Below, one piece after another: positions 1 to 64,000 of a stretch of 64,000 nt of DNA. A model generated the notes under the pieces. It saw only the letters and a list, made by a program, of their open reading frames with translations. It did no database searches and was not told the origin of the DNA. The position numbers were made by a program, and so were the translations under genes. This DNA comes from Achromobacter deleyi (GTDB taxonomy: Bacteria; Pseudomonadota; Gammaproteobacteria; Burkholderiales; Burkholderiaceae_B): NCBI RefSeq assembly GCF_016127315.1, contig NZ_CP065997.1:2170001-2234000 (forward strand), given 5' to 3'. The first letter of the stretch is position 1, and each line of letters starts with the position of its first letter.

Positions 1-794
1 TCGCCGCCGATCCAGCTGCCCATGCGCAGGAACGGCTCCAGCGGCGGGGGCGGGGCGCCGAACGGCTTGGCGTCGCGGTTGAGCAGCTTGGACAGGTCGC
101 CGTAGACGCGCGGGATGACCTGCAGGAAGGTGCTGCGGTAGTACGACAGCGCGTTCTCGATCTCGTCGGCCACCGTCAGGCGGGTGTAGCGCAGCATGCG
201 CGTCTGCCACAGCGTGGCCACGCGGCCGAGCAGGGCGGCGTCGAGTTCGGCCAGTTCTTCCGGCGTCAGCGGGTTGTCGCGCTGGACCAGCGCGGCGGCG
301 ATCTCGCGATGCACGTCCAGCGTGCTCTTGCGCTGCACTTCGGTGGGGTGGGCGGTCAGCACCGGCATGACGCAGGCGTCGGCCAGCAGCCGGCGGATGC
401 GCGCGGGCGTCACGCCGTGGCGGCCCAGGGCCTGCACCGCGTCGCGCAGGCTGCCGCGCGCGGGCGCGTCGCCGGCCAGGGCGCGGGCGCGCTGGCTGCG
501 GTTCTGGTCGCGGTCCTCGGCGATGTTGGACAGGTGCAGGAAATAGCTGAAGGCGCGCGCCACCGAGTTGGGGTCGCTGCCTTGCAGGTGCTTGACGCGC
601 TGCTCCAGCAGCTTGCCGTCGGCGGCGTTGCCTTCGCGGCGGAACTTGACGGCGGTGCGGCGCAGCGTCTCGATGGTGTCGAAGACGCGTTTGCCTTCGC
701 ATTCGGCGATGACTTCGCCCAGCAATCGGCCTAACAGCCGGATATCGTGACGCAAGGGTTCTGCTGAATCGGACTGCGGGCGGCTGGCATTCAT
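1..794 (-). CDS. ppc: Phosphoenolpyruvate carboxylase, N-terminal part (runs off left edge)
   Basis: Encodes the first 264 residues of phosphoenolpyruvate carboxylase, which carboxylates PEP to oxaloacetate to refill the TCA cycle in the cytoplasm. The reading frame opens at an ATG at 794 and stays open to base 1, so the gene is cut by the window edge (the full family length is about 900 residues). The family signature [12 protein letters not shown], with the catalytic histidine, is visible at about residues 146-157. The preceding helix-rich segment, with [15 protein letters not shown] sequence around 85-94, is also typical. It is divergent from queC with about 170 bp between them. The start fits the family N-terminus, but its ribosome-binding site is weak. 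Identity is near certain. Confidence 0.96.
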
Positions 795-964
795 CGGGCG
801 GGAGATCCGTCGGGCTGCTGGGAAAGGGAGGGTGGGGTGATGCGCGCTGCTGGTAAACCGTGAACGAGAACGTCACCGATTTTACGCAGGCTTCCTTACG
901 GGCAAGGCCGCCGGCTGCGGTAAAGTCTGGCTCTATCCCTTTGTCTTTGCAGAAACCCCCTTTT

Positions 965-1678
965 ATGCTGAATCACCAACGTCGCGCGCTCGTGCTGTTT
1001 TCGGGCGGCCAGGATTCCACCACCTGCCTGGCCTGGGCGCTGGACCGCTATGCCCATGTGGAAACCGTGGCGTTCGATTACGGCCAGCGCCATCGCATCG
1101 AACTGGATGCGCGCCTGAACGTGCTGCGCGACGTCCGCGCGCGCTTTCCGCACTGGGCGCCGCGCCTGGGCGAAGACCATCTGCTGGACCTGAAGGTGCT
1201 GGGCCAGGTGGGCGACACCGCCATGACCAGCGACCGCGCCATCGAGATGCAGGCCAACGGCCTGCCCAACACCTTCGTGCCGGGGCGCAACCTGCTGTTC
1301 CTGACGCTGGCGGCGGCGCTGGGCTATCGGCGCCAGCTGGACGTGCTGGTGGGCGGCATGTGCGAAACCGATTTCTCGGGCTATCCCGATTGCCGCGACG
1401 ACACCATCAAGGCGCAGCAGGTGGCGCTGGGCCTGGGCCTGGGCAGCCGCGTCACCATCGAGACGCCGCTGATGTGGATCGACAAGTCCGAAACCTGGGC
1501 GCTGGCCAAGCACCTGGGCGGCGACGCGCTGGTCGACACCATCGTCGAGGAAAGCCATACCTGCTACCTGGGCGAGCGCGGCGCGCGCCATGCCTGGGGC
1601 TATGGTTGCGGCGAATGCCCGGCCTGCAAGCTGCGCCGCGCCGGCTGGGACAAATGGCAGGCACAGGGCGCGGCTTGA
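965..1678 (+). CDS. queC: 7-cyano-7-deazaguanine synthase QueC
   Basis: QueC converts 7-carboxy-7-deazaguanine to preQ0 with ammonia and ATP, a cytoplasmic step of queuosine tRNA modification. The 237-residue product opens with the PP-loop ATP pyrophosphatase motif [10 protein letters not shown] at residues 11-20. It ends with a zinc-binding cysteine cluster (CYLG then GCGECPAC about 30 residues before the end). ATG 965 was chosen because it puts the PP-loop at the usual distance from the N-terminus. An in-frame GTG at 860 would add 35 residues with no family resemblance. No strong Shine-Dalgarno is seen at 965. No other queuosine genes are nearby. Confidence 0.95.
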
Positions 1679-1842
1679 GCCTTCCGCCCGCGGCAACCCG
1701 ACAACGATCCCCCTTCTGAAAGCACCCGGCGGCCCGCCGCGGCGCATTGCCGACTTGCGCCGCAATGGCGTCAGAAACCGCGCGGACAGTAGCCGCGCGC
1801 GTGTCGCTACGTTTCACCCACCGGTGATTTTTATTTCGATAT

Positions 1843-1880
1843 ATTGAATTCCATTCATTTAAAAATGAATGGAATTCAAT
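1843..1880. promoter_or_regulatory. AT-rich 38-bp palindrome upstream of the EAL gene
   Basis: An almost perfect palindrome with 18-bp arms (1843-1860 and 1863-1880) around a 2-bp centre, in a conspicuously AT-rich patch. It sits about 130 bp upstream of the EAL protein start, within the roughly 330-bp gene-free stretch 1679-2012. The left arm contains TTGAATTCC and the right arm its complement. It lacks the GC-rich stem and T-tract of an intrinsic terminator, so a dimeric regulator operator is the more natural reading. A weak T-tract (1922-1928) after a short GAGCGCTC palindrome is the only other structure in the gap. Confidence 0.5.
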
Positions 1881-2012
1881 GATTTTCGACTTTACGCGGC
1901 AACATGAGAGATTGAGCGCTCTTTTTTTGCGACCCTGTTCCAGGTATGGAGATGCAAAAAAACATTTCAATACCGTTCGATGGAAAGCGTTTTTACCCAG
2001 GGCTCAATCATC

Positions 2013-3629
2013 ATGCATCGGTCGCGCATTATCCTTATTTTCGATAACGAATTCGCCAAGCAAGGCATCTCCGATTCGCTCGAGCAGATCGGTTTCGTCC
2101 TGAATCCCGTATCGCTCCAGGAACCGGCGCCGGCGCGCCATGCCGGCGACATCCAGGTGCACCTGTGCCTGCCGCGGGATCTGGACATCACGATCGGCCA
2201 GTTGCGCGCGCGCTTCGCCCAATCGACCATCATCGCCATCCGCCATATCGAGAGCCCTGCGGTGCGGATCAACGCGCTGCTGGCCGGCGCCGACAGTTGC
2301 TACGGCGCCAACATCAGCTACAGCGAGGTGGCGGCGGCGATCCAGTCGGCACAGCGCAAGCTGAACTTGTGCCAGCCCGCCGCGGCATCCGCGCCGCGTC
2401 GGTCGGACGTGGTGGCGGCGGCCGTGGCGGAGCAGAGCTGGCGCCTGTGCGACAACGAATGGACGCTGATGTCGCCGGGCGGTCCGGGCGTCAACCTCAC
2501 GCCCATGGAACGCGCGGTGCTCAAGGGCATGTACGGCCATCCCGAGCGGATCATCCGTCGCGCGGATTTCGCCGTTGCCAGCCTGGACATCGCCGGCAAT
2601 GGCCGTGCGCTGGACCTGGTCATCAGCCGCCTCAAGCGCAAGGGCGCAGCGGCCGGCATGGCCATTCCGATCCGCAGCCTGCGCGGCAAGGGGTATGCGT
2701 TCTCGGCCGCGCTGGCCCAGGACGGCGGCGGCGAAGGCCACGAATCCACGGTGATCCGGAAAGAGGGCGCCGCGTCGCCGCTGCTGGCCGCGCTCCAGGG
2801 CGACCGCCTGCAATTCCATTACCAACCCATCGTCACCGCCACGGATCTGGAGATTGTCGGCGCCGAAGCCCTGTTGCGATGGCGCGCGGCGGGCGGCGAA
2901 ACGATGGGCATCGATGGCCTGTTGCGCGAAGTGGGCGTCCCAGAGGCGGCGCAGGCCTTGATCAGTTGGGGCCTGCACACCATCGCCCATGACCAGGCGC
3001 GCTGGCGGCAGGCAGCGCACGGTTCAGGGTTTGCGGTGAACATCAATATCTCGCCGCAGAGCTTCGCCCGCCGCGATGTCGTCGGCGCGATCCTGCGCGA
3101 TATCGCCGCGTGCGGCCTGGCGCCCGGCGATATCCGCATCGAGCTCACCGAAGAAGCGGCCCTGCATGCCGGATCCGCCGACATCCGTTCCATGCTGGAG
3201 GCGTTCACCAGCCGCGGCATCCAGGTCTGGCTGGACGATTTCGGCAAGGGCTACAACAACCTCGAATGGTTGTCGACGCTGCCACTGGCGGGGTTGAAGC
3301 TGGACAAGTCGATTGTCTGGAGCGCCGCGCGACAGGCGGACGCGCAGAAGGTGCTGACGTCGATCTGTCAGTTGGCGCGCGACCTGGATATCGCCACCGT
3401 GGCCGAGGGCATCGAGACCGAGGCGCATTGCCGCGCCGCGCGCGAGGCGGGTTGCGACCTGCTGCAGGGCTTTCTGTTCTTCCGGCCCGGCACCGGTGAT
3501 GAACTGGCCGCCGCGCTGGCCGAGCAGCGCTGGCGCCGCGCCGGCATGGCGCGTGCCCGCGAGCGCCTGGCCCCGGCCGTGACGTTGCGTGATGGCGGCG
3601 CGCCGCTCAGCTCCGCGTCCGGGCAATGA
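2013..3629 (+). CDS. Winged-helix/EAL-domain cyclic-di-GMP phosphodiesterase
   Basis: A 538-residue cytoplasmic protein with three parts. The N-terminal ~110 residues look like a receiver-type fold without an obvious phospho-acceptor context. A central OmpR-type winged helix (about 150-240) ends in RSLRGKGYAF, the typical wing. A C-terminal EAL domain (about 265-510) follows. Catalytic signatures look complete: EALLRW, NISPQSF, ELTEEA, LDDFGKGY, KLDKS, AEGIETEA and QGF. The protein probably both binds DNA and hydrolyses c-di-GMP, or uses c-di-GMP to control DNA binding. An alternative ATG at 1980 adds 11 residues. Neither start has a strong ribosome-binding site, and 2013 places the first beta strand at the N-terminus. 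It overlaps the convergent MFS gene by 23 bp. The DNA target is unknown. Confidence 0.82.
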   Translation: MHRSRIILIFDNEFAKQGISDSLEQIGFVLNPVSLQEPAPARHAGDIQVHLCLPRDLDITIGQLRARFAQSTIIAIRHIESPAVRINALLAGADSCYGANISYSEVAAAIQSAQRKLNLCQPAAASAPRRSDVVAAAVAEQSWRLCDNEWTLMSPGGPGVNLTPMERAVLKGMYGHPERIIRRADFAVASLDIAGNGRALDLVISRLKRKGAAAGMAIPIRSLRGKGYAFSAALAQDGGGEGHESTVIRKEGAASPLLAALQGDRLQFHYQPIVTATDLEIVGAEALLRWRAAGGETMGIDGLLREVGVPEAAQALISWGLHTIAHDQARWRQAAHGSGFAVNINISPQSFARRDVVGAILRDIAACGLAPGDIRIELTEEAALHAGSADIRSMLEAFTSRGIQVWLDDFGKGYNNLEWLSTLPLAGLKLDKSIVWSAARQADAQKVLTSICQLARDLDIATVAEGIETEAHCRAAREAGCDLLQGFLFFRPGTGDELAAALAEQRWRRAGMARARERLAPAVTLRDGGAPLSSASGQ

Positions 3630-4791
3630 AGCGCCACCGCAACGCCAGCGCCGCGGCCAGGATGGCGCCGGCCAGCCCCGCCGACAGGCCCATGGCGGCG
3701 GGCGCGCCGTGCCGTTCCACCACATAGGCGTAGGTCACCGGCGCGGCCGCGGTCAGCAGGAAGCTCGGCATCAGCAGGCCGCCGACCACCGCGCCGTAGC
3801 GACGGAAGTCGAACAGCGCCAGCGGCAGGGTGCCGCGGGTGATGGTCAGCAGGCCGTTGCAGGCGCCATACAACAGCGCGTAGGCGGCCAGGGTGGCGGG
3901 ATGGCCGCCCGAAAACAGCGCCAGCGTGAAACTCAGCGGCAGCAGGGCGGCCACCGCCAGGGTCAGGGTCAGCGGATGCAGGCGCGACCCCAGCGCGACG
4001 TCGGCCAGCCGCGAGGCGAACTGGCCGATCCCCCACAAGGCGGCGACGTTGACCGCCAGCGCCTTGGCCAGGCCCAGTCCGGACAGCAGCGGGATCAGAT
4101 GGGCGGCATTGCCGGCCGCCAGGAAGTTGGTGAGCATGGCGATGACCGCGTACAGTGTGCCGGCCAGGCGCCGTTCGGACACCGTGCGCGTCAGGCCGGT
4201 GGCGCCTTCCTGCCCCGCCGCTTGCGCCGGCGCGGCGTAGCGCGTGCGCGGCAGCGCCAGGTACAGCGGCAGGGTCGCCAGCGCCAGCGCGCCATAGGCC
4301 AGCACCGCGCCGCGCCAGCCGAGCCAGCCCGACAGCGCATGGCCCACGGGCCACATGACTGTCGAGGCGAGGCCGCCGAACAGCGTGATCTGCGACATCG
4401 GCCGCCGCGCGGTCGGGCCGGCGGCGCGCGCCAGCGAGGCGAACGCCGCGTCGTACAGGCACAGCCGCATGCCGACGCCCAGCACCGTCCAGGCGGCGAA
4501 GTACGCCGCCACGCCCTGCGCGGCCGCCAGCACGGCGCAGCCGGCCGCGGCCACCAGGGCGCCCGCCGGCATCACGCGGTGGCCGCCCCAGCGGTCGACC
4601 GCCCGACCGGCCAGTGGCGACACCAGGGCCATGACCACGATGGCGCAGGAGAAGCCGCCGTAGATCGTGGCCGGGTTCCAGCCCAGGTCGGCCGCCATGT
4701 CCGGCCCCAGCGCGCCGACCAGGTAGAACGTCACGCCCCAGCCGACCAGTTGCGTCAGCCCCAGGCAGACCACCGCGCGGGTGGCGATCAT
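3607..4791 (-). CDS. MFS transporter, 12-TM
   Basis: A 394-residue inner-membrane protein of the major facilitator superfamily. About 12 hydrophobic segments are visible. A loop of type AGRAVDRWGGHR after the second segment matches the MFS A-motif region. Its ATG (4791) overlaps the stop of the upstream acetyltransferase gene in the 4-bp pattern ATGA, so the two are translationally coupled and probably cotranscribed. The pairing suggests export of an acetylated or otherwise detoxified compound, but the substrate cannot be read from sequence. The 3' end overlaps the convergent EAL gene by 23 bp. Confidence 0.85.
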   Translation of the reverse strand: MIATRAVVCLGLTQLVGWGVTFYLVGALGPDMAADLGWNPATIYGGFSCAIVVMALVSPLAGRAVDRWGGHRVMPAGALVAAAGCAVLAAAQGVAAYFAAWTVLGVGMRLCLYDAAFASLARAAGPTARRPMSQITLFGGLASTVMWPVGHALSGWLGWRGAVLAYGALALATLPLYLALPRTRYAAPAQAAGQEGATGLTRTVSERRLAGTLYAVIAMLTNFLAAGNAAHLIPLLSGLGLAKALAVNVAALWGIGQFASRLADVALGSRLHPLTLTLAVAALLPLSFTLALFSGGHPATLAAYALLYGACNGLLTITRGTLPLALFDFRRYGAVVGGLLMPSFLLTAAAPVTYAYVVERHGAPAAMGLSAGLAGAILAAALALRWRFIARTRS

Positions 4792-5333
4792 GGGCGCTGC
4801 GGCGGCGTGCTGTCGCCTTCGCCCAGCGCGCGCTGCATCAGCACGGTGTCGCGCCATTCGCCATGCTTGTGGCCCACCGAGCGCAGCGTGCCGACCGGAT
4901 GGAAGCCCTGGCGCGCGTGCACCGCCAGCGAGGCGGCGTTGCGGCTGTCGCCCACCACCGCCAGCATCTGCCGCCAGCCGGCCGCGGCGCAGCGCTCGAC
5001 CAGGGCGCCCAGCAGCCTGCCGCCGATGCCCTGGCCGGCGCGGCCGTCCTTGACGTAGACCGAGTCCTCGACCGTGTGGCGGTAGGCCGGGCGCGGGCGG
5101 TAGGGCGTGACGTAGGCGTAGCCCACCACTTCGCCGTCGATCTCGGCCACCAGGTAGGGCATGTCCTTTTCCAGCACGCCGGCGCGGCGCTGGCGCATTT
5201 CCTGGATCGACGGCGGTTCCAGTTCGAACGAGGCGGTGCCGTGCTGCACGTGGTGCGCGTAGATGGACTTGATGGCGGGCAGGTCGGCGTCGACGCTGTC
5301 GCGGATCAGGAGGGAGGCGGCGGATTGCGGCAT
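4788..5333 (-). CDS. GNAT acetyltransferase, phosphinothricin/methionine-sulfoximine N-acetyltransferase type
   Basis: A 181-residue GNAT-fold enzyme that transfers an acetyl group from acetyl-CoA to an amine. The segment with GYAYVTPYRPRPAYR followed by EDSVYV and the acetyl-CoA loop GQGIGGRLL is characteristic of the Pat/Bar/MddA subgroup. That subgroup acetylates phosphinothricin, methionine sulfoximine and related glutamine-synthetase inhibitors. It is the first gene of a two-gene unit with the MFS transporter (ATGA overlap). A LysR gene is divergent across a 148-bp promoter region. The natural substrate in this organism is not known. Confidence 0.85.
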   Translation of the reverse strand: MPQSAASLLIRDSVDADLPAIKSIYAHHVQHGTASFELEPPSIQEMRQRRAGVLEKDMPYLVAEIDGEVVGYAYVTPYRPRPAYRHTVEDSVYVKDGRAGQGIGGRLLGALVERCAAAGWRQMLAVVGDSRNAASLAVHARQGFHPVGTLRSVGHKHGEWRDTVLMQRALGEGDSTPPQRP

Positions 5334-5422
5334 GGCGGGGGGGCGGCGAGGAAGGAGATCGAGGGGTGAAAAACCAGCCGCCAGTGTGGCGCAAGGCAAT
5401 GCATAAATAAAGCTTTGGTCTA

Positions 5423-5437
5423 TTATGATTTTCATAA
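5423..5437. promoter_or_regulatory. Candidate LysR operator between acetyltransferase and LysR genes
   Basis: A perfect inverted repeat TTATGA-TTT-TCATAA in the AT-rich divergent promoter region, about 45 bp upstream of the LysR start. It contains the T-N11-A pattern of LysR-type sites. Position and symmetry suggest autoregulation and control of the divergent acetyltransferase/MFS pair. This is an inference from symmetry only. Confidence 0.5.
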
Positions 5438-5481
5438 GTAAAACTTTGAACAAGCGTTTTGAATAAGCGGGGAAGCGAGCC

Positions 5482-6372
5482 ATGCGCGGACTCAATCTGG
5501 ACGCCCTGCGCACCTTTGCGCAGGTGATCGAACTGGGCAGTTTCTCGGCCGCCGCCGAACGGGGCGGCATCACCCAGCCGGCGGTCAGCCTGCAGGTGCG
5601 CCAGCTGGAGCGCCGCTTCGGCCTGAAGCTGGTGGAACGCGTCGGCCGCCGCGCGGGGCCGACCGCCGCCGGCCTGGAGCTGCTGACCCACATCCGCGCG
5701 ATCGACACGGCGCTGGCGCAGGCCGAGCAGGCCATGACGGCGCACGCCTCGCAGGTGACCGGGCGGGTGCGCCTGGGCACCGGCGCCACCGCCTGCACCT
5801 ATCTGCTGCCGCCGCTGCTGGCCGGCCTGCGGCGCCGCTTCCCGGCGCTGGACGTGGTGGCCAGCACCGGCAACACCGCCGACATGCTGCGCGGGCTGGA
5901 GAACAACACGCTGGACATCGGCCTGGTGACGCTGCCGGCGCCGGGCCGCATGTTCGAGGTCACGCCGGTGCTGGAAGACGAGTTCGTCGCCATCTTTCCG
6001 GCGCGCGGCCCCCTCGCGATTCCCGCTACCGTTACGCCGCAGGCGCTGGCGGCGTTGCCGCTGGTGCTGTTCGAGCCGGGCGCGCGCACCCGCCGGCTGG
6101 TGGACGACTGGTTCGAGGAAGCCGGCATGGCGGCCAAGCCGGTCATGGAACTGGGCAGCACCGAGGCCATGAAGGAAATCGTGGCCGCCGGCCTGGCCTG
6201 CGCGGTGCTGCCCAAGCTGGCGGTGAGCGGCGCCGGCCACCGCGACAGCCTGGCCGTGCGCTCGCTGGCGCCGCGCCTGGCGCGCACCCTGGCCATCGTG
6301 GTGCGCCGGGACAAGCCGCTCAGCCGAGGATTGCGGCACCTGCAGGAGGCGTTGCTGGCGCTGCGGGCGTGA
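5482..6372 (+). CDS. LysR-family transcriptional regulator
   Basis: A 296-residue LysR-type regulator. The N-terminal helix-turn-helix (about residues 3-62) has the usual pattern [18 protein letters not shown] then [14 protein letters not shown]. The remaining ~200 residues form the periplasmic-binding-like effector domain. It starts at ATG 5482 with a GGGGAAGCG ribosome-binding region 8-10 nt upstream. It is divergent from the acetyltransferase/MFS unit, its most probable target. The 3' end overlaps the convergent truncated leuA by 53 bp, which is unusual and marks a rearrangement point. Confidence 0.92.
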
Positions 6373-7357
6373 ACGCATAGGGGTGGAATACGTCCACCGG
6401 CAGCTGGTTGCAGGCCTCGACGCAGTCGCGCACGGCGGCCATGTCGGTAAAGTCCAGGCCGCTCGGGATGCCCTGCCGGTCCAGGTTGAGCGCCAGCGTC
6501 ACCAGGTCGACGTTGCCGGTGCGTTCGCCATTGCCGAACAGGCAGCCTTCGACCCGGTCGGCGCCGGCCAGCACCGCCAGTTCGGCCGAGGCCACGGCGG
6601 TGCCGCGGTCGTTGTGCGGATGCACGCTCAGCACGATGCTGTCGCGCCGCGCCAGGCGGCGGTGCATCCATTCGATCTGGTCGGCGTAGACGTTGGCGCT
6701 GGTGCATTCCACCGTCGACGGCAGGTTGATGATCATCTTGCGCGCCGGCGTCGGGCGCCAGATGGCGCTGACCGCGTCGCAGACCTCCAGCGCGAAATCC
6801 AGTTCGGCCAGGCTGAAGGTCTCGGGCGAGTACTGGTAGATCCACGTCGTTTCCGGGTGCGTGTCGGCCAGGGCGCGGATCTGGCGCGTGCCGGCCAGCG
6901 CGATCTCCTTGATCTCGGCGCGGCTCATGCCGAACACGATGCGGCGCCATTGCGGCGCGATCGGGTTGTACAGGTGCACGATGGCGCGCGGCGCGCCGCG
7001 CAGCGATTCGAAGGTGCGCGCGATCAGGTCGGGCCGCGACTGGGTCAGCACTTCGATGGTGACGTCGGCGGGAATGCGGCGCTCCTCGATCAGCTTGCGC
7101 ACGAAATTGAAGTCGGTGTCGGACGCCGACGGGAACGCGACTTCGATCTCCTTCAATCCCACCGCCACCAGCTGTTCGAAAAAGCGCAGCTTGCGGGCCG
7201 CGTCCATCGGGTCGATCAGCGCCTGGTTGCCGTCGCGCATGTCGGTGCTCATCCAGATGGGCGGCGCGCTCGGGCGGCGGGCCGGCCACTGGCGTTCGGC
7301 GTAGTCGCGTGCAAAGGGCTGGACGGGGCGGTACTTGTGTTGGGGATGGTCGAGCAT
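6320..7357 (-). CDS. leuA: 2-isopropylmalate synthase LeuA, C-terminally truncated
   Basis: LeuA condenses acetyl-CoA with 2-oxoisovalerate in leucine synthesis. This 345-residue product matches the long (type 2) LeuA form from its first residue through the whole TIM barrel: the N-terminal catalytic motif [11 protein letters not shown] near residue 37, the metal/substrate motif [11 protein letters not shown] near 245, and [10 protein letters not shown] near 277. The usual protein is about 560 residues. Here the family similarity fails just after CNQLPV, and the chain ends about 25 residues later in an Ala/Pro-rich tail that overlaps the LysR gene. The linker subdomains and the leucine-sensing dimer domain are missing. 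It may be a decaying remnant or a catalytic-domain-only paralogue; normal leucine synthesis then needs another leuA. A good ribosome-binding site (CCGGAGG) precedes ATG 7357. Confidence 0.85.
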
Positions 7358-7758
7358 GGAAACCTCCGGCCGCGCGGCGCGCGGCGTCTGGGGCCGCCGG
7401 TCTGCGGCGGCGGTCGGGCAAGGGAGGTGGCGGACGGACCCGTCAGAGGGCCCGGGGCTGCCGGGCGGCCACGGGGCGCAAGGCCCGGCAACCGCGCGCT
7501 AGTCGTAGCGTCGGCAGGACGGCGGGCGCGATCGGGCAAAGGGGGCGCGCGTCCGGAATGGCGCGCGGAACCATGATGGCGTCCGATTTCCCGACCACGC
7601 GCGCGCGCCGGCCGCGGAAAGCGGCGCAGGGGGCGGAGCAGCGGGGGAAAAGACGCATGATCGGAACGCGGACAACGGGGAAAATCGGCGGGAATGCAGG
7701 CAGGATAGGTACACTGGAACAGACCGTCTACCGCCAGCCAGACATCGATCGTCGAGAA
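7358..7758. other. 401-bp divergent intergenic region, leuA fragment / AraC gene
   Basis: A very GC-rich gap between two divergent starts. It shows no recognisable coding sequence. A 71-codon open frame on the minus strand has neither leucine codon runs nor an attenuator hairpin and was not accepted as a leader peptide. Near 7709-7730 there is a lower-GC patch (GGTACACTGGAACAG followed by GTCTACC) that could be promoter or operator sequence for the AraC gene. No terminator or riboswitch-like structure is recognised. Confidence 0.4.
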
Positions 7759-8586
7759 ATGGACAAACCCAAACCCCCGCCTCGCCCGTCCGGATCGCGC
7801 AAGCCCGCGGATCTGGACCTGTTTCCGTACGAGTCCTCGCAGCGGCCGGTGGCCGCGCTGGCGGTGGATTACGAGGACGGGCACCGCGTGCGGCGCCATC
7901 GCCACCGCCGTTCGCAGTTGGTGTACGCCATCTCGGGCGTGATGGTGGTGGATACCGACGCGGGCATCTGGGTGGTGCCGCCCACGCGCGGCGTCTGGGT
8001 GCCGGCCTGGGTCTCGCACGCCATCCGCATGAGTGGCGAGCCGCGCATGCGCACCGTGTTCGTCGAGCCGGGCGCGGCCTCGCATTTGCCCAACGAATGC
8101 TGCGTGCTGTCGATCTCGCCGCTGCTGCGCGAGCTGATGGTGGCGGCGGCCGCGGTGCCGCTGGACTGGCAGCCCGGCACCCGCGACGGCCGCCTGATGA
8201 TGCTGCTGCTGGATGAACTGAAGCAGGAGCCGGTGCTGCCGCTGCACCTGCCGCAGCCGTCCGAGCCGCGCCTGGCGCGCATCTGCCGCGCCATCGTGCG
8301 CCACCCCGAGCGCCAGGCGGGCGCGGCCGACTGGGCGCGGGAACTGGGGGTGGATCCCAAGACGGTGCATCGCCTGTTCCTGCGCCACACCGGCATGACC
8401 TTCGGCCGCTGGCGCCAGCAGGCGCGGCTGCTGGCGGCGATGGAGCGGCTGGCGCGCGGCGAACGGGTGCTGGATGTGGCCCTGGATCTGGGCTACGAGA
8501 GCCCCAGCGCCTTCGCGGCCATGTTCCGCAAGGCCCTGGGCGAGCCGCCCAGCGCCTTCGCGGCGCGCGGCGCGGCGTCCGCCTGA
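7759..8586 (+). CDS. AraC-family regulator with N-terminal cupin domain
   Basis: A 275-residue regulator. The N-terminal half has a cupin-like sensor (HRHRRSQLVYAISGVMVV near residues 48-65). The C-terminal ~100 residues form the double helix-turn-helix of AraC proteins, with ending VALDLGYESPSAFAAMFRKALGEPPSAF. ATG 7759 places the cupin at the usual distance. Upstream in-frame starts lie in non-coding-like sequence. It is divergent from the leuA fragment and 101 bp upstream of ilvD. The effector and targets are unknown; regulation of an adjacent transporter or its own promoter would be typical. Confidence 0.88.
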   Translation: MDKPKPPPRPSGSRKPADLDLFPYESSQRPVAALAVDYEDGHRVRRHRHRRSQLVYAISGVMVVDTDAGIWVVPPTRGVWVPAWVSHAIRMSGEPRMRTVFVEPGAASHLPNECCVLSISPLLRELMVAAAAVPLDWQPGTRDGRLMMLLLDELKQEPVLPLHLPQPSEPRLARICRAIVRHPERQAGAADWARELGVDPKTVHRLFLRHTGMTFGRWRQQARLLAAMERLARGERVLDVALDLGYESPSAFAAMFRKALGEPPSAFAARGAASA

Positions 8587-8687
8587 TGGCCGCCAGGCGG
8601 CCTCGGGGCGGCCTGCGGCCGCTGCCGGCCGGAACCAGCGTATTATTTACCGTTTTGCCGCCCACGCTAATAGCCTGAGACAAGATC

Positions 8688-10553
8688 ATGCCGCACTACC
8701 GTTCCCGCACCTCGACCCACGGCCGCAACATGGCCGGCGCCCGCGCCCTGTGGCGCGCCACCGGCATGAAGGACGGAGACTTCGGCAAGCCGATCATCGC
8801 GGTGGTCAACTCGTTCACGCAGTTCGTGCCGGGCCACGTGCACCTGCGCGACCTGGGCGCGCTGGTCGCCAAGGAAATCGAGGCCGCCGGCGGCGTCGCC
8901 AAGGAATTCAACACGATCGCCGTCGATGACGGCATCGCCATGGGCCACGGCGGCATGCTGTATTCGCTGCCCTCGCGCGAACTGATCGCCGACTCGGTCG
9001 AATACATGGTCAACGCGCACTGCGCCGACGCCATGGTCTGCATCTCGAACTGTGACAAGATCACCCCGGGGATGCTGATGGCCGCGATGCGCCTGAACAT
9101 CCCGGTGGTGTTCGTGTCCGGCGGCCCGATGGAAGCCGGCAAGGTCAAGTCGCCGACCGACGGCAAGGTGATCGCCAAGATCGACCTGATCGACGCCATG
9201 ATCAAGGCCGCCGACCCGAAGGTGTCGGACGCCGAAGTGGCCGAAGTCGAACGCAGCGCGTGTCCGACCTGCGGCTCCTGTTCCGGCATGTTCACCGCCA
9301 ACTCGATGAACTGCCTGACCGAGGCCATCGGCCTGGCGCTGCCGGGCAACGGCACCATCGTCGCCACGCACGCCTGGCGCAAGGGGTTGTTCGAGCAGGC
9401 CGGCCGCCTGGTGGTGGACCTGTGCCGCCGCTACTACGTCGAGGAAGACGAGTCGGTCCTGCCGCGCAACATCGCCACCAAGAGCGCGTTCCAGAACGCC
9501 ATGGCGCTGGACGTGGCCATGGGCGGCTCGACCAACACCGTGCTGCACCTGCTGGCCGCGGCGCAGGAAGCCGGCGTCGACTTCACCATGGCCGACATCG
9601 ACCGCATCTCGCGCAAGGTGCCGTGCCTGTGCAAGGCCGCGCCCGCCACCGACAAGTACCACATCGAAGACGTGCACCGTGCCGGCGGCATCCTGGGCAT
9701 CCTGGGTGAACTGGCGCGCGCCGACCTGCTCGACCTGTCCTGCGGCAACGTGCACAGCGGCACGCTGGGCAACGCCATCGCGCAATGGGACGTGGCCGGC
9801 GGCGCCGGCGAAGCGGCGCAGAAGTTCTACCGCGCGGCCCCTGGCGGCATCCCCACCACCGTGGCCTTCAGCCAGGACGCCACCTTCCTGACGCTGGACA
9901 CCGACCGCCAGACCGGTTGCATCCGCAGCAAGGAAAGCGCCTATTCCAAGGACGGCGGCCTGGCCGTGCTGTACGGCAACCTCGCCGAGAAGGGCTGCAT
10001 CGTCAAGACCGCGGGCGTGGATGAATCGCAGTGGGTCTTCACCGGCCGCGCGCGCGTGTTCGAAAGCCAGGACGACGCCGTCGAGGGCATCCTGGGCGAC
10101 AAGGTCGTGGCGGGCGACGTGGTGGTGATCCGCTACGAAGGCCCCAAGGGCGGCCCCGGCATGCAGGAAATGCTGTATCCCACGTCGTACCTGAAGTCCA
10201 AGGGCCTGGGCAAGACCTGCGCGCTGTTCACCGATGGCCGTTTCTCGGGCGGCTCGTCGGGCCTGGTGATCGGCCACGCGTCGCCTGAGGCGGCCGAGGG
10301 CGGCACCATCGGCCTGGTGGAAGAGGGCGACACCATCGAGATCGACATCCCCAACCGCAAGATGCACCTGGCCGTGTCCGACGAGGAACTGGCCCGCCGC
10401 CGCGCCGCGATGAACGCGCGCGAGGATGGCGGCTGGCTGCCGGTGGGCCGCGAGCGCGTGGTGTCGCAGGCCCTGCAGGCCTACGCGGCGCTGGCCACCT
10501 CGGCCGACCGCGGCGCGGTGCGCGACCTGTCGCAGCTCAAGCAGAAGCGTTGA
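8688..10553 (+). CDS. ilvD: Dihydroxy-acid dehydratase IlvD
   Basis: IlvD dehydrates 2,3-dihydroxy-isovalerate and 2,3-dihydroxy-3-methylvalerate to the 2-oxoacid precursors of valine, leucine and isoleucine. It is cytoplasmic and carries an iron-sulfur cluster. The 621-residue length matches the long E. coli-type enzyme. Cluster ligands are visible as NCDK (Cys122) and [11 protein letters not shown] (Cys195 the expected ligand). The substrate loop near [14 protein letters not shown] (about residues 516-529) is intact. It starts at ATG 8688 and is transcribed alone, closed by a strong terminator at 10578. Confidence 0.97.
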
Positions 10554-10577
10554 TCGGCCGCGGGTCGATGCAGTGAA

Positions 10578-10604
10578 AAAAGCGGCGCCGCGTGCGCCGC
10601 TTTT
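10578..10604 (+). terminator. Intrinsic terminator after ilvD
   Basis: A perfect 11-bp stem (AAAAGCGGCGC paired with GCGCCGCTTTT) with a 5-nt loop, the T side continuing as TTTTCTTTT. It lies 25 bp after the ilvD stop. The A-rich left arm means it could also function on the opposite strand. Confidence 0.9.
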
Positions 10605-10709
10605 CTTTTGCGTCCGCGCTGCCGGATAACCCCGCCGTCGGCCAGGGCACCGCGCAATTGCGGCGGCGGCGCGCGATAAAATCCGGATACTTGTGATCCG
10701 GAGTCAAAA

Positions 10710-11591
10710 ATGGCGCTCAATTCCGAGGCCCTGCGGCTGTTCCTGGGCGTGGTCGACGCCGGCTCGATGAGCGCCGCCGCCGAAATGCTGGGCCAGACCG
10801 CGTCCGGCGTCAGCCGCGGCCTGTCGCGCCTGGAGGAAGACCTGGGCGTGACGCTGCTGACCCGCACCACGCGGCGCATGGAACTCACGGCCGAAGGCGC
10901 GCACTTCCTGCACAAGGCGCGCCAGATCGTGCAGTCGCTGGAAGAGGCCGAGGAATGCATGCGCATCGTCAACCAGCAGCCGGCCGGCCGCCTGCGCGTC
11001 GACGCTTCGGTGCCCGTGATGCTGCATTGCGTGGTGCCGCACGTGGCGGACTTTCGCCGCGAGTACCCGGCGATCTCGCTGGAGCTGACCAGCAACGACC
11101 GCATCGTCGACCTGATCGAGCATCGCACCGACGTGGCCTTGCGTATGGGGCCGCTGAACGATTCCACGCTGCATGCGCGGCCCATGCGGCCGCGGCCGCG
11201 CTGGTTGATGGCCAGCCCGGACTACCTGGCGCGGCGCGGCGTGCCCCGCACCGTCGAGGACCTGGCCGGCCACGAACTGCTGGGCTTCACCCAGCCCGAG
11301 AGCCTGAACGTCTGGCCGCTGCGCCACGCGGGCGGCTCCACCTATCTGGCCACGCCCACGCTGGCCACCTCCAGCGGCGAGACCCAGCGGCACCTGGCGC
11401 TGCGCGGCGTGGGCATCGCCTGCCTGTCGGACTTCGTGTCGCGCGACGATCTGATCGAAGGGCGCCTGGTGCGGATCATGGAAGACCTGCACACCGACTA
11501 CCTGCAGCCGATGCACGCGGTGTACTACCGCAACACGCAGCTGTCGCGGCGCATCGCCTGCTTCCTGGATTTCTTCGCCAGCCGGTTGTGA
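10710..11591 (+). CDS. LysR-family transcriptional regulator
   Basis: A 293-residue LysR-type protein. The helix-turn-helix is at residues 5-63 (EALRLFLGVVDAGSMSAAAE, TASGVSRGLSRLEE) and the effector-binding domain follows. A clear GGAG Shine-Dalgarno stands 7 nt before ATG 10710. The form of the domain resembles the CrgA-like/DUF-free LysR group that usually controls adjacent oxidoreductases. No divergent partner exists here because ilvD lies upstream on the same strand, so the target is unclear. It is separated from lpdA by a bidirectional hairpin. Confidence 0.9.
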   Translation: MALNSEALRLFLGVVDAGSMSAAAEMLGQTASGVSRGLSRLEEDLGVTLLTRTTRRMELTAEGAHFLHKARQIVQSLEEAEECMRIVNQQPAGRLRVDASVPVMLHCVVPHVADFRREYPAISLELTSNDRIVDLIEHRTDVALRMGPLNDSTLHARPMRPRPRWLMASPDYLARRGVPRTVEDLAGHELLGFTQPESLNVWPLRHAGGSTYLATPTLATSSGETQRHLALRGVGIACLSDFVSRDDLIEGRLVRIMEDLHTDYLQPMHAVYYRNTQLSRRIACFLDFFASRL

Positions 11592-11596
11592 AGACG

Positions 11597-11635
11597 GGCG
11601 TCTGGCGCGGCCGATAAGGGTCCGCGCCAGACGCC
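11597..11635. terminator. Hairpin between convergent LysR and lpdA genes
   Basis: A perfect 14-bp GC-rich stem (11597-11610 with 11622-11635) and an 11-nt loop between two converging genes. There is no long T-tract on either side, so factor-independent termination would be partial. The position argues for a bidirectional terminator. Confidence 0.65.
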
Positions 11636-11654
11636 TTGCGCGTTGCCGCCTGCC

Positions 11655-13052
11655 TTAGCCGTGCAGCGCCCGGCCAAAGGCCGCCAGCACCGATTCGTGC
11701 AGCGTTTCCGACAGGGTCGGATGCGCGAACACGGTGTGCATCAGGTCTTCCTCGGTGGCCTCTAGCGCCGCCGCCACGCCGTAGCCGGCGATCAGCTCGG
11801 ACGCCTCCGGGTGGATGATGTGCGCGCCCAGCAGCTCGCCGGTCCTGGCGTCGAACACCGTCTTCACCAGCCCCTGGTCCTCGCCCATGGCGATGGCCTT
11901 GCCGTTGCCGGCGAAGGTGAACTTGCCGACGCGGATCTCGCCGCCCGTCGCCTTGGCGTGCTCGCGCGCGCGGGCCTCGGTCATGCCGATGCTGGCGACC
12001 TGCGGGTGCGAATAGGTGCAGGCGGGGATGCGCAGCGGGTCGAGCGCATGCGCCGGCAGGCCGGCGATGGCTTCGACGCACAGCACGGCCTCGTGGCTGG
12101 CCTTGTGCGCCAGCCACGGCGCGCCGGCCACGTCGCCGATGGCGTAGACGCCCGGCTCGGCGGTGCGGCACAGGCCGTCGGTGACGATGTGGGTCTTCTC
12201 CACTTTGACGCGGGTGTGTTCCAGGCCCAGGTCCTCGACGTTGCCGACGATGCCGGCGGCCACGATGACGCGCTCGACTTCCAGTTCGGACTGCTTGCCC
12301 TGTTGCTCCAGCACGGCCTTCACGCCCGTGGCCGTCAGGCTGGACGACTTGACCGCGCACTGCGTCAGCACGCGGATGCCTTGCTTCTCGAAGGCCTTGC
12401 GCGCCAGCGCGGAGATCTCGGCGTCTTCTTGCGGCAGGATATCGGCGGTCATGTCGATCAGCGTCACTTCCGCCCCGACCGCGCGGTAGAAGCTGGCGAA
12501 CTCGGCGCCGATCGCGCCCGCGCCCACCACCAGCAGGGACTTGGGAATCGCCGGCGGCGTCAGCGCCTGGCGGTAGGCCCAGATGCGCTCGCCCACCGGC
12601 AGCGCCGGCAGCTCGCGGGCGCGCGCGCCGGTGGCCAGGATGATGTGGCGGGCCGACAGCGTGGGGCCGTTGTCGAGCGCGACACGGCCGCCGCCGGCCA
12701 GCTTGGCGCTGGCGGCAAAGACCGTGACGCCGTTCTTTTTCATCAGGTGCGCCACGCCCTGGCCCAGGCGGCCGGCGACCTTGCGCGAGCGCGCCACCAT
12801 CGCGGCCAGGTCGGGCCGGGCCGCGCCCGCGCCGGTCACGCCGTAGTGATCGGCCTCGCGGCAGGCGCGCAGCACGGTGGCGCTGTGCAGCAGCGCCTTG
12901 GTCGGGATGCAGCCCCAGTTCAGGCAGATGCCGCCCAGCTCGGCGCGCTCCACCAGCGCGGTGGACAGGCCCAGCTGCGCCGCGCGGATGGCGGCCACGT
13001 AGCCGCCGGGGCCGCCGCCGACCACCACCAGGTCAAACGAAGTCTTGGTCAT
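11655..13052 (-). CDS. lpdA: Dihydrolipoamide dehydrogenase (E3)
   Basis: E3 re-oxidises the dihydrolipoyl groups of a 2-oxoacid dehydrogenase complex, passing electrons through FAD to NAD. The 465-residue flavoprotein has the FAD-binding GGGPGGYVAA at about residue 13, the redox-active disulfide CLNWGC near 45, and the C-terminal catalytic histidine in FAHPTLSE near 445. It is the last gene of the minus-strand operon, directly behind E2. An in-frame GTG at 13064 overlaps the E2 stop (GTGA) and would add four residues; ATG 13052 is preferred. It is probably dedicated to this complex rather than housekeeping, since it is embedded with its E1 and E2. Confidence 0.95.
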   Translation of the reverse strand: MTKTSFDLVVVGGGPGGYVAAIRAAQLGLSTALVERAELGGICLNWGCIPTKALLHSATVLRACREADHYGVTGAGAARPDLAAMVARSRKVAGRLGQGVAHLMKKNGVTVFAASAKLAGGGRVALDNGPTLSARHIILATGARARELPALPVGERIWAYRQALTPPAIPKSLLVVGAGAIGAEFASFYRAVGAEVTLIDMTADILPQEDAEISALARKAFEKQGIRVLTQCAVKSSSLTATGVKAVLEQQGKQSELEVERVIVAAGIVGNVEDLGLEHTRVKVEKTHIVTDGLCRTAEPGVYAIGDVAGAPWLAHKASHEAVLCVEAIAGLPAHALDPLRIPACTYSHPQVASIGMTEARAREHAKATGGEIRVGKFTFAGNGKAIAMGEDQGLVKTVFDARTGELLGAHIIHPEASELIAGYGVAAALEATEEDLMHTVFAHPTLSETLHESVLAAFGRALHG

Positions 13053-13060
13053 GGCGAGGC

Positions 13061-14344
13061 TCACAGCAGGATGCGCACGGGGTTTTCGATCAGCATGCGG
13101 AAGGCGGCCAGCCAGCGCGCGCCGACGGCGCCGTCCACCACGCGGTGGTCGGCCGACAGCGTCACGGTCATGACGGTGGCGGCCTGCAGGTCGCCGTTGT
13201 CGTCCACCACGGGTCGGCGTTCGGCCGCGCCCACCGCCAGGATCGCCGCCTGCGGCGGGTTGATGATGGCGGCGAACTGCTTGATGCCGTACATGCCCAG
13301 GTTGCTGACCGTCAGCGAGCCGCCGGTGAATTCCTCGGGCTTGAGGCGATTGACCTTGGAGCGCCCGGCCAGCTCGACGATCTCGCCGGCGATGGCGGAC
13401 AGCGGCTTGACGTCGGCGTCGCGCACGATGGGCGTGACCAGGCCGCCGTCGGTGGCCACGGCGACGCTGATGTCGGCGCCGGCGTGGAATTCGATGGCGT
13501 CATCGTGCCAGCTGGCGTTGACCTCGGGCACCTCGCGCAGCGCCAGGGCGGCGGCGCGCACGATGAAGTCATTGACCGACAGCTTGACCGCGCCCCCCTG
13601 GTTGGCCTGCGCGCGCAGGGCCAGCAAGGCGTCCATGCGGCAATCCACCGTCAGGTAGAAGTGCGGCACCTGCTGCTTGCTTTCGGTCAGGCGGCGGGCG
13701 ATGGCGCGGCGCATGCCGGAATGCGGCACGCGGCGGCCGGCGGCGCGGCTGGCCTGGGGCGCGGCGGCAACGGGGGCGCGGTCACGCGCGGCTTCGACGT
13801 CGCGGCGCACGATGCGGCCGCGCGGGCCGGTGCCTTGCACTTCGAGCAGGTTGACGTGCCATTGCGCGGCCAGGCGGCGCGCCAGCGGGCTGGCGAAGCG
13901 GCGGGTGCCGGGGGCAATGGCGGCGTCGGGCGAGGCCGGTGCGGCGGCGCCGGCCGTCGCGGACGGAGCGAGAGCGCTTGCGGGGGCCGTTGCCGAGGCA
14001 GCCGATGTTGCGGCAGCCGTTGCTGCGGCGGCCGATGCCCCGGCCGGCGCGGCGCCCGCGCCGTGTTCCGCCAGCGCCTTGTCGATCGCGCTGGCGTCTT
14101 CGCCAGGCGCCAGCAGCACGCCGATCACGGTGTTGATCGGCACCGACGCCGGGCCGGCCTGCACCACGATGCGGCCGAGCACGCCCGCGTGTTCGGTGTT
14201 GATCTCGACGATCGCTTTCTCGGTTTCGATTTCCGCCAGCGCCTCGCCCACGGCGACCGTGTCGCCTTCCTGCTTGAGCCACTGGTGCAGCGTGCCGACG
14301 TCGGCATCGGCCGCGACGGAGGGGAGCTTGATAAGGTGTGCCAC
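13061..14344 (-). CDS. 2-oxoacid dehydrogenase E2, dihydrolipoamide acyltransferase
   Basis: The E2 core carries the acyl group on a lipoyl arm and transfers it to CoA. In the 427 residues, an N-terminal lipoyl domain has its lysine in ETEKAIVEI near residue 43. An Ala/Pro-rich linker (about 100-145) follows. A peripheral-subunit-binding domain lies near 150-185 (FASPLARRLAA, GPRGRIVRRDV). The catalytic domain ends with DHRVVDGAVGARW near 400. There is one lipoyl domain only, as in acetoin and branched-chain type complexes. It lies 12 bp downstream of the VOC gene and 8 bp upstream of E3. An acoC-like role is possible but the substrate is not proven. Confidence 0.93.
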   Translation of the reverse strand: MAHLIKLPSVAADADVGTLHQWLKQEGDTVAVGEALAEIETEKAIVEINTEHAGVLGRIVVQAGPASVPINTVIGVLLAPGEDASAIDKALAEHGAGAAPAGASAAAATAAATSAASATAPASALAPSATAGAAAPASPDAAIAPGTRRFASPLARRLAAQWHVNLLEVQGTGPRGRIVRRDVEAARDRAPVAAAPQASRAAGRRVPHSGMRRAIARRLTESKQQVPHFYLTVDCRMDALLALRAQANQGGAVKLSVNDFIVRAAALALREVPEVNASWHDDAIEFHAGADISVAVATDGGLVTPIVRDADVKPLSAIAGEIVELAGRSKVNRLKPEEFTGGSLTVSNLGMYGIKQFAAIINPPQAAILAVGAAERRPVVDDNGDLQAATVMTVTLSADHRVVDGAVGARWLAAFRMLIENPVRILL

Positions 14345-14356
14345 GTGTAGTTCGTC

Positions 14357-14848
14357 CTATTCTGCGCGCACGGCCAGGTCAGGCCGGTAGGCCGCCGGGT
14401 CGTCGTATTCGACCAGTTCCAGCACATTGCCTTCGGGGTCGCGGAAGAAGGCCAGCCAGGTGCCGGGCCGCACTTCCATCGGCGCCGGGTCGCTGTCGAA
14501 GGCCACGCCGCGCGCCCGCAGGCGCTCGACGGTGCCGGCCAGGTCGTGCACGATGAAGGTCAGGTAGGCGTTGCCCTGGCGGTCCAGGATGGCGGCGCCG
14601 CGCACCGCCGGCTCCGGCGCCACGGCCGGTTGCAACAGCTTGATGCGCTCGCCATACGAGGTCTGCAGGCGCGCCACGTCATAGCCATGCTGCGTCAGGC
14701 CGGTGGCGCGGGCCTTGTCAGCCGGCACGCTGACGCGGTTCACCAGGGCCAGGCCGACCACCTCGGTGTAGAACGCCAGCTGCGCGTCCAGGTCGGCGCA
14801 GCAAATGCCGACTTCCATCGGCACGCTCATGCGCAGGGCGGCGCTCAT
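14357..14848 (-). CDS. VOC-superfamily (glyoxalase-like) protein
   Basis: A 163-residue vicinal-oxygen-chelate fold protein. It has two beta-alpha-beta-beta-beta modules, VGICCADLDAQLAFYTEVVGL at about residues 12-32 and VHDLAGTVERLRARGVAF at about 98-115. Its C-terminal FFRDPEGNVLELVEYD is typical of lactoylglutathione-lyase/bleomycin-resistance relatives. Its start codon overlaps the E1 stop (ATGA), so it is co-translated between E1 and E2. That position suggests a role on the complex's substrate, such as an isomerase or lyase producing the 2-oxoacid, or detoxifying a dicarbonyl by-product. The exact reaction is unknown. Confidence 0.85.
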   Translation of the reverse strand: MSAALRMSVPMEVGICCADLDAQLAFYTEVVGLALVNRVSVPADKARATGLTQHGYDVARLQTSYGERIKLLQPAVAPEPAVRGAAILDRQGNAYLTFIVHDLAGTVERLRARGVAFDSDPAPMEVRPGTWLAFFRDPEGNVLELVEYDDPAAYRPDLAVRAE

Positions 14849-17028
14849 GCGCGCTCTCCCAGGTCGGCCAGCACGTCGTTCAGGCCGGCGGTGACTTCCT
14901 CGGTGTCGGCGAAGGCCGCGCGTTCCAGCACCTTGGAGATGCTGGGCGAGGCCTCGCCGCCGGTGACGCGCTTGACCGGCTGGTCGAGCCAGTCGAAGTA
15001 GCGGCGCTGGATCTCGTCGGCCAGCATGGCGCCGTACGAGGTGCCGCGCGCGCCCTGTTCGACGATCAGCACGTTGTTGGTCTTCTGGATGCTGGCGCCG
15101 ATGGTGTCCCAGTCCAGGCTGGCGCGGTCCAGCGTGCGCAGGTCGATGACTTCGGCGTCGACGCCGGTCTCTTCGGCGGCCTTGAGCGCGCGGCTGACCA
15201 TCGACAGGTAGGTCAGCACCGTGACCTTGGAACCGCCGCGGCGCACGCGCGCCTTGCCAAACGGAATGGCGTAGTCCAGGTCGCCGTCGGGGACCTCGCC
15301 CGACGAGGCGTACAGGTCGACGTGCTCGATCACCAGCACCGGGTCCTTGGAGGCCAGCGCGGTGTTCATCAGGCCGATGTACTCATACGGCGTGGACGGC
15401 GCGACGATGCGCCAGCCCGGGGCCGTGGCGAAGACGCCGGCCGGGTCCATCGAGTGCTGCGAGCCGTAGCCCGTGCCCATCGCGACCTTGGTGCGCAGCA
15501 CGAACGGCACGTCGATGTCGCCGCCGAACATGTGGCGGGCCTTGCCGATCTGGTTGAAGATCTGGTCGGCCGCGACCCACATGAAGTCGGGGTACATGAA
15601 TTCCACCACCGGCTTGTAGCGGCCGTCCATGGCCAGGCCGCCGCCCAGGCCGGCAAAGGCGTTCTCGGAGATCGGCGTGCCCAGCACGCGGTCGGGGTAC
15701 TTGTCCTTCAGGCCGCGGGTGGCGCCGTTGGTGCCGCCCTTCAGGCGGTGTACGTCCTCGCCCAGCACCACCACGCCGGGGTCGGTTTCCATGCGGCGGT
15801 CGAGCACGTCGGCCACCGCGTCCACGAACTTGCGCTCGGCGCGGGCGCCGGCGTAGTCGGCGGCGTCCTGGTAGCGCAGATCGGCCAGTTCCGAGCCGTC
15901 GCTGCGCAGGCCCACGTCGCGGAAGTCGGGGCGCGGCCACAGGTCGGCGCGCACGCGGCGTTTGCCGCCGTCGGCGGCCTCGGTCAGGCGGCCCGACACG
16001 TCCTTCATCACGTCCTTGCAGCGCTGGCGCAGGGCGTCGACTTCGGCCTGGGTGATGAGCTGGCGGCCGATCATCTCGGCGGCGATCTTGTCGAGCGGAT
16101 CGCGGCGGCGCCACTGCGCCTCTTCGTCCTTGCTGCGGTAGCCGAAGGCGCTGCCGGGGAAGGGGCCGTTCTGGTGGAAGAAGCGGTAGACGTCCACCTC
16201 GATGATGGTGGGGCCGTTGCCGGCGCGCATGTGCGCCACGGCTTCCGACATGGCCAGGTGCACGGCCAGCGGATCCATGCCGTCGACCTGCCAGGCCGGG
16301 ATGTTGAAGGCCTGGCCGCGGGCCGACAGGCGCGGCTCGGCGGTTGATTCCTCGACCGTGGTGGACACGGCGTAGCGGTTGTTCTCGATGAAGAAGCACA
16401 GCGGCGTCTTCCACGCGGCGGTCAGGTTCATCGTCTCGAGCACCGAGCCGATGTTGACGGCGCCGTCGCCGAAGTACGTCACCGCCACGCGGTCGGTGCC
16501 GGCGTGGTGATGGGCCCAGGCCGCGCCGGCCGCCAGCGGCACGCCGCCGCCGACGATGGCGTTGGTGCCGAGCGCGCCGGCTTCCAGCCAGCGCAGGTGC
16601 ATGCTGCCGCCACGGCCGCGGCAGTAGCCTTGCGCCAGGCCCATGATCTCGGCCAGGGTCTTGTGCAGCACTTCGTCGATGGCGGGCGTGAGCGGGTTGC
16701 GCGGGTCCAGGCCCAGCGGCGCGACGTGTTGCAGCGCCTTGGCCAGGAACTGGTGGTGGCCGCGGTGCGAGCCGTTGATCTGGTCGCCGGCGCCCAGCGC
16801 CAGCACCGAGCCGACGGCGCCGCCTTCCTGGCCGACCGACGAGTGGGCGGGGCCGTGCACCAGGCCTTCGGCGGCCAAGTCCAGCACCGCTTCCTCGAAG
16901 GCGCGGATCCAGTGCAGCTGCGTCAGCATGGTGGCCAGCAGCGCGGGGTCGGCCTGTTGCCAGTCCGAGGCCTCGACCGTCAGTTGCCGCCAGGGCGCCT
17001 GGGAGCCAAGCGGTTGGTAGGTGGCCAT
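14845..17028 (-). CDS. Fused 2-oxoacid dehydrogenase E1 (alpha+beta subunits in one chain)
   Basis: A 727-residue thiamine-diphosphate enzyme that decarboxylates a 2-oxoacid (or acetoin-like substrate) and acylates the E2 lipoyl group. The first ~330 residues are an E1-alpha: GRGGSMHLR near 137 and the ThDP motif GDGAVNIGSVLETMNL ending in ENN near 215. The last ~330 are an E1-beta: GEDVHRLKGGTNGAT near 425, PISENAFAGLGGGLAM near 450 and VEFMYPDFMW near 475. In most relatives these are separate proteins, and here a ~50-residue linker fuses them. It is the first gene of the E1-VOC-E2-E3 block; the MITE-like element lies just upstream. Acetoin, pyruvate or branched-chain-like substrates all remain possible. 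Confidence 0.93.
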   Translation of the reverse strand: MATYQPLGSQAPWRQLTVEASDWQQADPALLATMLTQLHWIRAFEEAVLDLAAEGLVHGPAHSSVGQEGGAVGSVLALGAGDQINGSHRGHHQFLAKALQHVAPLGLDPRNPLTPAIDEVLHKTLAEIMGLAQGYCRGRGGSMHLRWLEAGALGTNAIVGGGVPLAAGAAWAHHHAGTDRVAVTYFGDGAVNIGSVLETMNLTAAWKTPLCFFIENNRYAVSTTVEESTAEPRLSARGQAFNIPAWQVDGMDPLAVHLAMSEAVAHMRAGNGPTIIEVDVYRFFHQNGPFPGSAFGYRSKDEEAQWRRRDPLDKIAAEMIGRQLITQAEVDALRQRCKDVMKDVSGRLTEAADGGKRRVRADLWPRPDFRDVGLRSDGSELADLRYQDAADYAGARAERKFVDAVADVLDRRMETDPGVVVLGEDVHRLKGGTNGATRGLKDKYPDRVLGTPISENAFAGLGGGLAMDGRYKPVVEFMYPDFMWVAADQIFNQIGKARHMFGGDIDVPFVLRTKVAMGTGYGSQHSMDPAGVFATAPGWRIVAPSTPYEYIGLMNTALASKDPVLVIEHVDLYASSGEVPDGDLDYAIPFGKARVRRGGSKVTVLTYLSMVSRALKAAEETGVDAEVIDLRTLDRASLDWDTIGASIQKTNNVLIVEQGARGTSYGAMLADEIQRRYFDWLDQPVKRVTGGEASPSISKVLERAAFADTEEVTAGLNDVLADLGERA

Positions 17029-17064
17029 GAATGAATCTCCAGAATGTAGGTAAGCGTCGATGCG

Positions 17065-17336
17065 TTAGGGCCTGTTCACACTAAAAGGAGCCTCGCACAG
17101 GCCGGTAATCGGCCGCCAGGCTAGGCGCGGTCTCCGCCGCGTGGCCGTGCCACGCAAGGGGAGCGCAACGACGCCTGGCGGCCGATTACCGGCCTGCCCG
17201 AAGGGTGAGCGCCCAAATGAGCGCCTCTCTGCGTTGCAAATGCTCGCCGTGGTCCCGCCACGACGGCGCTTTGCGCCTTGATAGGCGCTCATTTGGGTGC
17301 TCATGCGAGGCTCCTTTTAGTGTGAACAGGCCCTAA
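17065..17336. mobile_element. MITE-like element, 272 bp with 33-bp perfect terminal inverted repeats
   Basis: Terminal repeats 17065-17097 and 17304-17336 are perfect complements (outer sequence TTAGGGCCTGTTCACAC). Inside are two further nested inverted repeats: a perfect 24-bp pair (17098-17121 with 17173-17196) and a 20-bp pair with one mismatch (17207-17226 with 17283-17302). The ends are followed by TA on both sides, consistent with a TA target duplication. There is no transposase. A 79-codon open frame inside is a by-product of the palindromes. Size and structure fit a non-autonomous element mobilised by a transposase elsewhere; the ends recall IS5/IS427-type elements from memory only. 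It lies between the SDR and E1 genes of one operon. Confidence 0.85.
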
Positions 17337-18121
17337 AGGTAGCTGTAGCGGCTCCAGCCGCCATCGGCCACCAGGGTGTGTCCGGTGATGTAGGCGGCCT
17401 GGCTGGAGGCCAGGAACACCGCCAGGTCGGCCATTTCGGCCGGTTGCGCCAGGCGCCGCAGCGGCGTGCGCTGCTTGAGGCGCTCGGGGTCGAGGCGGCC
17501 GCGCGCGGCCAGGTCGCGCACCAGGTCGGTCTCGACGTAGCCGGGCGCCAGCGCGTTCACGCGCACGCCCGCCGGGCCCCATTCCACCGCCAGGGTCTCG
17601 GTCAGCAGCACCACCGCGCCCTTGGTGGCGCAGTAGGCGGCGCGGTCGGGCGCGGCCACCACGCCATACATGGAGGCCAGGTTGATGATGCAGCCCTCGC
17701 CCTTGGGCACCATGCGGCGGCCCGCGGCCTGGGCGCACAGGAATACGCCGGTCAGGTTGATGTCGACCGCGCGGCGCCATTCCTCGGGCGTGACCTCCAG
17801 CGATGGCTTGTTGGCCGAGATGCCGGCGTTGTTGACCAGCACGTCGATGCCGCCCCAGGCCTGCTCGACCTGGGCGAAGGCGCGTTCGACGGCGTCGGCG
17901 TCGGTGACCGAGGCCTGCGCGGCCAGGGCCTCGCCGCCGGCCGCGCGCAGCCCGGCCACGGCCGCGTCCAGCGCTACCGGATCCATGTCCAGCAGCGCCA
18001 CCCGCGCGCCCTGGCGCACGAACGCCTCGGCCGTGGCGTAGCCGATGCCTTTGGCGCCGCCGGTGATCACCACGTTCTTGCCGCGCAGATCGGCGTGGCG
18101 TACTTCAGGGGTATTGTCCAA
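17333..18121 (-). CDS. SDR-family NAD(P)-dependent oxidoreductase
   Basis: A 262-residue short-chain dehydrogenase/reductase oxidising or reducing a hydroxyl/carbonyl group. Rossmann motif GGAKGIG is near residue 18, NNAG near 92, and the catalytic Tyr and Lys are in YCATKGA near 158-162. The proposed start is TTG at 18121, with GAGG 8 nt upstream. No ATG or GTG fits the family N-terminus, and an in-frame ATG at 18229 lies inside livF. The stop codon TAG is provided by the end of the MITE-like element; without the insertion it would read TAA at the same place. It lies 28 bp downstream of livF, so it is part of the operon. Substrate unknown. Confidence 0.88.
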   Translation of the reverse strand: MDNTPEVRHADLRGKNVVITGGAKGIGYATAEAFVRQGARVALLDMDPVALDAAVAGLRAAGGEALAAQASVTDADAVERAFAQVEQAWGGIDVLVNNAGISANKPSLEVTPEEWRRAVDINLTGVFLCAQAAGRRMVPKGEGCIINLASMYGVVAAPDRAAYCATKGAVVLLTETLAVEWGPAGVRVNALAPGYVETDLVRDLAARGRLDPERLKQRTPLRRLAQPAEMADLAVFLASSQAAYITGHTLVADGGWSRYSYL

Positions 18122-18149
18122 GTGCTTGCCTCTACAGATAGGGCCGCGG

Positions 18150-18869
18150 TCAGACCGCCAGCCATTCCTGGACCACGTCCTGGCGCTCATGCAGTTGCGC
18201 GGGCGGTCCTTCGAAAACGATGCGGCCATGGCCCATCACGCTGACGCGCGTGGACACTTTCAATGCGATGGTCAGCTTCTGCTCGACCAGCACCACCGAC
18301 ACGCCGCGCTGGTGGATGTCGCGGATCACGTCGGCGATCACTTCGACGATCTTGGGCGCCAGGCCCTCGGTGGGTTCGTCGATCAGCATGACCTTGGGGT
18401 TGCCCAGCAGCGAGCGGCACATGGTCAGCATCTGCTGCTCGCCGCCGGAGAGGTTGCCGGCGCGGGTATTGCGGCGTTCCTTCAGGCGCGGGAAATAGCC
18501 GAACATCTGTTCGATGGTCCAGGCCGGGGCGTCGGGCCGGGCGGGCTGTTCGCCCATGCGCAGGTTCTCGTCCACCGTCAGGTTGGCGAACACCTCGCGC
18601 TCTTCCGGCACGAAGCCCAGCCCGGCGCGGGCGATCTCGAACGGGCGCTTGTTGGTGATGTCGCGGCCTTCGATGGCGATGTGGCCGGCGGTCACGTCCA
18701 CCAGGCCCATGATGCTTTTCATGGTGGTGGAGCGGCCGGCGCCGTTGCGGCCCAGCAGGCTGACCACCTCGCCGCGGCCCACCGTCAGGTCGATGCCGTG
18801 CAGGATGTGGCTCTTGCCGTAGTGCGCGTGCACGCCTTGCAGGGCCAGCAGGGGGGATTGCATGCTCAT
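18150..18869 (-). CDS. livF: Branched-chain-amino-acid-type ABC transporter ATPase LivF
   Basis: A 239-residue ATP-binding subunit of a HAAT-type importer, working with LivG at the cytoplasmic face of LivHM. It has the signature LSGGEQQML near residue 140 and Walker B MLIDEP near 163. Walker A reads GRNGAGRST near residue 40: the invariant lysine is an arginine (codon CGC). The same substitution occurs, from memory, in some Burkholderiales LivF proteins, so it may still be functional with LivG supplying hydrolysis. Start ATG 18869 overlaps the livG stop (ATGA). The substrate is likely the compound degraded by this operon, rather than leucine. Confidence 0.92.
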   Translation of the reverse strand: MSMQSPLLALQGVHAHYGKSHILHGIDLTVGRGEVVSLLGRNGAGRSTTMKSIMGLVDVTAGHIAIEGRDITNKRPFEIARAGLGFVPEEREVFANLTVDENLRMGEQPARPDAPAWTIEQMFGYFPRLKERRNTRAGNLSGGEQQMLTMCRSLLGNPKVMLIDEPTEGLAPKIVEVIADVIRDIHQRGVSVVLVEQKLTIALKVSTRVSVMGHGRIVFEGPPAQLHERQDVVQEWLAV

Positions 18870-19618
18870 ACCGTTTCCTCTCCCAGATAGGCTTCGCGCA
18901 CGCGGGCGTCGCCGCGGATGTCGGCGGGCGTGCCGGTGGCCAGGATCTCGCCGTACACCAGCACGCTGATGCGGTCGGCCAGCGAGAACACCACCTGCAT
19001 GTCGTGCTCGACGATCAGCAGGGTGCAGTCGCGCGTCACGTCCTTGATGAGTTCGACGGTGTAGTCGACCTCGTGCTGCGACATGCCGGCCATCGGCTCG
19101 TCCAGCAGGATCACCTTGGGCCGCGAGGCCAGCGTCATGCCGATTTCCAGCGAGCGCTGCTCGGAGTAGTTCAGGTCGCCCGCGGCGGTGTGCTGCTTGG
19201 CGGCCAGGCGCACTTTCTCCAGCAGCTGGTCGACGTTCTCGTTGACGGCGCGGTGGCGCGCGATGGGGCGCCAGAAGTTGTAGACCAGGCCGTGCATGCG
19301 CAGCACCGCCAGCCGCAGGTTCTCGCGCACCGACAGGCGCGGGAACACGTTGGTGATCTGGAACGAACGCGCCAGGCCAAGGCGGTTGATGCGCTCGGGC
19401 GGCAAGCCGCCGATCGGGCGCGAGCGCAGGCTGATGTCGCCCGAGGTCGGCGCGAACGAGCCCGACATCAGGTGGAACAGCGTGGACTTGCCGGCGCCGT
19501 TGGGGCCGATGACCGCGTGGCGTTCGCCGGCCTGGACCTTCAGGTTGACGCCGCGGATGATCTGCGCGTCGCCGAAGGACTTGCGCACGTCGGTCAGGGT
19601 CAGGATCTCGTGGCTCAT
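18866..19618 (-). CDS. livG: ABC transporter ATPase LivG
   Basis: A 250-residue ATPase partner of LivF. It has a canonical Walker A GPNGAGKST near residue 38, a signature region LNYSEQRSLEIG near 150 (LSGG replaced by YSEQ, common in LivG) and Walker B VILLDEP near 170. Translational coupling on both sides: its ATG overlaps the livM stop, and its stop overlaps the livF start. With an intact Walker A it is probably the main ATP-hydrolysing subunit of this transporter. Confidence 0.93.
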   Translation of the reverse strand: MSHEILTLTDVRKSFGDAQIIRGVNLKVQAGERHAVIGPNGAGKSTLFHLMSGSFAPTSGDISLRSRPIGGLPPERINRLGLARSFQITNVFPRLSVRENLRLAVLRMHGLVYNFWRPIARHRAVNENVDQLLEKVRLAAKQHTAAGDLNYSEQRSLEIGMTLASRPKVILLDEPMAGMSQHEVDYTVELIKDVTRDCTLLIVEHDMQVVFSLADRISVLVYGEILATGTPADIRGDARVREAYLGEETV

Positions 19619-20895
19619 TTTGCGGTCTCCAGCACGGGCGCGGCGTCGGCCTCGCTGCGCCACAGGGCCAGCGCCCAGCGGCAGGCCAGGAGGCCGCCCA
19701 CGAACAGCGCCAGCGGCAGCAGCCAGGTCGACAGCGCCAGCGGCGCCCAGTCGTGGCCGAACAGGGAAATGGCGGGCCAGCCGGCATCGGGGTTCATCGC
19801 CAGCAGCGAGCGGTAGTCGCGCGCGAACATGCGTTGCAGCAGTTCCACCGTGAACACCGTGGCGGCGGTCAGCAGCAGGCCGCCGATAACGGATACCGCG
19901 GCGCGCGGCAGCCAGTCGGCCAGGCCGCGCTGGCGCAGCGACTTGGCGGCGCGCTGTACCAGGCCGACCAGGCCGTCCGGCACGAACAGCATCACCAGCA
20001 CGAACAGAATGCCCTGGTACAGCAGCCACGACCGGGTGATGTCGGCCAGCGTCTGCGACAGGAAGGTCAGGATCGAGGCGCCCAGCACCGGGCCGAGGAA
20101 GGCGTTGACGCCGCCGATGTAGGCGAACAGCACCGCGTCGGTCGACAGCTTGACCTCGAACAGCACGTAGTTGCCCGCCTCGATGTTCAACGCCTGCAGG
20201 CCCCCGGCGATGCCGGCGAACATGGCCGACAGCGCGAACACCATGGTCTTGAGCGTATGCGGCCGGTAACCCAGGTAGCGCAGGCGGTTGGCGTTTTCGC
20301 GCAGGCCCAGCGTCAGGCGGCCCAGCGGCGTGCGGGTCAGGCCATACAGCGCGGCCAGCGAGACCAGCACCCAGGCCAGCACCAGGAAGTACACCTCGAT
20401 GTCCGAGCCGAAGGTGAAGCCCCAGGCCGGCATGCGCATGGCCGACAGCCCGGCCTCGCCGCCGAACACGCCCTTCAGGTGCGGCGCCAGCGCGTGCAGC
20501 AGTTCGGCCAGCGCCAGCGTGATCATCGAGAAGTAGACGCCGGCGCGCATGGTGGCGAACCAGCCCGCGACCAGGCCGAACAGCAGGCCGGCCACGCCGC
20601 CGGCCAGCGGCATCAGCGGCGTCGGCAACAGGCCCGCGCCGCCCAGCGCGTTCATGGCGTGGATGGTGGCGAAGGTGCCGACGCCGAAGTAGGCCGCGTG
20701 GCCGAACGACAGCATGCCGCCCTGGCCGGCCAGCAGGTTGAAGGCGCAGGCGAACAACGCCGCGATCAGCATCTGCACCGCCGCGACCAGCTGGCCCGGC
20801 GGCAGCAGCCACGGCAGCGCGCACAGCGCCGCCACGCAGGCGAGCAGCAGCAGGGCCGCCGGCGCGCGGCGCGAGGAAACGGGAGTCGGGCTCAT
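19615..20895 (-). CDS. livM: ABC transporter permease LivM with C-terminal extension
   Basis: An inner-membrane permease of 426 residues. The first ~330 are a standard LivM with about 10 membrane segments and the motif GQGGMLSFGHAAYFGVG near residue 57. The last ~90 residues form an extension with two further hydrophobic helices (near 345-365 and 395-415) that ordinary LivM proteins lack. Its start overlaps the livH stop (ATGA) and its stop overlaps livG. The extension has no recognised function. Confidence 0.9.
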   Translation of the reverse strand: MSPTPVSSRRAPAALLLLACVAALCALPWLLPPGQLVAAVQMLIAALFACAFNLLAGQGGMLSFGHAAYFGVGTFATIHAMNALGGAGLLPTPLMPLAGGVAGLLFGLVAGWFATMRAGVYFSMITLALAELLHALAPHLKGVFGGEAGLSAMRMPAWGFTFGSDIEVYFLVLAWVLVSLAALYGLTRTPLGRLTLGLRENANRLRYLGYRPHTLKTMVFALSAMFAGIAGGLQALNIEAGNYVLFEVKLSTDAVLFAYIGGVNAFLGPVLGASILTFLSQTLADITRSWLLYQGILFVLVMLFVPDGLVGLVQRAAKSLRQRGLADWLPRAAVSVIGGLLLTAATVFTVELLQRMFARDYRSLLAMNPDAGWPAISLFGHDWAPLALSTWLLPLALFVGGLLACRWALALWRSEADAAPVLETAK

Positions 20896-21833
20896 GCCTG
20901 CTCTCCCTTCAGGCCCGAGGGCTTGACCAGCAGCACCACCAGCATCAGCAGGAAGGGCAGCGTCGCGGCCAGGCTGGAGATCTTCACGGTCATCAGGCCG
21001 CCCACGCTTTCGGCCCACTCGCCGGCGCCGAACAGGCTGAACAGGGTCGCCAGGCTGGCGTCGATGCCCACCGAGAATGAGCTGATCAGGCCGATCAGCA
21101 GCGAGGCGATCATGGCGCCTTCGAGCGAACCCAGGCCGCCCACCACGACCACCACGAACACCAGCACGCCCAGTTCCAGCGCCATGTTCGGGTTGGTGGT
21201 GTAGAACGCGCCCGCGACCGCGCCGGCCAGGCCGGCCATCGCCGCGCCCACGCCGAACACGCTCATGAACACCAGCGGCACGTTGTGGCCCAGGGCCTCG
21301 GCCATGCGCGGCCGGTAGATGGCCGAGCGCACCACGATGCCGACGCGGGTGCGCGACAGCAGCAGGTAGATCACCGCGAACATCGCCAGCGACACGCCGC
21401 CCATCAGCAGGCGGTAGAAGGGATAGTCGGCGTCGAACACGCGGAAGGCCGCGAAGTTCAGGAATGGCGGCACGCGGTAGTCGACCGGGAAGTCGCCGTA
21501 GAACAGCTTGATGAGCTCGGCGACGATGAACGCCAGGCCGAAGGTCACCAGCAGTTCCTGCGCGTGGCCGAACTTGTGCACGCGGCGCAGGAAGAAGCGC
21601 TCCACGCCCATACCGAGCACGCCGGCGATGAGGGTGGCCAGCACCAGCGCGGTCCAGAACCCGGTGACGGGCGTCAGGGTGTAGGCGGCATACGCGCCTA
21701 TCATGTAGAACGAGGCGTGCGCGAAGTTGAGCACGCCCATCATTCCGAAGATCAGTGTCAGGCCTGCCGACACCATGAATAGCAGCAGGCCGTAAATCAC
21801 GCCGTTCAACAGCGAGACGGTAAAGTATTCCAT
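20892..21833 (-). CDS. livH: ABC transporter permease LivH
   Basis: A 313-residue inner-membrane permease with about 8-9 membrane helices. The family motif GMMGVLNFAHASFYMIGAY is near residues 30-48, and GGLGSLEGAMIASLLIG lies near 230. It is the first gene of the tightly coupled livHMGF block. It is separated from the binding-protein gene by 136 bp containing a stable hairpin, which would favour higher expression of the binding protein than of the membrane parts. Confidence 0.93.
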   Translation of the reverse strand: MEYFTVSLLNGVIYGLLLFMVSAGLTLIFGMMGVLNFAHASFYMIGAYAAYTLTPVTGFWTALVLATLIAGVLGMGVERFFLRRVHKFGHAQELLVTFGLAFIVAELIKLFYGDFPVDYRVPPFLNFAAFRVFDADYPFYRLLMGGVSLAMFAVIYLLLSRTRVGIVVRSAIYRPRMAEALGHNVPLVFMSVFGVGAAMAGLAGAVAGAFYTTNPNMALELGVLVFVVVVVGGLGSLEGAMIASLLIGLISSFSVGIDASLATLFSLFGAGEWAESVGGLMTVKISSLAATLPFLLMLVVLLVKPSGLKGEQA

Positions 21834-21932
21834 GTCCGCTCCAATATCCTTGCGCGCAGGCGCCGGGCGCCTGGCGATCGATCACGCCCTGTTTTTTCCG
21901 GCCCCGCGCCGGTGAGCGTTTTATTGGCGAGC

Positions 21933-21960
21933 GGCCGCGGACGACGTGTCGTCCGCGGCC
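21933..21960 (-). terminator. 13-bp-stem hairpin between binding protein and livH
   Basis: A perfect 13-bp GC-rich stem with a 2-nt loop, 10 bp after the binding-protein stop codon in the direction of transcription. No T-tract follows, so it more probably acts as a 3' end stabiliser or partial terminator that sets the ratio of binding protein to permease than as a full stop. Confidence 0.6.
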
Positions 21961-21969
21961 ATCGCGTCA

Positions 21970-23205
21970 TCAGTCCGGGCGAACCATCTTGCAGGTGGCC
22001 TGCACCGGCGCGGACACGTCGGCGGAGGACAGCACCTTGACCGGCTCGAAGCCCATGTCGGTGCCGTCGGCCTTGTACTTGGCGTTCTTGCCGACCTTGG
22101 ACACCACCATCGGCAGCTGCACCTGGTGGTCCTCGGCGCGCATGGTGTAGGTGCCCAGCGGCGAGGTGTAGGTGACCTTCTCCAGCGCGCGCGCCAGGTC
22201 CGGCACGGACAGCTTGCCGTCCTTGGGCTTGACCTGCTTGAGCGCTTCGCCCAGGAAGGTGATGCCGATCACGGTCTGCGGCTCGGTGTAGCTCGGGTAG
22301 TGGCCGGTCTTGGCCTTGTAGTCCTCGGCGAACTTGGCGCCTTCCTCGCCCGCGGCCTCGATGTTGTACGGATGGGCGATGTAGTGGCCCAGCGCCACGT
22401 CGCCGGCGTTGGCGAGGTTGCCGACCTGGTCCAGGAACACGGTGGCGAAACGCACCTTCAGGCCGGCCGATTGCGTCGCCTTCATCAGCAACAGCAGGTC
22501 GTTGGACCAGTTGCCGGTGACGACGGTGTCGGGGTTGGCCGAGCGGATGCGGGCCACGTAGGGCGCGAAGTCCTGGATCTTGTTGACTTCGTGCAGCGTC
22601 TTGCCGACCACTTCATAGCCGTACTGCTTGGCGAAGCGCTCGGTGGCGCCTTCCATGTCCTGGCCCCAGGAGTAGTTCTGGTTGATGGCGTAGACGCGCT
22701 TGCCCAGCGTGCCGTCGGCCGACATCACCGAGGCCAGCGCCTTGACGCGCAGGTCGGCGTTGGTGGTGAAGCGGAAATGGTAGAAGTGGCACTTCTGGCC
22801 GGTCAGTTCCAACGCTTCGCCGCCCACGTTCAGGAACACGACTTCCTTGCCGGGGTTGCGCAGGTTGTGCTTGCGCACGTCCTCGGTGAGCTGGCCGGAG
22901 ATGGCCGACGACGAGCCCTGCACCAGGATCTGCACGCCTTCGGCGGCCGCGGCGCGGAAGCGGTCGGAGGCGCCGACCGGGCCGCCCTGGTTGTCGAACT
23001 CGACCAGTTCCAGCGGCTGGCCGTTCCAGCCGCCGGCGGCGTTGATGCGGTCCAGTTCGTACTTGACCGCGGCGCGGAACATCAGGCCGGTCGAGGCCTG
23101 CGGGCCGGACAGCGTCTCGATCAGGCCGATCTTGACGGGCGCGGCCTGGGCCGATGCGGCAATGCCGGCCAGGCACAACAGGCCGGTGGTGAAAGCCAAT
23201 TTCAT
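21970..23205 (-). CDS. Periplasmic substrate-binding protein (Leu/Ile/Val-type)
   Basis: A 411-residue exported receptor of the LivHMGF importer. It has a signal peptide of about 21 residues (Lys then a hydrophobic stretch, cleavage after SAQA), followed by VKIGLIETLSGPQAST, the standard opening of type-I binding proteins. Start ATG 23205 has an excellent GGAGGAG ribosome-binding site. The upstream in-frame ATG (23253) would bury the signal peptide. It is cotranscribed with the dehydrogenase 40 bp upstream. Ligand unknown; relatives in catabolic operons bind aromatic or hydroxy acids. Confidence 0.93.
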   Translation of the reverse strand: MKLAFTTGLLCLAGIAASAQAAPVKIGLIETLSGPQASTGLMFRAAVKYELDRINAAGGWNGQPLELVEFDNQGGPVGASDRFRAAAAEGVQILVQGSSSAISGQLTEDVRKHNLRNPGKEVVFLNVGGEALELTGQKCHFYHFRFTTNADLRVKALASVMSADGTLGKRVYAINQNYSWGQDMEGATERFAKQYGYEVVGKTLHEVNKIQDFAPYVARIRSANPDTVVTGNWSNDLLLLMKATQSAGLKVRFATVFLDQVGNLANAGDVALGHYIAHPYNIEAAGEEGAKFAEDYKAKTGHYPSYTEPQTVIGITFLGEALKQVKPKDGKLSVPDLARALEKVTYTSPLGTYTMRAEDHQVQLPMVVSKVGKNAKYKADGTDMGFEPVKVLSSADVSAPVQATCKMVRPD

Positions 23206-23245
23206 GCGTGTCTCCTCCGTGGAACGGGAGTGGTAGGTCCGTGAA

Positions 23246-24058
23246 TCAAGCAAGCGCGCTTTGCTGCGGCTCTTCTATGCCCAGGAAGCGGGCAATTTCG
23301 GTGAGTTGTCCTTCCAGCATGTAGAGGCCGGGATGGGTGCGGCAGCCGCGCGCGGCGGCGGCGCGCAGCAGCGGCGTGTCGACGCGGCTCATGACGGCGT
23401 CGGCCACCACGGCGCCGGGCGCCAGGGCGTCCAGCGGGAAGGGCAGGGGATCGTTGTCGTCCAGGCCCAGCGTGGTCGCGTTGATGGCGATGTCACAGGA
23501 CTCGGGACGGGGGCCGGCCACGTGGATGGCCAGGCCGGGATAGTGGCGCGCCAGGCGCTCGGCGAAGGCCTCGGCCTTGCCGGGCGAGCGGTTGTACAGG
23601 CGCAGGCTGGCCGGGCCGGTGTCGGCGATGGCGCAGGCGATGGCCTTGCCGGCGCCGCCCAGGCCCGCCAGGTAGACATGGCGGCCGGCGGGGTCGTGCC
23701 CCTGGCTGCGCAGGCCGGCGACGAAGCCCAGGCCGTCGAAGTTGCCGCCGGTGAGGTGGCCGTCGCGCACCCGCACCGCATTGACGGCGCCGATCAGTTC
23801 GGCGGCGGGCGTCAGCGCGTCGCATAGCGCGGCGGCGCTTTCCTTGTGGGGCACGGTGACGACGAGGCCGCCCAGGTTGGCCAGGCCGCGCAGGCCCGCG
23901 AACAGGCCGGGCAGGCCGGCGGCGGCCACGTGGAACGGCACCATGACGGCGTCGATGCCGCGCTCGCGCAGCAGGGCGTTGAGCCGCTGGGGCGTCTTGA
24001 CGTGCGCGATCGGGTCGGCCGCGATCGCGAATACGGTTGTGCTGCCGGTGATTTCCAC
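23246..24058 (-). CDS. Shikimate/quinate-dehydrogenase-like protein
   Basis: A 270-residue AroE-family NAD(P)-dependent dehydrogenase. The substrate-binding half has VTVPHKE (catalytic lysine, near residue 71) and NFDGLGF (catalytic Asp, near 107). The nucleotide-binding half has GLGGAGKA near 133, and INATTLG near 190 binds substrate in the family. It is the first gene of the long minus-strand operon, so a catabolic quinate/shikimate-like or related cyclic polyol substrate is more probable than the biosynthetic AroE step. The promoter region upstream holds paired GntR-type palindromes. Confidence 0.85.
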   Translation of the reverse strand: MEITGSTTVFAIAADPIAHVKTPQRLNALLRERGIDAVMVPFHVAAAGLPGLFAGLRGLANLGGLVVTVPHKESAAALCDALTPAAELIGAVNAVRVRDGHLTGGNFDGLGFVAGLRSQGHDPAGRHVYLAGLGGAGKAIACAIADTGPASLRLYNRSPGKAEAFAERLARHYPGLAIHVAGPRPESCDIAINATTLGLDDNDPLPFPLDALAPGAVVADAVMSRVDTPLLRAAAARGCRTHPGLYMLEGQLTEIARFLGIEEPQQSALA

Positions 24059-24147
24059 CTGGTTGTCCCCTGCCTGTCATGCGGCCGTTGGCCGTGTTTT
24101 CTTGACGCCCTTGCCTGAAATCGCCAGTTGCTTTACGCTTTCAACAC

Positions 24148-24184
24148 AAGTTGTCAGGCAACTTTATTAAGTTGTCAGATAAAT
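24148..24184. promoter_or_regulatory. Two GntR/FadR-type operator sites in the divergent promoter
   Basis: Site 1 is the palindrome AAGTTG-TCAGG-CAACTT (24148-24164). Site 2 starts at 24169 with AAGTTGTCAGATAAA, sharing the left half and spacer. The site starts are 21 bp apart, two helical turns, so dimers would bind the same DNA face. They lie between the divergent aroE-like operon and the SDR-GntR pair. FCD-type GntR proteins bind comparable short TTGT/ACAA palindromes. They are the obvious target of the regulator encoded at 25169. No convincing -35/-10 pair could be assigned. Confidence 0.65.
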
Positions 24185-24296
24185 CATAGGGCAAGCGTTT
24201 TTCCCGTGTCAAGCGATCCATTTGGCGGTTCAATCGAATCGCCGGCGACGCTTCGCGACGGGACGCGGGCCGTTGAAAAAGCGCTTTGGAGACAGC

Positions 24297-25034
24297 ATGA
24301 TTTCGTTCGAAGGACAGGTAGTGGCCATCACCGGCGCGGGCAATGGCATCGGTTTGGCGACCGCGCGGCTGATGGCCGCCCATGGCGCCCGGCTGGTGCT
24401 CACCGATATCGACAAGGCGCGCCTGGACGAGGTCGCCGCCGAGCTGGACGCCAGCGGCCAGCGGGTGTTCGTGCACGCGCTGGACGTGGCCGCCTCGCAC
24501 GATTGCGACCGGGTGCTGGAACGCGCCGCGCACCATTTCGGCGGCCTCGACCACCTGGTGCATTGCGCCGGCATCTACCCCGAGCAACTGGTCAAGGACA
24601 CCAGCGACGAGGCCTGGAAAAAGCTGATGGGCGTGAACCTGGACGGCACCTTCTACGTGTGCCGCGCGGCCCAGCGCCACCTGCGCCAGAACGGCTCGAT
24701 CGTGCTGCTGACCTCGCTGGCGGCGCAGCGCGGCAGCTACGCGCACGCGGCGTATTCGGCCTCCAAGGGGGCGGTGCAGAGCTTCACCCGCAGCCTGGCG
24801 CTGGAGCTGGCGCCGCAGATCCGCGTGAACGCGGTGGCGCCGGGCATCATCGCCACCTCGATGACGCACGACCTGATCGGCCAGAAGGGCGCGCAATTGC
24901 TGGAAAGCACCCCGCTGCGGCGCTTCGGCACCGCCGAGGAAATCGCCGGCGCGATCGCCTTCCTGTGCTCGCCGCTGGCCGGTTTCGTGACCGGCGAGGT
25001 GATGCAGGTGAACGGCGGCATCTATATCGCGTAA
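24297..25034 (+). CDS. SDR-family NAD(P)-dependent oxidoreductase
   Basis: A 245-residue short-chain dehydrogenase. It has GAGNGIG near residue 13, HCAG near 86 (in place of NNAG) and catalytic Tyr and Lys in YSASKGA near 149-153. The C-terminus GEVMQVNGGIYIA is typical. ATG 24297 has a GGAG site 7 nt upstream, whereas an in-frame ATG at 24222 lies in promoter-like sequence. It is divergent from the aroE-like operon and upstream of the GntR regulator, so it probably takes part in the same pathway as a second dehydrogenase. Confidence 0.9.
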   Translation: MISFEGQVVAITGAGNGIGLATARLMAAHGARLVLTDIDKARLDEVAAELDASGQRVFVHALDVAASHDCDRVLERAAHHFGGLDHLVHCAGIYPEQLVKDTSDEAWKKLMGVNLDGTFYVCRAAQRHLRQNGSIVLLTSLAAQRGSYAHAAYSASKGAVQSFTRSLALELAPQIRVNAVAPGIIATSMTHDLIGQKGAQLLESTPLRRFGTAEEIAGAIAFLCSPLAGFVTGEVMQVNGGIYIA

Positions 25035-25168
25035 AGTCTGAAACGGCCGCGCCCTCGCATCCGGCAAAATCCTATAATTTTCAAGGGCGCCGCCGCAGTG
25101 AAACGTCGAAAATTCCTATAACCACGGCGGCCGCCCCGCGAGCCGCCTCCTCGTTTTAACGATTCCAC

Positions 25169-25930
25169 ATGCAGCCTAACCAAGCACAGGACAGGCGGGA
25201 CTCCGACCCGCAACGCGCCGCGCCCAAGCACTCGCTCTCGGCGGGCGTGGCCGACGCGCTGGCCGAGCAGATCCGCCAGGGCGCCCTGGCGCCCGGCGAC
25301 CGCCTGCCCACCGAGAAACAGCTGACCGAGATCTATTCGGTCAGCCGCGCCGTGGTGCGCGAGGCGCTGGCCCGCCTGAAATCCGAGGGCCTGATCACCT
25401 CGCAGCAGGGCAGCGGGGTGTTCGTCGACCCGAACTTCCAGCGCAACGCCTTCCGCATCGCCGCGCCCTCGCCGGGCGACAGCCAGGACCTGGAACACAT
25501 CCTGGAACTGATGCTGTCGATCGAGGTCACCGCCGCGCGCTATGCGGCGCAGCGCCGCACCGACCCCGACCTGAAGAAGATGCGGCAGGCGCTGGTCGGC
25601 ATGGAGTACGCGCTCATCAACGACAAGCTGGGCGACGAAGAGGACTACCAGTTCCACCAGGCCATCGTGCAGGCCACGCACAACCCGCACCTGGTGGCGC
25701 TGAACGACTACCTGGAAGCGAATGTGCGGCGCGTCATCCGCAGCGCCCGCAACAATACGGCGCGCATGTATGCCGAGCGCATGGCGGCGGTGCAGAGCGA
25801 ACACCAGGCGATCTTCGCCGCCATCGAAGGCGGCGATTCCGATGCCGCCGGCCGTGCGGCCGAGCAGCACCTGCGCAACGCCGCCGACCGGCTGCGCCTG
25901 TTCCAGGCAGAGCGCTCGCCGCCGGTCTGA
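25169..25930 (+). CDS. GntR-family regulator with FCD effector domain
   Basis: A 253-residue regulator. The winged helix is at about residues 22-90 (GDRLPTEKQLTEIYSVSRAVVREALARLKSEGL). The all-helical FCD domain spans about 100-240, with metal/ligand residues in FHQAI near 163 and EHQAIF near 210. FCD regulators are usually repressors released by a catabolic intermediate. It is 134 bp after the SDR, in a gap with a TATAAT box at 25073-25078 and a second similar TCCTATAA at about 25113, so it may have its own promoter. The likely target is the divergent promoter region at 24148-24184. Confidence 0.92.
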   Translation: MQPNQAQDRRDSDPQRAAPKHSLSAGVADALAEQIRQGALAPGDRLPTEKQLTEIYSVSRAVVREALARLKSEGLITSQQGSGVFVDPNFQRNAFRIAAPSPGDSQDLEHILELMLSIEVTAARYAAQRRTDPDLKKMRQALVGMEYALINDKLGDEEDYQFHQAIVQATHNPHLVALNDYLEANVRRVIRSARNNTARMYAERMAAVQSEHQAIFAAIEGGDSDAAGRAAEQHLRNAADRLRLFQAERSPPV

Positions 25931-26028
25931 GCGCGGCGGGCAAGGATCGGCGCGGCTGCCCACGCGGCCAGCCCGCGCCGCGCCCCGTCACTCGTACGCG
26001 GGCGTGTTGGCGGTGACGCCGCGCCGGC

Positions 26029-27366
26029 TCAGGCGAAGGTCTGTTCCATTTCGCGGCGGAACTGCACGGCGGCCGAGCGTTCGTCGTATTCCACGTCGCG
26101 CCAGCGGATCGCCTGCGACTGCCGCACCGGGTGCTTGAGCTTGACCTGGTGCGACAGGCCCAGCGGCAGGTAGCCTTCATCGACCGAATCGCGCGCCGGC
26201 ATCAGCCGGCCGTACACCGTGTAGCCGCCTTCGCCGTCCAGCAGCTGCCCGGCCTGCAGGTCGCGCTTGGCGGTCGCCACCACGTCGCCGTGCCAGCCGG
26301 CGGGCGCGCCGGTCGGCTCGCGCCGCAGCCCGACGCTGGCCACGCTGATGCCCAGTTCCAGGCCGATCAGGTGATACGGCTTGTACATGGCGGTGTAGTT
26401 GCCGCTGGGATCGGTGACCAGGCCATATTCCTTGAAGCAGCGGCGCACATAGTCGCTGTCGGCCGCCAGCGTCACGTACACGCCCCAGCGCAGGTCGCGG
26501 AATACCGGCCGGCCGTCGCGTTCGAGCGAGGAAATCACCTCCACCTGGCCGCGATGGTGCAGGATGCCGCCGTCTTCACGCGGCCGCAGCACGCGGGCCA
26601 GGTCGTCCACGCCGCAGGGCGGGAAATGCAGGCCGGACGGCGAGGGCAGCAGGCCGGTGGCGTTGGACACCGCGGCCATCTCGATGGCGCTCTTGGTGCC
26701 GTCCAGGAAGCTGTTGAACATCTGCGCGTTGAAGTCGCCGGCGGCCACCATCTCGGCGGTGAAGCCGTAGTACGGCCACACCGTGTCGGGCGTGGAGGTG
26801 TGGAACTCGGGCAGGTATTTGGTGCCCTTGCCGGCCGCCATCACCTCGAAGCCCGCCGCGCGCGCCCAGTCCACCATTTCGCAGATCAGCGCCGGCTGGT
26901 CGCCGTAGGCCAGCGAATAGACGATGCCGGCTTCGCGCGCCCGCCGCGCCAGCAACGGCCCGGCCAGCGCGTCGGCCTCGACGTTGACCATGATGATGTG
27001 CTTGCCGTATTCGCAGCAGGTCAGCACGTGGCCGATGCCCGCGGCCGCCTGGCCGGTGGCGTCGATGACGATGTCGACCTCGGGGCTGGCGATGACGGCG
27101 TGCGGATCGTCGGTGAAATAGACCTTGCCGTTCTTGAGGGCGTCGCCCGGGCTGGCGGCATTGAGCGCCGTGGCCGGCCAGCCGACCCGGGTGAGCGCTG
27201 CGCGGGCCCGGTCGGGCGCCAGGTCGGCCACCGCCACCAGCCGCATGCCGGGCGTGCGCGGAGCCTGGCTCATGAACATCGCGCCGAACTTTCCGGCGCC
27301 CAGCAGCGCTACGCGCAAGGGCTTGTGGTCGGCTTCTCGCTGCTTGAGCAGACGGTGCAGATTCAT
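26029..27366 (-). CDS. NAD(P)-binding homoserine-dehydrogenase-like protein with SAF domain
   Basis: A 445-residue cytoplasmic protein. The N-terminal Rossmann fold has VALLGAGKFGAMF near residue 20. A middle region resembles the catalytic domain of homoserine-dehydrogenase-like oxidoreductases (MAAGKGTKYLPEFH near 180). The C-terminal part contains a SAF-like segment (VVATAKRDLQAGQLLDGEGGYTVYG near 360-385). Proteins of this layout act in sugar-acid and polyol catabolism, but this member's substrate is not recognisable. ATG 27366 has a GGAGGAG site. It is convergent with the GntR gene. Confidence 0.78.
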   Translation of the reverse strand: MNLHRLLKQREADHKPLRVALLGAGKFGAMFMSQAPRTPGMRLVAVADLAPDRARAALTRVGWPATALNAASPGDALKNGKVYFTDDPHAVIASPEVDIVIDATGQAAAGIGHVLTCCEYGKHIIMVNVEADALAGPLLARRAREAGIVYSLAYGDQPALICEMVDWARAAGFEVMAAGKGTKYLPEFHTSTPDTVWPYYGFTAEMVAAGDFNAQMFNSFLDGTKSAIEMAAVSNATGLLPSPSGLHFPPCGVDDLARVLRPREDGGILHHRGQVEVISSLERDGRPVFRDLRWGVYVTLAADSDYVRRCFKEYGLVTDPSGNYTAMYKPYHLIGLELGISVASVGLRREPTGAPAGWHGDVVATAKRDLQAGQLLDGEGGYTVYGRLMPARDSVDEGYLPLGLSHQVKLKHPVRQSQAIRWRDVEYDERSAAVQFRREMEQTFA

Positions 27367-27469
27367 GGTGCGGGCTCCTCCAGGATGTGGGGATACAGCA
27401 CCACAGGATAGTCCCAACCCCGGCCGCTGAACAGGGCCGGGCATCCCCCTTCAGGGTGTCATCCGGCCG

Positions 27470-28030
27470 TCATTCGTCCGCCGTATACAGCTCGCCCGCC
27501 AGGACGTTGCGCCAGTCGGCCCAGGTGATGCGGGGGCGGTCGGTGACCTGGCGGTTGTAGGGCGCGTCGAACAGGATGTGCTTCCAGCCCGGCTTGACCG
27601 CGCCCTGGATCAGCGGCTTGTCGTCGATCAGCAGGTTGCCGTGCACCAGGGTCTTGTCCTTGGTCAGGATCAGCCGGTTGGTGGCGTCGCGGCCAAGGTG
27701 CTTCTCGACCCACAGGTATTTCTCGGCGACGCAGTTCTCGAACTGGGACAGCGGCGAGGTGCAGATGCGCACGTCCATGCCCAGCGCCAGCAGTTCCTTC
27801 ACGGCGTCCAGCGCCCCCGGCACCGGCGGCAGGTCGCGGATGAAGCCGGGCGCGGTGTAGATGGCCTCGGCCATGCCGCGCAGCTCGGGCGCGTAGTCTT
27901 CGCGGATGTAGAAGGATTTGCGGTCCTCGAACGCCACCGGCGCGATGTCGGGGTGGCGCGCGCGCCAGGCGTCGATGAAGGCATGTTCGAAATCGGCCAG
28001 CACGCCGTCTTGGTCGAGCAGGATGATCAT
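27470..28030 (-). CDS. 5'(3')-deoxyribonucleotidase-like HAD phosphatase (NT5C family)
   Basis: A 186-residue HAD-superfamily phosphatase. The nucleophile motif DQDGVLADFE is near residue 6, motif II-like ICTSP near 88 and motif IV region LIDDKP near 134. The short length and DxDGVxADF opening match NT5C-type nucleotidases, which dephosphorylate (deoxy)ribonucleoside monophosphates. It lies 57 bp downstream of thpR on the same strand and may be cotranscribed. Physiological substrate not certain. Confidence 0.85.
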   Translation of the reverse strand: MIILLDQDGVLADFEHAFIDAWRARHPDIAPVAFEDRKSFYIREDYAPELRGMAEAIYTAPGFIRDLPPVPGALDAVKELLALGMDVRICTSPLSQFENCVAEKYLWVEKHLGRDATNRLILTKDKTLVHGNLLIDDKPLIQGAVKPGWKHILFDAPYNRQVTDRPRITWADWRNVLAGELYTADE

Positions 28031-28087
28031 GGAGATCCTAAGTCGTTGCGACGCGCTCGATTGTGCCAGAGCGCCGCCACGGCAGCG

Positions 28088-28618
28088 TCAGACGGGCTGC
28101 GGCCGTGACTGGGCGACGACCCGGTAGCGGCTGCCGCCGTCGGTGGCTTCGGACGCGACCAGCGCCATGCGGTCGTAGTGCCAGGTGATGGGCGGCGGGG
28201 CGTCGGCGGGCGGGTCGTTGCGCTCGATGTTGCGCAGCAGCGTGACGTGGGGGCGGAATGGCTGGGCCGGCGGGACGAAGCCAAAGGCCGACAGCCACAA
28301 CCACAGCCCGTCGTGGCTGGCCTGCAGGGAATCCGGCGTGCGCTCGGGACCGGCCCACAGGATGCCGGGGCGGCTGAAGACGCCGTAGCGGTCCAGGGTG
28401 ACGTTGCCGGGCTGCAGGCGATGGTAGGGGGTGGCGTCGATGAGCTCGTCGGCGATGTCCTTTTCTACGGACCCGAGGAAGGCCAGCGTCATGTGCAGGG
28501 TTTCGGGGCGCATGGGGCGGCCGTGGCTGTGGAGGCGGGCCTGGGCGGTCCAATCGGATAGCGTTTGAGCCAGGGTGGCGTCGGGCCAGAGGGCGTAGAA
28601 GAGTCGGAGGGGCGGCAT
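28088..28618 (-). CDS. thpR: RNA 2',3'-cyclic phosphodiesterase ThpR
   Basis: A 176-residue 2H phosphoesterase that opens 2',3'-cyclic phosphate ends of RNA and, in vitro, can join 2'-5' tRNA halves. Both HxT/S motifs are present: HMTLAFLG near residue 42 and HVTLLRNI near 124. The typical opening LRLFYALWPD is at the N-terminus. The length matches the family. It lies immediately beside the hairpin-repeat island (28668 onward), which forms its upstream region. Confidence 0.9.
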   Translation of the reverse strand: MPPLRLFYALWPDATLAQTLSDWTAQARLHSHGRPMRPETLHMTLAFLGSVEKDIADELIDATPYHRLQPGNVTLDRYGVFSRPGILWAGPERTPDSLQASHDGLWLWLSAFGFVPPAQPFRPHVTLLRNIERNDPPADAPPPITWHYDRMALVASEATDGGSRYRVVAQSRPQPV

Positions 28619-28667
28619 GTTGGAGATTGTAGGGCGTTGTTGTTGTGACGGGTTGGGTCCTTGAGGC

Positions 28668-28827
28668 GCGCGTGGCGGGGGCGGTGGGGGATGGCGGGGC
28701 TACGATTTCGGTCCGGAGCGTTCGCTCCGGACTGCCCCTTCCTCATCCTCGTCCGCCTTCGGCTCCCTACGGATTCCGTCGGGCGCATCTACACGCCCCG
28801 CCATCCCCCACCGACCCCACCACGCGC
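28668..28827. repeat. Hairpin-forming repeat element, copy A (about 160 bp)
   Basis: The outer arms 28668-28700 and 28795-28827 are complementary over 33 bp with two mismatches, the inner 18 bp being perfect. The core holds a perfect 22-bp palindrome at 28711-28732 (GTCCGGAGCG and its complement around TT), then a pyrimidine-rich strand and a GGATTCCGTCGGGCGCATC block. The same core occurs in inverse orientation at 29325-29417 (copy B) but with different arms. It has no coding potential. It lies 50 bp upstream of thpR. Confidence 0.8.
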
Positions 28828-29289
28828 TCGCGATGAGACTTAGCGTCGAGCGTCGGGGCGGGCTGTGTGCTTGGCGTGTTGGCGCACAGCGGAGCGGGAG
28901 AGGAGGGTCTTGCGGGGCCCGCCGCAAGCCGGCCGCGCGGGCGGCCTTTTGCGGCTTACGCGACGTCTTGCATCGGGATGATGGCGCTCTCGCGTGTAGG
29001 AACGGCGGAATCGTTTGCTATTGAAAGCCTGTTGGCACCCCGACGGTTTGTGGTCGGCGCGAGAGCTCGTCCCGCGCAACATGTCGTATGCCGCGCCGAC
29101 CACCACCGCCCCTCCCCCTGAGGTGCGGAATCATTAGAAAACCGCTCGCCGCCAGCGCGCAGCGCACCCGCAACACTTTCAAATGCGCAGACGCCCATCG
29201 TGGCCGTCTGCGCGGCCGCGATGGGCAGCCCTGTAGATTCCATTCCCCGCACACGGGTCCAGCAGCGAGACAAGCCTAGACGCTCGTAG
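28828..29289. other. Gene-free segment between the two repeat copies, with further hairpins
   Basis: About 460 bp without a credible gene. Structures seen: a 12-bp perfect stem 29050-29061 with 29092-29103, a 9-bp stem 29185-29193 with 29205-29213, and a GCCGCAA/TTGCGGC hairpin around 28920-28960. Short open frames on both strands (88 and 63 codons) have no recognisable products, start signals or codon bias. Together with the flanking copies this forms an 800-bp repeat-rich island between thpR and the efflux operon. Confidence 0.6.
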
Positions 29290-29453
29290 CCCCTCGGGCG
29301 GGCGGACCCGCTGGCGGGCAACCTCGATGCGCCCGACGGAATCCGAAGGCAGCCGCCGGCAGGCGGCAACGAGGATGAGGATGGGGCAGTCCGGAGCGAA
29401 CGCTCCGGACCGCAATCGTGGGCGCCCGCCAGCGGGTCCGCCCGACCGAGGGG
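29290..29453. repeat. Hairpin-forming repeat element, copy B (about 164 bp, inverted relative to A)
   Basis: The arms 29290-29319 and 29424-29453 are complementary over 30 bp with one mismatch. The core (29325-29417) is the reverse complement of copy A's core, including the 22-bp palindrome at 29389-29410 and the GATGCGCCCGACGGAATCC block. The arm sequences have nothing in common with those of copy A, yet they remain self-complementary. It lies just after the stop of the outer-membrane efflux gene, so it may also act as a transcript end. Confidence 0.8.
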
Positions 29454-29506
29454 CGACCCACGAAGAACGACTCATCATCGCCAGCCAACGATCGAGCGAT
29501 GAACAA

Positions 29507-30994
29507 CTAACGATTGGCCGCCACAGTCTCCGCACCAGGAATCGGATTCCCCCATCCGCCCCCAATCGCCCGAATCAGATCCACAGCCGACCGCGCCTGC
29601 TCACCGCTCAACTGCACCGCCACCCGTTGCTGCAGCAGCACGCTGCGATCGGCTTCGATCACGTCCAGATAGCTGATCGAGCCTTCGCGGTATTGCGTGT
29701 GCGACAGTTTCGCGGCGCGGGCCGAGGCTTCCACCGCGGCGTCCTGCGCGCGCGTCTGATCGGACAGGATGCGCAGATTGGCCAGGTTGTCCTCGACCTC
29801 GCGGAACGCATTCAGCACCGTCTGGCGGTAGACCGCCACGTCTTCCTCGTAGACCGCGCGGGCGCGGTCCAGGCCGGCCTGGCGGCGGCCGCCGTCGAAG
29901 ATCGGCATCGACAGCGCGGCGCCGACCAGCGGGCCCAGCAGGAACGTGCGGCTCGACCATTGGAACAGGTTGCCCAGCTCCGACGACTCGTAGCCAAACG
30001 CGCCGGTGATGTCCAGGCGCGGGAAGAACGCCGACTTGGCCGCGCCCACGCGGGCGTTGGCGGCGGCCATGGCGCGTTCGGCCGCGGCGATGTCGGGGCG
30101 GCGTTCCAGCAGCGTCGACGGCAGGCCGGCCGGGATCGACAGGGCCACCTTCTCGATCGGCTTGGGCGGCATCGCGAATTCCGACGGGGCGCGGCCCAGC
30201 AGCACGGCCAGCGCGTGTTCGCCGGCAGCGCGGCGGCGGTCGATGCCCAGCGCCTCGGATTGCGCCGAAGCCAGCTCGGCCTTGGCGCGCGCCAGGTCCA
30301 GCTCGCTGATGTCGCCCGCGTCGTAGCGGCGCTGGATCAGCTGCAGCGTCTCGGTGCGCAGTTGCACCGTCTGGCGGTACAGCGCGGCCTCGGCGTCCTG
30401 CTCACGCACCAGGAAATAGGTGGTGGCGACGTCGGCCTGCAACGCCAGCAGCACCGAGCGGTACAGCGCCTCGCTCTGTTGCGCGTCGGCGGTGGCGGCG
30501 TCGGCCGTGGAGGCGACTCGGCCGAACAGGTCGGCCTCGTACGACACCGTGCCTTGCGCGCGCCAGGTGGTCGACGGGCGCGTCGCCGTGCCGTCGGGCA
30601 GGCCCTGCGACACCGCCGAGGGGCGCTGGCGGCTGGGACCGAAGGCGGCGTCCAGGCTGGGGAAGAAACCGGCGCGGGCTTCGCGCTGCAACGCGCGGGC
30701 CTGCGTCAGGCGGGCGGCGGCGGCCTGCAGGTTCTGGTTGGCCTTGTGGGCCTCATCCTGCAGCTGGTTCAGGCCTTCGTCGCCGAACACCTTCCACCAT
30801 TCGCCGCGCAGCGCCTCTTCAGACGGTTGCGCCTGCGTCCAGGTGCCGGCTTCGGCGGCGGGCAGGGCGGCTTCCTTGTAGGCCGCCGGCGCGGCGGCGG
30901 CGGGTCGTTCGTAGGTCGGACCCACCGCGCAGCCGGCCAGCACGAGCAGGACGGCAAGCAGGGCGGAACTGCGGATCAGTCTTTTGGTCTTCAT
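29507..30994 (-). CDS. oprN: RND efflux outer-membrane lipoprotein, OprN/OprM type
   Basis: A 495-residue TolC-like outer-membrane channel of a tripartite efflux pump. The N-terminal signal ends in a lipobox LVLAGC (lipidated Cys at about residue 22). Two OEP repeats follow, with characteristic FPSLDAAFG near 110 and FGRVASTADAATADAQ near 160. Start ATG 30994 puts the signal peptide at the N-terminus, whereas an upstream in-frame ATG at 31117 overlaps the RND gene. It is the third gene of the operon, 68 bp after the pump. Confidence 0.92.
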   Translation of the reverse strand: MKTKRLIRSSALLAVLLVLAGCAVGPTYERPAAAAPAAYKEAALPAAEAGTWTQAQPSEEALRGEWWKVFGDEGLNQLQDEAHKANQNLQAAAARLTQARALQREARAGFFPSLDAAFGPSRQRPSAVSQGLPDGTATRPSTTWRAQGTVSYEADLFGRVASTADAATADAQQSEALYRSVLLALQADVATTYFLVREQDAEAALYRQTVQLRTETLQLIQRRYDAGDISELDLARAKAELASAQSEALGIDRRRAAGEHALAVLLGRAPSEFAMPPKPIEKVALSIPAGLPSTLLERRPDIAAAERAMAAANARVGAAKSAFFPRLDITGAFGYESSELGNLFQWSSRTFLLGPLVGAALSMPIFDGGRRQAGLDRARAVYEEDVAVYRQTVLNAFREVEDNLANLRILSDQTRAQDAAVEASARAAKLSHTQYREGSISYLDVIEADRSVLLQQRVAVQLSGEQARSAVDLIRAIGGGWGNPIPGAETVAANR

Positions 30995-31062
30995 GACGAT
31001 TCTCTTGGGCGCGCGCCCCGCCGTTCGGGACGGGACGCGCTGGCTATTTTTTCCAGGCCGGA

Positions 31063-34000
31063 TCAGGCGTTGTGCTGCGTGGCGGGCGGCGCGTTCGGAT
31101 CGATGTGCGGCACGCACACCGGCGCTTCATGCGGCGCGGCCGAGTGCAGCGTCTTGCCACCCAGCGAACGCAGCAGCACGTAGAACACCGGCGTCAGGAA
31201 CAGGCCGAACAGGGTCACGCCGAGCATCCCGAAGAACACCGCGACACCCATGGCATGGCGCATTTCCGAACCGGCGCCCGACGACAGCACCAGCGGCACC
31301 ACGCCCATGATGAAGGCGATCGACGTCATCAGGATCGGGCGCAGACGCAGGCGGCTGGCCTCGATCGCGGCTTCGAGCGGGGTGCGGCCGTTCATCTCCA
31401 GCTCGCGGGCGAATTCCACGATCAGGATCGCGTTCTTCGCCGATAGCCCCACCAGCACCATCAAGCCGATCTGGGTGAAGATGTTGTTGTCGTTGCCCGT
31501 CAGGTAGACGCCGGTCAGCGCCGCCAGGATGCTCATCGGCACGATCAGGATCACGGCCAGCGGCAGGGTCAGGCTTTCGTACAGCGCGGCCAGCACCAGG
31601 AACACCAGCAGCACGCTGATCGGGAACACCCACAGGCCGGCGTTGCCCGCCAGGATCTGCTGGTACGTCAGGTCGGTCCACTCGAACTTCACGCCGCGCG
31701 GCAGGGTTTCCGCCGCCACGCGCTCGGCCGCGGCCTGCGCCTGGTTGGTCGAGTAGCCCGGGGCCGGGCCGCCGTTGATGTCGGCGGCGGTGTAGCCGTT
31801 GTAGCGCACCACCATTTCCGGACCGAAGGTCTGCTTGACCGTCACCAGCGACGACAGCGGCACCATGTCACCCGCGGAATTGCGGGTCTTCAGTTGCAGG
31901 ATGTCGTCGGCGTGGGCGCGGTACGGTGCATCGGCCTGGGCCCGCACCTGGAACACGCGGCCGAAGCGGTTGAAGTCGTTGACGTACATCGAGCCCAGGT
32001 AGATCTGCATGGTGTCGAACACTTCCGTCACCGGCACGCCCAGCTGCTTGGCCTTGACCCGGTCCAGGTCGACGTCCAGTTGCGGCACGTTGATCTCATA
32101 GCTCGAGAACGCCGGGCCCAGTTCGGGCGTCTGGCGCGCCTTGGCCAGGAAGGCCTGCTTGGCCTTGTCCAGCTCGGCATAGCCGAGCGCCGCGCGGTCT
32201 TCCAGTTGCAGCTTGAAGCCGCCCAGCGTGCCCAGGCCCAGCACCGGCGGGGGCGGGAACACGGCGATGAACGCCTGCTGGATGGCGCCGAACTTCTGGT
32301 TCAGCGAAGCCGCGATGGCGTTGCCCGACAGCGCCGCGCCCTTGCGTTCGTCGAACGGCTTGAGGGTCACGAACACGATGCCGGCGCTGGAGCTGTTGGT
32401 GAAGCCGTTGATCGACAGGCCCGGGAAGGCGATGGCGCTCTGCACGCCGGGTTCCTTCAGGGCGATGGCGCTCATCTGGCGGATCACGTCTTCCGTGCGG
32501 TCGAGCGAGGCGCCGTTGGGCAACTGCGTGAAGCCGATCAGGTACTGCTTGTCCTGCGCCGGCACGAAGCCACCGGGCACCAGGTACGACACGCCGATGG
32601 TGGCGGCCACCAGCACGGCGTAGACGCCCATGGCGCCGGCCTTGCGGCGGATCACGCCGGACACGCCCACGCCGTAGTTCTCCGAGGCGCGGCCGAACAT
32701 GTTGTTGAACCAGTTGAAGAAGCGGCCGAACACGCGGTTCATGCCACGGGTCAGCCAGTCCGGCTTGTCGTGGTGGCTCTTGAGCAGCAGGGCCGACAGG
32801 GCCGGCGACAGCGTCAGCGAGTTGAAGGCCGAGATCACCGTCGAGATGGCGATGGTCATGGCGAACTGCTTGTAGAACTGGCCGGTCAGGCCGGTCATGA
32901 ACGCCAGCGGCACGAACACCGCGCACAGCGTCAGCGCGATGGCGATGATGGGGCCGCTCACTTCACGCATGGCGCGATAGGTCGCGTCGCGTGGACTCAA
33001 GCCCGCCGCGATGTTGCGCTCGACGTTTTCCACCACCACGATCGCGTCGTCGACCACGATCCCGATGGCCAGCACCATCCCGAACAACGACAGCGCGTTG
33101 ATGGAATAGCCGAACATCAGCAGCAGGCCGAAGGTACCGACGATCGACACCGGCACCGCCAGCAGCGGGATGATGGACGCGCGCCAGGTCTGCAGGAACA
33201 GGATCACCACCAGCACCACCAGCGCGATGGCTTCCAGCAGCGTGTGCACCACGGCCTCGATACTGGAACGCACGAACTGGGTCGGGTCGTATTCGATGCG
33301 GTATTCCACGCCCGGCGGGAAGTCCTGGGCCAGCTCGACCATGGCGGCGCGCACTTGCGACGACACGTCCAGCGCGTTGGCGCCCGGCGATTGCATGATG
33401 CCCATGCCGACCGCCTGCTTGTTGTCCAGCAGCGAACGCAGGCCGTATTCCTGGGCATCCAGTTCCACGCGGGCCACGTCCGACAGGTGCGTCACGGCGC
33501 CGTCGGCCGAGGTCTTGAGGATGATGTCGCGGAATTCCTCTTCGGTCTGCAGGCGGCCGCGCGCATTCACGTTCAGCTGCAGCGGCACGTCGCCCTGGGT
33601 CGGGGACGCGCCGATCACGCCGGCGGCGACCTGCACGTTCTGCTCGCGGATGGCCGCGACCACTTCGCTGGCCGTCATGCCGCGCTGCGCGACCTTCTGC
33701 GGGTCGAGCCACACGCGCATCGAGTAGTTGCCCGCGCCCCACACCGTCACTTCACCCACGCCGGTAATGCGCGCCAGGCGGTCCTTGATGTTCAGGATCG
33801 CGTAGTTGCGCAGGTAGGTGATGTCGTAGCGGTCGTTGGGCGAGATCAGGTGCACCACCAGCGTCAGGGTGGGCGAGCTCTTGGTGGTCGTGACGCCCAG
33901 CCGCTGCACGTCCGGCGGCAGGCGCGGCAGCGCCTGCGACACGCGGTTCTGCACCAGCTGCTGGGCCTTGTCCGGGTCCACGCCCAGCTTGAAGTTGACC

Positions 34001-34278
34001 GTCAGCGTCAGGTTGCCGTCGCTGTTGGCCTGCGACTGCATGTACAGCATGTTTTCCACGCCGTTGATGGATTCCTCCAGCGGCGAGGCGACGGTTTCGG
34101 CGATGACCTTGGGGTTGGCGCCCGGATACTGCGCGCGCACCACCACCGAGGGCGGCACCACTTCCGGGTATTCCGAGATGGGCAGCTGGAACATGGCCAG
34201 CAGGCCTCCCAGCAGCACCAGCACGGACAACACCCCGGCGAAGATCGGCCGGTCAATGAAGAATTTCGAGATATTCAT
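31063..34278 (-). CDS. mexF: RND multidrug efflux transporter, MexF type
   Basis: A 1071-residue inner-membrane proton/drug antiporter of the HAE1 family. It opens MNISKFFIDRPIFAGVLSVL. The transmembrane proton relay segment GIVVDDAIVVVENVERN is near residues 400-416, and GFVPAQDKQYLIGFTQLP near 565-582 begins the second periplasmic loop. Overall it matches remembered Pseudomonas MexF more closely than MexB or MexY. MexF-type pumps export chloramphenicol, trimethoprim and fluoroquinolones; the Achromobacter equivalent is known as AxyEF-OprN. It follows the adaptor gene by 36 bp. Confidence 0.93.
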   Translation of the reverse strand: MNISKFFIDRPIFAGVLSVLVLLGGLLAMFQLPISEYPEVVPPSVVVRAQYPGANPKVIAETVASPLEESINGVENMLYMQSQANSDGNLTLTVNFKLGVDPDKAQQLVQNRVSQALPRLPPDVQRLGVTTTKSSPTLTLVVHLISPNDRYDITYLRNYAILNIKDRLARITGVGEVTVWGAGNYSMRVWLDPQKVAQRGMTASEVVAAIREQNVQVAAGVIGASPTQGDVPLQLNVNARGRLQTEEEFRDIILKTSADGAVTHLSDVARVELDAQEYGLRSLLDNKQAVGMGIMQSPGANALDVSSQVRAAMVELAQDFPPGVEYRIEYDPTQFVRSSIEAVVHTLLEAIALVVLVVILFLQTWRASIIPLLAVPVSIVGTFGLLLMFGYSINALSLFGMVLAIGIVVDDAIVVVENVERNIAAGLSPRDATYRAMREVSGPIIAIALTLCAVFVPLAFMTGLTGQFYKQFAMTIAISTVISAFNSLTLSPALSALLLKSHHDKPDWLTRGMNRVFGRFFNWFNNMFGRASENYGVGVSGVIRRKAGAMGVYAVLVAATIGVSYLVPGGFVPAQDKQYLIGFTQLPNGASLDRTEDVIRQMSAIALKEPGVQSAIAFPGLSINGFTNSSSAGIVFVTLKPFDERKGAALSGNAIAASLNQKFGAIQQAFIAVFPPPPVLGLGTLGGFKLQLEDRAALGYAELDKAKQAFLAKARQTPELGPAFSSYEINVPQLDVDLDRVKAKQLGVPVTEVFDTMQIYLGSMYVNDFNRFGRVFQVRAQADAPYRAHADDILQLKTRNSAGDMVPLSSLVTVKQTFGPEMVVRYNGYTAADINGGPAPGYSTNQAQAAAERVAAETLPRGVKFEWTDLTYQQILAGNAGLWVFPISVLLVFLVLAALYESLTLPLAVILIVPMSILAALTGVYLTGNDNNIFTQIGLMVLVGLSAKNAILIVEFARELEMNGRTPLEAAIEASRLRLRPILMTSIAFIMGVVPLVLSSGAGSEMRHAMGVAVFFGMLGVTLFGLFLTPVFYVLLRSLGGKTLHSAAPHEAPVCVPHIDPNAPPATQHNA

Positions 34279-34314
34279 GAACGTTCTCGTTCTGCTTTGC
34301 GGTTCACCGGCGGC

Positions 34315-35505
34315 TTAGTTGGCGGCCGCGGTCTTGACCGGGTTGCGTTGCGCCGTGACCATGGGCACCACGGTCGGGTTCACGGCGTCGCCGGGCCGCA
34401 CGCGCTGCAGTCCGTTGACCACGATGCGTTCGCCGGCGGCCAGGCCGGAGTCCACGACCCGCAGGCCTTCCTGGTTGGCGCCCAGCTTGACCAGGCGGTA
34501 GTTGGCGTGGTTCTTGTCGTCCAGCACCAGCACGTAGCGCTTGTCCTGGTCGGTGCCGATGGCCTTTTCGTCGATCAGCACGGCGCTGCGCGGCTCGCTG
34601 CCGCCCAGACGGATGCGGGCGTACAGGCCGGGCAGCAGGGTGCCGTCGGCGTTGTCGAACTCGGCGCGCACGCGGATGGTGCCGGACGTGGCGTCCAGGC
34701 GGTTGTCCACCGATTGCACGAAGCCGGTGCGCGAGTAGCCGTCCTCGTTGGCCAGGCCCAGCTCGACCGGCACCGAGCCGGCCTTGCCGTTGCGGGCGGG
34801 GTTCACGTACTTCAGGAAGGTCTGCTCGTCGACGTCGAACGAGGCGTACATCTTCGAGACCGACACCAGCGTGGTCAGCGGCACCGAGGTGGCGCCGGCG
34901 GCGACCACGTTGCCGACCGTGACTTCCGCGCGCGACACGCGGCCCGCGACCGGCGCTTCGATGCGGGTGTAGCCCAGGTTGAGCTTGGCGTAGTCCAGCG
35001 CGGCCTGCGCGCCCTGCAGGTTGGCCGCGGCTTCACGCGCGGCGTTCTGCTTTTCCTCGAAATCGCGGCGGGCGATGGCGTTGTCGGTCAGCAGGCGCTG
35101 GCCGCGGGCCAGTTCGGTGGCCGTGTACGAGGCGCGGGCCTTGGCGGCGGTCAGGGCGGCGGCGGCGCGGTCGACCTCGGCCGCGTAGGGGCGCGGGTCG
35201 ATGGTGAACAGCACGTCGCCCTTCTTGACGATGCTGCCGTCCTGGAAGTGCACGGCGGTCAGGGTGCCGGAGACCAGCGGACGGATGTCCACGCGATCGA
35301 TGGCTTCCAGCCGGCCGGAATAGCGCTGCCAGTCGACGATGGTCTTGTTGACCACTTCCGCCACTTCGACAGGGGGCGCGGCGGGCGCGCCTTGCGCCTG
35401 GGCCGCATTGGCGCCGGCGGGGGCGCGAAACAGGGCGTAGCTACCGCCGGCCGCGATGACGGCCGCGAAAACGACGAGCACAGCAATACGATTACGCGAA
35501 ACCAT
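34315..35505 (-). CDS. mexE: RND efflux periplasmic adaptor, MexE type
   Basis: A 396-residue membrane-fusion protein linking pump and outer-membrane channel. It has an N-terminal signal/anchor (about residues 6-24), a lipoyl/hairpin region with DIRPLVSGTLTAVHFQDGSIVKKGD near 70, a coiled-coil hairpin near 105-170 and a beta-barrel domain near 230-300. There is no lipobox cysteine, so it is anchored by an uncleaved or non-lipid signal. ATG 35505 has an AAGGAA site. It is the first gene of the efflux operon and is divergent from a LysR gene. Confidence 0.92.
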   Translation of the reverse strand: MVSRNRIAVLVVFAAVIAAGGSYALFRAPAGANAAQAQGAPAAPPVEVAEVVNKTIVDWQRYSGRLEAIDRVDIRPLVSGTLTAVHFQDGSIVKKGDVLFTIDPRPYAAEVDRAAAALTAAKARASYTATELARGQRLLTDNAIARRDFEEKQNAAREAAANLQGAQAALDYAKLNLGYTRIEAPVAGRVSRAEVTVGNVVAAGATSVPLTTLVSVSKMYASFDVDEQTFLKYVNPARNGKAGSVPVELGLANEDGYSRTGFVQSVDNRLDATSGTIRVRAEFDNADGTLLPGLYARIRLGGSEPRSAVLIDEKAIGTDQDKRYVLVLDDKNHANYRLVKLGANQEGLRVVDSGLAAGERIVVNGLQRVRPGDAVNPTVVPMVTAQRNPVKTAAAN

Positions 35506-35899
35506 GATGTTCCTTGAGGGTGGTGTCGGGGTGAAGCGCGCTTGCCGGGGACCGCGAGGGGGGCGGGTGGCGGCGGGGCCGGGCATCGCGGCGGGTCTGG
35601 CAGTCCTGAAACACCGATGTCATATTGCAGTGCAACATTCAACGCGGTTACGTTTCCCTGGTGAAATCCGTCTATGTGGGGACGGGCTCTACCGGGATCG
35701 GAATCTGAGGATTGACAGGCCCTGGGATGGCGCCGGGCGGCACGGGCACTTCAAGATGGTTTGCATTCTGAGTGTTTTGCCCGCGCGGATAAACACTGCT
35801 ATCTCGGCAACACTGTTCGGTGGATTTGTCTAATCCCGGACGGATTCGGGTTATGCTCCGTACACCCCGACCAAATTGCCCTTAAAGGACACCGTCGCC
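35506..35899. promoter_or_regulatory. Divergent promoter region of efflux operon and LysR gene
   Basis: A 394-bp gap of lower GC than its neighbours. It contains an inverted repeat AGTGTTT-N13-AAACACT (35771-35797), a candidate LysR-type operator, and a short palindrome TTGCA-G-TGCAA (35625-35635) nearer the efflux side. Possible promoter elements (TTGTCT at 35826, TATGCT near 35852) are badly spaced and were not assigned. No coding sequence is seen. Confidence 0.5.
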
Positions 35900-36964
35900 A
35901 TGGACCGTTTTCAGGCTATGCAGGTGTTTGTGCGCGTCGTGGACGCCAATAGCTTCACCCGGGCGGCCGACAGCCTCTCGCTTCCGCGCACCACCGTCAC
36001 CACCATCATCCAGAATCTCGAACGCCTGCTGGGCGTGCGCCTGCTCAATCGAACCACCCGCCGCATCGGCCTGACGCCCGACGGCGCCGGCTACTACCAG
36101 CATTGCGTGCGCATCCTGGCCGATGTCGAGGAAACCGAGGCCTGCTTCCAGGAAGCGGCCCTGCGCCTGAAGGGGCGGCTGCGCATCGACGTGCCGACCT
36201 GTATCGGCCGGCTGATCCTGATTCCCTCATTGTGTGATTTCCACGACAAGTACCCCGACGTCGAGCTGGTGCTCGGCCTGGGCGACCGTCCGGTGGACAT
36301 GGTGCAGGAGGCCGTCGACTGCGTCATCCGCGCCGGCGACCTGGAAGACTCCAGCCTGGTGGCGCGCCGCATCGGCACGCTGCAGACCGTGACCTGCGCC
36401 TCGCCGACCTACGTCGCGCGCTACGGCATGCCGCAGACCATCGAGGAACTGCGCAGCCACCACGCGGTGCATTATTTCTCCAGCCGCACCGGCCGCAACT
36501 GCGCCTGGGACTTCAAGATCGACGGCAAGCACCAGGAAGTGGACATGCGCGGCACCGTCGCGGTGAACGAAGCCGGCGCCTACCTGGATTGCGGCCTGAA
36601 GGGCTTCGGCCTGATCCAGACGCCGCGCTACATGGCGCTGCCGTACCTGCAGTCGGGCGAGCTGATCGAAGTGCTGCCGCAGTGGAAGCCCAGCGCCACC
36701 CCGATCTCGGTGCTGTATCCGCAAAGCCGCCAGCTGTCGCCCAAGGTGCGCGCGTTCGCCGACTGGGTCGCGGAACTGTTCGCCAGCTGCCCGCTGCTCA
36801 GCGGCCGCGACGAGACCGACCCGGCCGCCGCCAGCTGTGGCGTGTTCCAGCAACGCCAGGTCAGCCAGGCCAAGCAGATGGCCGTGGCCGGCGTGGCCGC
36901 CGCCAACGAACCGCTGCCGCGCCGCCGCACCGCGCGCGAAGAGGCCGCGGAATACGCCCTGTAG
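35900..36964 (+). CDS. LysR-family regulator, divergent from the efflux operon
   Basis: A 354-residue LysR protein, longer than the usual ~300 because of a ~45-residue C-terminal tail rich in Ala, Arg and Gln. The helix-turn-helix is at residues 2-60 (FQAMQVFVRVVDANSFTRAAD, RTTVTTIIQNLE) and resembles the CrgA-like group rather than MexT. ATG 35900 has AAAGGA 10 nt upstream; a TTG at 35876 is the only upstream alternative. Its position suggests control of the MexEF-OprN-type pump, but that is by neighbourhood only. Confidence 0.9.
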   Translation: MDRFQAMQVFVRVVDANSFTRAADSLSLPRTTVTTIIQNLERLLGVRLLNRTTRRIGLTPDGAGYYQHCVRILADVEETEACFQEAALRLKGRLRIDVPTCIGRLILIPSLCDFHDKYPDVELVLGLGDRPVDMVQEAVDCVIRAGDLEDSSLVARRIGTLQTVTCASPTYVARYGMPQTIEELRSHHAVHYFSSRTGRNCAWDFKIDGKHQEVDMRGTVAVNEAGAYLDCGLKGFGLIQTPRYMALPYLQSGELIEVLPQWKPSATPISVLYPQSRQLSPKVRAFADWVAELFASCPLLSGRDETDPAAASCGVFQQRQVSQAKQMAVAGVAAANEPLPRRRTAREEAAEYAL

Positions 36965-36970
36965 GCGGGC

Positions 36971-37014
36971 GCATGGCGGGCCGCCTGGCCCGCCATGCCG
37001 GCAATTCGCCGGCA
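36971..37014 (+). terminator. Tandem hairpins after the LysR gene
   Basis: A perfect 12-bp stem with a GCCT loop (36971-36998), directly followed by a 7-bp stem TGCCGGC/GCCGGCA (36996-37014), starting 6 bp after the LysR stop. There is no T-tract but an AAAATCC end. Likely a termination or RNA-stabilising structure. Confidence 0.6.
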
Positions 37015-37134
37015 AAATCCTGGAAAACCCGGGAAACCCCGTAGTAAATACAGGCCTTGCGTCCCTCGTATTTTAAGAAACGTCTGTATAGTCCGACAGT
37101 CAAAGCCTCAACGCATTCACTGTCGATCCGCTCT

Positions 37135-38253
37135 ATGCAGCCTGTACTTCCCGCTTACCTGATCGCCCGTTGGCTTTTGCTGCTCGTCCTGTTGGCGGGG
37201 GTGTATTTCCTCAGCGGCTTCCTGGTGCCCGCGCTGGCCGCGCTGATCATCGGCCTGGCCAGCTGGCCGCTGTACCAGCGGCTGGTGGCGCGCTGCGGCG
37301 GCCGCACCGCGCTGGCGGCATCGCTGGCGCTGCTGGTGGTGATCGTGGTGCTGATCGTGCCGATGTCGCTGGCGTTGTCGTACGCCATCAAGGAAGCCAG
37401 CACCTTCTTCGCCTGGGCCATCGCCGCCAACCGCCACGGCGTCGACGTGCCGAACTGGATCACCTCGATGCCGGTGGTGGGCGACCGGCTTGGCGAATAC
37501 TGGGAGGCCTACATCGGCCAGCCGCATGCGCTGGGCGCGCTGGTCGAGGCCGTCAGCGGCGAACACCTGGGCAATATCTATCGCATGGTGCTGGCCGCCA
37601 CCGGCAATGTGTTCCAGCTGCTCTTGACCGTGCTGTTCATGCTGATCACGCTGTTCTTCGTCTACAAGGACGGCGTGCGCATGGTGGCGCAACTGGACGT
37701 GCTGGGCGAACGCATCCTGCCGGCGCGCTGGCAGCGCTTCTCGCGCGTGGTGCCGGCCACCATCAATTCCACCGTCACCGGCATGGGCCTGATCGCGTTG
37801 GGCGAGGGCGTGGTGCTGGGCATCGCCTACTGGGTCGCGGGCGTGCCGTCGCCGGTGCTGCTGGGCGTGGTCACCGGCTTCATGGCGCTGATCCCCGGGG
37901 GCGCGCCGCTGTCCTTCACGCTGGTGTCGCTGTATCTGGTCGGTTCCGGCCACATGGTGGCGGGCATCGCGCTGATGGTGTGGGGCAGCGTCGAACTGTT
38001 CATCGTCGACAAGACGCTGCGCCCGCGCCTGGTGGGCGGCCCGGTCAAGCTGCCGTTCCTGCCGACCTTCTTCGGCCTGGTGGGCGGCGTGAAGACCATG
38101 GGCATCGTCGGGCTGTTCGTCGGTCCGGTGCTGATGGCGCTGCTGGTGGCCGTGTGGCGCGAGTGGGTCAACCACGAGGAAGTCGAGCGCGATACCGCCC
38201 GGCTCAGGGCCGGAGCGCCGCCCGACAATACGCCGACCGGCGGCCAGGCCTAG
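37135..38253 (+). CDS. AI-2E family (PerM/YdiK-like) membrane protein
   Basis: A 372-residue inner-membrane protein of the AI-2E transporter/PerM family. About 7-8 membrane segments are visible, with a cytoplasmic/periplasmic stretch near residues 105-165. The family's conserved C-terminal region PRLVGGPVKLPFLPTFFGLVGGVKTMGIVGLFVGPVLMALL is seen near 305-345. Members export small molecules or act as sodium/proton antiporters, and the AI-2 assignment applies only to TqsA. ATG 37135 fits the first membrane helix; the ribosome-binding site is weak. Confidence 0.85.
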   Translation: MQPVLPAYLIARWLLLLVLLAGVYFLSGFLVPALAALIIGLASWPLYQRLVARCGGRTALAASLALLVVIVVLIVPMSLALSYAIKEASTFFAWAIAANRHGVDVPNWITSMPVVGDRLGEYWEAYIGQPHALGALVEAVSGEHLGNIYRMVLAATGNVFQLLLTVLFMLITLFFVYKDGVRMVAQLDVLGERILPARWQRFSRVVPATINSTVTGMGLIALGEGVVLGIAYWVAGVPSPVLLGVVTGFMALIPGGAPLSFTLVSLYLVGSGHMVAGIALMVWGSVELFIVDKTLRPRLVGGPVKLPFLPTFFGLVGGVKTMGIVGLFVGPVLMALLVAVWREWVNHEEVERDTARLRAGAPPDNTPTGGQA

Positions 38254-38386
38254 CCGGGCCGGGGCTTCGGGTTTGGGTGTAATCTAGCTCTCCCGCGCTC
38301 GCCGGCGCCTCGTCCGGCACGCGCCTGCCGTGTGCGCAGACGCTTGCAGCTCATGCCGCGGGGTCTGAGGGTTTGGCAGGTTCATC

Positions 38387-39154
38387 ATGTCCGGGTCATT
38401 GCAAGAAGATGAGTTAGCGGTCCTGCGCGAGCAGGGTTTCGTGGTCGCGCGCCAGTTCGCGGACCCGGCCGAGGTGGCGGCGCTGCGCGCGCTGGCCGAG
38501 CGCCATTTGCGCGAGCATGTGGCGCCCATCGAATACGAGGCGGATCTGCGCTATCCCGGCGCCCCCGAGTCGCGCAACGCCGAGGGCGGCCTGACGGTGC
38601 GGCGCCTGCTCGGCGCCTACGGGCGCGATCCGCTGTTCGCGCAATGGGCCACCGACCCGCGCATCGGCCAATCGCTGGCGCGCTATTTCGGCGAGACGCC
38701 GGTGCTGTCCACCGTGCACCACAACTGCGTGATGACCAAGCATCCGGCCTACGGCAGCCTGACCGGCTGGCACCAGGACATTCGCTACTGGTCGTTTTCC
38801 GACACCGATCTGGTGTCCTGTTGGCTCGCGCTCGGCGACGAGAACCGGGACAACGGCGGCCTCTCGTTCCTTCCCGGTTCGCACGCGGCCGCGTTCCCGC
38901 CGGCGCGGTTCGACGAGAAAAAGTTCTTCCGCAACGATGCGCCCGAAAACGCCGAATGGATCGCGCGCGCCGTCTGTCCCGAACTGCGGGCCGGCGACCT
39001 GGTGTTCTTCCATTGCCGCACGCTGCACGCGGCGCAGGGCAACCGCAGCGACCGCGTCAAGCTGTCGCTGGTGCACACCTATCATCCGCGGTCCTGCCAT
39101 CCGCTGCCGGGCACGCGTTCGGCCAGCCAGCCGGGCGTGCCGTTGGCGGAATAA
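38387..39154 (+). CDS. Phytanoyl-CoA-dioxygenase-family Fe(II)/2-oxoglutarate enzyme
   Basis: A 255-residue PhyH-like non-haem iron dioxygenase. The iron triad is visible as HQD (near residue 130) and the distal His in FHCRTLHAAQGN (near 211-215); a conserved Arg follows in SDRVKLSL. Such enzymes hydroxylate unactivated carbons using 2-oxoglutarate and oxygen. It stands alone between the AI-2E gene and a convergent MFS gene, so no pathway is indicated. Confidence 0.85.
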   Translation: MSGSLQEDELAVLREQGFVVARQFADPAEVAALRALAERHLREHVAPIEYEADLRYPGAPESRNAEGGLTVRRLLGAYGRDPLFAQWATDPRIGQSLARYFGETPVLSTVHHNCVMTKHPAYGSLTGWHQDIRYWSFSDTDLVSCWLALGDENRDNGGLSFLPGSHAAAFPPARFDEKKFFRNDAPENAEWIARAVCPELRAGDLVFFHCRTLHAAQGNRSDRVKLSLVHTYHPRSCHPLPGTRSASQPGVPLAE

Positions 39155-39178
39155 ACCCGCGTGCTTTCGGCGGCGCCT

Positions 39179-40624
39179 TCAACGGCGCCGTCCCAGCCAC
39201 GCCAGCAACAACACCGATGCGCCGATGGCCGCCAGGTTGAAGCGCATCGCGCTGGCGAAGGCCTGCGCGTAGCGGTCGCCGGCGGCCGCGTCCGCCATGG
39301 CGTCGAGCGTGCCGCTGAACAGCATGCCGGCGGCCGACACGCCCAGCGCCGCGCCCACCTGCTGCAAGGTGGCGACCACGCCCGCCGCCATGCCGGCCTG
39401 GCGGTCCTGCACCAATCCCAATGCCAGGTTCACCAGCGGCGTGTTGACGGCGCCTTGCGCCGCGCCGAGCCAGACCAGCGCGGGCACCAGCGACCACGGC
39501 GCGAGCGTCGCGCCGGCCGCGCCCACCTGCAGCATCAGCGCGGCGGTGGCGCCGCCATACAGCAGCGCGGCCACGGTGACCGCGTGCGTGCCGAAGCGCG
39601 CCACCAGCCGCGGCGCCGCCATCGAGCCGGCCACGAAGCCGACGCTGGCCGGCGCGAACACCGTGCCCGCCGTCAACGCGTCCACGCCCAGCCCGGTCTG
39701 TAGCAGCAGCGCGTAGCAGAGGAACATGGCGCTGGCGGTGGAGAACACCAGCGTCACCAGCAGGCAGCCCGCGGCGAACCGCGGCTGCGCCAGCAGCGCC
39801 ATGTCGACCAGCGGCACGCGGCCGGCGGCGCCGGCGCGCCGCTGCAGCCATACGAACAGCGCCAGCAATAGGATCGCCGCCGCGCCGCAGCCCAGCGTCC
39901 ACGCGGGCCAATGGCGCGCGGGTCCTTCCACCAGCGCCAGCAGCAGCAGGCCCAGTCCCGCCCCGACCAGCGCCGAGCCGCCCCAGTCCATCGGCGCGCC
40001 GGCGGCGTCGCGCGATTCCGGGATGTGGCGGGCCAGCCGCCAGGCCAGCATGCCGACCGGCACATTCACCAGGAAGATCGTGCGCCACGCCAACCCGAAC
40101 AGATCGGCATGCACGATCCAGCCGCCCAGCACCTGGCCGGCGATGGCCGCCAGCCCCAGCGTCATGCCGAGCAGGCCGAAGGCGTGGCGCCGCGCGTGGC
40201 CGTCGTAGCTGACGCGGATCAGCGCGTAGACCTGCGGGAACAGCATGGCCGCGGCCACGCCCTGCAGCACGCGCGCACCGATCAGCGTGTTGGCGTCAGG
40301 CGCCAGCCCGCACAGCGCCGAGGCCAGCGCGAAGCCGGCCATGCCCAGCATGAACAGGCGCCGGCGGCCATGGCGGTCGCCCAGCCGGCTGCCGGCGATC
40401 AACAGCACGCCATAAGCCAGCTCGTAGGCGACGATGATGAAATTGATCTGCGCGAAGCTGGCCGACAGCGTGGCCTGCATGCTGGGAATCGCGACGTTGA
40501 CGACGAACAGGTCGAAGATCGTGATGAAGCCGCCGGACAGCAGCACGGCCAGGCCGAGCGGGCCCGGCGTGGCGGGCTTGGCGGGCGTATCGGGGCAGGG
40601 CGAGGGCAGGGTGGCGGAGGACAT
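39179..40624 (-). CDS. MFS transporter, DHA2 (14-TM) drug-efflux type
   Basis: A 481-residue inner-membrane carrier with about 14 hydrophobic segments. The A-motif GSRLGDRHGRRRLF is near residue 78, and a motif-C-like glycine-rich helix (GLAAIAGQVLGGWI) lies near 155, typical of EmrB/QacA drug:H+ antiporters. It is divergent from an XRE/MmyB-type regulator across a 95-bp promoter with a perfect palindrome, so it is probably repressed or activated by that protein. Confidence 0.9.
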   Translation of the reverse strand: MSSATLPSPCPDTPAKPATPGPLGLAVLLSGGFITIFDLFVVNVAIPSMQATLSASFAQINFIIVAYELAYGVLLIAGSRLGDRHGRRRLFMLGMAGFALASALCGLAPDANTLIGARVLQGVAAAMLFPQVYALIRVSYDGHARRHAFGLLGMTLGLAAIAGQVLGGWIVHADLFGLAWRTIFLVNVPVGMLAWRLARHIPESRDAAGAPMDWGGSALVGAGLGLLLLALVEGPARHWPAWTLGCGAAAILLLALFVWLQRRAGAAGRVPLVDMALLAQPRFAAGCLLVTLVFSTASAMFLCYALLLQTGLGVDALTAGTVFAPASVGFVAGSMAAPRLVARFGTHAVTVAALLYGGATAALMLQVGAAGATLAPWSLVPALVWLGAAQGAVNTPLVNLALGLVQDRQAGMAAGVVATLQQVGAALGVSAAGMLFSGTLDAMADAAAGDRYAQAFASAMRFNLAAIGASVLLLAWLGRRR

Positions 40625-40696
40625 GGACAGGCCGCGGGAGTGGGGATCGGCGCTATTCTGTGGGCTGTTCTAGCCTCATACAATTTAGCTGTTTAT

Positions 40697-40717
40697 GCTA
40701 TTACTGAAGGCAATAGC
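40697..40717. promoter_or_regulatory. Operator-like palindrome between MFS and XRE genes
   Basis: Inverted repeat GCTATT-N9-AATAGC ending 2 bp before the regulator's ATG, in the only AT-rich part of the 95-bp divergent gap. Its place over the regulator's start region suits autorepression by the helix-turn-helix protein. Confidence 0.55.
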
Positions 40718-40719
40718 CT

Positions 40720-41658
40720 ATGCCCCGTTCCCCTTCGCATGACGCGGCGCCGGCCGCCGCGCCCGCGCCGCGAGCCGGCGCGCTCGACACGGGCGCGCAG
40801 CGGCTGGACCGCACCCGCGCCGACCTCGCCGAATTCCTGCGGCTGCGCCGCGAGCGCCTGAGTCCGGCCGCGCTGGGCCTGCCCGCCGGCGGCCGTCGTC
40901 GTACCCCCGGCCTGCGGCGCGAGGAAGTGGCGGCGCTGGCCGGCGTCGGCCTGGCCTGGTACACCTGGTTCGAGCAGGGCCGCAACATCAGCGTGTCGGC
41001 CACCTTCCTGGAAAACCTGGCGCGCGTGCTGCGGCTGGACGCGGCGGAACGGCGCCACCTGTACCTGCTGGCGCACCAGCGTCCGCCAGCCGAGCCGGGT
41101 CGCACCTGGTGCACCGTGCCGCCGCAGGTGCGACGCCTGATGGACGACCTGCCCGCGCGTCCCGCCTACATCCTCAACCTGCGCTGGGACGTGGTGGTGT
41201 GGAACGCCGCGGCCGAACGCGTGTTCGGCTTCGGCGCGCAACCGGCGGGGCGGCGCAACCTGCTGTGGATGCTGTTCGTGGATCCGGCGATGCGCGAGCT
41301 GTTCGTCGATTGGCCGGCGCAGGCGCCGGCGATGCTGTCCACCTTCCGGCGTGATTTCGCGTCGGCCTCGGGCGCGCCGGACATCACCGAACTGGTCGAT
41401 GAGCTGGAACGCGTCGCGCCCGAGTTCAAGGCATGGTGGCGCGAGCACGACGTGCACGGCGCCTGCATGGGCGTGCGCAGCCTGCGCCTGCCGGCGCTGG
41501 GCGAGGTGGCGTTCGAGCATTCCACCTTGTCGGTCGATGAAAGCCGCCACCTGCGCCTGGTGGTCTACGCGCCCGCGCCGGACGAACCGCAGGCCGCGGC
41601 CTGCGCGCGCTGGCTGGCGCGCAAGCCGCGCGCGGCCGCGCGTGGCTCCAGAGATTAG
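40720..41658 (+). CDS. XRE-type helix-turn-helix regulator with MmyB-like ligand domain
   Basis: A 312-residue regulator. An Ala/Pro-rich N-terminus (about 40 residues) precedes the HTH with RRRTPGLRREEVAALAGVGLAWYTWFEQGRNISVS (about 60-95), the standard motif of this Streptomyces- and proteobacteria-wide family. The C-terminal ~180 residues form the MmyB-like PAS-fold (YILNLRWDVVVWNAAAERVFG near 148). These proteins often control a divergent MFS exporter or reductase, as here. Confidence 0.9.
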   Translation: MPRSPSHDAAPAAAPAPRAGALDTGAQRLDRTRADLAEFLRLRRERLSPAALGLPAGGRRRTPGLRREEVAALAGVGLAWYTWFEQGRNISVSATFLENLARVLRLDAAERRHLYLLAHQRPPAEPGRTWCTVPPQVRRLMDDLPARPAYILNLRWDVVVWNAAAERVFGFGAQPAGRRNLLWMLFVDPAMRELFVDWPAQAPAMLSTFRRDFASASGAPDITELVDELERVAPEFKAWWREHDVHGACMGVRSLRLPALGEVAFEHSTLSVDESRHLRLVVYAPAPDEPQAAACARWLARKPRAAARGSRD

Positions 41659-41731
41659 GCGTCGCGTGGCGCTACGGCGGGGGCGCGGCGCGCTTCTATA
41701 GTCGGGGCGATTCGCCACTTCCGCCCGCGCC

Positions 41732-42628
41732 ATGTCCACTCAAATCCTGTCCCGCCGCCAGGCCCTGTCGCTGCTCGTCGTGGTGGTGCTGGCCTGGGGC
41801 TTCACCTGGGTCGTCAGCAAGCTGCTGCTGCAATACATGACCCCGATCTGGGCGGTGGCCGCGCGCAGCGTCGCCGGCGCCGCCGCGCTGCTGGCGCTGG
41901 GCCTGGCGCTGCGGCGGGTGGCGTGGCCGGTCAAGGCCGACATTCCCGTGATCCTGAGCGTGGGCCTGCTGCACATGGGCGCGTTCGCCGCGCTGGTCAG
42001 TCTTGGCCTGCAATACGTGCCGGCCGGCCGCTCGGTGGTGCTGGCCTACACCACGCCGCTGTGGGTCATTCCGGCAGCCCGCGTGTTCCTCGGCGAACCG
42101 ATCGGGCGCGGCCGTCAGCTGGGGCTGGCGCTGGGCCTGCTGGGGCTGGCCGTCATCTTCAATCCGCTGGCGTTCGACTGGGGCAATCACGAGGCGGTGT
42201 TCGGCAACGGCCTGGTGCTGCTGGCGGCGCTGTGCTGGGCCGCCAACATCGTCTACGTGCGCGCCCATCGCTGGGTCACGCCGCCGTTCGAGCTGGCGTT
42301 CTGGCAGGCGCTGCTGGCCTCTGGCGTGCTGGCCGCGGTCGCCTGGGCGGCCGAGGGCGCGCCGCGCGTGACGTGGAGCCCGGACCTGGGCTGGCTGCTG
42401 GGTTATGGCGGCGTGTTCGGCATCGCCGTGGCGTACTGGGCGGCGGTGAACGTGAACCGGTCCCTGCCTGCGGGCGTCACGTCGATCGGCCTGCTGGGCG
42501 TGCCGGTGGTCGGCCTGCTGTGTTCGGCGGTGGTGCTGCACGAGCCCCTGAGCGCGCCGCTGTTGCTGGGGATGGCGTTGATCGTGGCCGGCATCGCCGC
42601 CGGCGTGCTCGACAAGACGCCCCGGTAG
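41732..42628 (+). CDS. EamA/DMT-family transporter
   Basis: A 298-residue inner-membrane protein with ten hydrophobic helices arranged as two EamA repeats (about 5-140 and 155-290). The opening WGFTWVVSKLLLQYMTPIW is typical of metabolite exporters of the drug/metabolite superfamily. ATG 41732 follows the XRE gene by 73 bp on the same strand. Substrate unknown. Confidence 0.9.
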   Translation: MSTQILSRRQALSLLVVVVLAWGFTWVVSKLLLQYMTPIWAVAARSVAGAAALLALGLALRRVAWPVKADIPVILSVGLLHMGAFAALVSLGLQYVPAGRSVVLAYTTPLWVIPAARVFLGEPIGRGRQLGLALGLLGLAVIFNPLAFDWGNHEAVFGNGLVLLAALCWAANIVYVRAHRWVTPPFELAFWQALLASGVLAAVAWAAEGAPRVTWSPDLGWLLGYGGVFGIAVAYWAAVNVNRSLPAGVTSIGLLGVPVVGLLCSAVVLHEPLSAPLLLGMALIVAGIAAGVLDKTPR

Positions 42629-42687
42629 CGGCGTCACAAAAAAAAGGCGCTTGACGGCCGGAATCGTGTCTGTGTATCGTAAGACAT

Positions 42688-42701
42688 ATATCTTAAGATA
42701 T
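42688..42701. promoter_or_regulatory. NfeR/YqjI-type operator palindrome
   Basis: A perfect 14-bp palindrome ATATCTTAAGATAT, extended by AT-rich flanks, 37 bp before the PadR gene start. The E. coli nickel-responsive PadR protein NfeR (YqjI) binds AT-rich inverted repeats at its own and at the yqjH promoter. This site has the same character and fits autoregulation of the two-gene unit. Confidence 0.75.
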
Positions 42702-42738
42702 GTTTTAAGTAACACGTCAGACTCCCAGCGAGGCCCCC

Positions 42739-43632
42739 ATGCGCCATTTCCACTTCCTGACCGCCTTTGCCCGCGGCTCGCGCCATGAATCGCGCGAGCG
42801 CCACTACGGCCACCGTGGCCATCACGACCACCACGGCCATCACGACCACCACGGCCACCACGATCATCACCACGGCCATCACGGCCATTCCGAATTCCAC
42901 GATCATCGCGGTCGCCACGAATCCCTCGATCATCACGACCCCTACGAACGTCATGGCCACGCCGGCCACGGCGCGGATGGTCGCCACGAAGGCGGCCGCG
43001 GCCGTCATGGCCGCCACGCCGGCGGCGGTCGCGGCTGGTTCGGCGGCCCGTGGGGCGGCCACGGCCGGGGCGGCGATGCCGACGACAGCTTCGGCGGCGA
43101 TGGCCGTCATTGGGCGCGCGGCCGCAAAGTCTCGGCCGACGACCTGCAACTGATGCTGCTCGGCCTGCTGGAACAGAACCCCAGCCACGGCTACGAGCTG
43201 ATCAAGGCGCTGGGCGCGATGTCCAACGGCTTCTACACGCCCAGCCCGGGCATGGTGTATCCGGCGTTGACCTATCTCGAAGAGCTGGGCTACGCCACCG
43301 TCGAGCAGGAAGGCAGCAAGAAGCGCTACCACCTGGCGGACCCGGGCCGCGAGCACCTGGAAGCCAACCGCGAGCGCCTGTCGGTGATGTTCAACAAGCT
43401 CAAGCACGTGGCCCGCAAGATGGACTGGATGCGCCAGGCCTGGAGCGGCGAGCCGCGTCCGGCCGCCGACGAGGAAGATGCCAGCGGCTGGATCGATGAA
43501 TTCGTGCACGCCCGCCAGGAGATCCGCCACGCGCTGCTGCAGCGCACCGAGGCGTCGCCCGCCGAACAACGTCGCATCGCCGCCATCCTGCGCCGCGCGA
43601 CCGCGGAAATCACCGGCAAGAGCTGTGACTGA
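42739..43632 (+). CDS. yqjI: PadR-family nickel-responsive repressor NfeR/YqjI-like, with very His-rich N-terminus
   Basis: A 297-residue regulator. The first ~110 residues are extremely rich in His and Gly (more than 30 His, HDHHGHHDHH-type repeats encoded by roughly 18-bp tandem DNA repeats at 42826-42890), a metal-binding tail. From about 130 a PadR winged helix follows (LMLLGLLEQNPSHGYELIKAL, GMVYPALTYLEELGY). In E. coli YqjI the shorter His-rich tail binds nickel and represses yqjH. Gene order and the upstream palindrome agree. The tail here is about twice as long as remembered for E. coli. Confidence 0.9.
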   Translation: MRHFHFLTAFARGSRHESRERHYGHRGHHDHHGHHDHHGHHDHHHGHHGHSEFHDHRGRHESLDHHDPYERHGHAGHGADGRHEGGRGRHGRHAGGGRGWFGGPWGGHGRGGDADDSFGGDGRHWARGRKVSADDLQLMLLGLLEQNPSHGYELIKALGAMSNGFYTPSPGMVYPALTYLEELGYATVEQEGSKKRYHLADPGREHLEANRERLSVMFNKLKHVARKMDWMRQAWSGEPRPAADEEDASGWIDEFVHARQEIRHALLQRTEASPAEQRRIAAILRRATAEITGKSCD

Positions 43633-43657
43633 TTCCGCCTATCCCATTGGAGACCCC

Positions 43658-44473
43658 ATGACCCGTAGCGACCTGACTGTCGAACGCGTGCGCCATCCCC
43701 TGAAGATGCGCATCCTGACCGTGGCCCGCGTCGAGCGCATCGCCGGCCTGCTGGCCCGCGTGACCTTTACCGGCGAAGACCTGCGCGACTTCGTGTCCGC
43801 GTCCTTCGACGACCACGTGAAACTGTTTTTCCCCGCCGATCCGTCGCAACCGCTGCTGTTGCCCGAGGTCGGCCCCGATGGCATCAAGTTCCCCGACGGC
43901 GCGCCGCGCCCGGCCGCGCGCGACTACACCCCACGCCGCTATGACGCCGCGCGCGAAGAGCTGGATATCGACTTCGTGCTGCACGGCGACGGCCCGGCCT
44001 CGACCTGGGCGGAGCAGGCCGAGGCCGGCCAGCGCCTGGGCATCGGCGGCCCGCGCGGTTCGTTCGTGGTGCCCAAGGGGTTTGACTGGCACGTGCTGAT
44101 CGGCGACGAGACCGCGCTGCCCGCCATCGCCCGCCGCCTGGAAGAATTGCCCGCGACCGCGCAGGCGCTGGTGCTGGTAGAAGTGCCGGGCGCCGCCAAC
44201 GAGATCCCGCTGCCGACCCAGGCGCGGGCCACGGTGCGCTGGCTGCATCGCGACGGCACCGCGGCCGGCTACAGCACGCGGTTGCTGGAAGCCGCGCGCG
44301 AACTGGCGCTGCCTCCCGGCGAGGGCTACACCTGGATCGCGGCCGAATCGGCCGTGGCCAAGGCGGTGCGCGAAATCATGGTGGCGCAGCACGGCGTCGA
44401 CAAGAGCCGCATCCGCGCCGCCAGCTACTGGAAGCGTGGCGCCATCGCCGTGCACGAGTCGCACGACGATTGA
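43658..44473 (+). CDS. yqjH: Siderophore-interacting protein / NADPH-dependent ferric-chelate reductase YqjH-like
   Basis: A 271-residue SIP-family flavoprotein that reduces ferric siderophores with NADPH and FAD in the cytoplasm. FAD-binding region RDYTPRRY is near residues 88-95 with GPRGSFVVP near 130. The NAD(P)-binding domain has GDETALPAIARRLE near 148. The C-terminus YWKRGAI is conserved in the family. It is cotranscribed with the PadR gene (25-bp gap, GGAG site), matching the E. coli yqjI/yqjH link between nickel stress and iron reduction. Confidence 0.92.
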   Translation: MTRSDLTVERVRHPLKMRILTVARVERIAGLLARVTFTGEDLRDFVSASFDDHVKLFFPADPSQPLLLPEVGPDGIKFPDGAPRPAARDYTPRRYDAAREELDIDFVLHGDGPASTWAEQAEAGQRLGIGGPRGSFVVPKGFDWHVLIGDETALPAIARRLEELPATAQALVLVEVPGAANEIPLPTQARATVRWLHRDGTAAGYSTRLLEAARELALPPGEGYTWIAAESAVAKAVREIMVAQHGVDKSRIRAASYWKRGAIAVHESHDD

Positions 44474-44481
44474 CGTTGCGG

Positions 44482-44520
44482 GGTTGAGGCCGCGGGTTGA
44501 AGCCGCGGGTTGCAGCCGCG
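44482..44520. repeat. 13-bp tandem repeat, three copies
   Basis: Three consecutive 13-bp units of type GGTTGAGGCCGCG, each differing by one or two bases, in the short gap between yqjH and a convergent LysR gene. Likely a slippage product; no function is apparent. Confidence 0.7.
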
Positions 44521-44527
44521 AGCGCGC

Positions 44528-45406
44528 CTACCCCTGCGCCAGCGCCAGCAGGTTGGCCACGCGTCCGCCGGGGGCATCGTCGCGCACCACCAGGCCCAGC
44601 ACCGCGCGCGGCCAGTCCAGCGCGAAGGGGCGGTAGACCACGCCGTCCGGGCGCAGGTGGCGCAGCGACGCGGGCACGATCGCCACGCCCATGCCCGCCG
44701 CCACCAGGTTCACCGCCGATGACAGCTGCGGCGCGCGCTGGCCGGGCAGCGGGTTCAGGCCATGCTGGCGGCACGCCGCCATGATGTCGGCGCTCAGGCC
44801 ATAGCCGGACTTGCGCGAATACTGGATAAAGCGCTCCTGCGCCAGGTCGGCCGGCGCCAGCCGCTTGCGCCGCGCCAGCGCGTGGCCCAGCGGCAGCGCC
44901 ACCACCAGCGGCTCTTCCGTCAACTGCGTGAAACGCAGGCCGCCGTCCATCGCGAACGGCGGCCGCACGAAGGCCGCGTCGATCTGGCCATCGCGCAGGC
45001 GCGCCACCAGCGTTTCGCTGTCGTCCTGCGACAGCGTCATTTCCACATCGGGGTATTGCTGCCGGTAGAGCCGGATCAATTCGGTCACGACCGGATGGAA
45101 CGACGCCGATTCGGTGAAGCCCAACGACAGTTCGCCGACCTCGCCGCGCGCGGCCCGGCGCGCCGTCTGCACCGCGTCCTGGGCGCGCTGCAGGATGTCC
45201 TGCGCGCAGGCCAGGAAGGCGCGGCCGGCGTCATTCAGACTGACGCCGCGGCCACGGCGGTCGAACAGCGGCGTGCCGACTTCCTCTTCCAGCTGGCGGA
45301 TCTGCTGCGACAGCGGCGGCTGCGCCATGCCCAGCTGTTCGGCCGCGCGGGTGAAGTGCTGGGCCTCGGCCGTGGCCACGAAATAGCGCAGGTGGCGCAG
45401 TTCCAT
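44528..45406 (-). CDS. LysR-family regulator, divergent from the lyase gene
   Basis: A 292-residue LysR protein. The helix-turn-helix is at residues 2-60 (LRHLRYFVATAEAQHFTRAAE, QPPLSQQIRQLEEEVG), of the CatR/CbnR/BenM-like group. The effector domain follows. ATG 45406 is the family start. It is divergent from an isocitrate-lyase-superfamily gene across 105 bp containing CCATATTGG and CCATATATTGG repeats, candidate binding sites. It probably regulates that gene. Confidence 0.92.
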   Translation of the reverse strand: MELRHLRYFVATAEAQHFTRAAEQLGMAQPPLSQQIRQLEEEVGTPLFDRRGRGVSLNDAGRAFLACAQDILQRAQDAVQTARRAARGEVGELSLGFTESASFHPVVTELIRLYRQQYPDVEMTLSQDDSETLVARLRDGQIDAAFVRPPFAMDGGLRFTQLTEEPLVVALPLGHALARRKRLAPADLAQERFIQYSRKSGYGLSADIMAACRQHGLNPLPGQRAPQLSSAVNLVAAGMGVAIVPASLRHLRPDGVVYRPFALDWPRAVLGLVVRDDAPGGRVANLLALAQG

Positions 45407-45511
45407 ATTGGTATCCAGAAAGTACCGATTATCAATTTTCCATATATTGGACATTCTAGTGTGGCGCAACGATGATGCGGACATCCCCTCTTCGTTTCCA
45501 AAGGAATGCGC

Positions 45512-46372
45512 ATGGCTTCGACTCCCACTCCCGGCGCGCTGCTGCGCCGCCATCTGGCCCAGGACATCGTGGTGGCGCCCGGCGCCTACGACGGCATGTC
45601 GGCCCGGCTGGTGGCCGCGGCCGGCTTCAACGCCGTCTACGCCAGCGGCGGCGCCATCGCGCGCGCGGCCGGCTACCCCGACATCGGGCTGCTCAGCTTC
45701 ACCGAGGTCATGGACCGGGTCGAGAAGATCGTCGACGCCAGCGGCCTGCCGGTCGTGGCCGACGCCGACACCGGTTTCGGCGGCTCGGCCAACGTCGAGC
45801 GCACGGTGCGCATCATGGAACGGGCCGGCGTCGCGGCCTTCCACATCGAGGACCAGTCGTTTCCCAAGCGCTGCGGCCACCTGGACGACAAGAGCCTGGT
45901 GGATGCCGAGGAAATGTGCCGCAAGGTCCACATCGCGCGCCAGACGCTGGCCGATGCCGACACGCTGGTGATCGCGCGCACCGACGCCATCGCGGTGGAG
46001 GGCTTCGACGCCGCCATCGCGCGCGCCGAGCGCTATGTGAAGGCCGGCGCCGACATGGTGTTCGTCGAGGCGCCGGAAACGCTGGAGCAGATCCGCGCCA
46101 TCGCCGACCGGCTGCCGGGCCTGAAGCTGATCAACATGTTCTATGGCGGCAAGACGCCGCTGGTGCCGCTGCCCGACCTGGTCGCCATGGGCTATCGCCT
46201 GGCGATCATTCCGTCGGATCTGCAGCGCGCCGCCATCCACGCCATGCAGGCCACGCTGGCGGCGATCCGCGAAACCGGCGACAGCAGCGCGCTGGCCGAC
46301 CGCCTGACCAGCTTCAAGGAACGCGAAGAGATCGTGCAGACCCGCCGCTATCTGGCGCTGGACGCGCAGTAG
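45512..46372 (+). CDS. Isocitrate lyase/PEP mutase superfamily enzyme
   Basis: A 286-residue TIM-barrel enzyme of the ICL/PEPM family. Metal site DADTGFGG is near residue 84 and the catalytic loop KRCGH near 119, followed by HLDDKSLV. KRCGH places it with 2-methylisocitrate lyase, dimethylmalate lyase and oxaloacetate decarboxylase-type members, which cleave or decarboxylate small 2-hydroxy or 2-oxo di/tricarboxylates. No prp genes are adjacent, so methylcitrate-cycle function is unlikely. ATG 45512 has AAGGA 7 nt upstream; ATG 45506 is too close to it. Confidence 0.88.
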   Translation: MASTPTPGALLRRHLAQDIVVAPGAYDGMSARLVAAAGFNAVYASGGAIARAAGYPDIGLLSFTEVMDRVEKIVDASGLPVVADADTGFGGSANVERTVRIMERAGVAAFHIEDQSFPKRCGHLDDKSLVDAEEMCRKVHIARQTLADADTLVIARTDAIAVEGFDAAIARAERYVKAGADMVFVEAPETLEQIRAIADRLPGLKLINMFYGGKTPLVPLPDLVAMGYRLAIIPSDLQRAAIHAMQATLAAIRETGDSSALADRLTSFKEREEIVQTRRYLALDAQ

Positions 46373-46409
46373 CAAGGGTTGCCGCGAACGGACCCAACGC
46401 AGGCGGGAC

Positions 46410-46433
46410 GCGCGCCGGCTCGAGCCGGCGCGC
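46410..46433. terminator. 24-bp GC-rich palindrome between convergent genes
   Basis: A perfect palindrome (11-bp arms about a CG centre) 37 bp after the lyase stop and 6 bp before the stop of the convergent WG-repeat gene. Without a T-tract; a bidirectional transcription end by position. Confidence 0.6.
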
Positions 46434-46439
46434 GCGGCC

Positions 46440-49328
46440 TTACTGGCGGCAGCGCTGCGGCATCGACAGCGGCCACAGGCGCTGGTTGTAGCTGCCGTAG
46501 AGCGTGCGGATGCCGCATTCCAGGGTGACGCGCGCCACCATCGTGCCGCGTTCGTCCAGGATCATCGAGAACTCCCGCGTCGACACCACGGCGCGCTGGT
46601 TGGCGTAGGCCGAGGCCCACAGGTAGACCGGCGCGACCGCCAGCCGGCCCTGGCCGTCGGCATAGCCGTAGCCATCGCCGACCAGCGCCGGCGCCAGGCC
46701 ATCGTGGCGCGGGCCGAGGTAGTCGAAGGTCGGTCCGCCCGCGACGCCCTTTTCATTGACCGCGCGCATGCTGCCGTTGGGCAGCACGATGGCCGCCTGG
46801 CCTTCCGAGAACGAGGTCGCGGTGCCCGGCAGCGTCAGGCGGGTCTTGCCGGTGGCGTCGGCGTAGAGGGTGATCGGCTTGCCCTGGGCGTCCGCGCCGG
46901 AACGCAGCAGCCAGGCCGATCCTGTCGGCCAGTACCAGTCTCCGGCCGGCAGGCTGGCCACGGTCTTGCCCTGTTCGTCGATCAGGCGGGCGCCGTCGTC
47001 GCCGCTCAGCAGCGCGCGCGCCGGCTTGCCCTGGAACGAGGTGCCGGCCACCGCGCCCGGCGCGATCTGCCAGCGGCCCTGGCCGTCCACGTAGCCGTGG
47101 CGGTCGGCGCGGCGGATGGCGAGCCAGGTGCCCATGGGGGTGTAGCTGGCGTCCTGCAGGTCGAGCGCGTCGGAGGCATCGGGCGCGACGATCCAGCGGT
47201 TCTTCTCGCTGTAGGCCAGGTAGGCGCCGCTGCCATCGCGCGAGACGTCCAGCGCCGGCTGGAAGCTGGTCAGGATGCGCCCGTCGCGATTGAACAGCGC
47301 CGCGGGGCGGCGGTAGTCGTCTTCCTGCGAGCCCGCCTGGTACATCAGCCACAGCTTGTCGCTGACGTAGCGGGCGTCGTTGTGGCGCGGCGGCACGATC
47401 CATTTGCCCTGCGCGTCGATCACGCCGACCTTGTCCTTGCCCAGCGAGGCGGCCGCGCGGCCGTCGTGGAACGCGCCGATGTACTGGAAGGCCGGGGCTG
47501 ACACTTCCTTGCCGGCGACGAAGTCGTACAGGCCCCACGGATCGCCCTCGGCCGCGGTCTTCAGGTAGCGCACCAGTCCCGGCGCGACGACCTCGGCCTC
47601 GAAGTAGTCGGGCAGCGCGTAGGTCTTGCCGGCGCGGTCGATGAGGCGCGTCTCGCCCTTGGCGTAGATCAGCGCGTAGCCGTGTCGGAAGGCGCCGATG
47701 TGTTGTTGCGCCGGCAGGTCCATGGGCTTGCCGCGGCCGTCGAGCAACTGCATGCCCGCTTCGGTCTGCGCGGCGAAGCGCAACTGGTCGGCGGTGAGGG
47801 ATTCGGCGGCGGAGACGTCGTCCTGCGTGTCGCTGTCGCGCGGGCCGTCCAGCGCCACGACCTCGTCCCAGTCCTTTTGCGTGGCGACGCTGCCATCGGC
47901 CAGCAGCAGGCCGGCGCCGCCTTCCGTGCAGTGGCAATAGCCTTGCCCGAGCAGGCCGAGCGGGCCATCGACCACGTCCAGCGGCATGTCGCGCAGTTGC
48001 GAGCCTTGCGCCGCCTCGACCGCCTCGGGTTGCAGCACCGCGCGGCCGTCGGCGTCGATGGCGTTGAGCAGCTGGCCGTCCTGGCTGGACAGCCACAGCT
48101 TGCCCTGGCGCACCGCCAGCCGGCCGGCCTGCGCCAGCCACGGCGGCGCGCTGTCGCCCTGCAGCCAGGCGCCCTTGGGCGTCAGCAGGCCGGCGACATT
48201 GCCGGCCTTGTCGCGGAACAGCAGATAGCCGCCTTCGTTCTGGTCGGGCTTGATGTCGCGGCTGCCCAGCGTCAGCGCGTCGGGGCGTCCGGGCACATAG
48301 GCCTTGAGCGTGTCGCCCGAGGCGTAGACCAGCGTGTTGTCGTAGATGTCCGAGGCGTTCGCTTCCTCGTTGGTGAGCGTGGCGATCTGCTGGCCGTTCG
48401 CGTCCAGCAATGCATAGCCCCTGGTCGGCAGCTGCGCGCTCCAGAACGCCTTGCCCACGCGGCCCAGGCGCTGGTAGCGCTTGCCTTCGCCGATCAGCGC
48501 GCCCTTGTCGTCGATCAAAACCACTTCATCGTCGCCGATGCCGAGCGCCAGCGGGTCGTCCTTCTGCCGCGTGATATCGCTGAACTTGGGCTCCACCCGC
48601 CAGTTCCAGTCGGCGTCGAGCAGGCCGTACATGCCATGGCTGTCGATGCCGACGAACAGGTCCTTGCCGTAGCCCGACACCACCCGCAGGCCGTCCTTGG
48701 CGTAGCGGCGTTCGCCGTCGGCCGAGCGGTATTCCTCGCGGTAGGTGACGGACAATTGCGCCGGCCGGCCTTCGCGCAGGCTGACGTGCTCGACGCTGGC
48801 GTCGAGCGCGTCGCCCACGGCCTTGCCGGCGCGGTCGATCAGCTGGTGCTGGCCGTCCAGCGTCACCACCGCCAGCCCGGCCTCGACGAAGTCGCCCGCG
48901 CTGTCGTAGCGCGGCGGCACCGCCATCTTGCCCTTGCCGTCGATATAGCCCCACTTGCCTTTCCAGCGCACCGCGGCCAGGCCATGGTGGAAGTTGCCGA
49001 CGCGCTCGAACTGCGGATTGACCACGAGCTTGCCGTTGCCGTCGATGAATCCCCAGGCGTGCCGCCGCAGCGACTTGTCGGTCGGCACGCGGTCGATTTC
49101 CTCGAGCGAGGACGGTAGCAGCACCGCGGCGCGGTTGTCCGACAGCGGGCCGATGCAACCGACGGGGCCGTCGTAGGCCTGCAGGTCGCGGCTGGTCGTG
49201 GCCGGATCCATCAGGCCATCGACGCAGGGGATGCCGTCCTGGCGATACTGCGCATGGACGGACAGGGACAGGCCGAGCGCGGCGACGGCGCAGGCGATAC
49301 GGGTGGCGTGAAACGCGCGTGTGCTCAT
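46440..49328 (-). CDS. Exported WG-repeat protein, 962 residues
   Basis: A large secreted protein of unknown function. A signal peptide of about 27 residues (cleavage after SVHA) is followed by WG (KWG) beta repeats through most of the length, for example HAWGFIDGNGKLVVNPQF near 88 and KWGYIDGKGKMAVPPRY near 122. Degenerate copies continue to the C-terminus, which has two cysteines (LECG and PQRC). WG repeats form beta-propeller or superhelical surfaces for binding. Its ATG overlaps the stop of the next WG-repeat gene upstream (ATGA), so both are made from one transcript. No catalytic motif is visible. Confidence 0.85.
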   Translation of the reverse strand: MSTRAFHATRIACAVAALGLSLSVHAQYRQDGIPCVDGLMDPATTSRDLQAYDGPVGCIGPLSDNRAAVLLPSSLEEIDRVPTDKSLRRHAWGFIDGNGKLVVNPQFERVGNFHHGLAAVRWKGKWGYIDGKGKMAVPPRYDSAGDFVEAGLAVVTLDGQHQLIDRAGKAVGDALDASVEHVSLREGRPAQLSVTYREEYRSADGERRYAKDGLRVVSGYGKDLFVGIDSHGMYGLLDADWNWRVEPKFSDITRQKDDPLALGIGDDEVVLIDDKGALIGEGKRYQRLGRVGKAFWSAQLPTRGYALLDANGQQIATLTNEEANASDIYDNTLVYASGDTLKAYVPGRPDALTLGSRDIKPDQNEGGYLLFRDKAGNVAGLLTPKGAWLQGDSAPPWLAQAGRLAVRQGKLWLSSQDGQLLNAIDADGRAVLQPEAVEAAQGSQLRDMPLDVVDGPLGLLGQGYCHCTEGGAGLLLADGSVATQKDWDEVVALDGPRDSDTQDDVSAAESLTADQLRFAAQTEAGMQLLDGRGKPMDLPAQQHIGAFRHGYALIYAKGETRLIDRAGKTYALPDYFEAEVVAPGLVRYLKTAAEGDPWGLYDFVAGKEVSAPAFQYIGAFHDGRAAASLGKDKVGVIDAQGKWIVPPRHNDARYVSDKLWLMYQAGSQEDDYRRPAALFNRDGRILTSFQPALDVSRDGSGAYLAYSEKNRWIVAPDASDALDLQDASYTPMGTWLAIRRADRHGYVDGQGRWQIAPGAVAGTSFQGKPARALLSGDDGARLIDEQGKTVASLPAGDWYWPTGSAWLLRSGADAQGKPITLYADATGKTRLTLPGTATSFSEGQAAIVLPNGSMRAVNEKGVAGGPTFDYLGPRHDGLAPALVGDGYGYADGQGRLAVAPVYLWASAYANQRAVVSTREFSMILDERGTMVARVTLECGIRTLYGSYNQRLWPLSMPQRCRQ

Positions 49329-52300
49329 GATTGTTCTGCTTTGGCGGATTCGGGGACGGGCGCGTCTTCGGCCTCGGTGGCCTCGGGGCAGGTCAGCTTT
49401 TCGCGTGGCCAGGTCACGCGTTCCTGCGCGTCCAGCACGATGACCTGGCCGCACAGCAGGCCGAACATCGCGGTGGTCTTGCCGCGGGTGTCGATGAATT
49501 CCAGCAGGCGATCGCGGCGCACCAGCGCGCGGCCCTCCTTGAAGTCGCTGGCCCAGCCGAACTCGGGCGGGATCACGTAGCGGCCGGTCAGGTCGATGTA
49601 GCCGAGCAGCTTGCCGCTGCGCTGGTCGCGCCGCGCCAGCGCCAGGCCGTCGCGCAGCGGACCGAGCCGGTTGAAGTAGGGCCCGACGACGCGCTTGCCG
49701 GCGGCATTGACGAAGCCGTAGCGGTCGCCGCTGCCGCGGTAGGCCACGACGCCCTCGCCGGCGGTGCGCTCCTCGACGCTGAATTCGCCCTTGAATCGGG
49801 TGATCTCGCGGCCCTGCAGGTCGGTCATGACGCTTTCCGCCGAGTCGCGGTCGCGGAAGATCACCCGCTGCATCGACGCCAGCGGCGTGCCGTCGCCGCG
49901 CTTCTCGAGCAGGGCCTTGCCGTTCTGGTCCATCAGGCGGTAGCGCTGGCCGTCGTAGACGCGCGCCAGGCCCTCGGGCTGCACGAAGAACGGATTGAAC
50001 TCGCCATAGCCGGCGGAGACCTTCAGATTGCCGCGCGCGTCGATGGCGCCGTTGCGCGAGCGGTATTGCACGTAGATCCAGTCGCCGAACTGCTCCTTGC
50101 GGTCGGGCACGCCGTCGAACAGGCGGGTCATGCCGCCGTCGGCGTCGAACAGCAGCGTGGCGCCGTCCTTGCCCTGGCCCAGATAGCGGCCCTGCTTCAG
50201 GTCCTGCGGCTTTTCGTGCAGCACCACGCTGCGCTTGCCGGTGCGCAGGTTGATCAGGCGGTAGTCGTCGCTGTAGCCCGAGTCATCCTTGCTTTTCGGC
50301 TCGCGCACCAGCAGGTAGCCGTTGCCCAGGTAATCGAGCGCGTAGCTGCCGGCATAAGTCGCGGGCACGATCCACTTGCCGTGGCGGTCGATGACGCCCC
50401 AGCGCTCGCCGTCCTGCGCCTTGGCCCAGTCGTCCTGGAAGTCGTCGATGCGCTCGAGCGTGGGCGCCACGGCGGCGCTGGCGCTGCGGATGTTCCACAG
50501 GCCCCAGCGGCGGTTGCGGCGCTCGTCCAGCTTGTAGAAGTAGAGCAGGTCGCCGTCGATCTTCTCGCCGTTGACCTCGACATACGCAGGCAGCTTTTGC
50601 GGGTTGCCGTGGGTGTCGATCAGCACCGCCTCGTCGCGGCTCATGGCCGGCGTGCGGGCCCAGCTGTAGGCGCCCTTGAAGCCGCCGATGCCGGCGTAGG
50701 TGGGCGGCAGGATCCAGTTGCCCTCGGCGTCGATGGCGCCCACCGTGCCCTTGCGCGTCTTCACCAGCAACGGCGCGGCGGCGCCGTAGTTATTCATGTC
50801 GTCCCAATCGGGATTGATGACGATCTTGCCCGAGCGCGTCAGGATGCCGGTGGGCTGCTGGTAGTCGTTGGGCCGCAGCAGGGCCAGCGGCAACTGCTCG
50901 GCGCCGGGCGCCGCGTCGCGCGATCGGCCGCCGGCGTTTCGCGGGGAGAAAGGCAGCACGCGGTACTGGCCCAGGCGTTCGACGGTGTCGCTGTCCAGCA
51001 GCGGCGTGCCGTCGGCGCGGTAGATCTGCCTGAGCGTGGCTTCGCTGTCGGTGCCCGGCACCTGGACGGCGGTGCCGGTTTCCGTGGCGGCGGCCGTGGC
51101 GCTATCGGCCGCGGCATCGGCGGCGGCCGGCGCCGCATTGTCGGCGGTCTCCGCGACCGCGGCGGCCTCGACGGCCGGCCCGGCGGCGTCGGCGGTCATC
51201 GGCACCGGCGCGGCGTCCGTGAGGGCGGGCGACATCGGCGGCGGCGGATCCGCCGGTCCGGCCTGTGCCTCGGCCTGCGCCTCGGCCTGCGCCTCGGCCT
51301 GCGCCTCGGCCTGCGCCTCGGCCTGCGCCTCGGCCTGCGCCTCGGCCTGCGCCTCGGCCTGCGCCTCGGCCTGCGCCTCGGCCTGCGCCTCGGCCTGCGC
51401 CTCGGCCTGCGCCTCGGCCTGCGCCTCGGCCTGCGCCTCGGCCTGCGCCTCGGCCTGCGCCTCGGCCTGCGCCTCGGCCTGCGCCTCGGCCTGCGCCTCG
51501 GCCTGCGCCTCGGCCTGCGCCTCGGCCTGCGCCTCGGCCTGCGCCTCGGCCTGCGCCTCGGCCTGCGCCTCGGCCTGCGCCTCGGCCTGCGCCGCGGCGT
51601 CGGCAGGGTCCGTCTCGTCGGCCGGCTTGGCCGCGTCGCTGGCGAAGGCGTCGTTCGGACCGTGCCCATACAGCCAGGCCAGGCCGTCGCTGACGGTGAC
51701 ACGGCCAAAGGCGGCCGGCGTCACCAGCACGTTGCCGCCGGGGGCGACCATCACGACGGCGTCGACGTCGGACAGCACCTTCCAGTCGCCGCTTTCCTCC
51801 ACGCCCACGTAGGGGTTGGTGAACGTGCGCATCGGCCGCAAGTCCGCGTCCAGCAGCACGTACTGCGCCTTGTCACGCGGCTTGGCCAGCCACAGGCCGG
51901 CGGCGGGTTGCGCCACGCTTTCATAGCGCTCCCTGGACAAGGGCGAGCCGTCGGGGCGCACGAATGCCCAGGCGTTCTGGCGGTACACGGCCAGTGTGTC
52001 GCCGTCGCGCAGCGGCGGCTGCTCCGAGCGCAGCACGTCGGGCGCGATGGCCCATTTGCCGTTGGCGTCGAGCAGGCCCCACAGGCCGCCATAACGCGAA
52101 CTGCGCCGCTGCGCCGGCAGGTAGCCGGCGACGGGCCGGTTCAGCATCATCACGTCGCCGGGCAGCGTCATGGCGCGGCCGGTCGCGGTATTGAACAGCC
52201 GCGGCGCCTGCGGCACCTCCATCGCCGCCAGCTTCTGGCCCGGCTCGAAGCCCCACGAGCGGGTGCCCAGCTCGAAGGTCTTGACGATCTGGCCCTGGCG

Positions 52301-52738
52301 ATTGACGAGCACGTCGCGCTCGTCCTCCTCGACCAGCGCGGTGCCTTCCGCGTTGAAGCCCGAGGCGCGCGTGAAGCGCGGCTTGATGACCCATTCGCCG
52401 CGCTTGTCGATGAAACCCCACAGCCCGTTTTGCTGCACCGCGGCCAGGCCGTTCTGGAACGACTCCGCTTCCTGGAAGGCGGGCGTGATGACCATCCGGG
52501 CCTGCTTGTCGATGTAGCCCCAGGTGCCGGCCGTGTCGTCCGCCTTGCCGGTCAGCACGGCGGCCAGGCCCTCGGCGTAGTCGCGGTTGCAGGACACGTC
52601 CGGGGTGATCGCATAGGTGCGGCCGACGCAGTCGCGTTGCCAGTCGGCGAATTCGTCTTCGGCGTGGACGGGGCTGGCCCACAGGCCGGCCAGCGCCACG
52701 GCCAGCGCCAGCGGCCGCAGCATGACGGCGCGCCTCAT
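49325..52738 (-). CDS. Exported WG-repeat protein with (AEAQ)27 tract, 1137 residues
   Basis: A second giant secreted protein. A signal peptide with ~26 residues (MRRAVMLRP then a hydrophobic run, cleavage after PVHA) precedes WG repeats (TWGYIDKQARMVITPAF near 70, LWGFIDKRGEWVIKPRF near 103). A low-complexity middle (about 378-500) contains 27 uninterrupted AEAQ units followed by a Pro/Ala-rich stretch. More WG repeats follow to the end. The alanine/glutamate pattern would form a long charged helix separating two repeat domains. ATG 52738 was chosen for the signal peptide; ATG 52723 is an alternative. The gene is first of the pair and lies downstream of an ECF sigma gene on the same strand. 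Confidence 0.85.
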   Translation of the reverse strand: MRRAVMLRPLALAVALAGLWASPVHAEDEFADWQRDCVGRTYAITPDVSCNRDYAEGLAAVLTGKADDTAGTWGYIDKQARMVITPAFQEAESFQNGLAAVQQNGLWGFIDKRGEWVIKPRFTRASGFNAEGTALVEEDERDVLVNRQGQIVKTFELGTRSWGFEPGQKLAAMEVPQAPRLFNTATGRAMTLPGDVMMLNRPVAGYLPAQRRSSRYGGLWGLLDANGKWAIAPDVLRSEQPPLRDGDTLAVYRQNAWAFVRPDGSPLSRERYESVAQPAAGLWLAKPRDKAQYVLLDADLRPMRTFTNPYVGVEESGDWKVLSDVDAVVMVAPGGNVLVTPAAFGRVTVSDGLAWLYGHGPNDAFASDAAKPADETDPADAAAQAEAQAEAQAEAQAEAQAEAQAEAQAEAQAEAQAEAQAEAQAEAQAEAQAEAQAEAQAEAQAEAQAEAQAEAQAEAQAEAQAEAQAEAQAEAQAEAQAEAQAEAQAEAQAGPADPPPPMSPALTDAAPVPMTADAAGPAVEAAAVAETADNAAPAAADAAADSATAAATETGTAVQVPGTDSEATLRQIYRADGTPLLDSDTVERLGQYRVLPFSPRNAGGRSRDAAPGAEQLPLALLRPNDYQQPTGILTRSGKIVINPDWDDMNNYGAAAPLLVKTRKGTVGAIDAEGNWILPPTYAGIGGFKGAYSWARTPAMSRDEAVLIDTHGNPQKLPAYVEVNGEKIDGDLLYFYKLDERRNRRWGLWNIRSASAAVAPTLERIDDFQDDWAKAQDGERWGVIDRHGKWIVPATYAGSYALDYLGNGYLLVREPKSKDDSGYSDDYRLINLRTGKRSVVLHEKPQDLKQGRYLGQGKDGATLLFDADGGMTRLFDGVPDRKEQFGDWIYVQYRSRNGAIDARGNLKVSAGYGEFNPFFVQPEGLARVYDGQRYRLMDQNGKALLEKRGDGTPLASMQRVIFRDRDSAESVMTDLQGREITRFKGEFSVEERTAGEGVVAYRGSGDRYGFVNAAGKRVVGPYFNRLGPLRDGLALARRDQRSGKLLGYIDLTGRYVIPPEFGWASDFKEGRALVRRDRLLEFIDTRGKTTAMFGLLCGQVIVLDAQERVTWPREKLTCPEATEAEDAPVPESAKAEQS
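51267..51590. repeat. Perfect 12-bp tandem array, 27 copies
   Basis: 324 bp made of 27 identical copies of GCCTCGGCCTGC (plus strand), encoding AEAQ on the minus strand. A degenerate half unit (GCCTGT) precedes it and a changed unit (GCCGCG) follows. Perfect DNA identity points to recent expansion, and the 12-bp period keeps the frame, so length can vary without breaking the protein. Confidence 0.97.
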
Positions 52739-52922
52739 GACGCGGCCCGCGCGGTGACGGACGAAGGGGCAATCAAGGGGATCGAGCGAAGCCGGACGTG
52801 CCGCATGGTGGTGATGCCTGCCAAAGGGGAACGAAGGCAGCACTGTAACCAGCAGTAGCAAGCAAAGAAGCGATAAATGTAACGATAGAAAACGAACCGT
52901 TAACAGCGCGCCGGCAGGCGTC

Positions 52923-53486
52923 TCAATCGTCGAGCCACGCGCCCTGCTGGCGCATGCGCGAACGCAGCAGCGACCGCGCCCGCGACAGGCGGCTGCGCAC
53001 CGTGCCGATCGGCAGATCCAGCCGCGCCGCGGCTTCCTCGTACGACATGCCGTCGGCGCAGATCATCACCAGCACGTCGCCCAGGTCGGGCGGCAGGGCG
53101 GCCAGCGACCGGTCCAGGATGCGCAGCGTCTGCATCAGCTCGGTGCGGGCGGCCGGGTCCGAGCGGCGGTCATGTTCCTCGACCAGGGCGTCCTCGCTCA
53201 CGAACGCATAGCGTCGTTCGGGAGCGCGCGACAGGTGGTTGCGGATGAGGTTGCGGGCGATGCCGAACAGCCAGGTCGACGGCTTGCTCTCGCCGCGGAA
53301 GCGCTCGTAGCACGACGACATCTCGACGAAGGCCTGCTGCGTGATCTCGTCCGCGTCGGAGCTGTTGCCCACCTGGCGCAGCACGAAGCGGCGCAGGCGT
53401 TCGGATTCGTCCCGCACCAGCTGGCTGACCGGATCGGCCAGCGGGGAGGACGGGAGGGCGGCGGACGGACAGGAAGCAGGGGGCAT
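52923..53486 (-). CDS. ECF-type RNA polymerase sigma factor
   Basis: A 187-residue sigma-70 family group IV factor. Region 2 has DADEITQQAFVEMSSCYERFRGESKPSTWLFGIARN (about 44-78). Region 4 has LPPDLGDVLVMICADGMSYEEAAARLDLPIGTVRSRLSRAR (about 132-172). There is no region 3, as in ECF factors. No anti-sigma gene lies beside it. The two WG-repeat genes follow 184 bp downstream on the same strand and may be its regulon, but no matching -35/-10 was identified. Confidence 0.93.
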   Translation of the reverse strand: MPPASCPSAALPSSPLADPVSQLVRDESERLRRFVLRQVGNSSDADEITQQAFVEMSSCYERFRGESKPSTWLFGIARNLIRNHLSRAPERRYAFVSEDALVEEHDRRSDPAARTELMQTLRILDRSLAALPPDLGDVLVMICADGMSYEEAAARLDLPIGTVRSRLSRARSLLRSRMRQQGAWLDD

Positions 53487-53787
53487 GGTGGCGGTGCAGC
53501 GGGTCGTGGACGGGGACGCCCGCAGCGCCGGGGCAGGCGCCTGGCGCGGGCGCGCACGTGCCAGGCGCGATCCGGAGCGGGCCGCGCGGGGAGGTGGCGT
53601 GGGGAGTGCGGTGCAGCCCCGCGATCTCCCATGGCCCTGTCGGAAAGAGAAAGCGGATGCTGCGAAACCAGTCTACGTTTGGAAGATTCGGTAGCAAATA
53701 CGGCGCGTGCCGTATTTTGGCCAGCGCCGTGGGGCGGCGCTCAGGCAGGCGCCGCCTGGATCAGGCGCCGGGCAGGCGTCGCCCGGA
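53487..53787. other. 301-bp gap upstream of the ECF gene, with terminator and repeats
   Basis: Holds a perfect 9-bp hairpin AAATACGGC/GCCGTATTT with a 4-nt loop (53696-53717), likely the terminator of the minus-strand response-regulator gene. A 27-bp tandem duplication (53746-53772 and 53773-53799, four differences) reaches into the last codons of that gene. The segment 53640-53690 is less GC-rich and should contain the ECF promoter (GAATCTTCC, TAGACT seen on the minus strand), but the elements are not certain. No coding sequence. Confidence 0.6.
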
Positions 53788-54426
53788 TCAGGCGCTGGGC
53801 AGGCCCAGCCGCACCGCGTAGGCCACCAGTTCGGCGGTGCTGTGCAGCGCGAGCTTGCGCATCAGGTTCTCGCGATGCTTGCGCGCCGTCAGCGGGCTGA
53901 TGTGCAGGGCCGCGCCGATCTGCGCGGCGGTGGCGCCCTGCGCGGCCAGCGCCAGCACCTGCTGCTCGCGCCGCGTCAGGGTCTCGGCCGGCGCCGGCGC
54001 ATGGGTGGGCCGCGGCTGGGCCGGGCGGCCGGCCTGGCCGTCGTGCAATCGCTGGATCGCGGCCATCAGCTCGCGCGAGTTGCCGGTCTTGGCCAGGTAT
54101 TCGTCGGCGCCGGCGTCGAGGATCGCCTGGCGGCTGCGGGCGTCGGTATTGGCGGTCAGCACCATGATGTGCAGGGCGGGATGGCGTTCGCGCAGCGCGC
54201 GCACCCAGCCCGAACCCGCCACGCCGGGCATGCCCAGGTCCAGCACCAGTACGTCGGCGCCGTGCGCGGCCAGCAGCGCTTGCACCTGTTCGCCGGTGGC
54301 CGCTTCGTCGATCGAGCCGATCATCGCGCCCGCCTGGCTCAGCACCATCTTCAGGCCCTCGCGCACGATGCCATGGTCATCGGCCAGCAGGACGCGCAGC
54401 AGGGGGGGCGGGGAGGTCGGGGTCAT
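53788..54426 (-). CDS. NarL/LuxR-type response regulator
   Basis: A 212-residue two-component regulator. The receiver domain (about 9-125) has acidic pocket ADDH, the phospho-acceptor Asp in VLDLGMPG near 59, and Lys in YLAKTG near 110. The C-terminal LuxR helix-turn-helix (about 145-205) has LTRREQQVLALAAQGATAAQIGAAL and SPLTARKHRENLMRKL. ATG 54426 starts just before the receiver. The upstream ATG at 54471 overlaps a TATAAT box and is not used. It is divergent from a histidine kinase gene, its likely partner. Confidence 0.92.
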   Translation of the reverse strand: MTPTSPPPLLRVLLADDHGIVREGLKMVLSQAGAMIGSIDEAATGEQVQALLAAHGADVLVLDLGMPGVAGSGWVRALRERHPALHIMVLTANTDARSRQAILDAGADEYLAKTGNSRELMAAIQRLHDGQAGRPAQPRPTHAPAPAETLTRREQQVLALAAQGATAAQIGAALHISPLTARKHRENLMRKLALHSTAELVAYAVRLGLPSA

Positions 54427-54469
54427 GAAGGCGGTAAGGGCGCCGCGGCTTGTGTCAGAATGAGGCACC

Positions 54470-54475
54470 ATTATA
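54470..54475 (-). promoter_or_regulatory. -10 box of the response-regulator promoter
   Basis: A consensus TATAAT on the minus strand, 44 bp upstream of the response regulator's start codon, in the 66-bp gap shared with the divergent kinase gene. A matching -35 is not obvious. If used, the 5' leader would be about 35 nt. Confidence 0.55.
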
Positions 54476-54492
54476 GGGACCGATCCAGGCGC

Positions 54493-55899
54493 ATGACCGC
54501 CCCTGCCGCGCTATCCCCGCCCCATCCGCCGGGCACCGCCGTCACGCACGCGGGCCCCGTCGCCGACGCCGTCGCGACCGAGCTGGCCACGCTGCTCTAC
54601 AAGCAATCCTATGGCGTCCTGTTCGCCAATTTCGCCGTCGCGTTGCCGGTGCTGTACGTCATGCGCGAGGCCGCGCCCGCCGGGGTGCTGGCGGCGTGGA
54701 TCGGCGCCGTGTATCTACTGACGCTGGCGCGCGTGATCGTCTGCCGCCGGTTCCTGCGGCGTGCGGCCGGACCGGTGCGGCCCTGGGTGCGCGGCTTCTG
54801 CCTGCTGTCCTGGACCTCGGGTCTGCTATGGGGGCTGGCGGGGCTGCTGGCGGTGGTGTCGGGGCAGGACCTGCTGCTGGCGTTCGGTTGCGTGATGCTG
54901 GCCGGCATGTGCAGCGGCGCGGTGCCGTCGCTGTCGGCCTATCCGCCCGCCTACGTGGGATCGGCGTTGGGCATGGTGGCGCCGTTCATCGCCGCCTGCC
55001 TGGTGGCGGCCGACGGGCTGCACCTGGTGTACGCGGCCTTCGGCGTCTGCCTGCTGGCGGTGAACCTGTACTTCAGCGCGGTCACCTATCGCAGCCTCAA
55101 GACCACCGTGGCGCTGCGCTTCGAGAACAGCGCCCTGATACGCAGCCTGGAACACGAACGCGACCGCGTGGCCGCGGCCGACCGCGCCAAGACCCGCTTC
55201 CTGGCGGCGGCCGGGCACGACCTGCGCCAGCCGGTGCACGCGCTCGGCATGTTCACCGACATCCTGGCCAGCCGCGCCGAGCAGGGCAGCGTCACGCCGC
55301 AGGACGCCCTGCATGTCGCACGGCGCCAGCAGGGCGTGCTCGACGGGCTGAACCGTCTGCTGGACGGCCTGCTGGACGTGTCGCGCCTGGACGCGCACCT
55401 GGTGCGCCTGGAGCGCCGCGCCGTCGCGCTCGACGCCCTGTTCGACGACATCCGGCTGGACTATGAGCCGCAGGCGCGGGCGCGGGGCCTGCGCCTCGTG
55501 GTGGCGCCGACCTCGCTGGCGCTGCAGACCGATCCGGCATTGCTGCGCCGCATCCTCGACAACCTGCTGGGCAATGCCCTGTCGTACACGCCCGCCGGCT
55601 GGGTGCTGCTGTCGGCGCGCGGGCGGCGCGGCGGCGTGCTGATCCAGGTCTGGGACACCGGCGTGGGCATCGCGCCCGAACTGCGGGAAACCGTTTTCAC
55701 CGAGTTCACGCGCGGCGCCGGCGGCCCGGCCGCGTCGCCGGGCAACGAGGGGCTGGGCCTGGGGCTGGCCATCGTGCGCCGCTTGACGGACCTGCTGCAT
55801 GGCGACATCTCGCTGCGCTCGGTGACCGGCAAGGGTTCGGTGTTCTCGCTGTGGCTGCCGGTTGGCATTCCCGGCGCGCATGCAGCCGGCGAAAAATAA
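54493..55899 (+). CDS. Membrane sensor histidine kinase
   Basis: A 468-residue two-component kinase. The N-terminal ~210 residues contain about five to six membrane helices with little periplasmic loop, indicating sensing within or near the membrane. The dimerisation/phospho-acceptor region has AAAGHDLRQPVHALGMF (His near 242). The ATPase domain has N box LDNLLGNALSYTP near 355, G1 DTGVGIAP near 392 and G2 GLGLGLAIVRR near 423. It has no receiver, so it is not hybrid. It pairs with the divergent NarL-type regulator. Signal unknown. Confidence 0.92.
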   Translation: MTAPAALSPPHPPGTAVTHAGPVADAVATELATLLYKQSYGVLFANFAVALPVLYVMREAAPAGVLAAWIGAVYLLTLARVIVCRRFLRRAAGPVRPWVRGFCLLSWTSGLLWGLAGLLAVVSGQDLLLAFGCVMLAGMCSGAVPSLSAYPPAYVGSALGMVAPFIAACLVAADGLHLVYAAFGVCLLAVNLYFSAVTYRSLKTTVALRFENSALIRSLEHERDRVAAADRAKTRFLAAAGHDLRQPVHALGMFTDILASRAEQGSVTPQDALHVARRQQGVLDGLNRLLDGLLDVSRLDAHLVRLERRAVALDALFDDIRLDYEPQARARGLRLVVAPTSLALQTDPALLRRILDNLLGNALSYTPAGWVLLSARGRRGGVLIQVWDTGVGIAPELRETVFTEFTRGAGGPAASPGNEGLGLGLAIVRRLTDLLHGDISLRSVTGKGSVFSLWLPVGIPGAHAAGEK

Positions 55900-55984
55900 T
55901 CAGTTGAAGCGCGGCCCAGGCGCCCCTGTAATAGCGTCATCCATCCATCCGCACGGGATCGACGTCCCACGCCCGAGGTTCGCC

Positions 55985-57244
55985 ATGTCCGTCGCCGCAT
56001 CGTCCGTCGCTTCTTCGCCCGGCCCCGCCGCCCCGTCACGCAACCTGTGGCTCATGGTGCTGGCGGGCGGCATCGTCATGGGCCTGGCGCTGGGCGTGCG
56101 CCACGTGCAGGGCCTGTTCCTGCTGCCGGTCACCATGGACCGGGGCTGGTCGCGCGAAACCTTCGCCATGGCGCTGGCGGTGCAGAACCTGACCTGGGGC
56201 GTGGCGCAGCCGTTCACGGGCATGATCGCCGACCGCTTCGGCTCGGCCAAGGTCATCCTGGGCGGGCTGGTGTTCTACGCCTTGGGCCTGGCCGGCATGG
56301 CGCACGCCGCCACGCCCGCGGCCTTCATGTGGAGCGCCGGCATCTGCATCGGCATCGCGCTTTCCGGCACGGCATTCGCCGTCATCTACGGCGCGCTCAG
56401 CCGCCTGGTGCCGCCCGCGCGGCGCGGCTGGGCGCTGGGCGTGGCCGGCGCGGTCGGCGGGCTGGGACAGTTCACCATGGTGCCCGCGGCGCAGTGGCTG
56501 ATCGGCGGTTCCGGCTGGGTCGGCGCGCTGCTGATCTTCGCGGCGGTGCTGGCGGTGGCCATGCCGCTGGCGTTGCCGCTGAAGGAAACCTCGCGGCGCG
56601 CGGCGGGCGCCGCTTCCGCGCCCGACCAGCCGCTGGGCGCGGCGATCCGCGAAGCCTTCGCGCAGCCCGGCTTCTGGCTGCTGAACCTGGGCTTCCTGGC
56701 CTGTGGCTTCCAGCTGGCCTTCATCGGCACGCACCTGCCGGCCTACCTGATGGACAAGGGCCTGCGGGCGGCGGACGCGGTTGCGGCGCTGGCCATCATC
56801 GCGCTCGCCAATGTCGCCGGCACCTATGTCTGCGGCATCCTGGGCGCGCACCATCGCCGCAAGTATCTGCTGGCCGGCATCTACCTGCTGCGCACCGCCG
56901 CGATGGCGCTGTTCTTCCTGCTGCCGCTGTCGCCCGCGTCGGTGTACGTGTTCGCGGCGGTCATGGGCTTCGTCTGGCTGGGCACGGTGCCGCTGACCAA
57001 TGGGCTGATCTCGCAGGTGTTCGGCGTGCGCTACATCACCACGCTGTTCGGCTTCATCTTCTTCGGCCACCAGGTGGGGTCGTTCCTCGGCGTCTGGCTG
57101 GGCGGCGTGGTGTACGAGGCGACCCATTCGTACGACCTGATCTGGATCGGCGCGATGGCGCTGGGCGTGCTGGCGGCGGTGCTGCATTGGCCCATCGACG
57201 ACCGCGAGCTGCCGCGCATCCGCGCCGCCGTCGCGGCGGGCTGA
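55985..57244 (+). CDS. MFS transporter, OFA-like
   Basis: A 419-residue carrier with 12 hydrophobic segments. Features include GVRHVQGLFLLPVTMDRGWSRE near residues 35-56 and GMIADRFGSAKVILGG near 80, the pattern of monocarboxylate/oxalate-formate-type MFS proteins. ATG 55985 fits the family; it lies 85 bp after the kinase gene and may be cotranscribed or controlled by the two-component pair. Substrate unknown. Confidence 0.88.
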   Translation: MSVAASSVASSPGPAAPSRNLWLMVLAGGIVMGLALGVRHVQGLFLLPVTMDRGWSRETFAMALAVQNLTWGVAQPFTGMIADRFGSAKVILGGLVFYALGLAGMAHAATPAAFMWSAGICIGIALSGTAFAVIYGALSRLVPPARRGWALGVAGAVGGLGQFTMVPAAQWLIGGSGWVGALLIFAAVLAVAMPLALPLKETSRRAAGAASAPDQPLGAAIREAFAQPGFWLLNLGFLACGFQLAFIGTHLPAYLMDKGLRAADAVAALAIIALANVAGTYVCGILGAHHRRKYLLAGIYLLRTAAMALFFLLPLSPASVYVFAAVMGFVWLGTVPLTNGLISQVFGVRYITTLFGFIFFGHQVGSFLGVWLGGVVYEATHSYDLIWIGAMALGVLAAVLHWPIDDRELPRIRAAVAAG

Positions 57245-57289
57245 CCGGCGCGGGACGCCACCAGGCGCCGCGGCGCGGCCTTGCGATCC

Positions 57290-57670
57290 TCAGACCGGCC
57301 GGTGCTGCGTGCCCGCGCCCATGGTGATGTGCAGGATGCGACAGGACTCCACCACCTTGAGCGTGTGCCACGCGCCGCGCGGCACCACGTAGGCGTCGCC
57401 CGCCCGCAGCCGGGCCACCTGCGTGCCGGCGGGGCCCTCCTGGTGCAGCTCGGCCGCGCCGGACATCAGGCGCACGATCTCGTCGGCCTGCGGATGCATC
57501 TCCCATTGCGGCCAGTCGCGGGCGCAGGTGTATTCCGACACCAGCCAGCCGCGGCCGTAGCGTTCCAGGTCCTCGTGTGATTGCGACCAGAAGGCGTCGC
57601 CGCCCGCGAGCGGGGTGGCGTCGCCGGTGGCGTCCAGGAAGACGTACTGCGATGACAGGTCGGTGGGCAT
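57290..57670 (-). CDS. Small cupin-domain protein
   Basis: A 126-residue single-domain cupin. The first cupin motif is around MHPQADEIVRLMSGAAEL (57-74) and the second around GDAYVVPRGAWHTLKV (91-106), with possible metal ligands His, Glu and His. Such proteins bind or isomerise small polar compounds; function unknown. Convergent with the MFS gene. Confidence 0.85.
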   Translation of the reverse strand: MPTDLSSQYVFLDATGDATPLAGGDAFWSQSHEDLERYGRGWLVSEYTCARDWPQWEMHPQADEIVRLMSGAAELHQEGPAGTQVARLRAGDAYVVPRGAWHTLKVVESCRILHITMGAGTQHRPV

Positions 57671-57754
57671 GGCGGTCTCCAGAGCAGGGGCAATAGGCGT
57701 TATAACAGCGTCCAGGGCCGCATCGACGGCGCGTCATCGTGGCCAGGAGTCCGC

Positions 57755-58273
57755 ATGCAGATCGAATCCCGTTGGTTGTTCCCGTGCGAGCCACAGCACA
57801 TCTGGCCGCACTTCCTGCATGCGCGCATGGACGACAGCCGGCCCTTGCTGTTCCGCCTGGGCGTGCCCAAGCCGATCAGCTGCAAGGTGCTCGAAGGCGC
57901 GCCGGCCGTGGGCCATACGCGTCAATGCACCACCGATCGCGGCACCATCGACCAGCGCATCCTGATCCTGCAGCCCGACGAGCGCCTGCGCTACCAGATG
58001 CAGCGCAGCACGGTCTGGTGCGCCCACTGGGTCGGGACGCTGGTCGATACCTTCGAACTGACGCCGATGCCCGGCCAGGGCACCGAGGTGCGCCGGACCA
58101 CGCAATTCGAGGCCGCCGGCCGCTGGCGCTGGGCCAAGCGACTCGGCCTGTGGGCGGGGCTGCGCCAGGCCCATGCCTACGCCAGCCGCAATTGGCGCAG
58201 GCTGGCGCTGGCCAGCCAGGCGGCGCAGGAAAAGGGCGGCGAAGCGGCTGGAATACTCGAAAAACTGCGATAA
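57755..58273 (+). CDS. SRPBCC (START-like) family protein
   Basis: A 172-residue helix-grip-fold protein. It opens MQIESRWLFPCEPQHIWPHFLH, the strand-helix start of polyketide cyclase/dehydrase-like SRPBCC proteins. It has a long C-terminal helix (AKRLGLWAGLRQAHAYASRNWRRLA). It lacks a signal peptide. Ligand and role unknown. 49 bp upstream of the arm-domain gene. Confidence 0.75.
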   Translation: MQIESRWLFPCEPQHIWPHFLHARMDDSRPLLFRLGVPKPISCKVLEGAPAVGHTRQCTTDRGTIDQRILILQPDERLRYQMQRSTVWCAHWVGTLVDTFELTPMPGQGTEVRRTTQFEAAGRWRWAKRLGLWAGLRQAHAYASRNWRRLALASQAAQEKGGEAAGILEKLR

Positions 58274-58322
58274 TCCGGGTCTTTCCAGGGGGCGCCGGCT
58301 CGCATCCGGCGTAGGTGTCGGC

Positions 58323-58562
58323 ATGAGCAAGGGATTCGACGGCGTCCGTCCGGCATCCGAATCGTCCATCGAGATCGGTTTCTTCTACCAGGGCCGCCAT
58401 TGCGTGGAGCGCATCCGCGTCAAGCCGACCGCCGCCAACCTCAAGCGCGCCGCCGAACGGCGCACCGCCATCCTGGCGGCGATCGCGCGCGGCGACTTCG
58501 ACTACGCCGCCGAATTTCCCAAGCGCACCGCTGCCACCCCATCCGCCAAGGACGAGACATGA
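58323..58562 (+). CDS. Free-standing integrase arm-type DNA-binding domain (DUF3596-like)
   Basis: A 79-residue protein consisting only of the arm-site DNA-binding domain normally found at the N-terminus of tyrosine integrases: SIEIGFFYQGRHCVERIRVKPTAANLKRA, then AAIARGDFDYAAEFP near 60. No core-binding or catalytic domain follows. Its stop overlaps the start of the ureidoglycolate-lyase-like gene (ATGA), so it is translated with it. It may be an integrase remnant or a small DNA-binding protein recruited to this operon. Confidence 0.8.
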   Translation: MSKGFDGVRPASESSIEIGFFYQGRHCVERIRVKPTAANLKRAAERRTAILAAIARGDFDYAAEFPKRTAATPSAKDET

Positions 58563-59107
58563 CCAGCGTTGCCGCATTGCCCGTATACGACCTGACCGCC
58601 GATGCCTTCGCGTCCTATGGCTGGATGCTCGGCAAGCCGATCCCGCAGGGCAACGGCGTGCCGCTGTTCAGCAACGCCGCCACCGACTTCTGGCAGGAAC
58701 ACGTCTTCAACACCGGGGCCGGCGGTGACGCGGAGGTACTGTGGGTCAACTACCGCAGCGCCTCGCCCGAGGTCGCCAGCCTGGAAAAGCACCTGCTGAC
58801 GCAGCAGGCGATCGTGCCGCTGACCGGCGCCATCATCCAGGTAGTGGCCCGCAGCGCGGCCGATGGCAGCCCCGACCTGGCCACGCTGGCGGCGTTTCGC
58901 GTCGATCCCGGGCAGGGCGTCTGCATGCGCCCCGGCTGTTGGCACGCCACGCGCGTGGCCGACGCGGAAGTCACCTGCCTGATGCTGACCCGGCGCTCGA
59001 CCACGCTCGACCTGATCCAGCACCTGACCACCGACGCCTGCGCCAGCGAAAGCGCGATCACGCCGATTGCGCCGCGCCAGCTGCAAGCCCTGCATTTGCC
59101 GGACTGA
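58559..59107 (+). CDS. allA: Ureidoglycolate lyase (AllA) family protein
   Basis: A 182-residue cupin-like enzyme. Ureidoglycolate lyase releases urea and glyoxylate in allantoin breakdown. The family's opening (LTADAFASYGWMLG, residues 11-24), the central LTGAIIQVVA near 88 and a metal-site-like PGCWHATRVAD near 121 are visible. No other purine-catabolism gene is close, so a related ureido or hydroxyacid substrate is possible. Translationally coupled to the small arm-domain gene. Confidence 0.78.
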   Translation: MTSVAALPVYDLTADAFASYGWMLGKPIPQGNGVPLFSNAATDFWQEHVFNTGAGGDAEVLWVNYRSASPEVASLEKHLLTQQAIVPLTGAIIQVVARSAADGSPDLATLAAFRVDPGQGVCMRPGCWHATRVADAEVTCLMLTRRSTTLDLIQHLTTDACASESAITPIAPRQLQALHLPD

Positions 59108-59288
59108 TTCACCGAATTCGCATGGCACGCCAGGCGCCATGCGCCTGCGCGGCTTGCGCAACGTCGTCTCGTCATCCGCGCGCGCTATCCCGAGCGTGGT
59201 GAAATGTGCCAGAATTTGTGCGACTGTTTTTGTCGCGACGCTGCCGCCATCCGGGCGTTGCCAACCGCTTCCCGTGTTGGAGCATGGA

Positions 59289-60710
59289 ATGCGCATACGC
59301 CCCGCTGGCGCTCGATCGACCCGCTATGTTCGCGGCCTGCTTGTCCTGACGTTGTGCACCGGCGCGGCCGGCTGCAGTTTCACCTCGTCCGACGCGGCGA
59401 CGGGGGCGCAGTACGTCGGCATCGATGGCGTGTCAGCGCCCGAGGCGCGCCGCATCGCCAAGGAAGCCTATGTCTACGGCTATCCCATGGTGGCCAGCTA
59501 CCAGGCCATGTACGCCGCCAGCATCGACCGGGGCAATCCCCACTACCAGGGGCCGTTCAACACCCTCGGCCGCGCCGAGCCCGCGCCGGACGACGCACCG
59601 CAGTTCTCCGCCGTGCTGGACCTGCGCGCCGAGCCCGTCGTCATCAGCGTGCCGCCGATGGAGGCCAGGCGCTACCACGCCTTGCGGCTGACCGACCTGT
59701 ATAGCTACAACTTTGCCTATATCGGCAGCCGCGCCACGGGCAATGGCGGCGGCAGGTATCTGGTGACGGGGCCGCGCTGGAACGGCGCCGCGCCCAAGGG
59801 CATGGCCACGGTGATCCGCGCCGAGACCGAGCTGGTGAGCCTGGCGGGGCGCATCCAGCGCTTCTCGGCCTCGGACCAGGCCAACGTCAAGCGCATCGAG
59901 GCCGGCTACCGCATCCAGACGCTCTCGGCCTACCTGAAGAAGGCGCCGCCCACGCCGGCCACGGTGGAGTGGCTGGCGCCCGAATCGCCCGCGCAGATGC
60001 GCACCTCGCTCGAGTACTACAACCAGCTGGGCTTCCTGCTGCAGTTCGCGCCGGTGGCGCACAGCGAGAAGACGCTGCGCAAGCGTCTCGACAGCATGCG
60101 CATCCGGCCCGACGCGCCGGCGGTCACCGACCGCAGCAATCCGCGCCTGCGCCAGGTCATGCAGGAAGGCATGCACGATGGCCAGAACGAGATCGACAAG
60201 CGCCGCCTGGCGCTGGACGGCAAGGCCGATACGCTGTTCGGCGACCGCCGCACGCTTGGCAACGACTATCTGGCGCGCGCCACCGGCGCGCAGGTCGGCC
60301 TGGGCACGGACAGCCGCGAGGAATCGATCACGGCGGTGCTGGCCACCGACGCCGCGGGCCAGCCGCTGGATGGCGCCCAGCCGTATACGCTGCGGTTCGC
60401 GCCGCGCGCCTTGCCGCCGGTCAATGCGTTCTGGTCGGTGACGCTGCAGCGCCCGGCCGGGGCCACGCAGGCGCCTCACGCGGCCCGGCGCACGCTGGTC
60501 GATTCGTCGATGCTGCCCGCGCTCAAGCGCGATCGCGATGGCGGGCTGACGCTGCACATCCAGCCCCAGACGCCCGGCAAGGGCGGCGAGGCCAACTGGC
60601 TGCCGGCGCCGGCGGGGCCGTTCACGATCACGCTGCGCTATTACTGGCCCAAGCCGGCCTTGCTGGACGGCAGCTGGCAATCGCCGCAACCGCAGCGCGT
60701 CGGGCTGTAG
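59289..60710 (+). CDS. DUF1254/DUF1214 family lipoprotein
   Basis: A 473-residue exported protein of unknown function. The signal sequence ends in a lipobox (TGAAGC, Cys at about residue 29). Then comes the DUF1254 domain (EAYVYGYPMVASYQAMY near 60, DLYSYNFAYIG near 137). A C-terminal DUF1214 domain ends with FTITLRYYWPKPALLDGSWQSP. GGAG 8 nt before ATG 59289 supports the start. Domain architecture, length and lipid anchor are usual for this abundant but uncharacterised family. The gap before it (59108-59288) shows a GCATGGC/GCCATGC hairpin. Confidence 0.88.
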   Translation: MRIRPAGARSTRYVRGLLVLTLCTGAAGCSFTSSDAATGAQYVGIDGVSAPEARRIAKEAYVYGYPMVASYQAMYAASIDRGNPHYQGPFNTLGRAEPAPDDAPQFSAVLDLRAEPVVISVPPMEARRYHALRLTDLYSYNFAYIGSRATGNGGGRYLVTGPRWNGAAPKGMATVIRAETELVSLAGRIQRFSASDQANVKRIEAGYRIQTLSAYLKKAPPTPATVEWLAPESPAQMRTSLEYYNQLGFLLQFAPVAHSEKTLRKRLDSMRIRPDAPAVTDRSNPRLRQVMQEGMHDGQNEIDKRRLALDGKADTLFGDRRTLGNDYLARATGAQVGLGTDSREESITAVLATDAAGQPLDGAQPYTLRFAPRALPPVNAFWSVTLQRPAGATQAPHAARRTLVDSSMLPALKRDRDGGLTLHIQPQTPGKGGEANWLPAPAGPFTITLRYYWPKPALLDGSWQSPQPQRVGL

Positions 60711-60792
60711 CATCCGCTCGGGCGGCGCCGGGCAAGGCCGTTGTGATCTTGCCGGCGCGCGCCCGCAGGCGGCTTGACGCCGCCGCGCGGCG

Positions 60793-61494
60793 TCACAGAT
60801 CCTCGCTGCGCCACACCTTCAGCACGCGCCCGAAAATCTGCAGGTCCATGTCTTCGGTGATGTCCCAGGCATCGTATTTGGTGTTCTCGGACTTGGCGCG
60901 GATCAGCAGGCCCTGGGCGCTGGGAATGCGTTGCAGGCGCTTGATGAAGCCCTCGTTGCCGACGCGAAAGAAGAACACGCCGTCGACCTCCGCCTTGACC
61001 ACGCCCAGGTCCACCAGCAGTGGATCGCCCGGGTTGTACATGGGCCGCATGCTGTCGCCGAAACCGGTCACCACGCACAGGTTGGCGGCCGTGGTGTAGT
61101 GGCGCAGGTTCTTGTGCAGCCATTCCTGGCTGACGCGCAGGCTCTGGATCACGCCGGGCTGGTCGCGCAGTTCGACGCCCGCGCCCATGGCGCCGCCGGT
61201 ATCGAAGCGGGGGATGCGCAGATCGTCGTCCGCGCCGTGGTCCCTGCGCGCGGTGTCGCTACCGCCGGCATCGGCCAGCACGATGTCCGGCGGATACTGC
61301 GCCGACTCGTCCAGCAATTGCTCGAGTGACAGCCCCAATCCGGCCGCCAGGCGGGCCGCGTACTTGGAGCGTTCGCTGTCGCGCCCCTCGAGCGCGGCGA
61401 TGGTGCCCACGCCGACGCCCGTGCGCGCTTCCAGCTGTTCCAGGGTAAGACCGAGAGCGGCGCGGTAGCGCCTGATTTGTTTTCCGAGAGCCAT
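60793..61494 (-). CDS. Phage-type S24 repressor (CI/LexA-like)
   Basis: A 233-residue self-cleaving repressor. The XRE helix-turn-helix is at about 3-60 (LGKQIRRYRAALGLTLEQLEARTGV). The S24 peptidase domain follows with nucleophile in GDSMRPMY (near 146) and general-base Lys in GFIKRLQR (near 181). ATG 61494 is the family start; an upstream in-frame ATG 61536 lies in the operator region. It faces away from the tail genes, and its own gene ends against the DUF1254 lipoprotein gene. It is expected to repress the divergent promoter at 61540 and to be lost by RecA-stimulated autocleavage under DNA damage. Confidence 0.92.
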   Translation of the reverse strand: MALGKQIRRYRAALGLTLEQLEARTGVGVGTIAALEGRDSERSKYAARLAAGLGLSLEQLLDESAQYPPDIVLADAGGSDTARRDHGADDDLRIPRFDTGGAMGAGVELRDQPGVIQSLRVSQEWLHKNLRHYTTAANLCVVTGFGDSMRPMYNPGDPLLVDLGVVKAEVDGVFFFRVGNEGFIKRLQRIPSAQGLLIRAKSENTKYDAWDITEDMDLQIFGRVLKVWRSEDL

Positions 61495-61522
61495 GGTGTC
61501 AACGCTAAACAGTTGTGGAAAA

Positions 61523-61568
61523 TTGTGCAACAACAAGTGTTGAAAACAGGATTATACATTTGTAGAAT
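61523..61568 (+). promoter_or_regulatory. Repressor-controlled promoter with overlapping palindromes
   Basis: A near-consensus sigma-70 promoter: TTGAAA at 61540-61545, 17-bp spacer, TAGAAT at 61563-61568. Palindromes TTGTGCAACAA (61523-61533), CAACA-AG-TGTTG (61531-61542) and TACATTTGTA (61555-61564) overlap the -35 and -10, as expected for operators of the divergent S24 repressor. A further 17-bp palindrome GGTAGCG-TAT-CGCTACC lies at 61618-61634. Confidence 0.75.
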
Positions 61569-61767
61569 CTTACCCATGGATTACCCAAAACGTGTGCTGT
61601 TATCAGACGGAAGCGTGGGTAGCGTATCGCTACCAAAGGGCTTCTCCCCCTCATCCATCCGGACCGCCGCAACGGCGCTCCGCAACACCGGCGCCCGGGC
61701 GGCGCCACCCCGGCAGCGTCCACCAGCGACGGACACCGGCATCGAACTCAACGGCAAGGAGCGGCAA

Positions 61768-62358
61768 ATGAATCAGGCAGGAAACATGGCATTGCAGGCA
61801 CCGCAGGGCTGGGTCGCGGCGGCATCGCAGGCGGGCGCCGCCGTCGCGCGCTCCTTCGCGTCGCGGCCGGCGGAACGCGCCGGCCGGCCGCAGGCGGCGC
61901 AGGGCCAGAACCAGAAGGGGCAGAGCATGACGCGGGAAGAATCGGATCAGGTCGAAGCGCTGATCATGGAGTGGTACCACTGGAGCCGCGGCTACCGGCC
62001 CGCGCTGGGCGTTGGCCGGGTCTCGGCGTTCGCGCGCGGCATGACGGCCAACGAGGCCTATGACGATGAAGACGTCGACACCCGCCTGGCCGCGGCGCGC
62101 GGCGAGCAGACCGAGTTGTGTATCGACGAGCTGCCGTGGCAGCAGCGTTCGGCGATCGGCGTGCACGCCGGCAACCGCGCGGCCGGCGCCCGCGTCTTCA
62201 GCAACCCGCGCCTGACGCCCGAGCAGCAGCACGCCGCGTATCAGGAAGCCAAGGTCGCACTGCTGCCGGCATTGCGCCGGCGCGGGCTGGTGACGGCGCC
62301 GCAACTGCGACACGCCGATCGCGCAAAAGCTTGCGGCGCGCGGGCCACGTCCGCATAA
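61768..62358 (+). CDS. Phage Q-antiterminator-like protein
   Basis: A 196-residue protein whose core (about residues 55-160) has VEALIMEWYHWSRGYRPALG, then acidic DDEDVDTRLAAARGEQTELCIDELP, then NRAAGARVFSNPRL. This layout is seen in late-gene antiterminators of lambdoid and Burkholderia phages. The resemblance is from memory and modest, so the function is a proposal. Start ATG 61768 has a strong AAGGAG 6 nt upstream. An in-frame ATG at 61576 sits right at the predicted transcription start and would give a leaderless 260-residue form, but its extra 64 codons lack the local codon bias. Its 3' end overlaps a promoter, and two terminators follow. Confidence 0.7.
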   Translation: MNQAGNMALQAPQGWVAAASQAGAAVARSFASRPAERAGRPQAAQGQNQKGQSMTREESDQVEALIMEWYHWSRGYRPALGVGRVSAFARGMTANEAYDDEDVDTRLAAARGEQTELCIDELPWQQRSAIGVHAGNRAAGARVFSNPRLTPEQQHAAYQEAKVALLPALRRRGLVTAPQLRHADRAKACGARATSA

Positions 62359-62359
62359 T
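62331..62359 (+). promoter_or_regulatory. Candidate late promoter overlapping the stop of the Q-like gene
   Basis: TTGCGG (62331-62336), 17-bp spacer, CATAAT (62354-62359). The -10 matches consensus at 5 of 6 positions, the -35 only at TTG. Transcription would start near 62366 and meet the first terminator about 45 nt later, the same arrangement as lambda pR'-tR', where Q acts on RNA polymerase paused just after the promoter. Confidence 0.55.
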
Positions 62360-62409
62360 TGAGTCGTCGGGCCAAGTTGCGCCCGAAGAGAATCTGAACG
62401 TACCGACCA

Positions 62410-62439
62410 AGCCCCTCGGCAATTGCCGCGGGGCTTTTT
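62410..62439 (+). terminator. Intrinsic terminator 1 before the tail genes
   Basis: Stem AGCCCC/GGGGCT enclosing an inner CGGC-AATT-GCCG hairpin with one mismatch between them, followed by TTTTT. Lies 51 bp after the stop of the Q-like gene. Confidence 0.88.
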
Positions 62440-62474
62440 CATGGCCGCTCCGGATTCCCGGAAACGCCGATGTT

Positions 62475-62500
62475 GCCCGCCCCTGGCGGGCTTTTTTTTT
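62475..62500 (+). terminator. Intrinsic terminator 2 directly before the tail tube gene
   Basis: Perfect 7-bp stem GCCCGCC/GGCGGGC with a 3-nt loop followed by nine T residues (62492-62500), a model intrinsic terminator. It ends exactly where the ribosome-binding site GGAG of the tail tube gene begins, so the tail genes can only be transcribed by read-through. Confidence 0.93.
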
Positions 62501-62510
62501 GGAGTCTGCA

Positions 62511-62978
62511 ATGGCAGGTACTACCGTTTCGCAATTCGTTCAAACCCAGGGCACCCAGTTGGAAGTGTCGACCACGGCCACCGAAGACCTGGGCGCCGCC
62601 GGCCTGAGCTACGCCGATCTGGCCATCACCATCAAGGACCCGAACTTCCAGGGCGGCCAGACCACCGAGATCGACGTCACCGTGCTCAAGTCCACCGCCA
62701 AGGAATACGCCCTGGGCCTGGACGACAGCGGCACCTTCAGCATGGCCGGCAACTGGAAGGCCGGCGATCCCGCCCAGAAGGCGCTGGTGGCCGCGCGCAG
62801 CGACAAGAAGACCCGCGCCTTCCGCGTGACCTTCGCCGACGGCGCCAAGTTCGAGTTCCTCGGCCTGGTGACGCAATACCAGTGGCAAGGCCAGCTGGAC
62901 AACGTCGTGTCCGCCACGTTCAACGTGCGCGTCACCGGCGCCGTCAAGCTGACCGACGCGCCCGCCAACGGGGGCTGA
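62511..62978 (+). CDS. Phage tail tube protein
   Basis: A 155-residue major tail tube protein of long-tailed, non-contractile phages (gpV-like). It opens MAGTTVSQFVQTQGTQLEVS. It has the central GTFSMAGNW and the KFEFLGLVTQYQWQGQLDNVVSATFNVRVTG C-terminal strand pattern typical of tail tube subunits that stack into hexameric rings. GGAG sits 7 nt before the ATG. It is the first structural gene after the two terminators and is followed 5 bp later by the tail chaperone gene. Confidence 0.85.
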   Translation: MAGTTVSQFVQTQGTQLEVSTTATEDLGAAGLSYADLAITIKDPNFQGGQTTEIDVTVLKSTAKEYALGLDDSGTFSMAGNWKAGDPAQKALVAARSDKKTRAFRVTFADGAKFEFLGLVTQYQWQGQLDNVVSATFNVRVTGAVKLTDAPANGG

Positions 62979-62983
62979 ACGCC

Positions 62984-63457
62984 ATGACGGACACGTCGAT
63001 CAATTCCTCTGCCCGCGCCGCGGGCCTGCGCGGCCTGGCGGTCGATCCGCTGGCCGGCTTCGCCCATGAAACCGTGACCGTGCCGCAATGGCAGGACGCG
63101 CGCGTCATCGTGCGCGCGCCCAGCGCCGGCGACCACCTGTTCCACATCCGCGCGATCTGGGCGGCCGCGGGCGTGGTGCCGGGCGAGGACAACGAGGTGG
63201 TGCGCGCCAAGCTGGACGCGCCGGGCGTGGACTACACCCACGCCTCGGCCAGCCTGCTGGTGCGCACGCTGTTCGAGCAGACCGAGCAGGGGCCGCGGCG
63301 CGTCTTCGGCGACGAGGACGTCGCCGTGGTGGCCGCGGCCTACGGGCTGGCGCACGCCACGCTGGTGGCCAAGGCGATCGAGCTGGGCAACCTCGGGGAG
63401 GGCGCGCCGGAGCGCGCAAAAAAGCCCTCCAGGAAACGCCAGACCTCCGTTTCCTGA
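62984..63457 (+). CDS. Tail assembly chaperone G (zero-frame product)
   Basis: A 157-residue chaperone that binds the tape-measure protein during tail assembly, in the same position as lambda gpG. The product ends ERAKKPSRKRQTSVS at a stop at 63455-63457. That stop lies inside the hairpin of the -1 frameshift signal. A fraction of ribosomes slips at 63418-63424 to make the longer G-T product. Confidence 0.85.
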   Translation: MTDTSINSSARAAGLRGLAVDPLAGFAHETVTVPQWQDARVIVRAPSAGDHLFHIRAIWAAAGVVPGEDNEVVRAKLDAPGVDYTHASASLLVRTLFEQTEQGPRRVFGDEDVAVVAAAYGLAHATLVAKAIELGNLGEGAPERAKKPSRKRQTSVS

Positions 63458-63747
63458 TGGTCCTGGCGCTTCGACTGGGGCGCACGCTGGGCGAGTTGAT
63501 GGACACCATCGACACCCGTGAAGTGTCGCTGTGGCGCGAGTGGGACCGCACGTCTCCGTTGGGAGACGAACGGGCCGACGTGCTCACGGCCAGCCTGGCC
63601 GCCACGGTGGCGCAGGCGGCGGGCGCCAAGTTGCGCGCCACCGACATGCTGGTGCGCTGGGGCGCGCAAGACGAGGAACCTCCCGCCGAGGCGGGGGCGG
63701 ACGTGTTGAAGGCGTTCCTGATGTCGAAGGTCAAGAAGGGGTCTTGA
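62984..63747 (+). CDS. Tail assembly chaperone GT (-1 frameshift product)
   Basis: Read as 62984-63424 then 63424-63747, giving 254 residues. The T part begins ALQETPDLRFLMVLALRLGRTLGELMD and continues SLWREWDRTSPLGDERAD, matching the DUF4035/gpT-type domain that follows G in siphophage tails. It has no separate start with a ribosome-binding site, so it is only made by frameshifting. The GT/G ratio controls tail assembly in lambda. Confidence 0.85.
63418..63456 (+). promoter_or_regulatory. Programmed -1 ribosomal frameshift signal
   Basis: The heptamer A AAA AAG in the reading frame of G (63418-63424), then a 5-nt spacer, then a perfect 9-bp stem CAGGAAACG/CGTTTCCTG with a 9-nt loop (63430-63456). 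Slippery site, spacing and stimulator all match the classical bacterial and phage arrangement. Confidence 0.92.
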
Positions 63748-63804
63748 CGACGTGTCCGGCCCGCGCAAGCGGGCCGGAAGCGGATCTATGAGAGGTATAG
63801 GACC

Positions 63805-64000
63805 ATGGCAAACAACAACAACGCCGCGAACATCGAGGCGGAAAACAGGGCGCTCAGACAGAACACCGTCGAGCTCAATCGCAATGCGTCGGCCCGGCGG
63901 GCGTGGGAAAGCGCCGTTGCGAGGGCCGCGACCACGTGCCAGAAAAGCAACGACACCACTGATAAGGGCACCGACGGCAAGAAAAAGTCGACGGACGCGC
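63805..64000 (+). CDS. Gene at the tape-measure position, N-terminal 65 residues (runs off right edge)
   Basis: Opens MANNNNAANIEAENRALRQN and continues as a polar, Lys/Thr/Asp-rich chain to the window edge. The first ~45 residues could form a short coiled coil. In siphophage-like tail clusters the tape-measure gene follows the frameshifted chaperone, so this may be it, but no tape-measure motif is visible in the part seen. AGAGG about 10 nt upstream supports ATG 63805. Confidence 0.6.
   Translation, partial: MANNNNAANIEAENRALRQNTVELNRNASARRAWESAVARAATTCQKSNDTTDKGTDGKKKSTDA

Follow-up and report, generated by a model that had tools for sequence, protein, structure and literature searches.

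A 14.2-kb locus of Achromobacter deleyi is in our view probably a domesticated, non-contractile headless tailocin of F-type-like composition, whose release and control seem to be tied to a contractile partner elsewhere on the chromosome. The locus spans positions 60793 to 74984 (right end G000:C1:2244984), numbered on past the end of the window, as we term the whole 64,000-nucleotide stretch of DNA analysed, which stops inside the locus. The short headless tail that it encodes would probably be used as a weapon against other bacteria.

A tail operon without head or lysis genes

The gene order is S24 repressor, Q-like gene, two terminators, tail tube gene V, the frameshifted pair G/GT, tape measure gene H, M, a fibre gene, L, K, I, J, x1, x2 and a second I, followed by a host LysR gene from 75105. 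Gaps inside the tail operon are at most 62 bp. From the repressor to the second I, every open reading frame is a regulator or a tail protein by family or homology, with the exception of x1 (73827-74198) and x2 (74179-74391), which have no known function and whose homologues directly follow J in the Bordetella phage vB_BbrS_PHB09 (MN103401). At the Achromobacter locus, x1, x2 and the second I (74388-74984) are without assigned roles.

The 155-amino-acid V protein (62511..62978, plus strand) matches the PHROG major tail protein family at 6.9e-34, and is 99% identical in seven of the eight other carriers and 93% identical in G025. Chaperone G (62984..63457, plus strand) matches Phage_TAC_1 at 7.1e-26. 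The slippery sequence A AAA AAG at 63418..63424 leads into the T part of the G-T fusion in the -1 frame (63424..63747, plus strand; Phage_tail_T, PF06223, 8.9e-15 over 63499-63747), and is kept in 11 of 11 sequences, comprising all nine tail-bearing Achromobacter loci, one locus from another genus (L061) and phage PHB09. The tape measure (63805..65088, plus strand) has 427 amino acids, the first 65 of them inside the window (to 64000). It matches PHROG families named tape measure, down to 1.4e-18, and its length falls between 423 and 445 amino acids in 49 of the first 51 proteins listed. Beyond the window follow M (65091-65429), the fibre gene (65435-68077), L (68080-68808), K (68811-69590), I (69587-70192) and J (70189-73821), the ATG starts of the last two having been read manually. 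A lambda-type tube, the G/GT frameshift, M, L, K, I and J, and no sheath make up the content of an F-type (lambda-like) tail.

No head, packaging, replication or integrase gene was recognised in the 14.2-kb locus, and a search of the nine Achromobacter loci that bear tail genes with the head proteins of PHB09 yielded nothing below E 0.05. A tail terminator (gpU), a gene retained by PHB09 and by two further headless loci, was not found in the locus. Nor were a holin, lysin or spanin, and the lysis cassette expected of a tailocin cluster was not recognised. Lysis genes hidden in the tail locus were considered and rejected: searches of these nine loci with the lysis proteins of PHB09 and of the headless locus L075 returned nothing below E 0.2. 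An L075-like GH19 endolysin encoded elsewhere in the carriers was likewise rejected, as at E 1e-20 it occurs in five of 43 genomes, none of them a carrier. The contractile partner locus does carry a lysis cassette.

A preliminary description made from the window had named a tail tube, a frameshifted chaperone and a tape-measure slot, and all three assignments agree with these matches, as does its statement that terminase, portal and capsid genes are missing between promoter and tube. It had further expected a headless tailocin to continue beyond 64000. The tape measure, M, fibre, L, K, I and J are indeed there, with no recognisable head genes, and no holin, lysin or spanin was found in the locus. 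The absence of further tail and lysis genes after 64000, which it had named as speaking against a tailocin, therefore holds for the lysis genes and fails for the tail genes.

Control region of the tail locus

The S24 (CI-like) repressor gene (60793..61494, minus strand) begins at an ATG at 61494, the listed start at 61536 being a TTG further upstream. Its 233-amino-acid product has a helix-turn-helix and an autoprotease domain (Peptidase_S24, E = 1.9e-13; PHROG 'transcriptional repressor', 1.8e-38). The helix-turn-helix is nearly invariant across ten species, the GDSM serine and the IKR lysine are spaced 37 residues apart in all ten aligned rows (manual count), and dN/dS is 0.07-0.18 in eight comparisons. 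In the tail-less species an Ala is replaced by Pro close to where cleavage is presumed to occur; a loss of cleavage was considered and dropped, because the repressor of the contractile locus differs there too.

An operator region of overlapping palindromes (61505..61545) lies between the divergent promoters, and 91% of the columns at 61500-61545 are invariant in eight loci. The rightward promoter TTGAAA-N17-TAGAAT (61540..61568, plus strand) is the sole sigma-70 match in 61400-62520, where shuffling predicts 0.1 +/- 0.3. Two repeats read by eye, TTGTgcaACAA and CAACAagTGTTG, overlie it and are almost invariant across nine aligned loci. The 20-base operator core occurs once, with no further copies in its own genome at up to three mismatches. 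An S24 repressor together with genes of this kind would place the tail locus under DNA-damage control and points to a probable role in killing.

The Q-like gene (61768..62358, plus strand) is a conserved reading frame for 196 amino acids, which an in-frame leader reading frame from 61576 would extend to 260 amino acids. It encodes a putative antiterminator, labelled 'Q' because of the position of its gene. Searches of Pfam, PHROGs and NCBIfam assigned the protein to no family; its low-confidence AlphaFold model (pLDDT 67) has no PDB match below E 0.27, and two of three homologues inspected are encoded upstream of a terminase gene. Overlapping its stop codon is a candidate late promoter, TTGCGG-N17-CATAAT (62331..62359, plus strand), a weak match with eight of 12 consensus bases that was seen by eye in the alignment of eight tail-bearing loci and missed by the sigma-70 and terminator scan; a conserved GGGC...GCCC element follows. 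Of two intrinsic terminators on the plus strand, the first (62411..62439; GCCCC..GGGGC stem, then T5) was not picked up by the scan and is present in all eight aligned loci, with one compensatory pair and one position unpaired in four of the eight, and the second (62475..62500; GCCCGCC..GGCGGGC stem, then T9) was found by scan and alignment and has an invariant stem in all eight. Covariation was discarded as evidence, since 67 of 500 shuffles scored as high as the one compensatory pair; the evidence for the terminators is therefore their conservation. Regulator gene, candidate late promoter, terminators and late operon stand in the order of a lambda Q-type layout. The operator, rightward promoter, late promoter and both terminators are kept in 8/8 aligned tail-bearing loci, and the tail-less species has neither the late promoter nor the terminators.

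These results uphold the S24 repressor and the divergent promoter with overlapping palindromes of the preliminary description. Its Q-like gene stands as a conserved reading frame at the expected place, though not as a member of a known Q family.

Distribution and selection in Achromobacter

In a comparison of 43 Achromobacter species genomes, tail genes are present in nine species and the repressor-Q pair in ten. Eight of the nine tail-bearing species have the tail genes between the same two host genes; the gap between these flanking genes, measurable in 36 of the 43 species, is 12.1-15.1 kb in eight, 1.6 kb in one and 10-156 bp in 27. The tape-measure frame is open in nine species. Relative to seven species with tails at the same place, dN/dS is 0.02-0.13 for V, 0.06-0.10 for K and 0.05-0.14 for L; divergence is faster in G, T, H and x1 (up to 0.70), and most tail genes stay well below 1. 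Individual changes are also seen: G018 has lost all tail genes, G025 has a 27-kb element between Q and the tail, and L054 has lost most of the fibre gene. The repressor-Q tree pairs L054 with L055, and the flanking genes do not. The carriers look like one clade. By these measures the tail locus behaves as a vertically kept host locus under purifying selection and not as a mobile prophage.

An unlinked contractile locus that shares a palindrome

At 6.57-6.59 Mb the same genome carries a contractile tailocin with its own S24 repressor, 4.4 Mb from the tail locus or, should the chromosome be circular, 2.6 Mb in the other direction. It has the R-type content of sheath, tube, baseplate hub, fibre and lysis genes without head genes, the last judged with PHB09 head proteins as queries and by eye for the remainder. 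The sheath protein is encoded in all ten carriers of the repressor-Q pair and in none of the 33 other species, and lysis genes lie beside the sheath gene in eight of the ten carriers; in the remaining two, a contig end cuts the locus short. Fisher's test gives 5e-10 for this co-occurrence, a value that overstates it because carriers that look like one clade may reflect one event on one branch. Outside Achromobacter, tube and sheath occur together in none of 268 genomes searched, so the pairing is not general.

PHROGs lists the lysin-like protein of the partner under 'unknown function'. Its fold, modelled with a pLDDT of 74.7 at best and of 47-55 in the remaining four models, weakly matches endolysins in rows 1 and 3 of the PDB search (E 1.4 and 2.5); the best viral match (E 2.3e-3) is nameless. 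The modelled fold is no more than suggestive of an endolysin. In UniRef, two close relatives carry the name Lysozyme. Related lysin-like genes occur at least once in 29 of 43 genomes (10/10 carriers vs 19/33 others, p 0.018). Such genes also occur at other places, and their co-occurrence was therefore set aside as weak and the sheath used instead. The A. deleyi genome itself has prophage-like regions with related lysis genes, which could serve for release instead of those of the partner.

The palindrome GGTAGCG-N3-CGCTACC occurs at exactly 17 sites in 10 of the 43 genomes, eight in the Q leader, nine in the contractile control region and none elsewhere, where chance predicts about 0.9 to 3.9 sites across all 43 genomes. 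A reversed control pattern has seven sites in six genomes, none of them carriers. In A. deleyi the leader site, GGTAGCG-TAT-CGCTACC (61618..61634), begins 50 bp beyond the -10 box. The 14 arm bases are the same at both loci and the spacers differ; G040 and G025 have an inexact version of the palindrome in the Q leader, and G018 has one at the contractile locus. The Q leader is conserved as a peptide too, which could account for part of its conservation. The S24 repressors of the two loci differ in their DNA-binding part, and the place of the palindrome at the contractile locus suggests that it is the operator of the repressor encoded there.

A proposed model for coupled control and release

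Gene content, conservation, the shared palindrome and co-occurrence were observed, and from them we infer the following mechanism. The tail locus would have reached the ancestor of a single Achromobacter clade within a lambda-like (siphophage) prophage and been retained as a host locus. Its S24 repressor would hold the rightward promoter until DNA damage leads to self-cleavage like that of LexA or CI, as the domain and the serine-lysine pair suggest. Transcription would then run rightward through the leader into the Q-like gene, unless the repressor of the contractile locus, bound to the leader palindrome, blocks the transcript as a second lock. Once made, the Q-like protein would, judging by the layout, let polymerase from the late promoter pass the two terminators into the tail operon. 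Tail length follows the tape measure at about 0.15 nm per residue; V, G/GT, the 427-amino-acid tape measure, M, L, K, I and J would assemble a tail of roughly 65 nm, whose fibre and J tip would bind the target cell. As no lysis genes were found in the tail locus, we propose that the contractile locus provides release in trans through its holin-like, lysin-like and spanin-like genes. The second lock would mean that tails are made only while partner lysis is on. We give an even chance to such an AND gate of two S24 repressors, in which tails require derepression of a lysis cassette 4.4 Mb away.

The observations can be read in other ways. The locus might be a stand-alone non-contractile tailocin, uncoupled from the contractile one, with the palindrome a site of some other common regulator or a relic of common phage ancestry, and with release left to chance lysis by a prophage or the host. 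Lysin-like genes are common enough for this, also in prophage-like regions of the same genome, and the DNA-binding parts of the two repressors differ; yet the palindrome is restricted to two loci in 43 genomes, its arms are kept despite different spacers, and every carrier also has the contractile locus, which makes such independence unlikely. Decay is less likely still. A prophage remnant that had lost its head and lysis genes, with the tail operon still lingering, would explain why lysis genes and a tail terminator were not found, as well as the tail-less G018, the element in G025 and the mostly lost fibre of L054. We consider it improbable against open tape-measure frames in nine species, a near-constant tape-measure length, dN/dS well below 1 for most genes, and the retention of frameshift site, promoters and terminators.

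We are more doubtful again that the tails have a non-killing role, such as receptor blocking, interference with incoming phages or protein delivery. Among the published tailocins compared, it is unusual for a tail locus to come without lysis genes of its own, and x1, x2 and the second I have no assigned role; however, a PADLOC defence-family scan of five proteins gave no match, and no cargo-like gene was recognised in the locus. If coupling to the contractile partner is correct, tailocins can be interdependent in trans, one locus providing tails and the other release, synchronised by a shared operator. This would open the question of how cells avoid building intracellular weapons without a means of release, and headless loci devoid of lysis genes, easily mistaken for remnants, may be working halves of pairs. 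It would also give Achromobacter, a cystic-fibrosis opportunist, a tailocin pair; no description of an Achromobacter tailocin was found among open-licence PMC papers, among the matches listed.

Comparison with known systems

In Pseudomonas aeruginosa, both tailocins of PAO1 and PA14 lie in one trpE-trpG cluster under PrtR/PrtN, which holds holin and lysin genes and places both tails under DNA-damage control (PMC8609362). Achromobacter likewise has a predicted non-contractile headless tail beside a contractile one, but its loci lie 4.4 Mb apart under separate S24 repressors, with a palindrome in common. The double cluster of Pseudomonas chlororaphis also combines two tailocins with one lysis cassette (PMC12090994); it is a single cluster, whereas the Achromobacter loci are unlinked and one of the two is non-contractile. 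Rhizoviticin of Allorhizobium vitis is similarly an F-type tailocin of headless-prophage origin with a LexA-family repressor, and it retains genes for lysis as well as early phage genes and a remnant of an integrase, none of which was found at the Achromobacter locus (PMC10811719).

Phage PHB09 is the best match in the phage collection for tube and tape measure. It shares the order V-G-T-H-M-x-L-K-I-J-x1-x2 with the locus, at identities of 70% for V, 63% for I and 60% for J, and differs in having terminase, portal, capsid, tail terminator, a spanin-like gene and a 1191-amino-acid tape measure. Two loci from other genera of the family, L075 (G107) and L061 (G081), combine a repressor with tail genes and have no match to PHB09 head proteins. 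L075 differs from the Achromobacter locus by a GH19 endolysin, a spanin and a tail terminator, and L061, which is cut by a contig end, keeps a tail terminator. Both have short tape measures, a 468-amino-acid reading frame in that slot (by position) in L075 and one of about 337 amino acids in L061.

Gene content of the locus

The right end of the window (G000:C1:2170001-2234000; genome 6.99 Mb, one contig) cuts the locus, and the chromosome beyond, with the locus running to 2244984, was included and numbered from the window. An S24 repressor gene (60793-61494, minus strand) opens the locus, and to its right a divergent promoter precedes a Q-like gene (61768-62358). Two terminators lie between this gene and that for tail tube V (62511-62978), which is followed by chaperone G (62984-63457), T in the -1 frame after G (to 63747), tape measure H (63805-65088, 427 aa), M, an 880-aa fibre with a Peptidase_S74 (endosialidase-type chaperone) domain, L, K (JAB plus NlpC/P60), I, J, x1, x2 and a second, diverged gpI (74388-74984). 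This second I closes the locus in all nine carriers of tail genes, with dN/dS of 0.10-0.32. The neighbours are a DUF1254/DUF1214 gene and a ureidoglycolate lyase-like gene on the left and a host LysR gene (75105) on the right. No function was assigned to x1 and x2, whose homologues in Bordetella phage PHB09 also lie directly after J. The closest named relatives of the tape measure come from Achromobacter dolens, A. insuavis and A. ruhlandii.

The preliminary description had proposed a non-contractile tailocin whose sequence past 64000 should hold further tail genes, a holin and a lysin without terminase, portal or capsid. As anticipated, the tape measure, fibre and J are present and no head genes were recognised; the holin and lysin did not appear. 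No integrase, terminase, portal, capsid, holin, lysin, spanin or tail terminator was found in the locus. When the head, tail-terminator and lysis proteins of PHB09 and the lysis and tail-terminator proteins of L075, a headless locus of another genus (G107), were used as queries, the nine tail-bearing loci of Achromobacter yielded nothing below E 0.05 with either set, the lowest value being E 0.054 for the terminase query in L055. The tail terminator is kept by PHB09, by L075 and by a second such locus, L061 (G081), and its absence here is a structural puzzle. Other genera thus hold three headless-looking loci of the lambda-like kind, L061, L075 and L077 (G188): one carries a GH19 endolysin and a spanin, one follows a gene that by eye is sigma factor-like, and one combines a tube gene with a repressor-like ORF and, at the tape-measure position, an ORF of 1935 aa.

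Conservation among Achromobacter species

The locus might be regarded as an ordinary prophage fragment, a reading that its conservation contradicts. The distance between the flanking host genes was measured in 36 of 43 species (G004, G014, G021, G023, G025, G033 and G035 were left out). Their matches lie 12.1-15.1 kb apart, with the module present, in eight species, 1571 bp apart in one, and 10-156 bp apart, as an empty site, in 27. The ninth module carrier is G025 (L079 with L078), where repressor and Q again adjoin the lyase on their left, DUF1254 gave no match, and Q is separated from the tail genes by approximately 27 kb that carry a PF00589 integrase and, by eye, conjugation-like genes. 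This element cuts off the tail operon from its late promoter. In G018 (L060) the tail genes are deleted and the repressor, Q and leader palindrome are retained. A single ancestral insertion, retained by most descendants, explains this distribution. The tail-core tree shares its deep splits (L055-L058 apart, L056 with L057) with the tree of the flanking genes and is reshuffled among the closest species. The repressor-Q tree instead groups L054 with L055, so some recombination has occurred. A. ruhlandii (L054) has lost the M-L fibre gene but for a 41-residue remnant, and strain ASV32 (L056) has a fibre and a small gene behind it placed after x2, rearrangements that we read as a fibre exchange hotspot.

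Selection was assessed as dN/dS between the window and each locus, the main set being seven other species with tails at the same place. Values are low for V (0.02-0.13), L (0.05-0.14), K (0.06-0.10), J (0.09-0.20), I (0.12-0.17) and the second I (0.10-0.17), and likewise for the repressor (0.07-0.18) and Q (0.08-0.19) when G018 is added. Looser values were obtained for the tape measure (0.13-0.45), G (0.16-0.37), T (0.28-0.70), x2 (0.16-0.39), x1 (0.23-0.62), the fibre (0.11-0.80) and, in two comparisons, M (0.47 and 0.50). The comparison with G025 gave higher values (V 0.22, L 0.19, K 0.17, J 0.23, H 0.57). All nine tail-bearing loci preserve the frameshift heptamer.

A tape-measure search of all 43 Achromobacter species gave matches in 20, only nine of which have the short form (55-100% identity, open frames of 430-464 aa); the other 11 matches are part of much longer frames (722-1082 aa). 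Among 5.8 billion proteins, where by design only candidates of 0.55-1.75 times the query length were considered, 49 of the best 51 matches measure 423-445 aa, the other two being one of 394 aa on a short contig and one of 542 aa in which it is fused to M. Beyond the 51st match, similarity drops and lengths vary. A functional tail of set length needs such a near-constant tape measure. Relatives with 51-95% identity also occur in the IMG/VR viral contig collection (L086-L098, entries of 5.5-14.3 kb); the tape measure is filed there as viral, yet is part of a host locus in the genomes read.

Promoter, leader and terminators

The promoter region (61500-61545) is 91% invariant over eight loci. Where Q ends there are a candidate late promoter (TTGCGG-N17-CATAAT), which was read by eye and falls under the scan threshold, and a short element, GGGC..GCCC. 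Both are conserved in 8/8 aligned tail-bearing loci and gone from the tail-less G018. Two terminator hairpins follow the late promoter in all eight loci, and a third, read by eye, lies further upstream in five of them and in G025. In lambda Q antitermination, the regulator is followed by its own late promoter, terminators and then the late operon. The order of regulator, late promoter, terminators and tail operon seen here matches that layout. The Q-like protein has matches in 15 of 43 Achromobacter genomes and at seven Achromobacter places besides this locus. Three of the seven were read: two (L080, L082) have a terminase large subunit gene 2-4 kb after the Q homologue, and in the third (L081) a terminase-like ORF was recognised by eye. 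In nine aligned loci a short leader frame before Q (61576-61644, MDYPKRVLLSDGSVGSVSL) is conserved and shares the reading frame of Q; it may be a leader peptide, an N-terminal part of Q or a by-product of the operator.

A probable second tailocin locus and a shared palindrome

Because it is headless and lacks lysis genes, the locus should be unable to release its product alone. With a PHB09-kind lysin-like protein from the genome's own prophage at 4.29 Mb as query, matches were present in 10/10 repressor-Q carriers versus 19/33 other species. Two further places in the source genome encode this protein, a prophage-like region at 3.50 Mb and a second headless locus, G000:C1:6574032-6589979 (L130, L131). 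The latter carries genes for an S24 repressor, a tail-terminator protein, a sheath that matches PHROG tail sheath at 2.2e-118, tube, tape measure, baseplate hub and fibre; behind them come genes for a phrog_1024 protein that by eye is holin-like and for the lysin-like protein, then a spanin-like gene. We read it as a contractile (R-type) tailocin with a lysis cassette. Its repressor is 72% identical to that of the window over 151 residues of the protease half; the DNA-binding halves of the two gave no alignment.

Three related sites lie in the contractile control region, most clearly GGTAGCG-ACT-CGCTACC, and the Q leader carries the palindrome GGTAGCG-TAT-CGCTACC (61618-61634). An exact search for GGTAGCGNNNCGCTACC in the 43 genomes returned 17 sites in 10 genomes: eight in the Q leader, nine in the contractile control region and none elsewhere. 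By chance, approximately 0.9 (first-order Markov) to 3.9 (base composition) would be expected, given the window's composition and 6.5 Mb per genome, and the reversed pattern, used as a control, gave seven sites in six genomes, none a carrier. Inexact copies differ by one base in the G040 leader, two in the G025 leader and one in the G018 contractile locus. Because the spacers differ (TAT or TTT in the Q leader versus ACT or AGT at the contractile locus), the two kinds of site are not simply copies of each other. We infer that the contractile-locus repressor is their natural ligand, since the sites sit in the divergent promoter of that locus. We take the locus of the window for a non-contractile tailocin that would be locked by both repressors and would rely on the contractile one for release.

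A sheath gene occurs in 10 of 43 species, exactly the ten repressor-Q carriers (G000, G006, G009, G011, G018, G020, G025, G029, G031 and G040); the remaining 33 species gave no match at E 1e-30. All ten contractile loci were read, and lysis genes adjoin eight of them; in G006 and G018 the contig ends before their position. The co-occurrence is weaker evidence than its p-value suggests because the carriers look like one clade, as judged from flanking-gene identities. Among 268 genomes of the wider family, six from other genera gave a match to the tube and five to the sheath, and no genome of other genera had both.

Published accounts describe R and F pyocins, holin and lysin in one trpE-trpG cluster of P. 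aeruginosa PAO1 and PA14 (PMC8609362), one P. chlororaphis cluster of two tailocins and one lysis cassette (PMC12090994), Pseudomonas tailocin clusters with a lysis cassette (PMC7815802), the F-type tailocin Rhizoviticin with its own lysis genes (PMC10811719), and the RecA-dependent BceTMilo of Burkholderia, also with lysis genes (PMC5411513). For Achromobacter, one study mentions tailocins just in general terms and gives one complete and three incomplete prophage regions for strain CF418 (PMC10457797). Among the matches listed from the open-licence PMC literature, judged by listing, we recognised no description of an Achromobacter or Bordetella tailocin or of unlinked tailocins with lysis in trans; a DUF3383-type tailocin was likewise not found in that literature.

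In the fibre region of the contractile locus (L130:15199-16305 and 16892-17481), a tyrosine recombinase gene (PF00589) lies next to inverted repeats, one pair with 60-nt arms 470 nt apart and one with 86-nt arms 2 nt apart. The arrangement may be an invertible tail-fibre switch.
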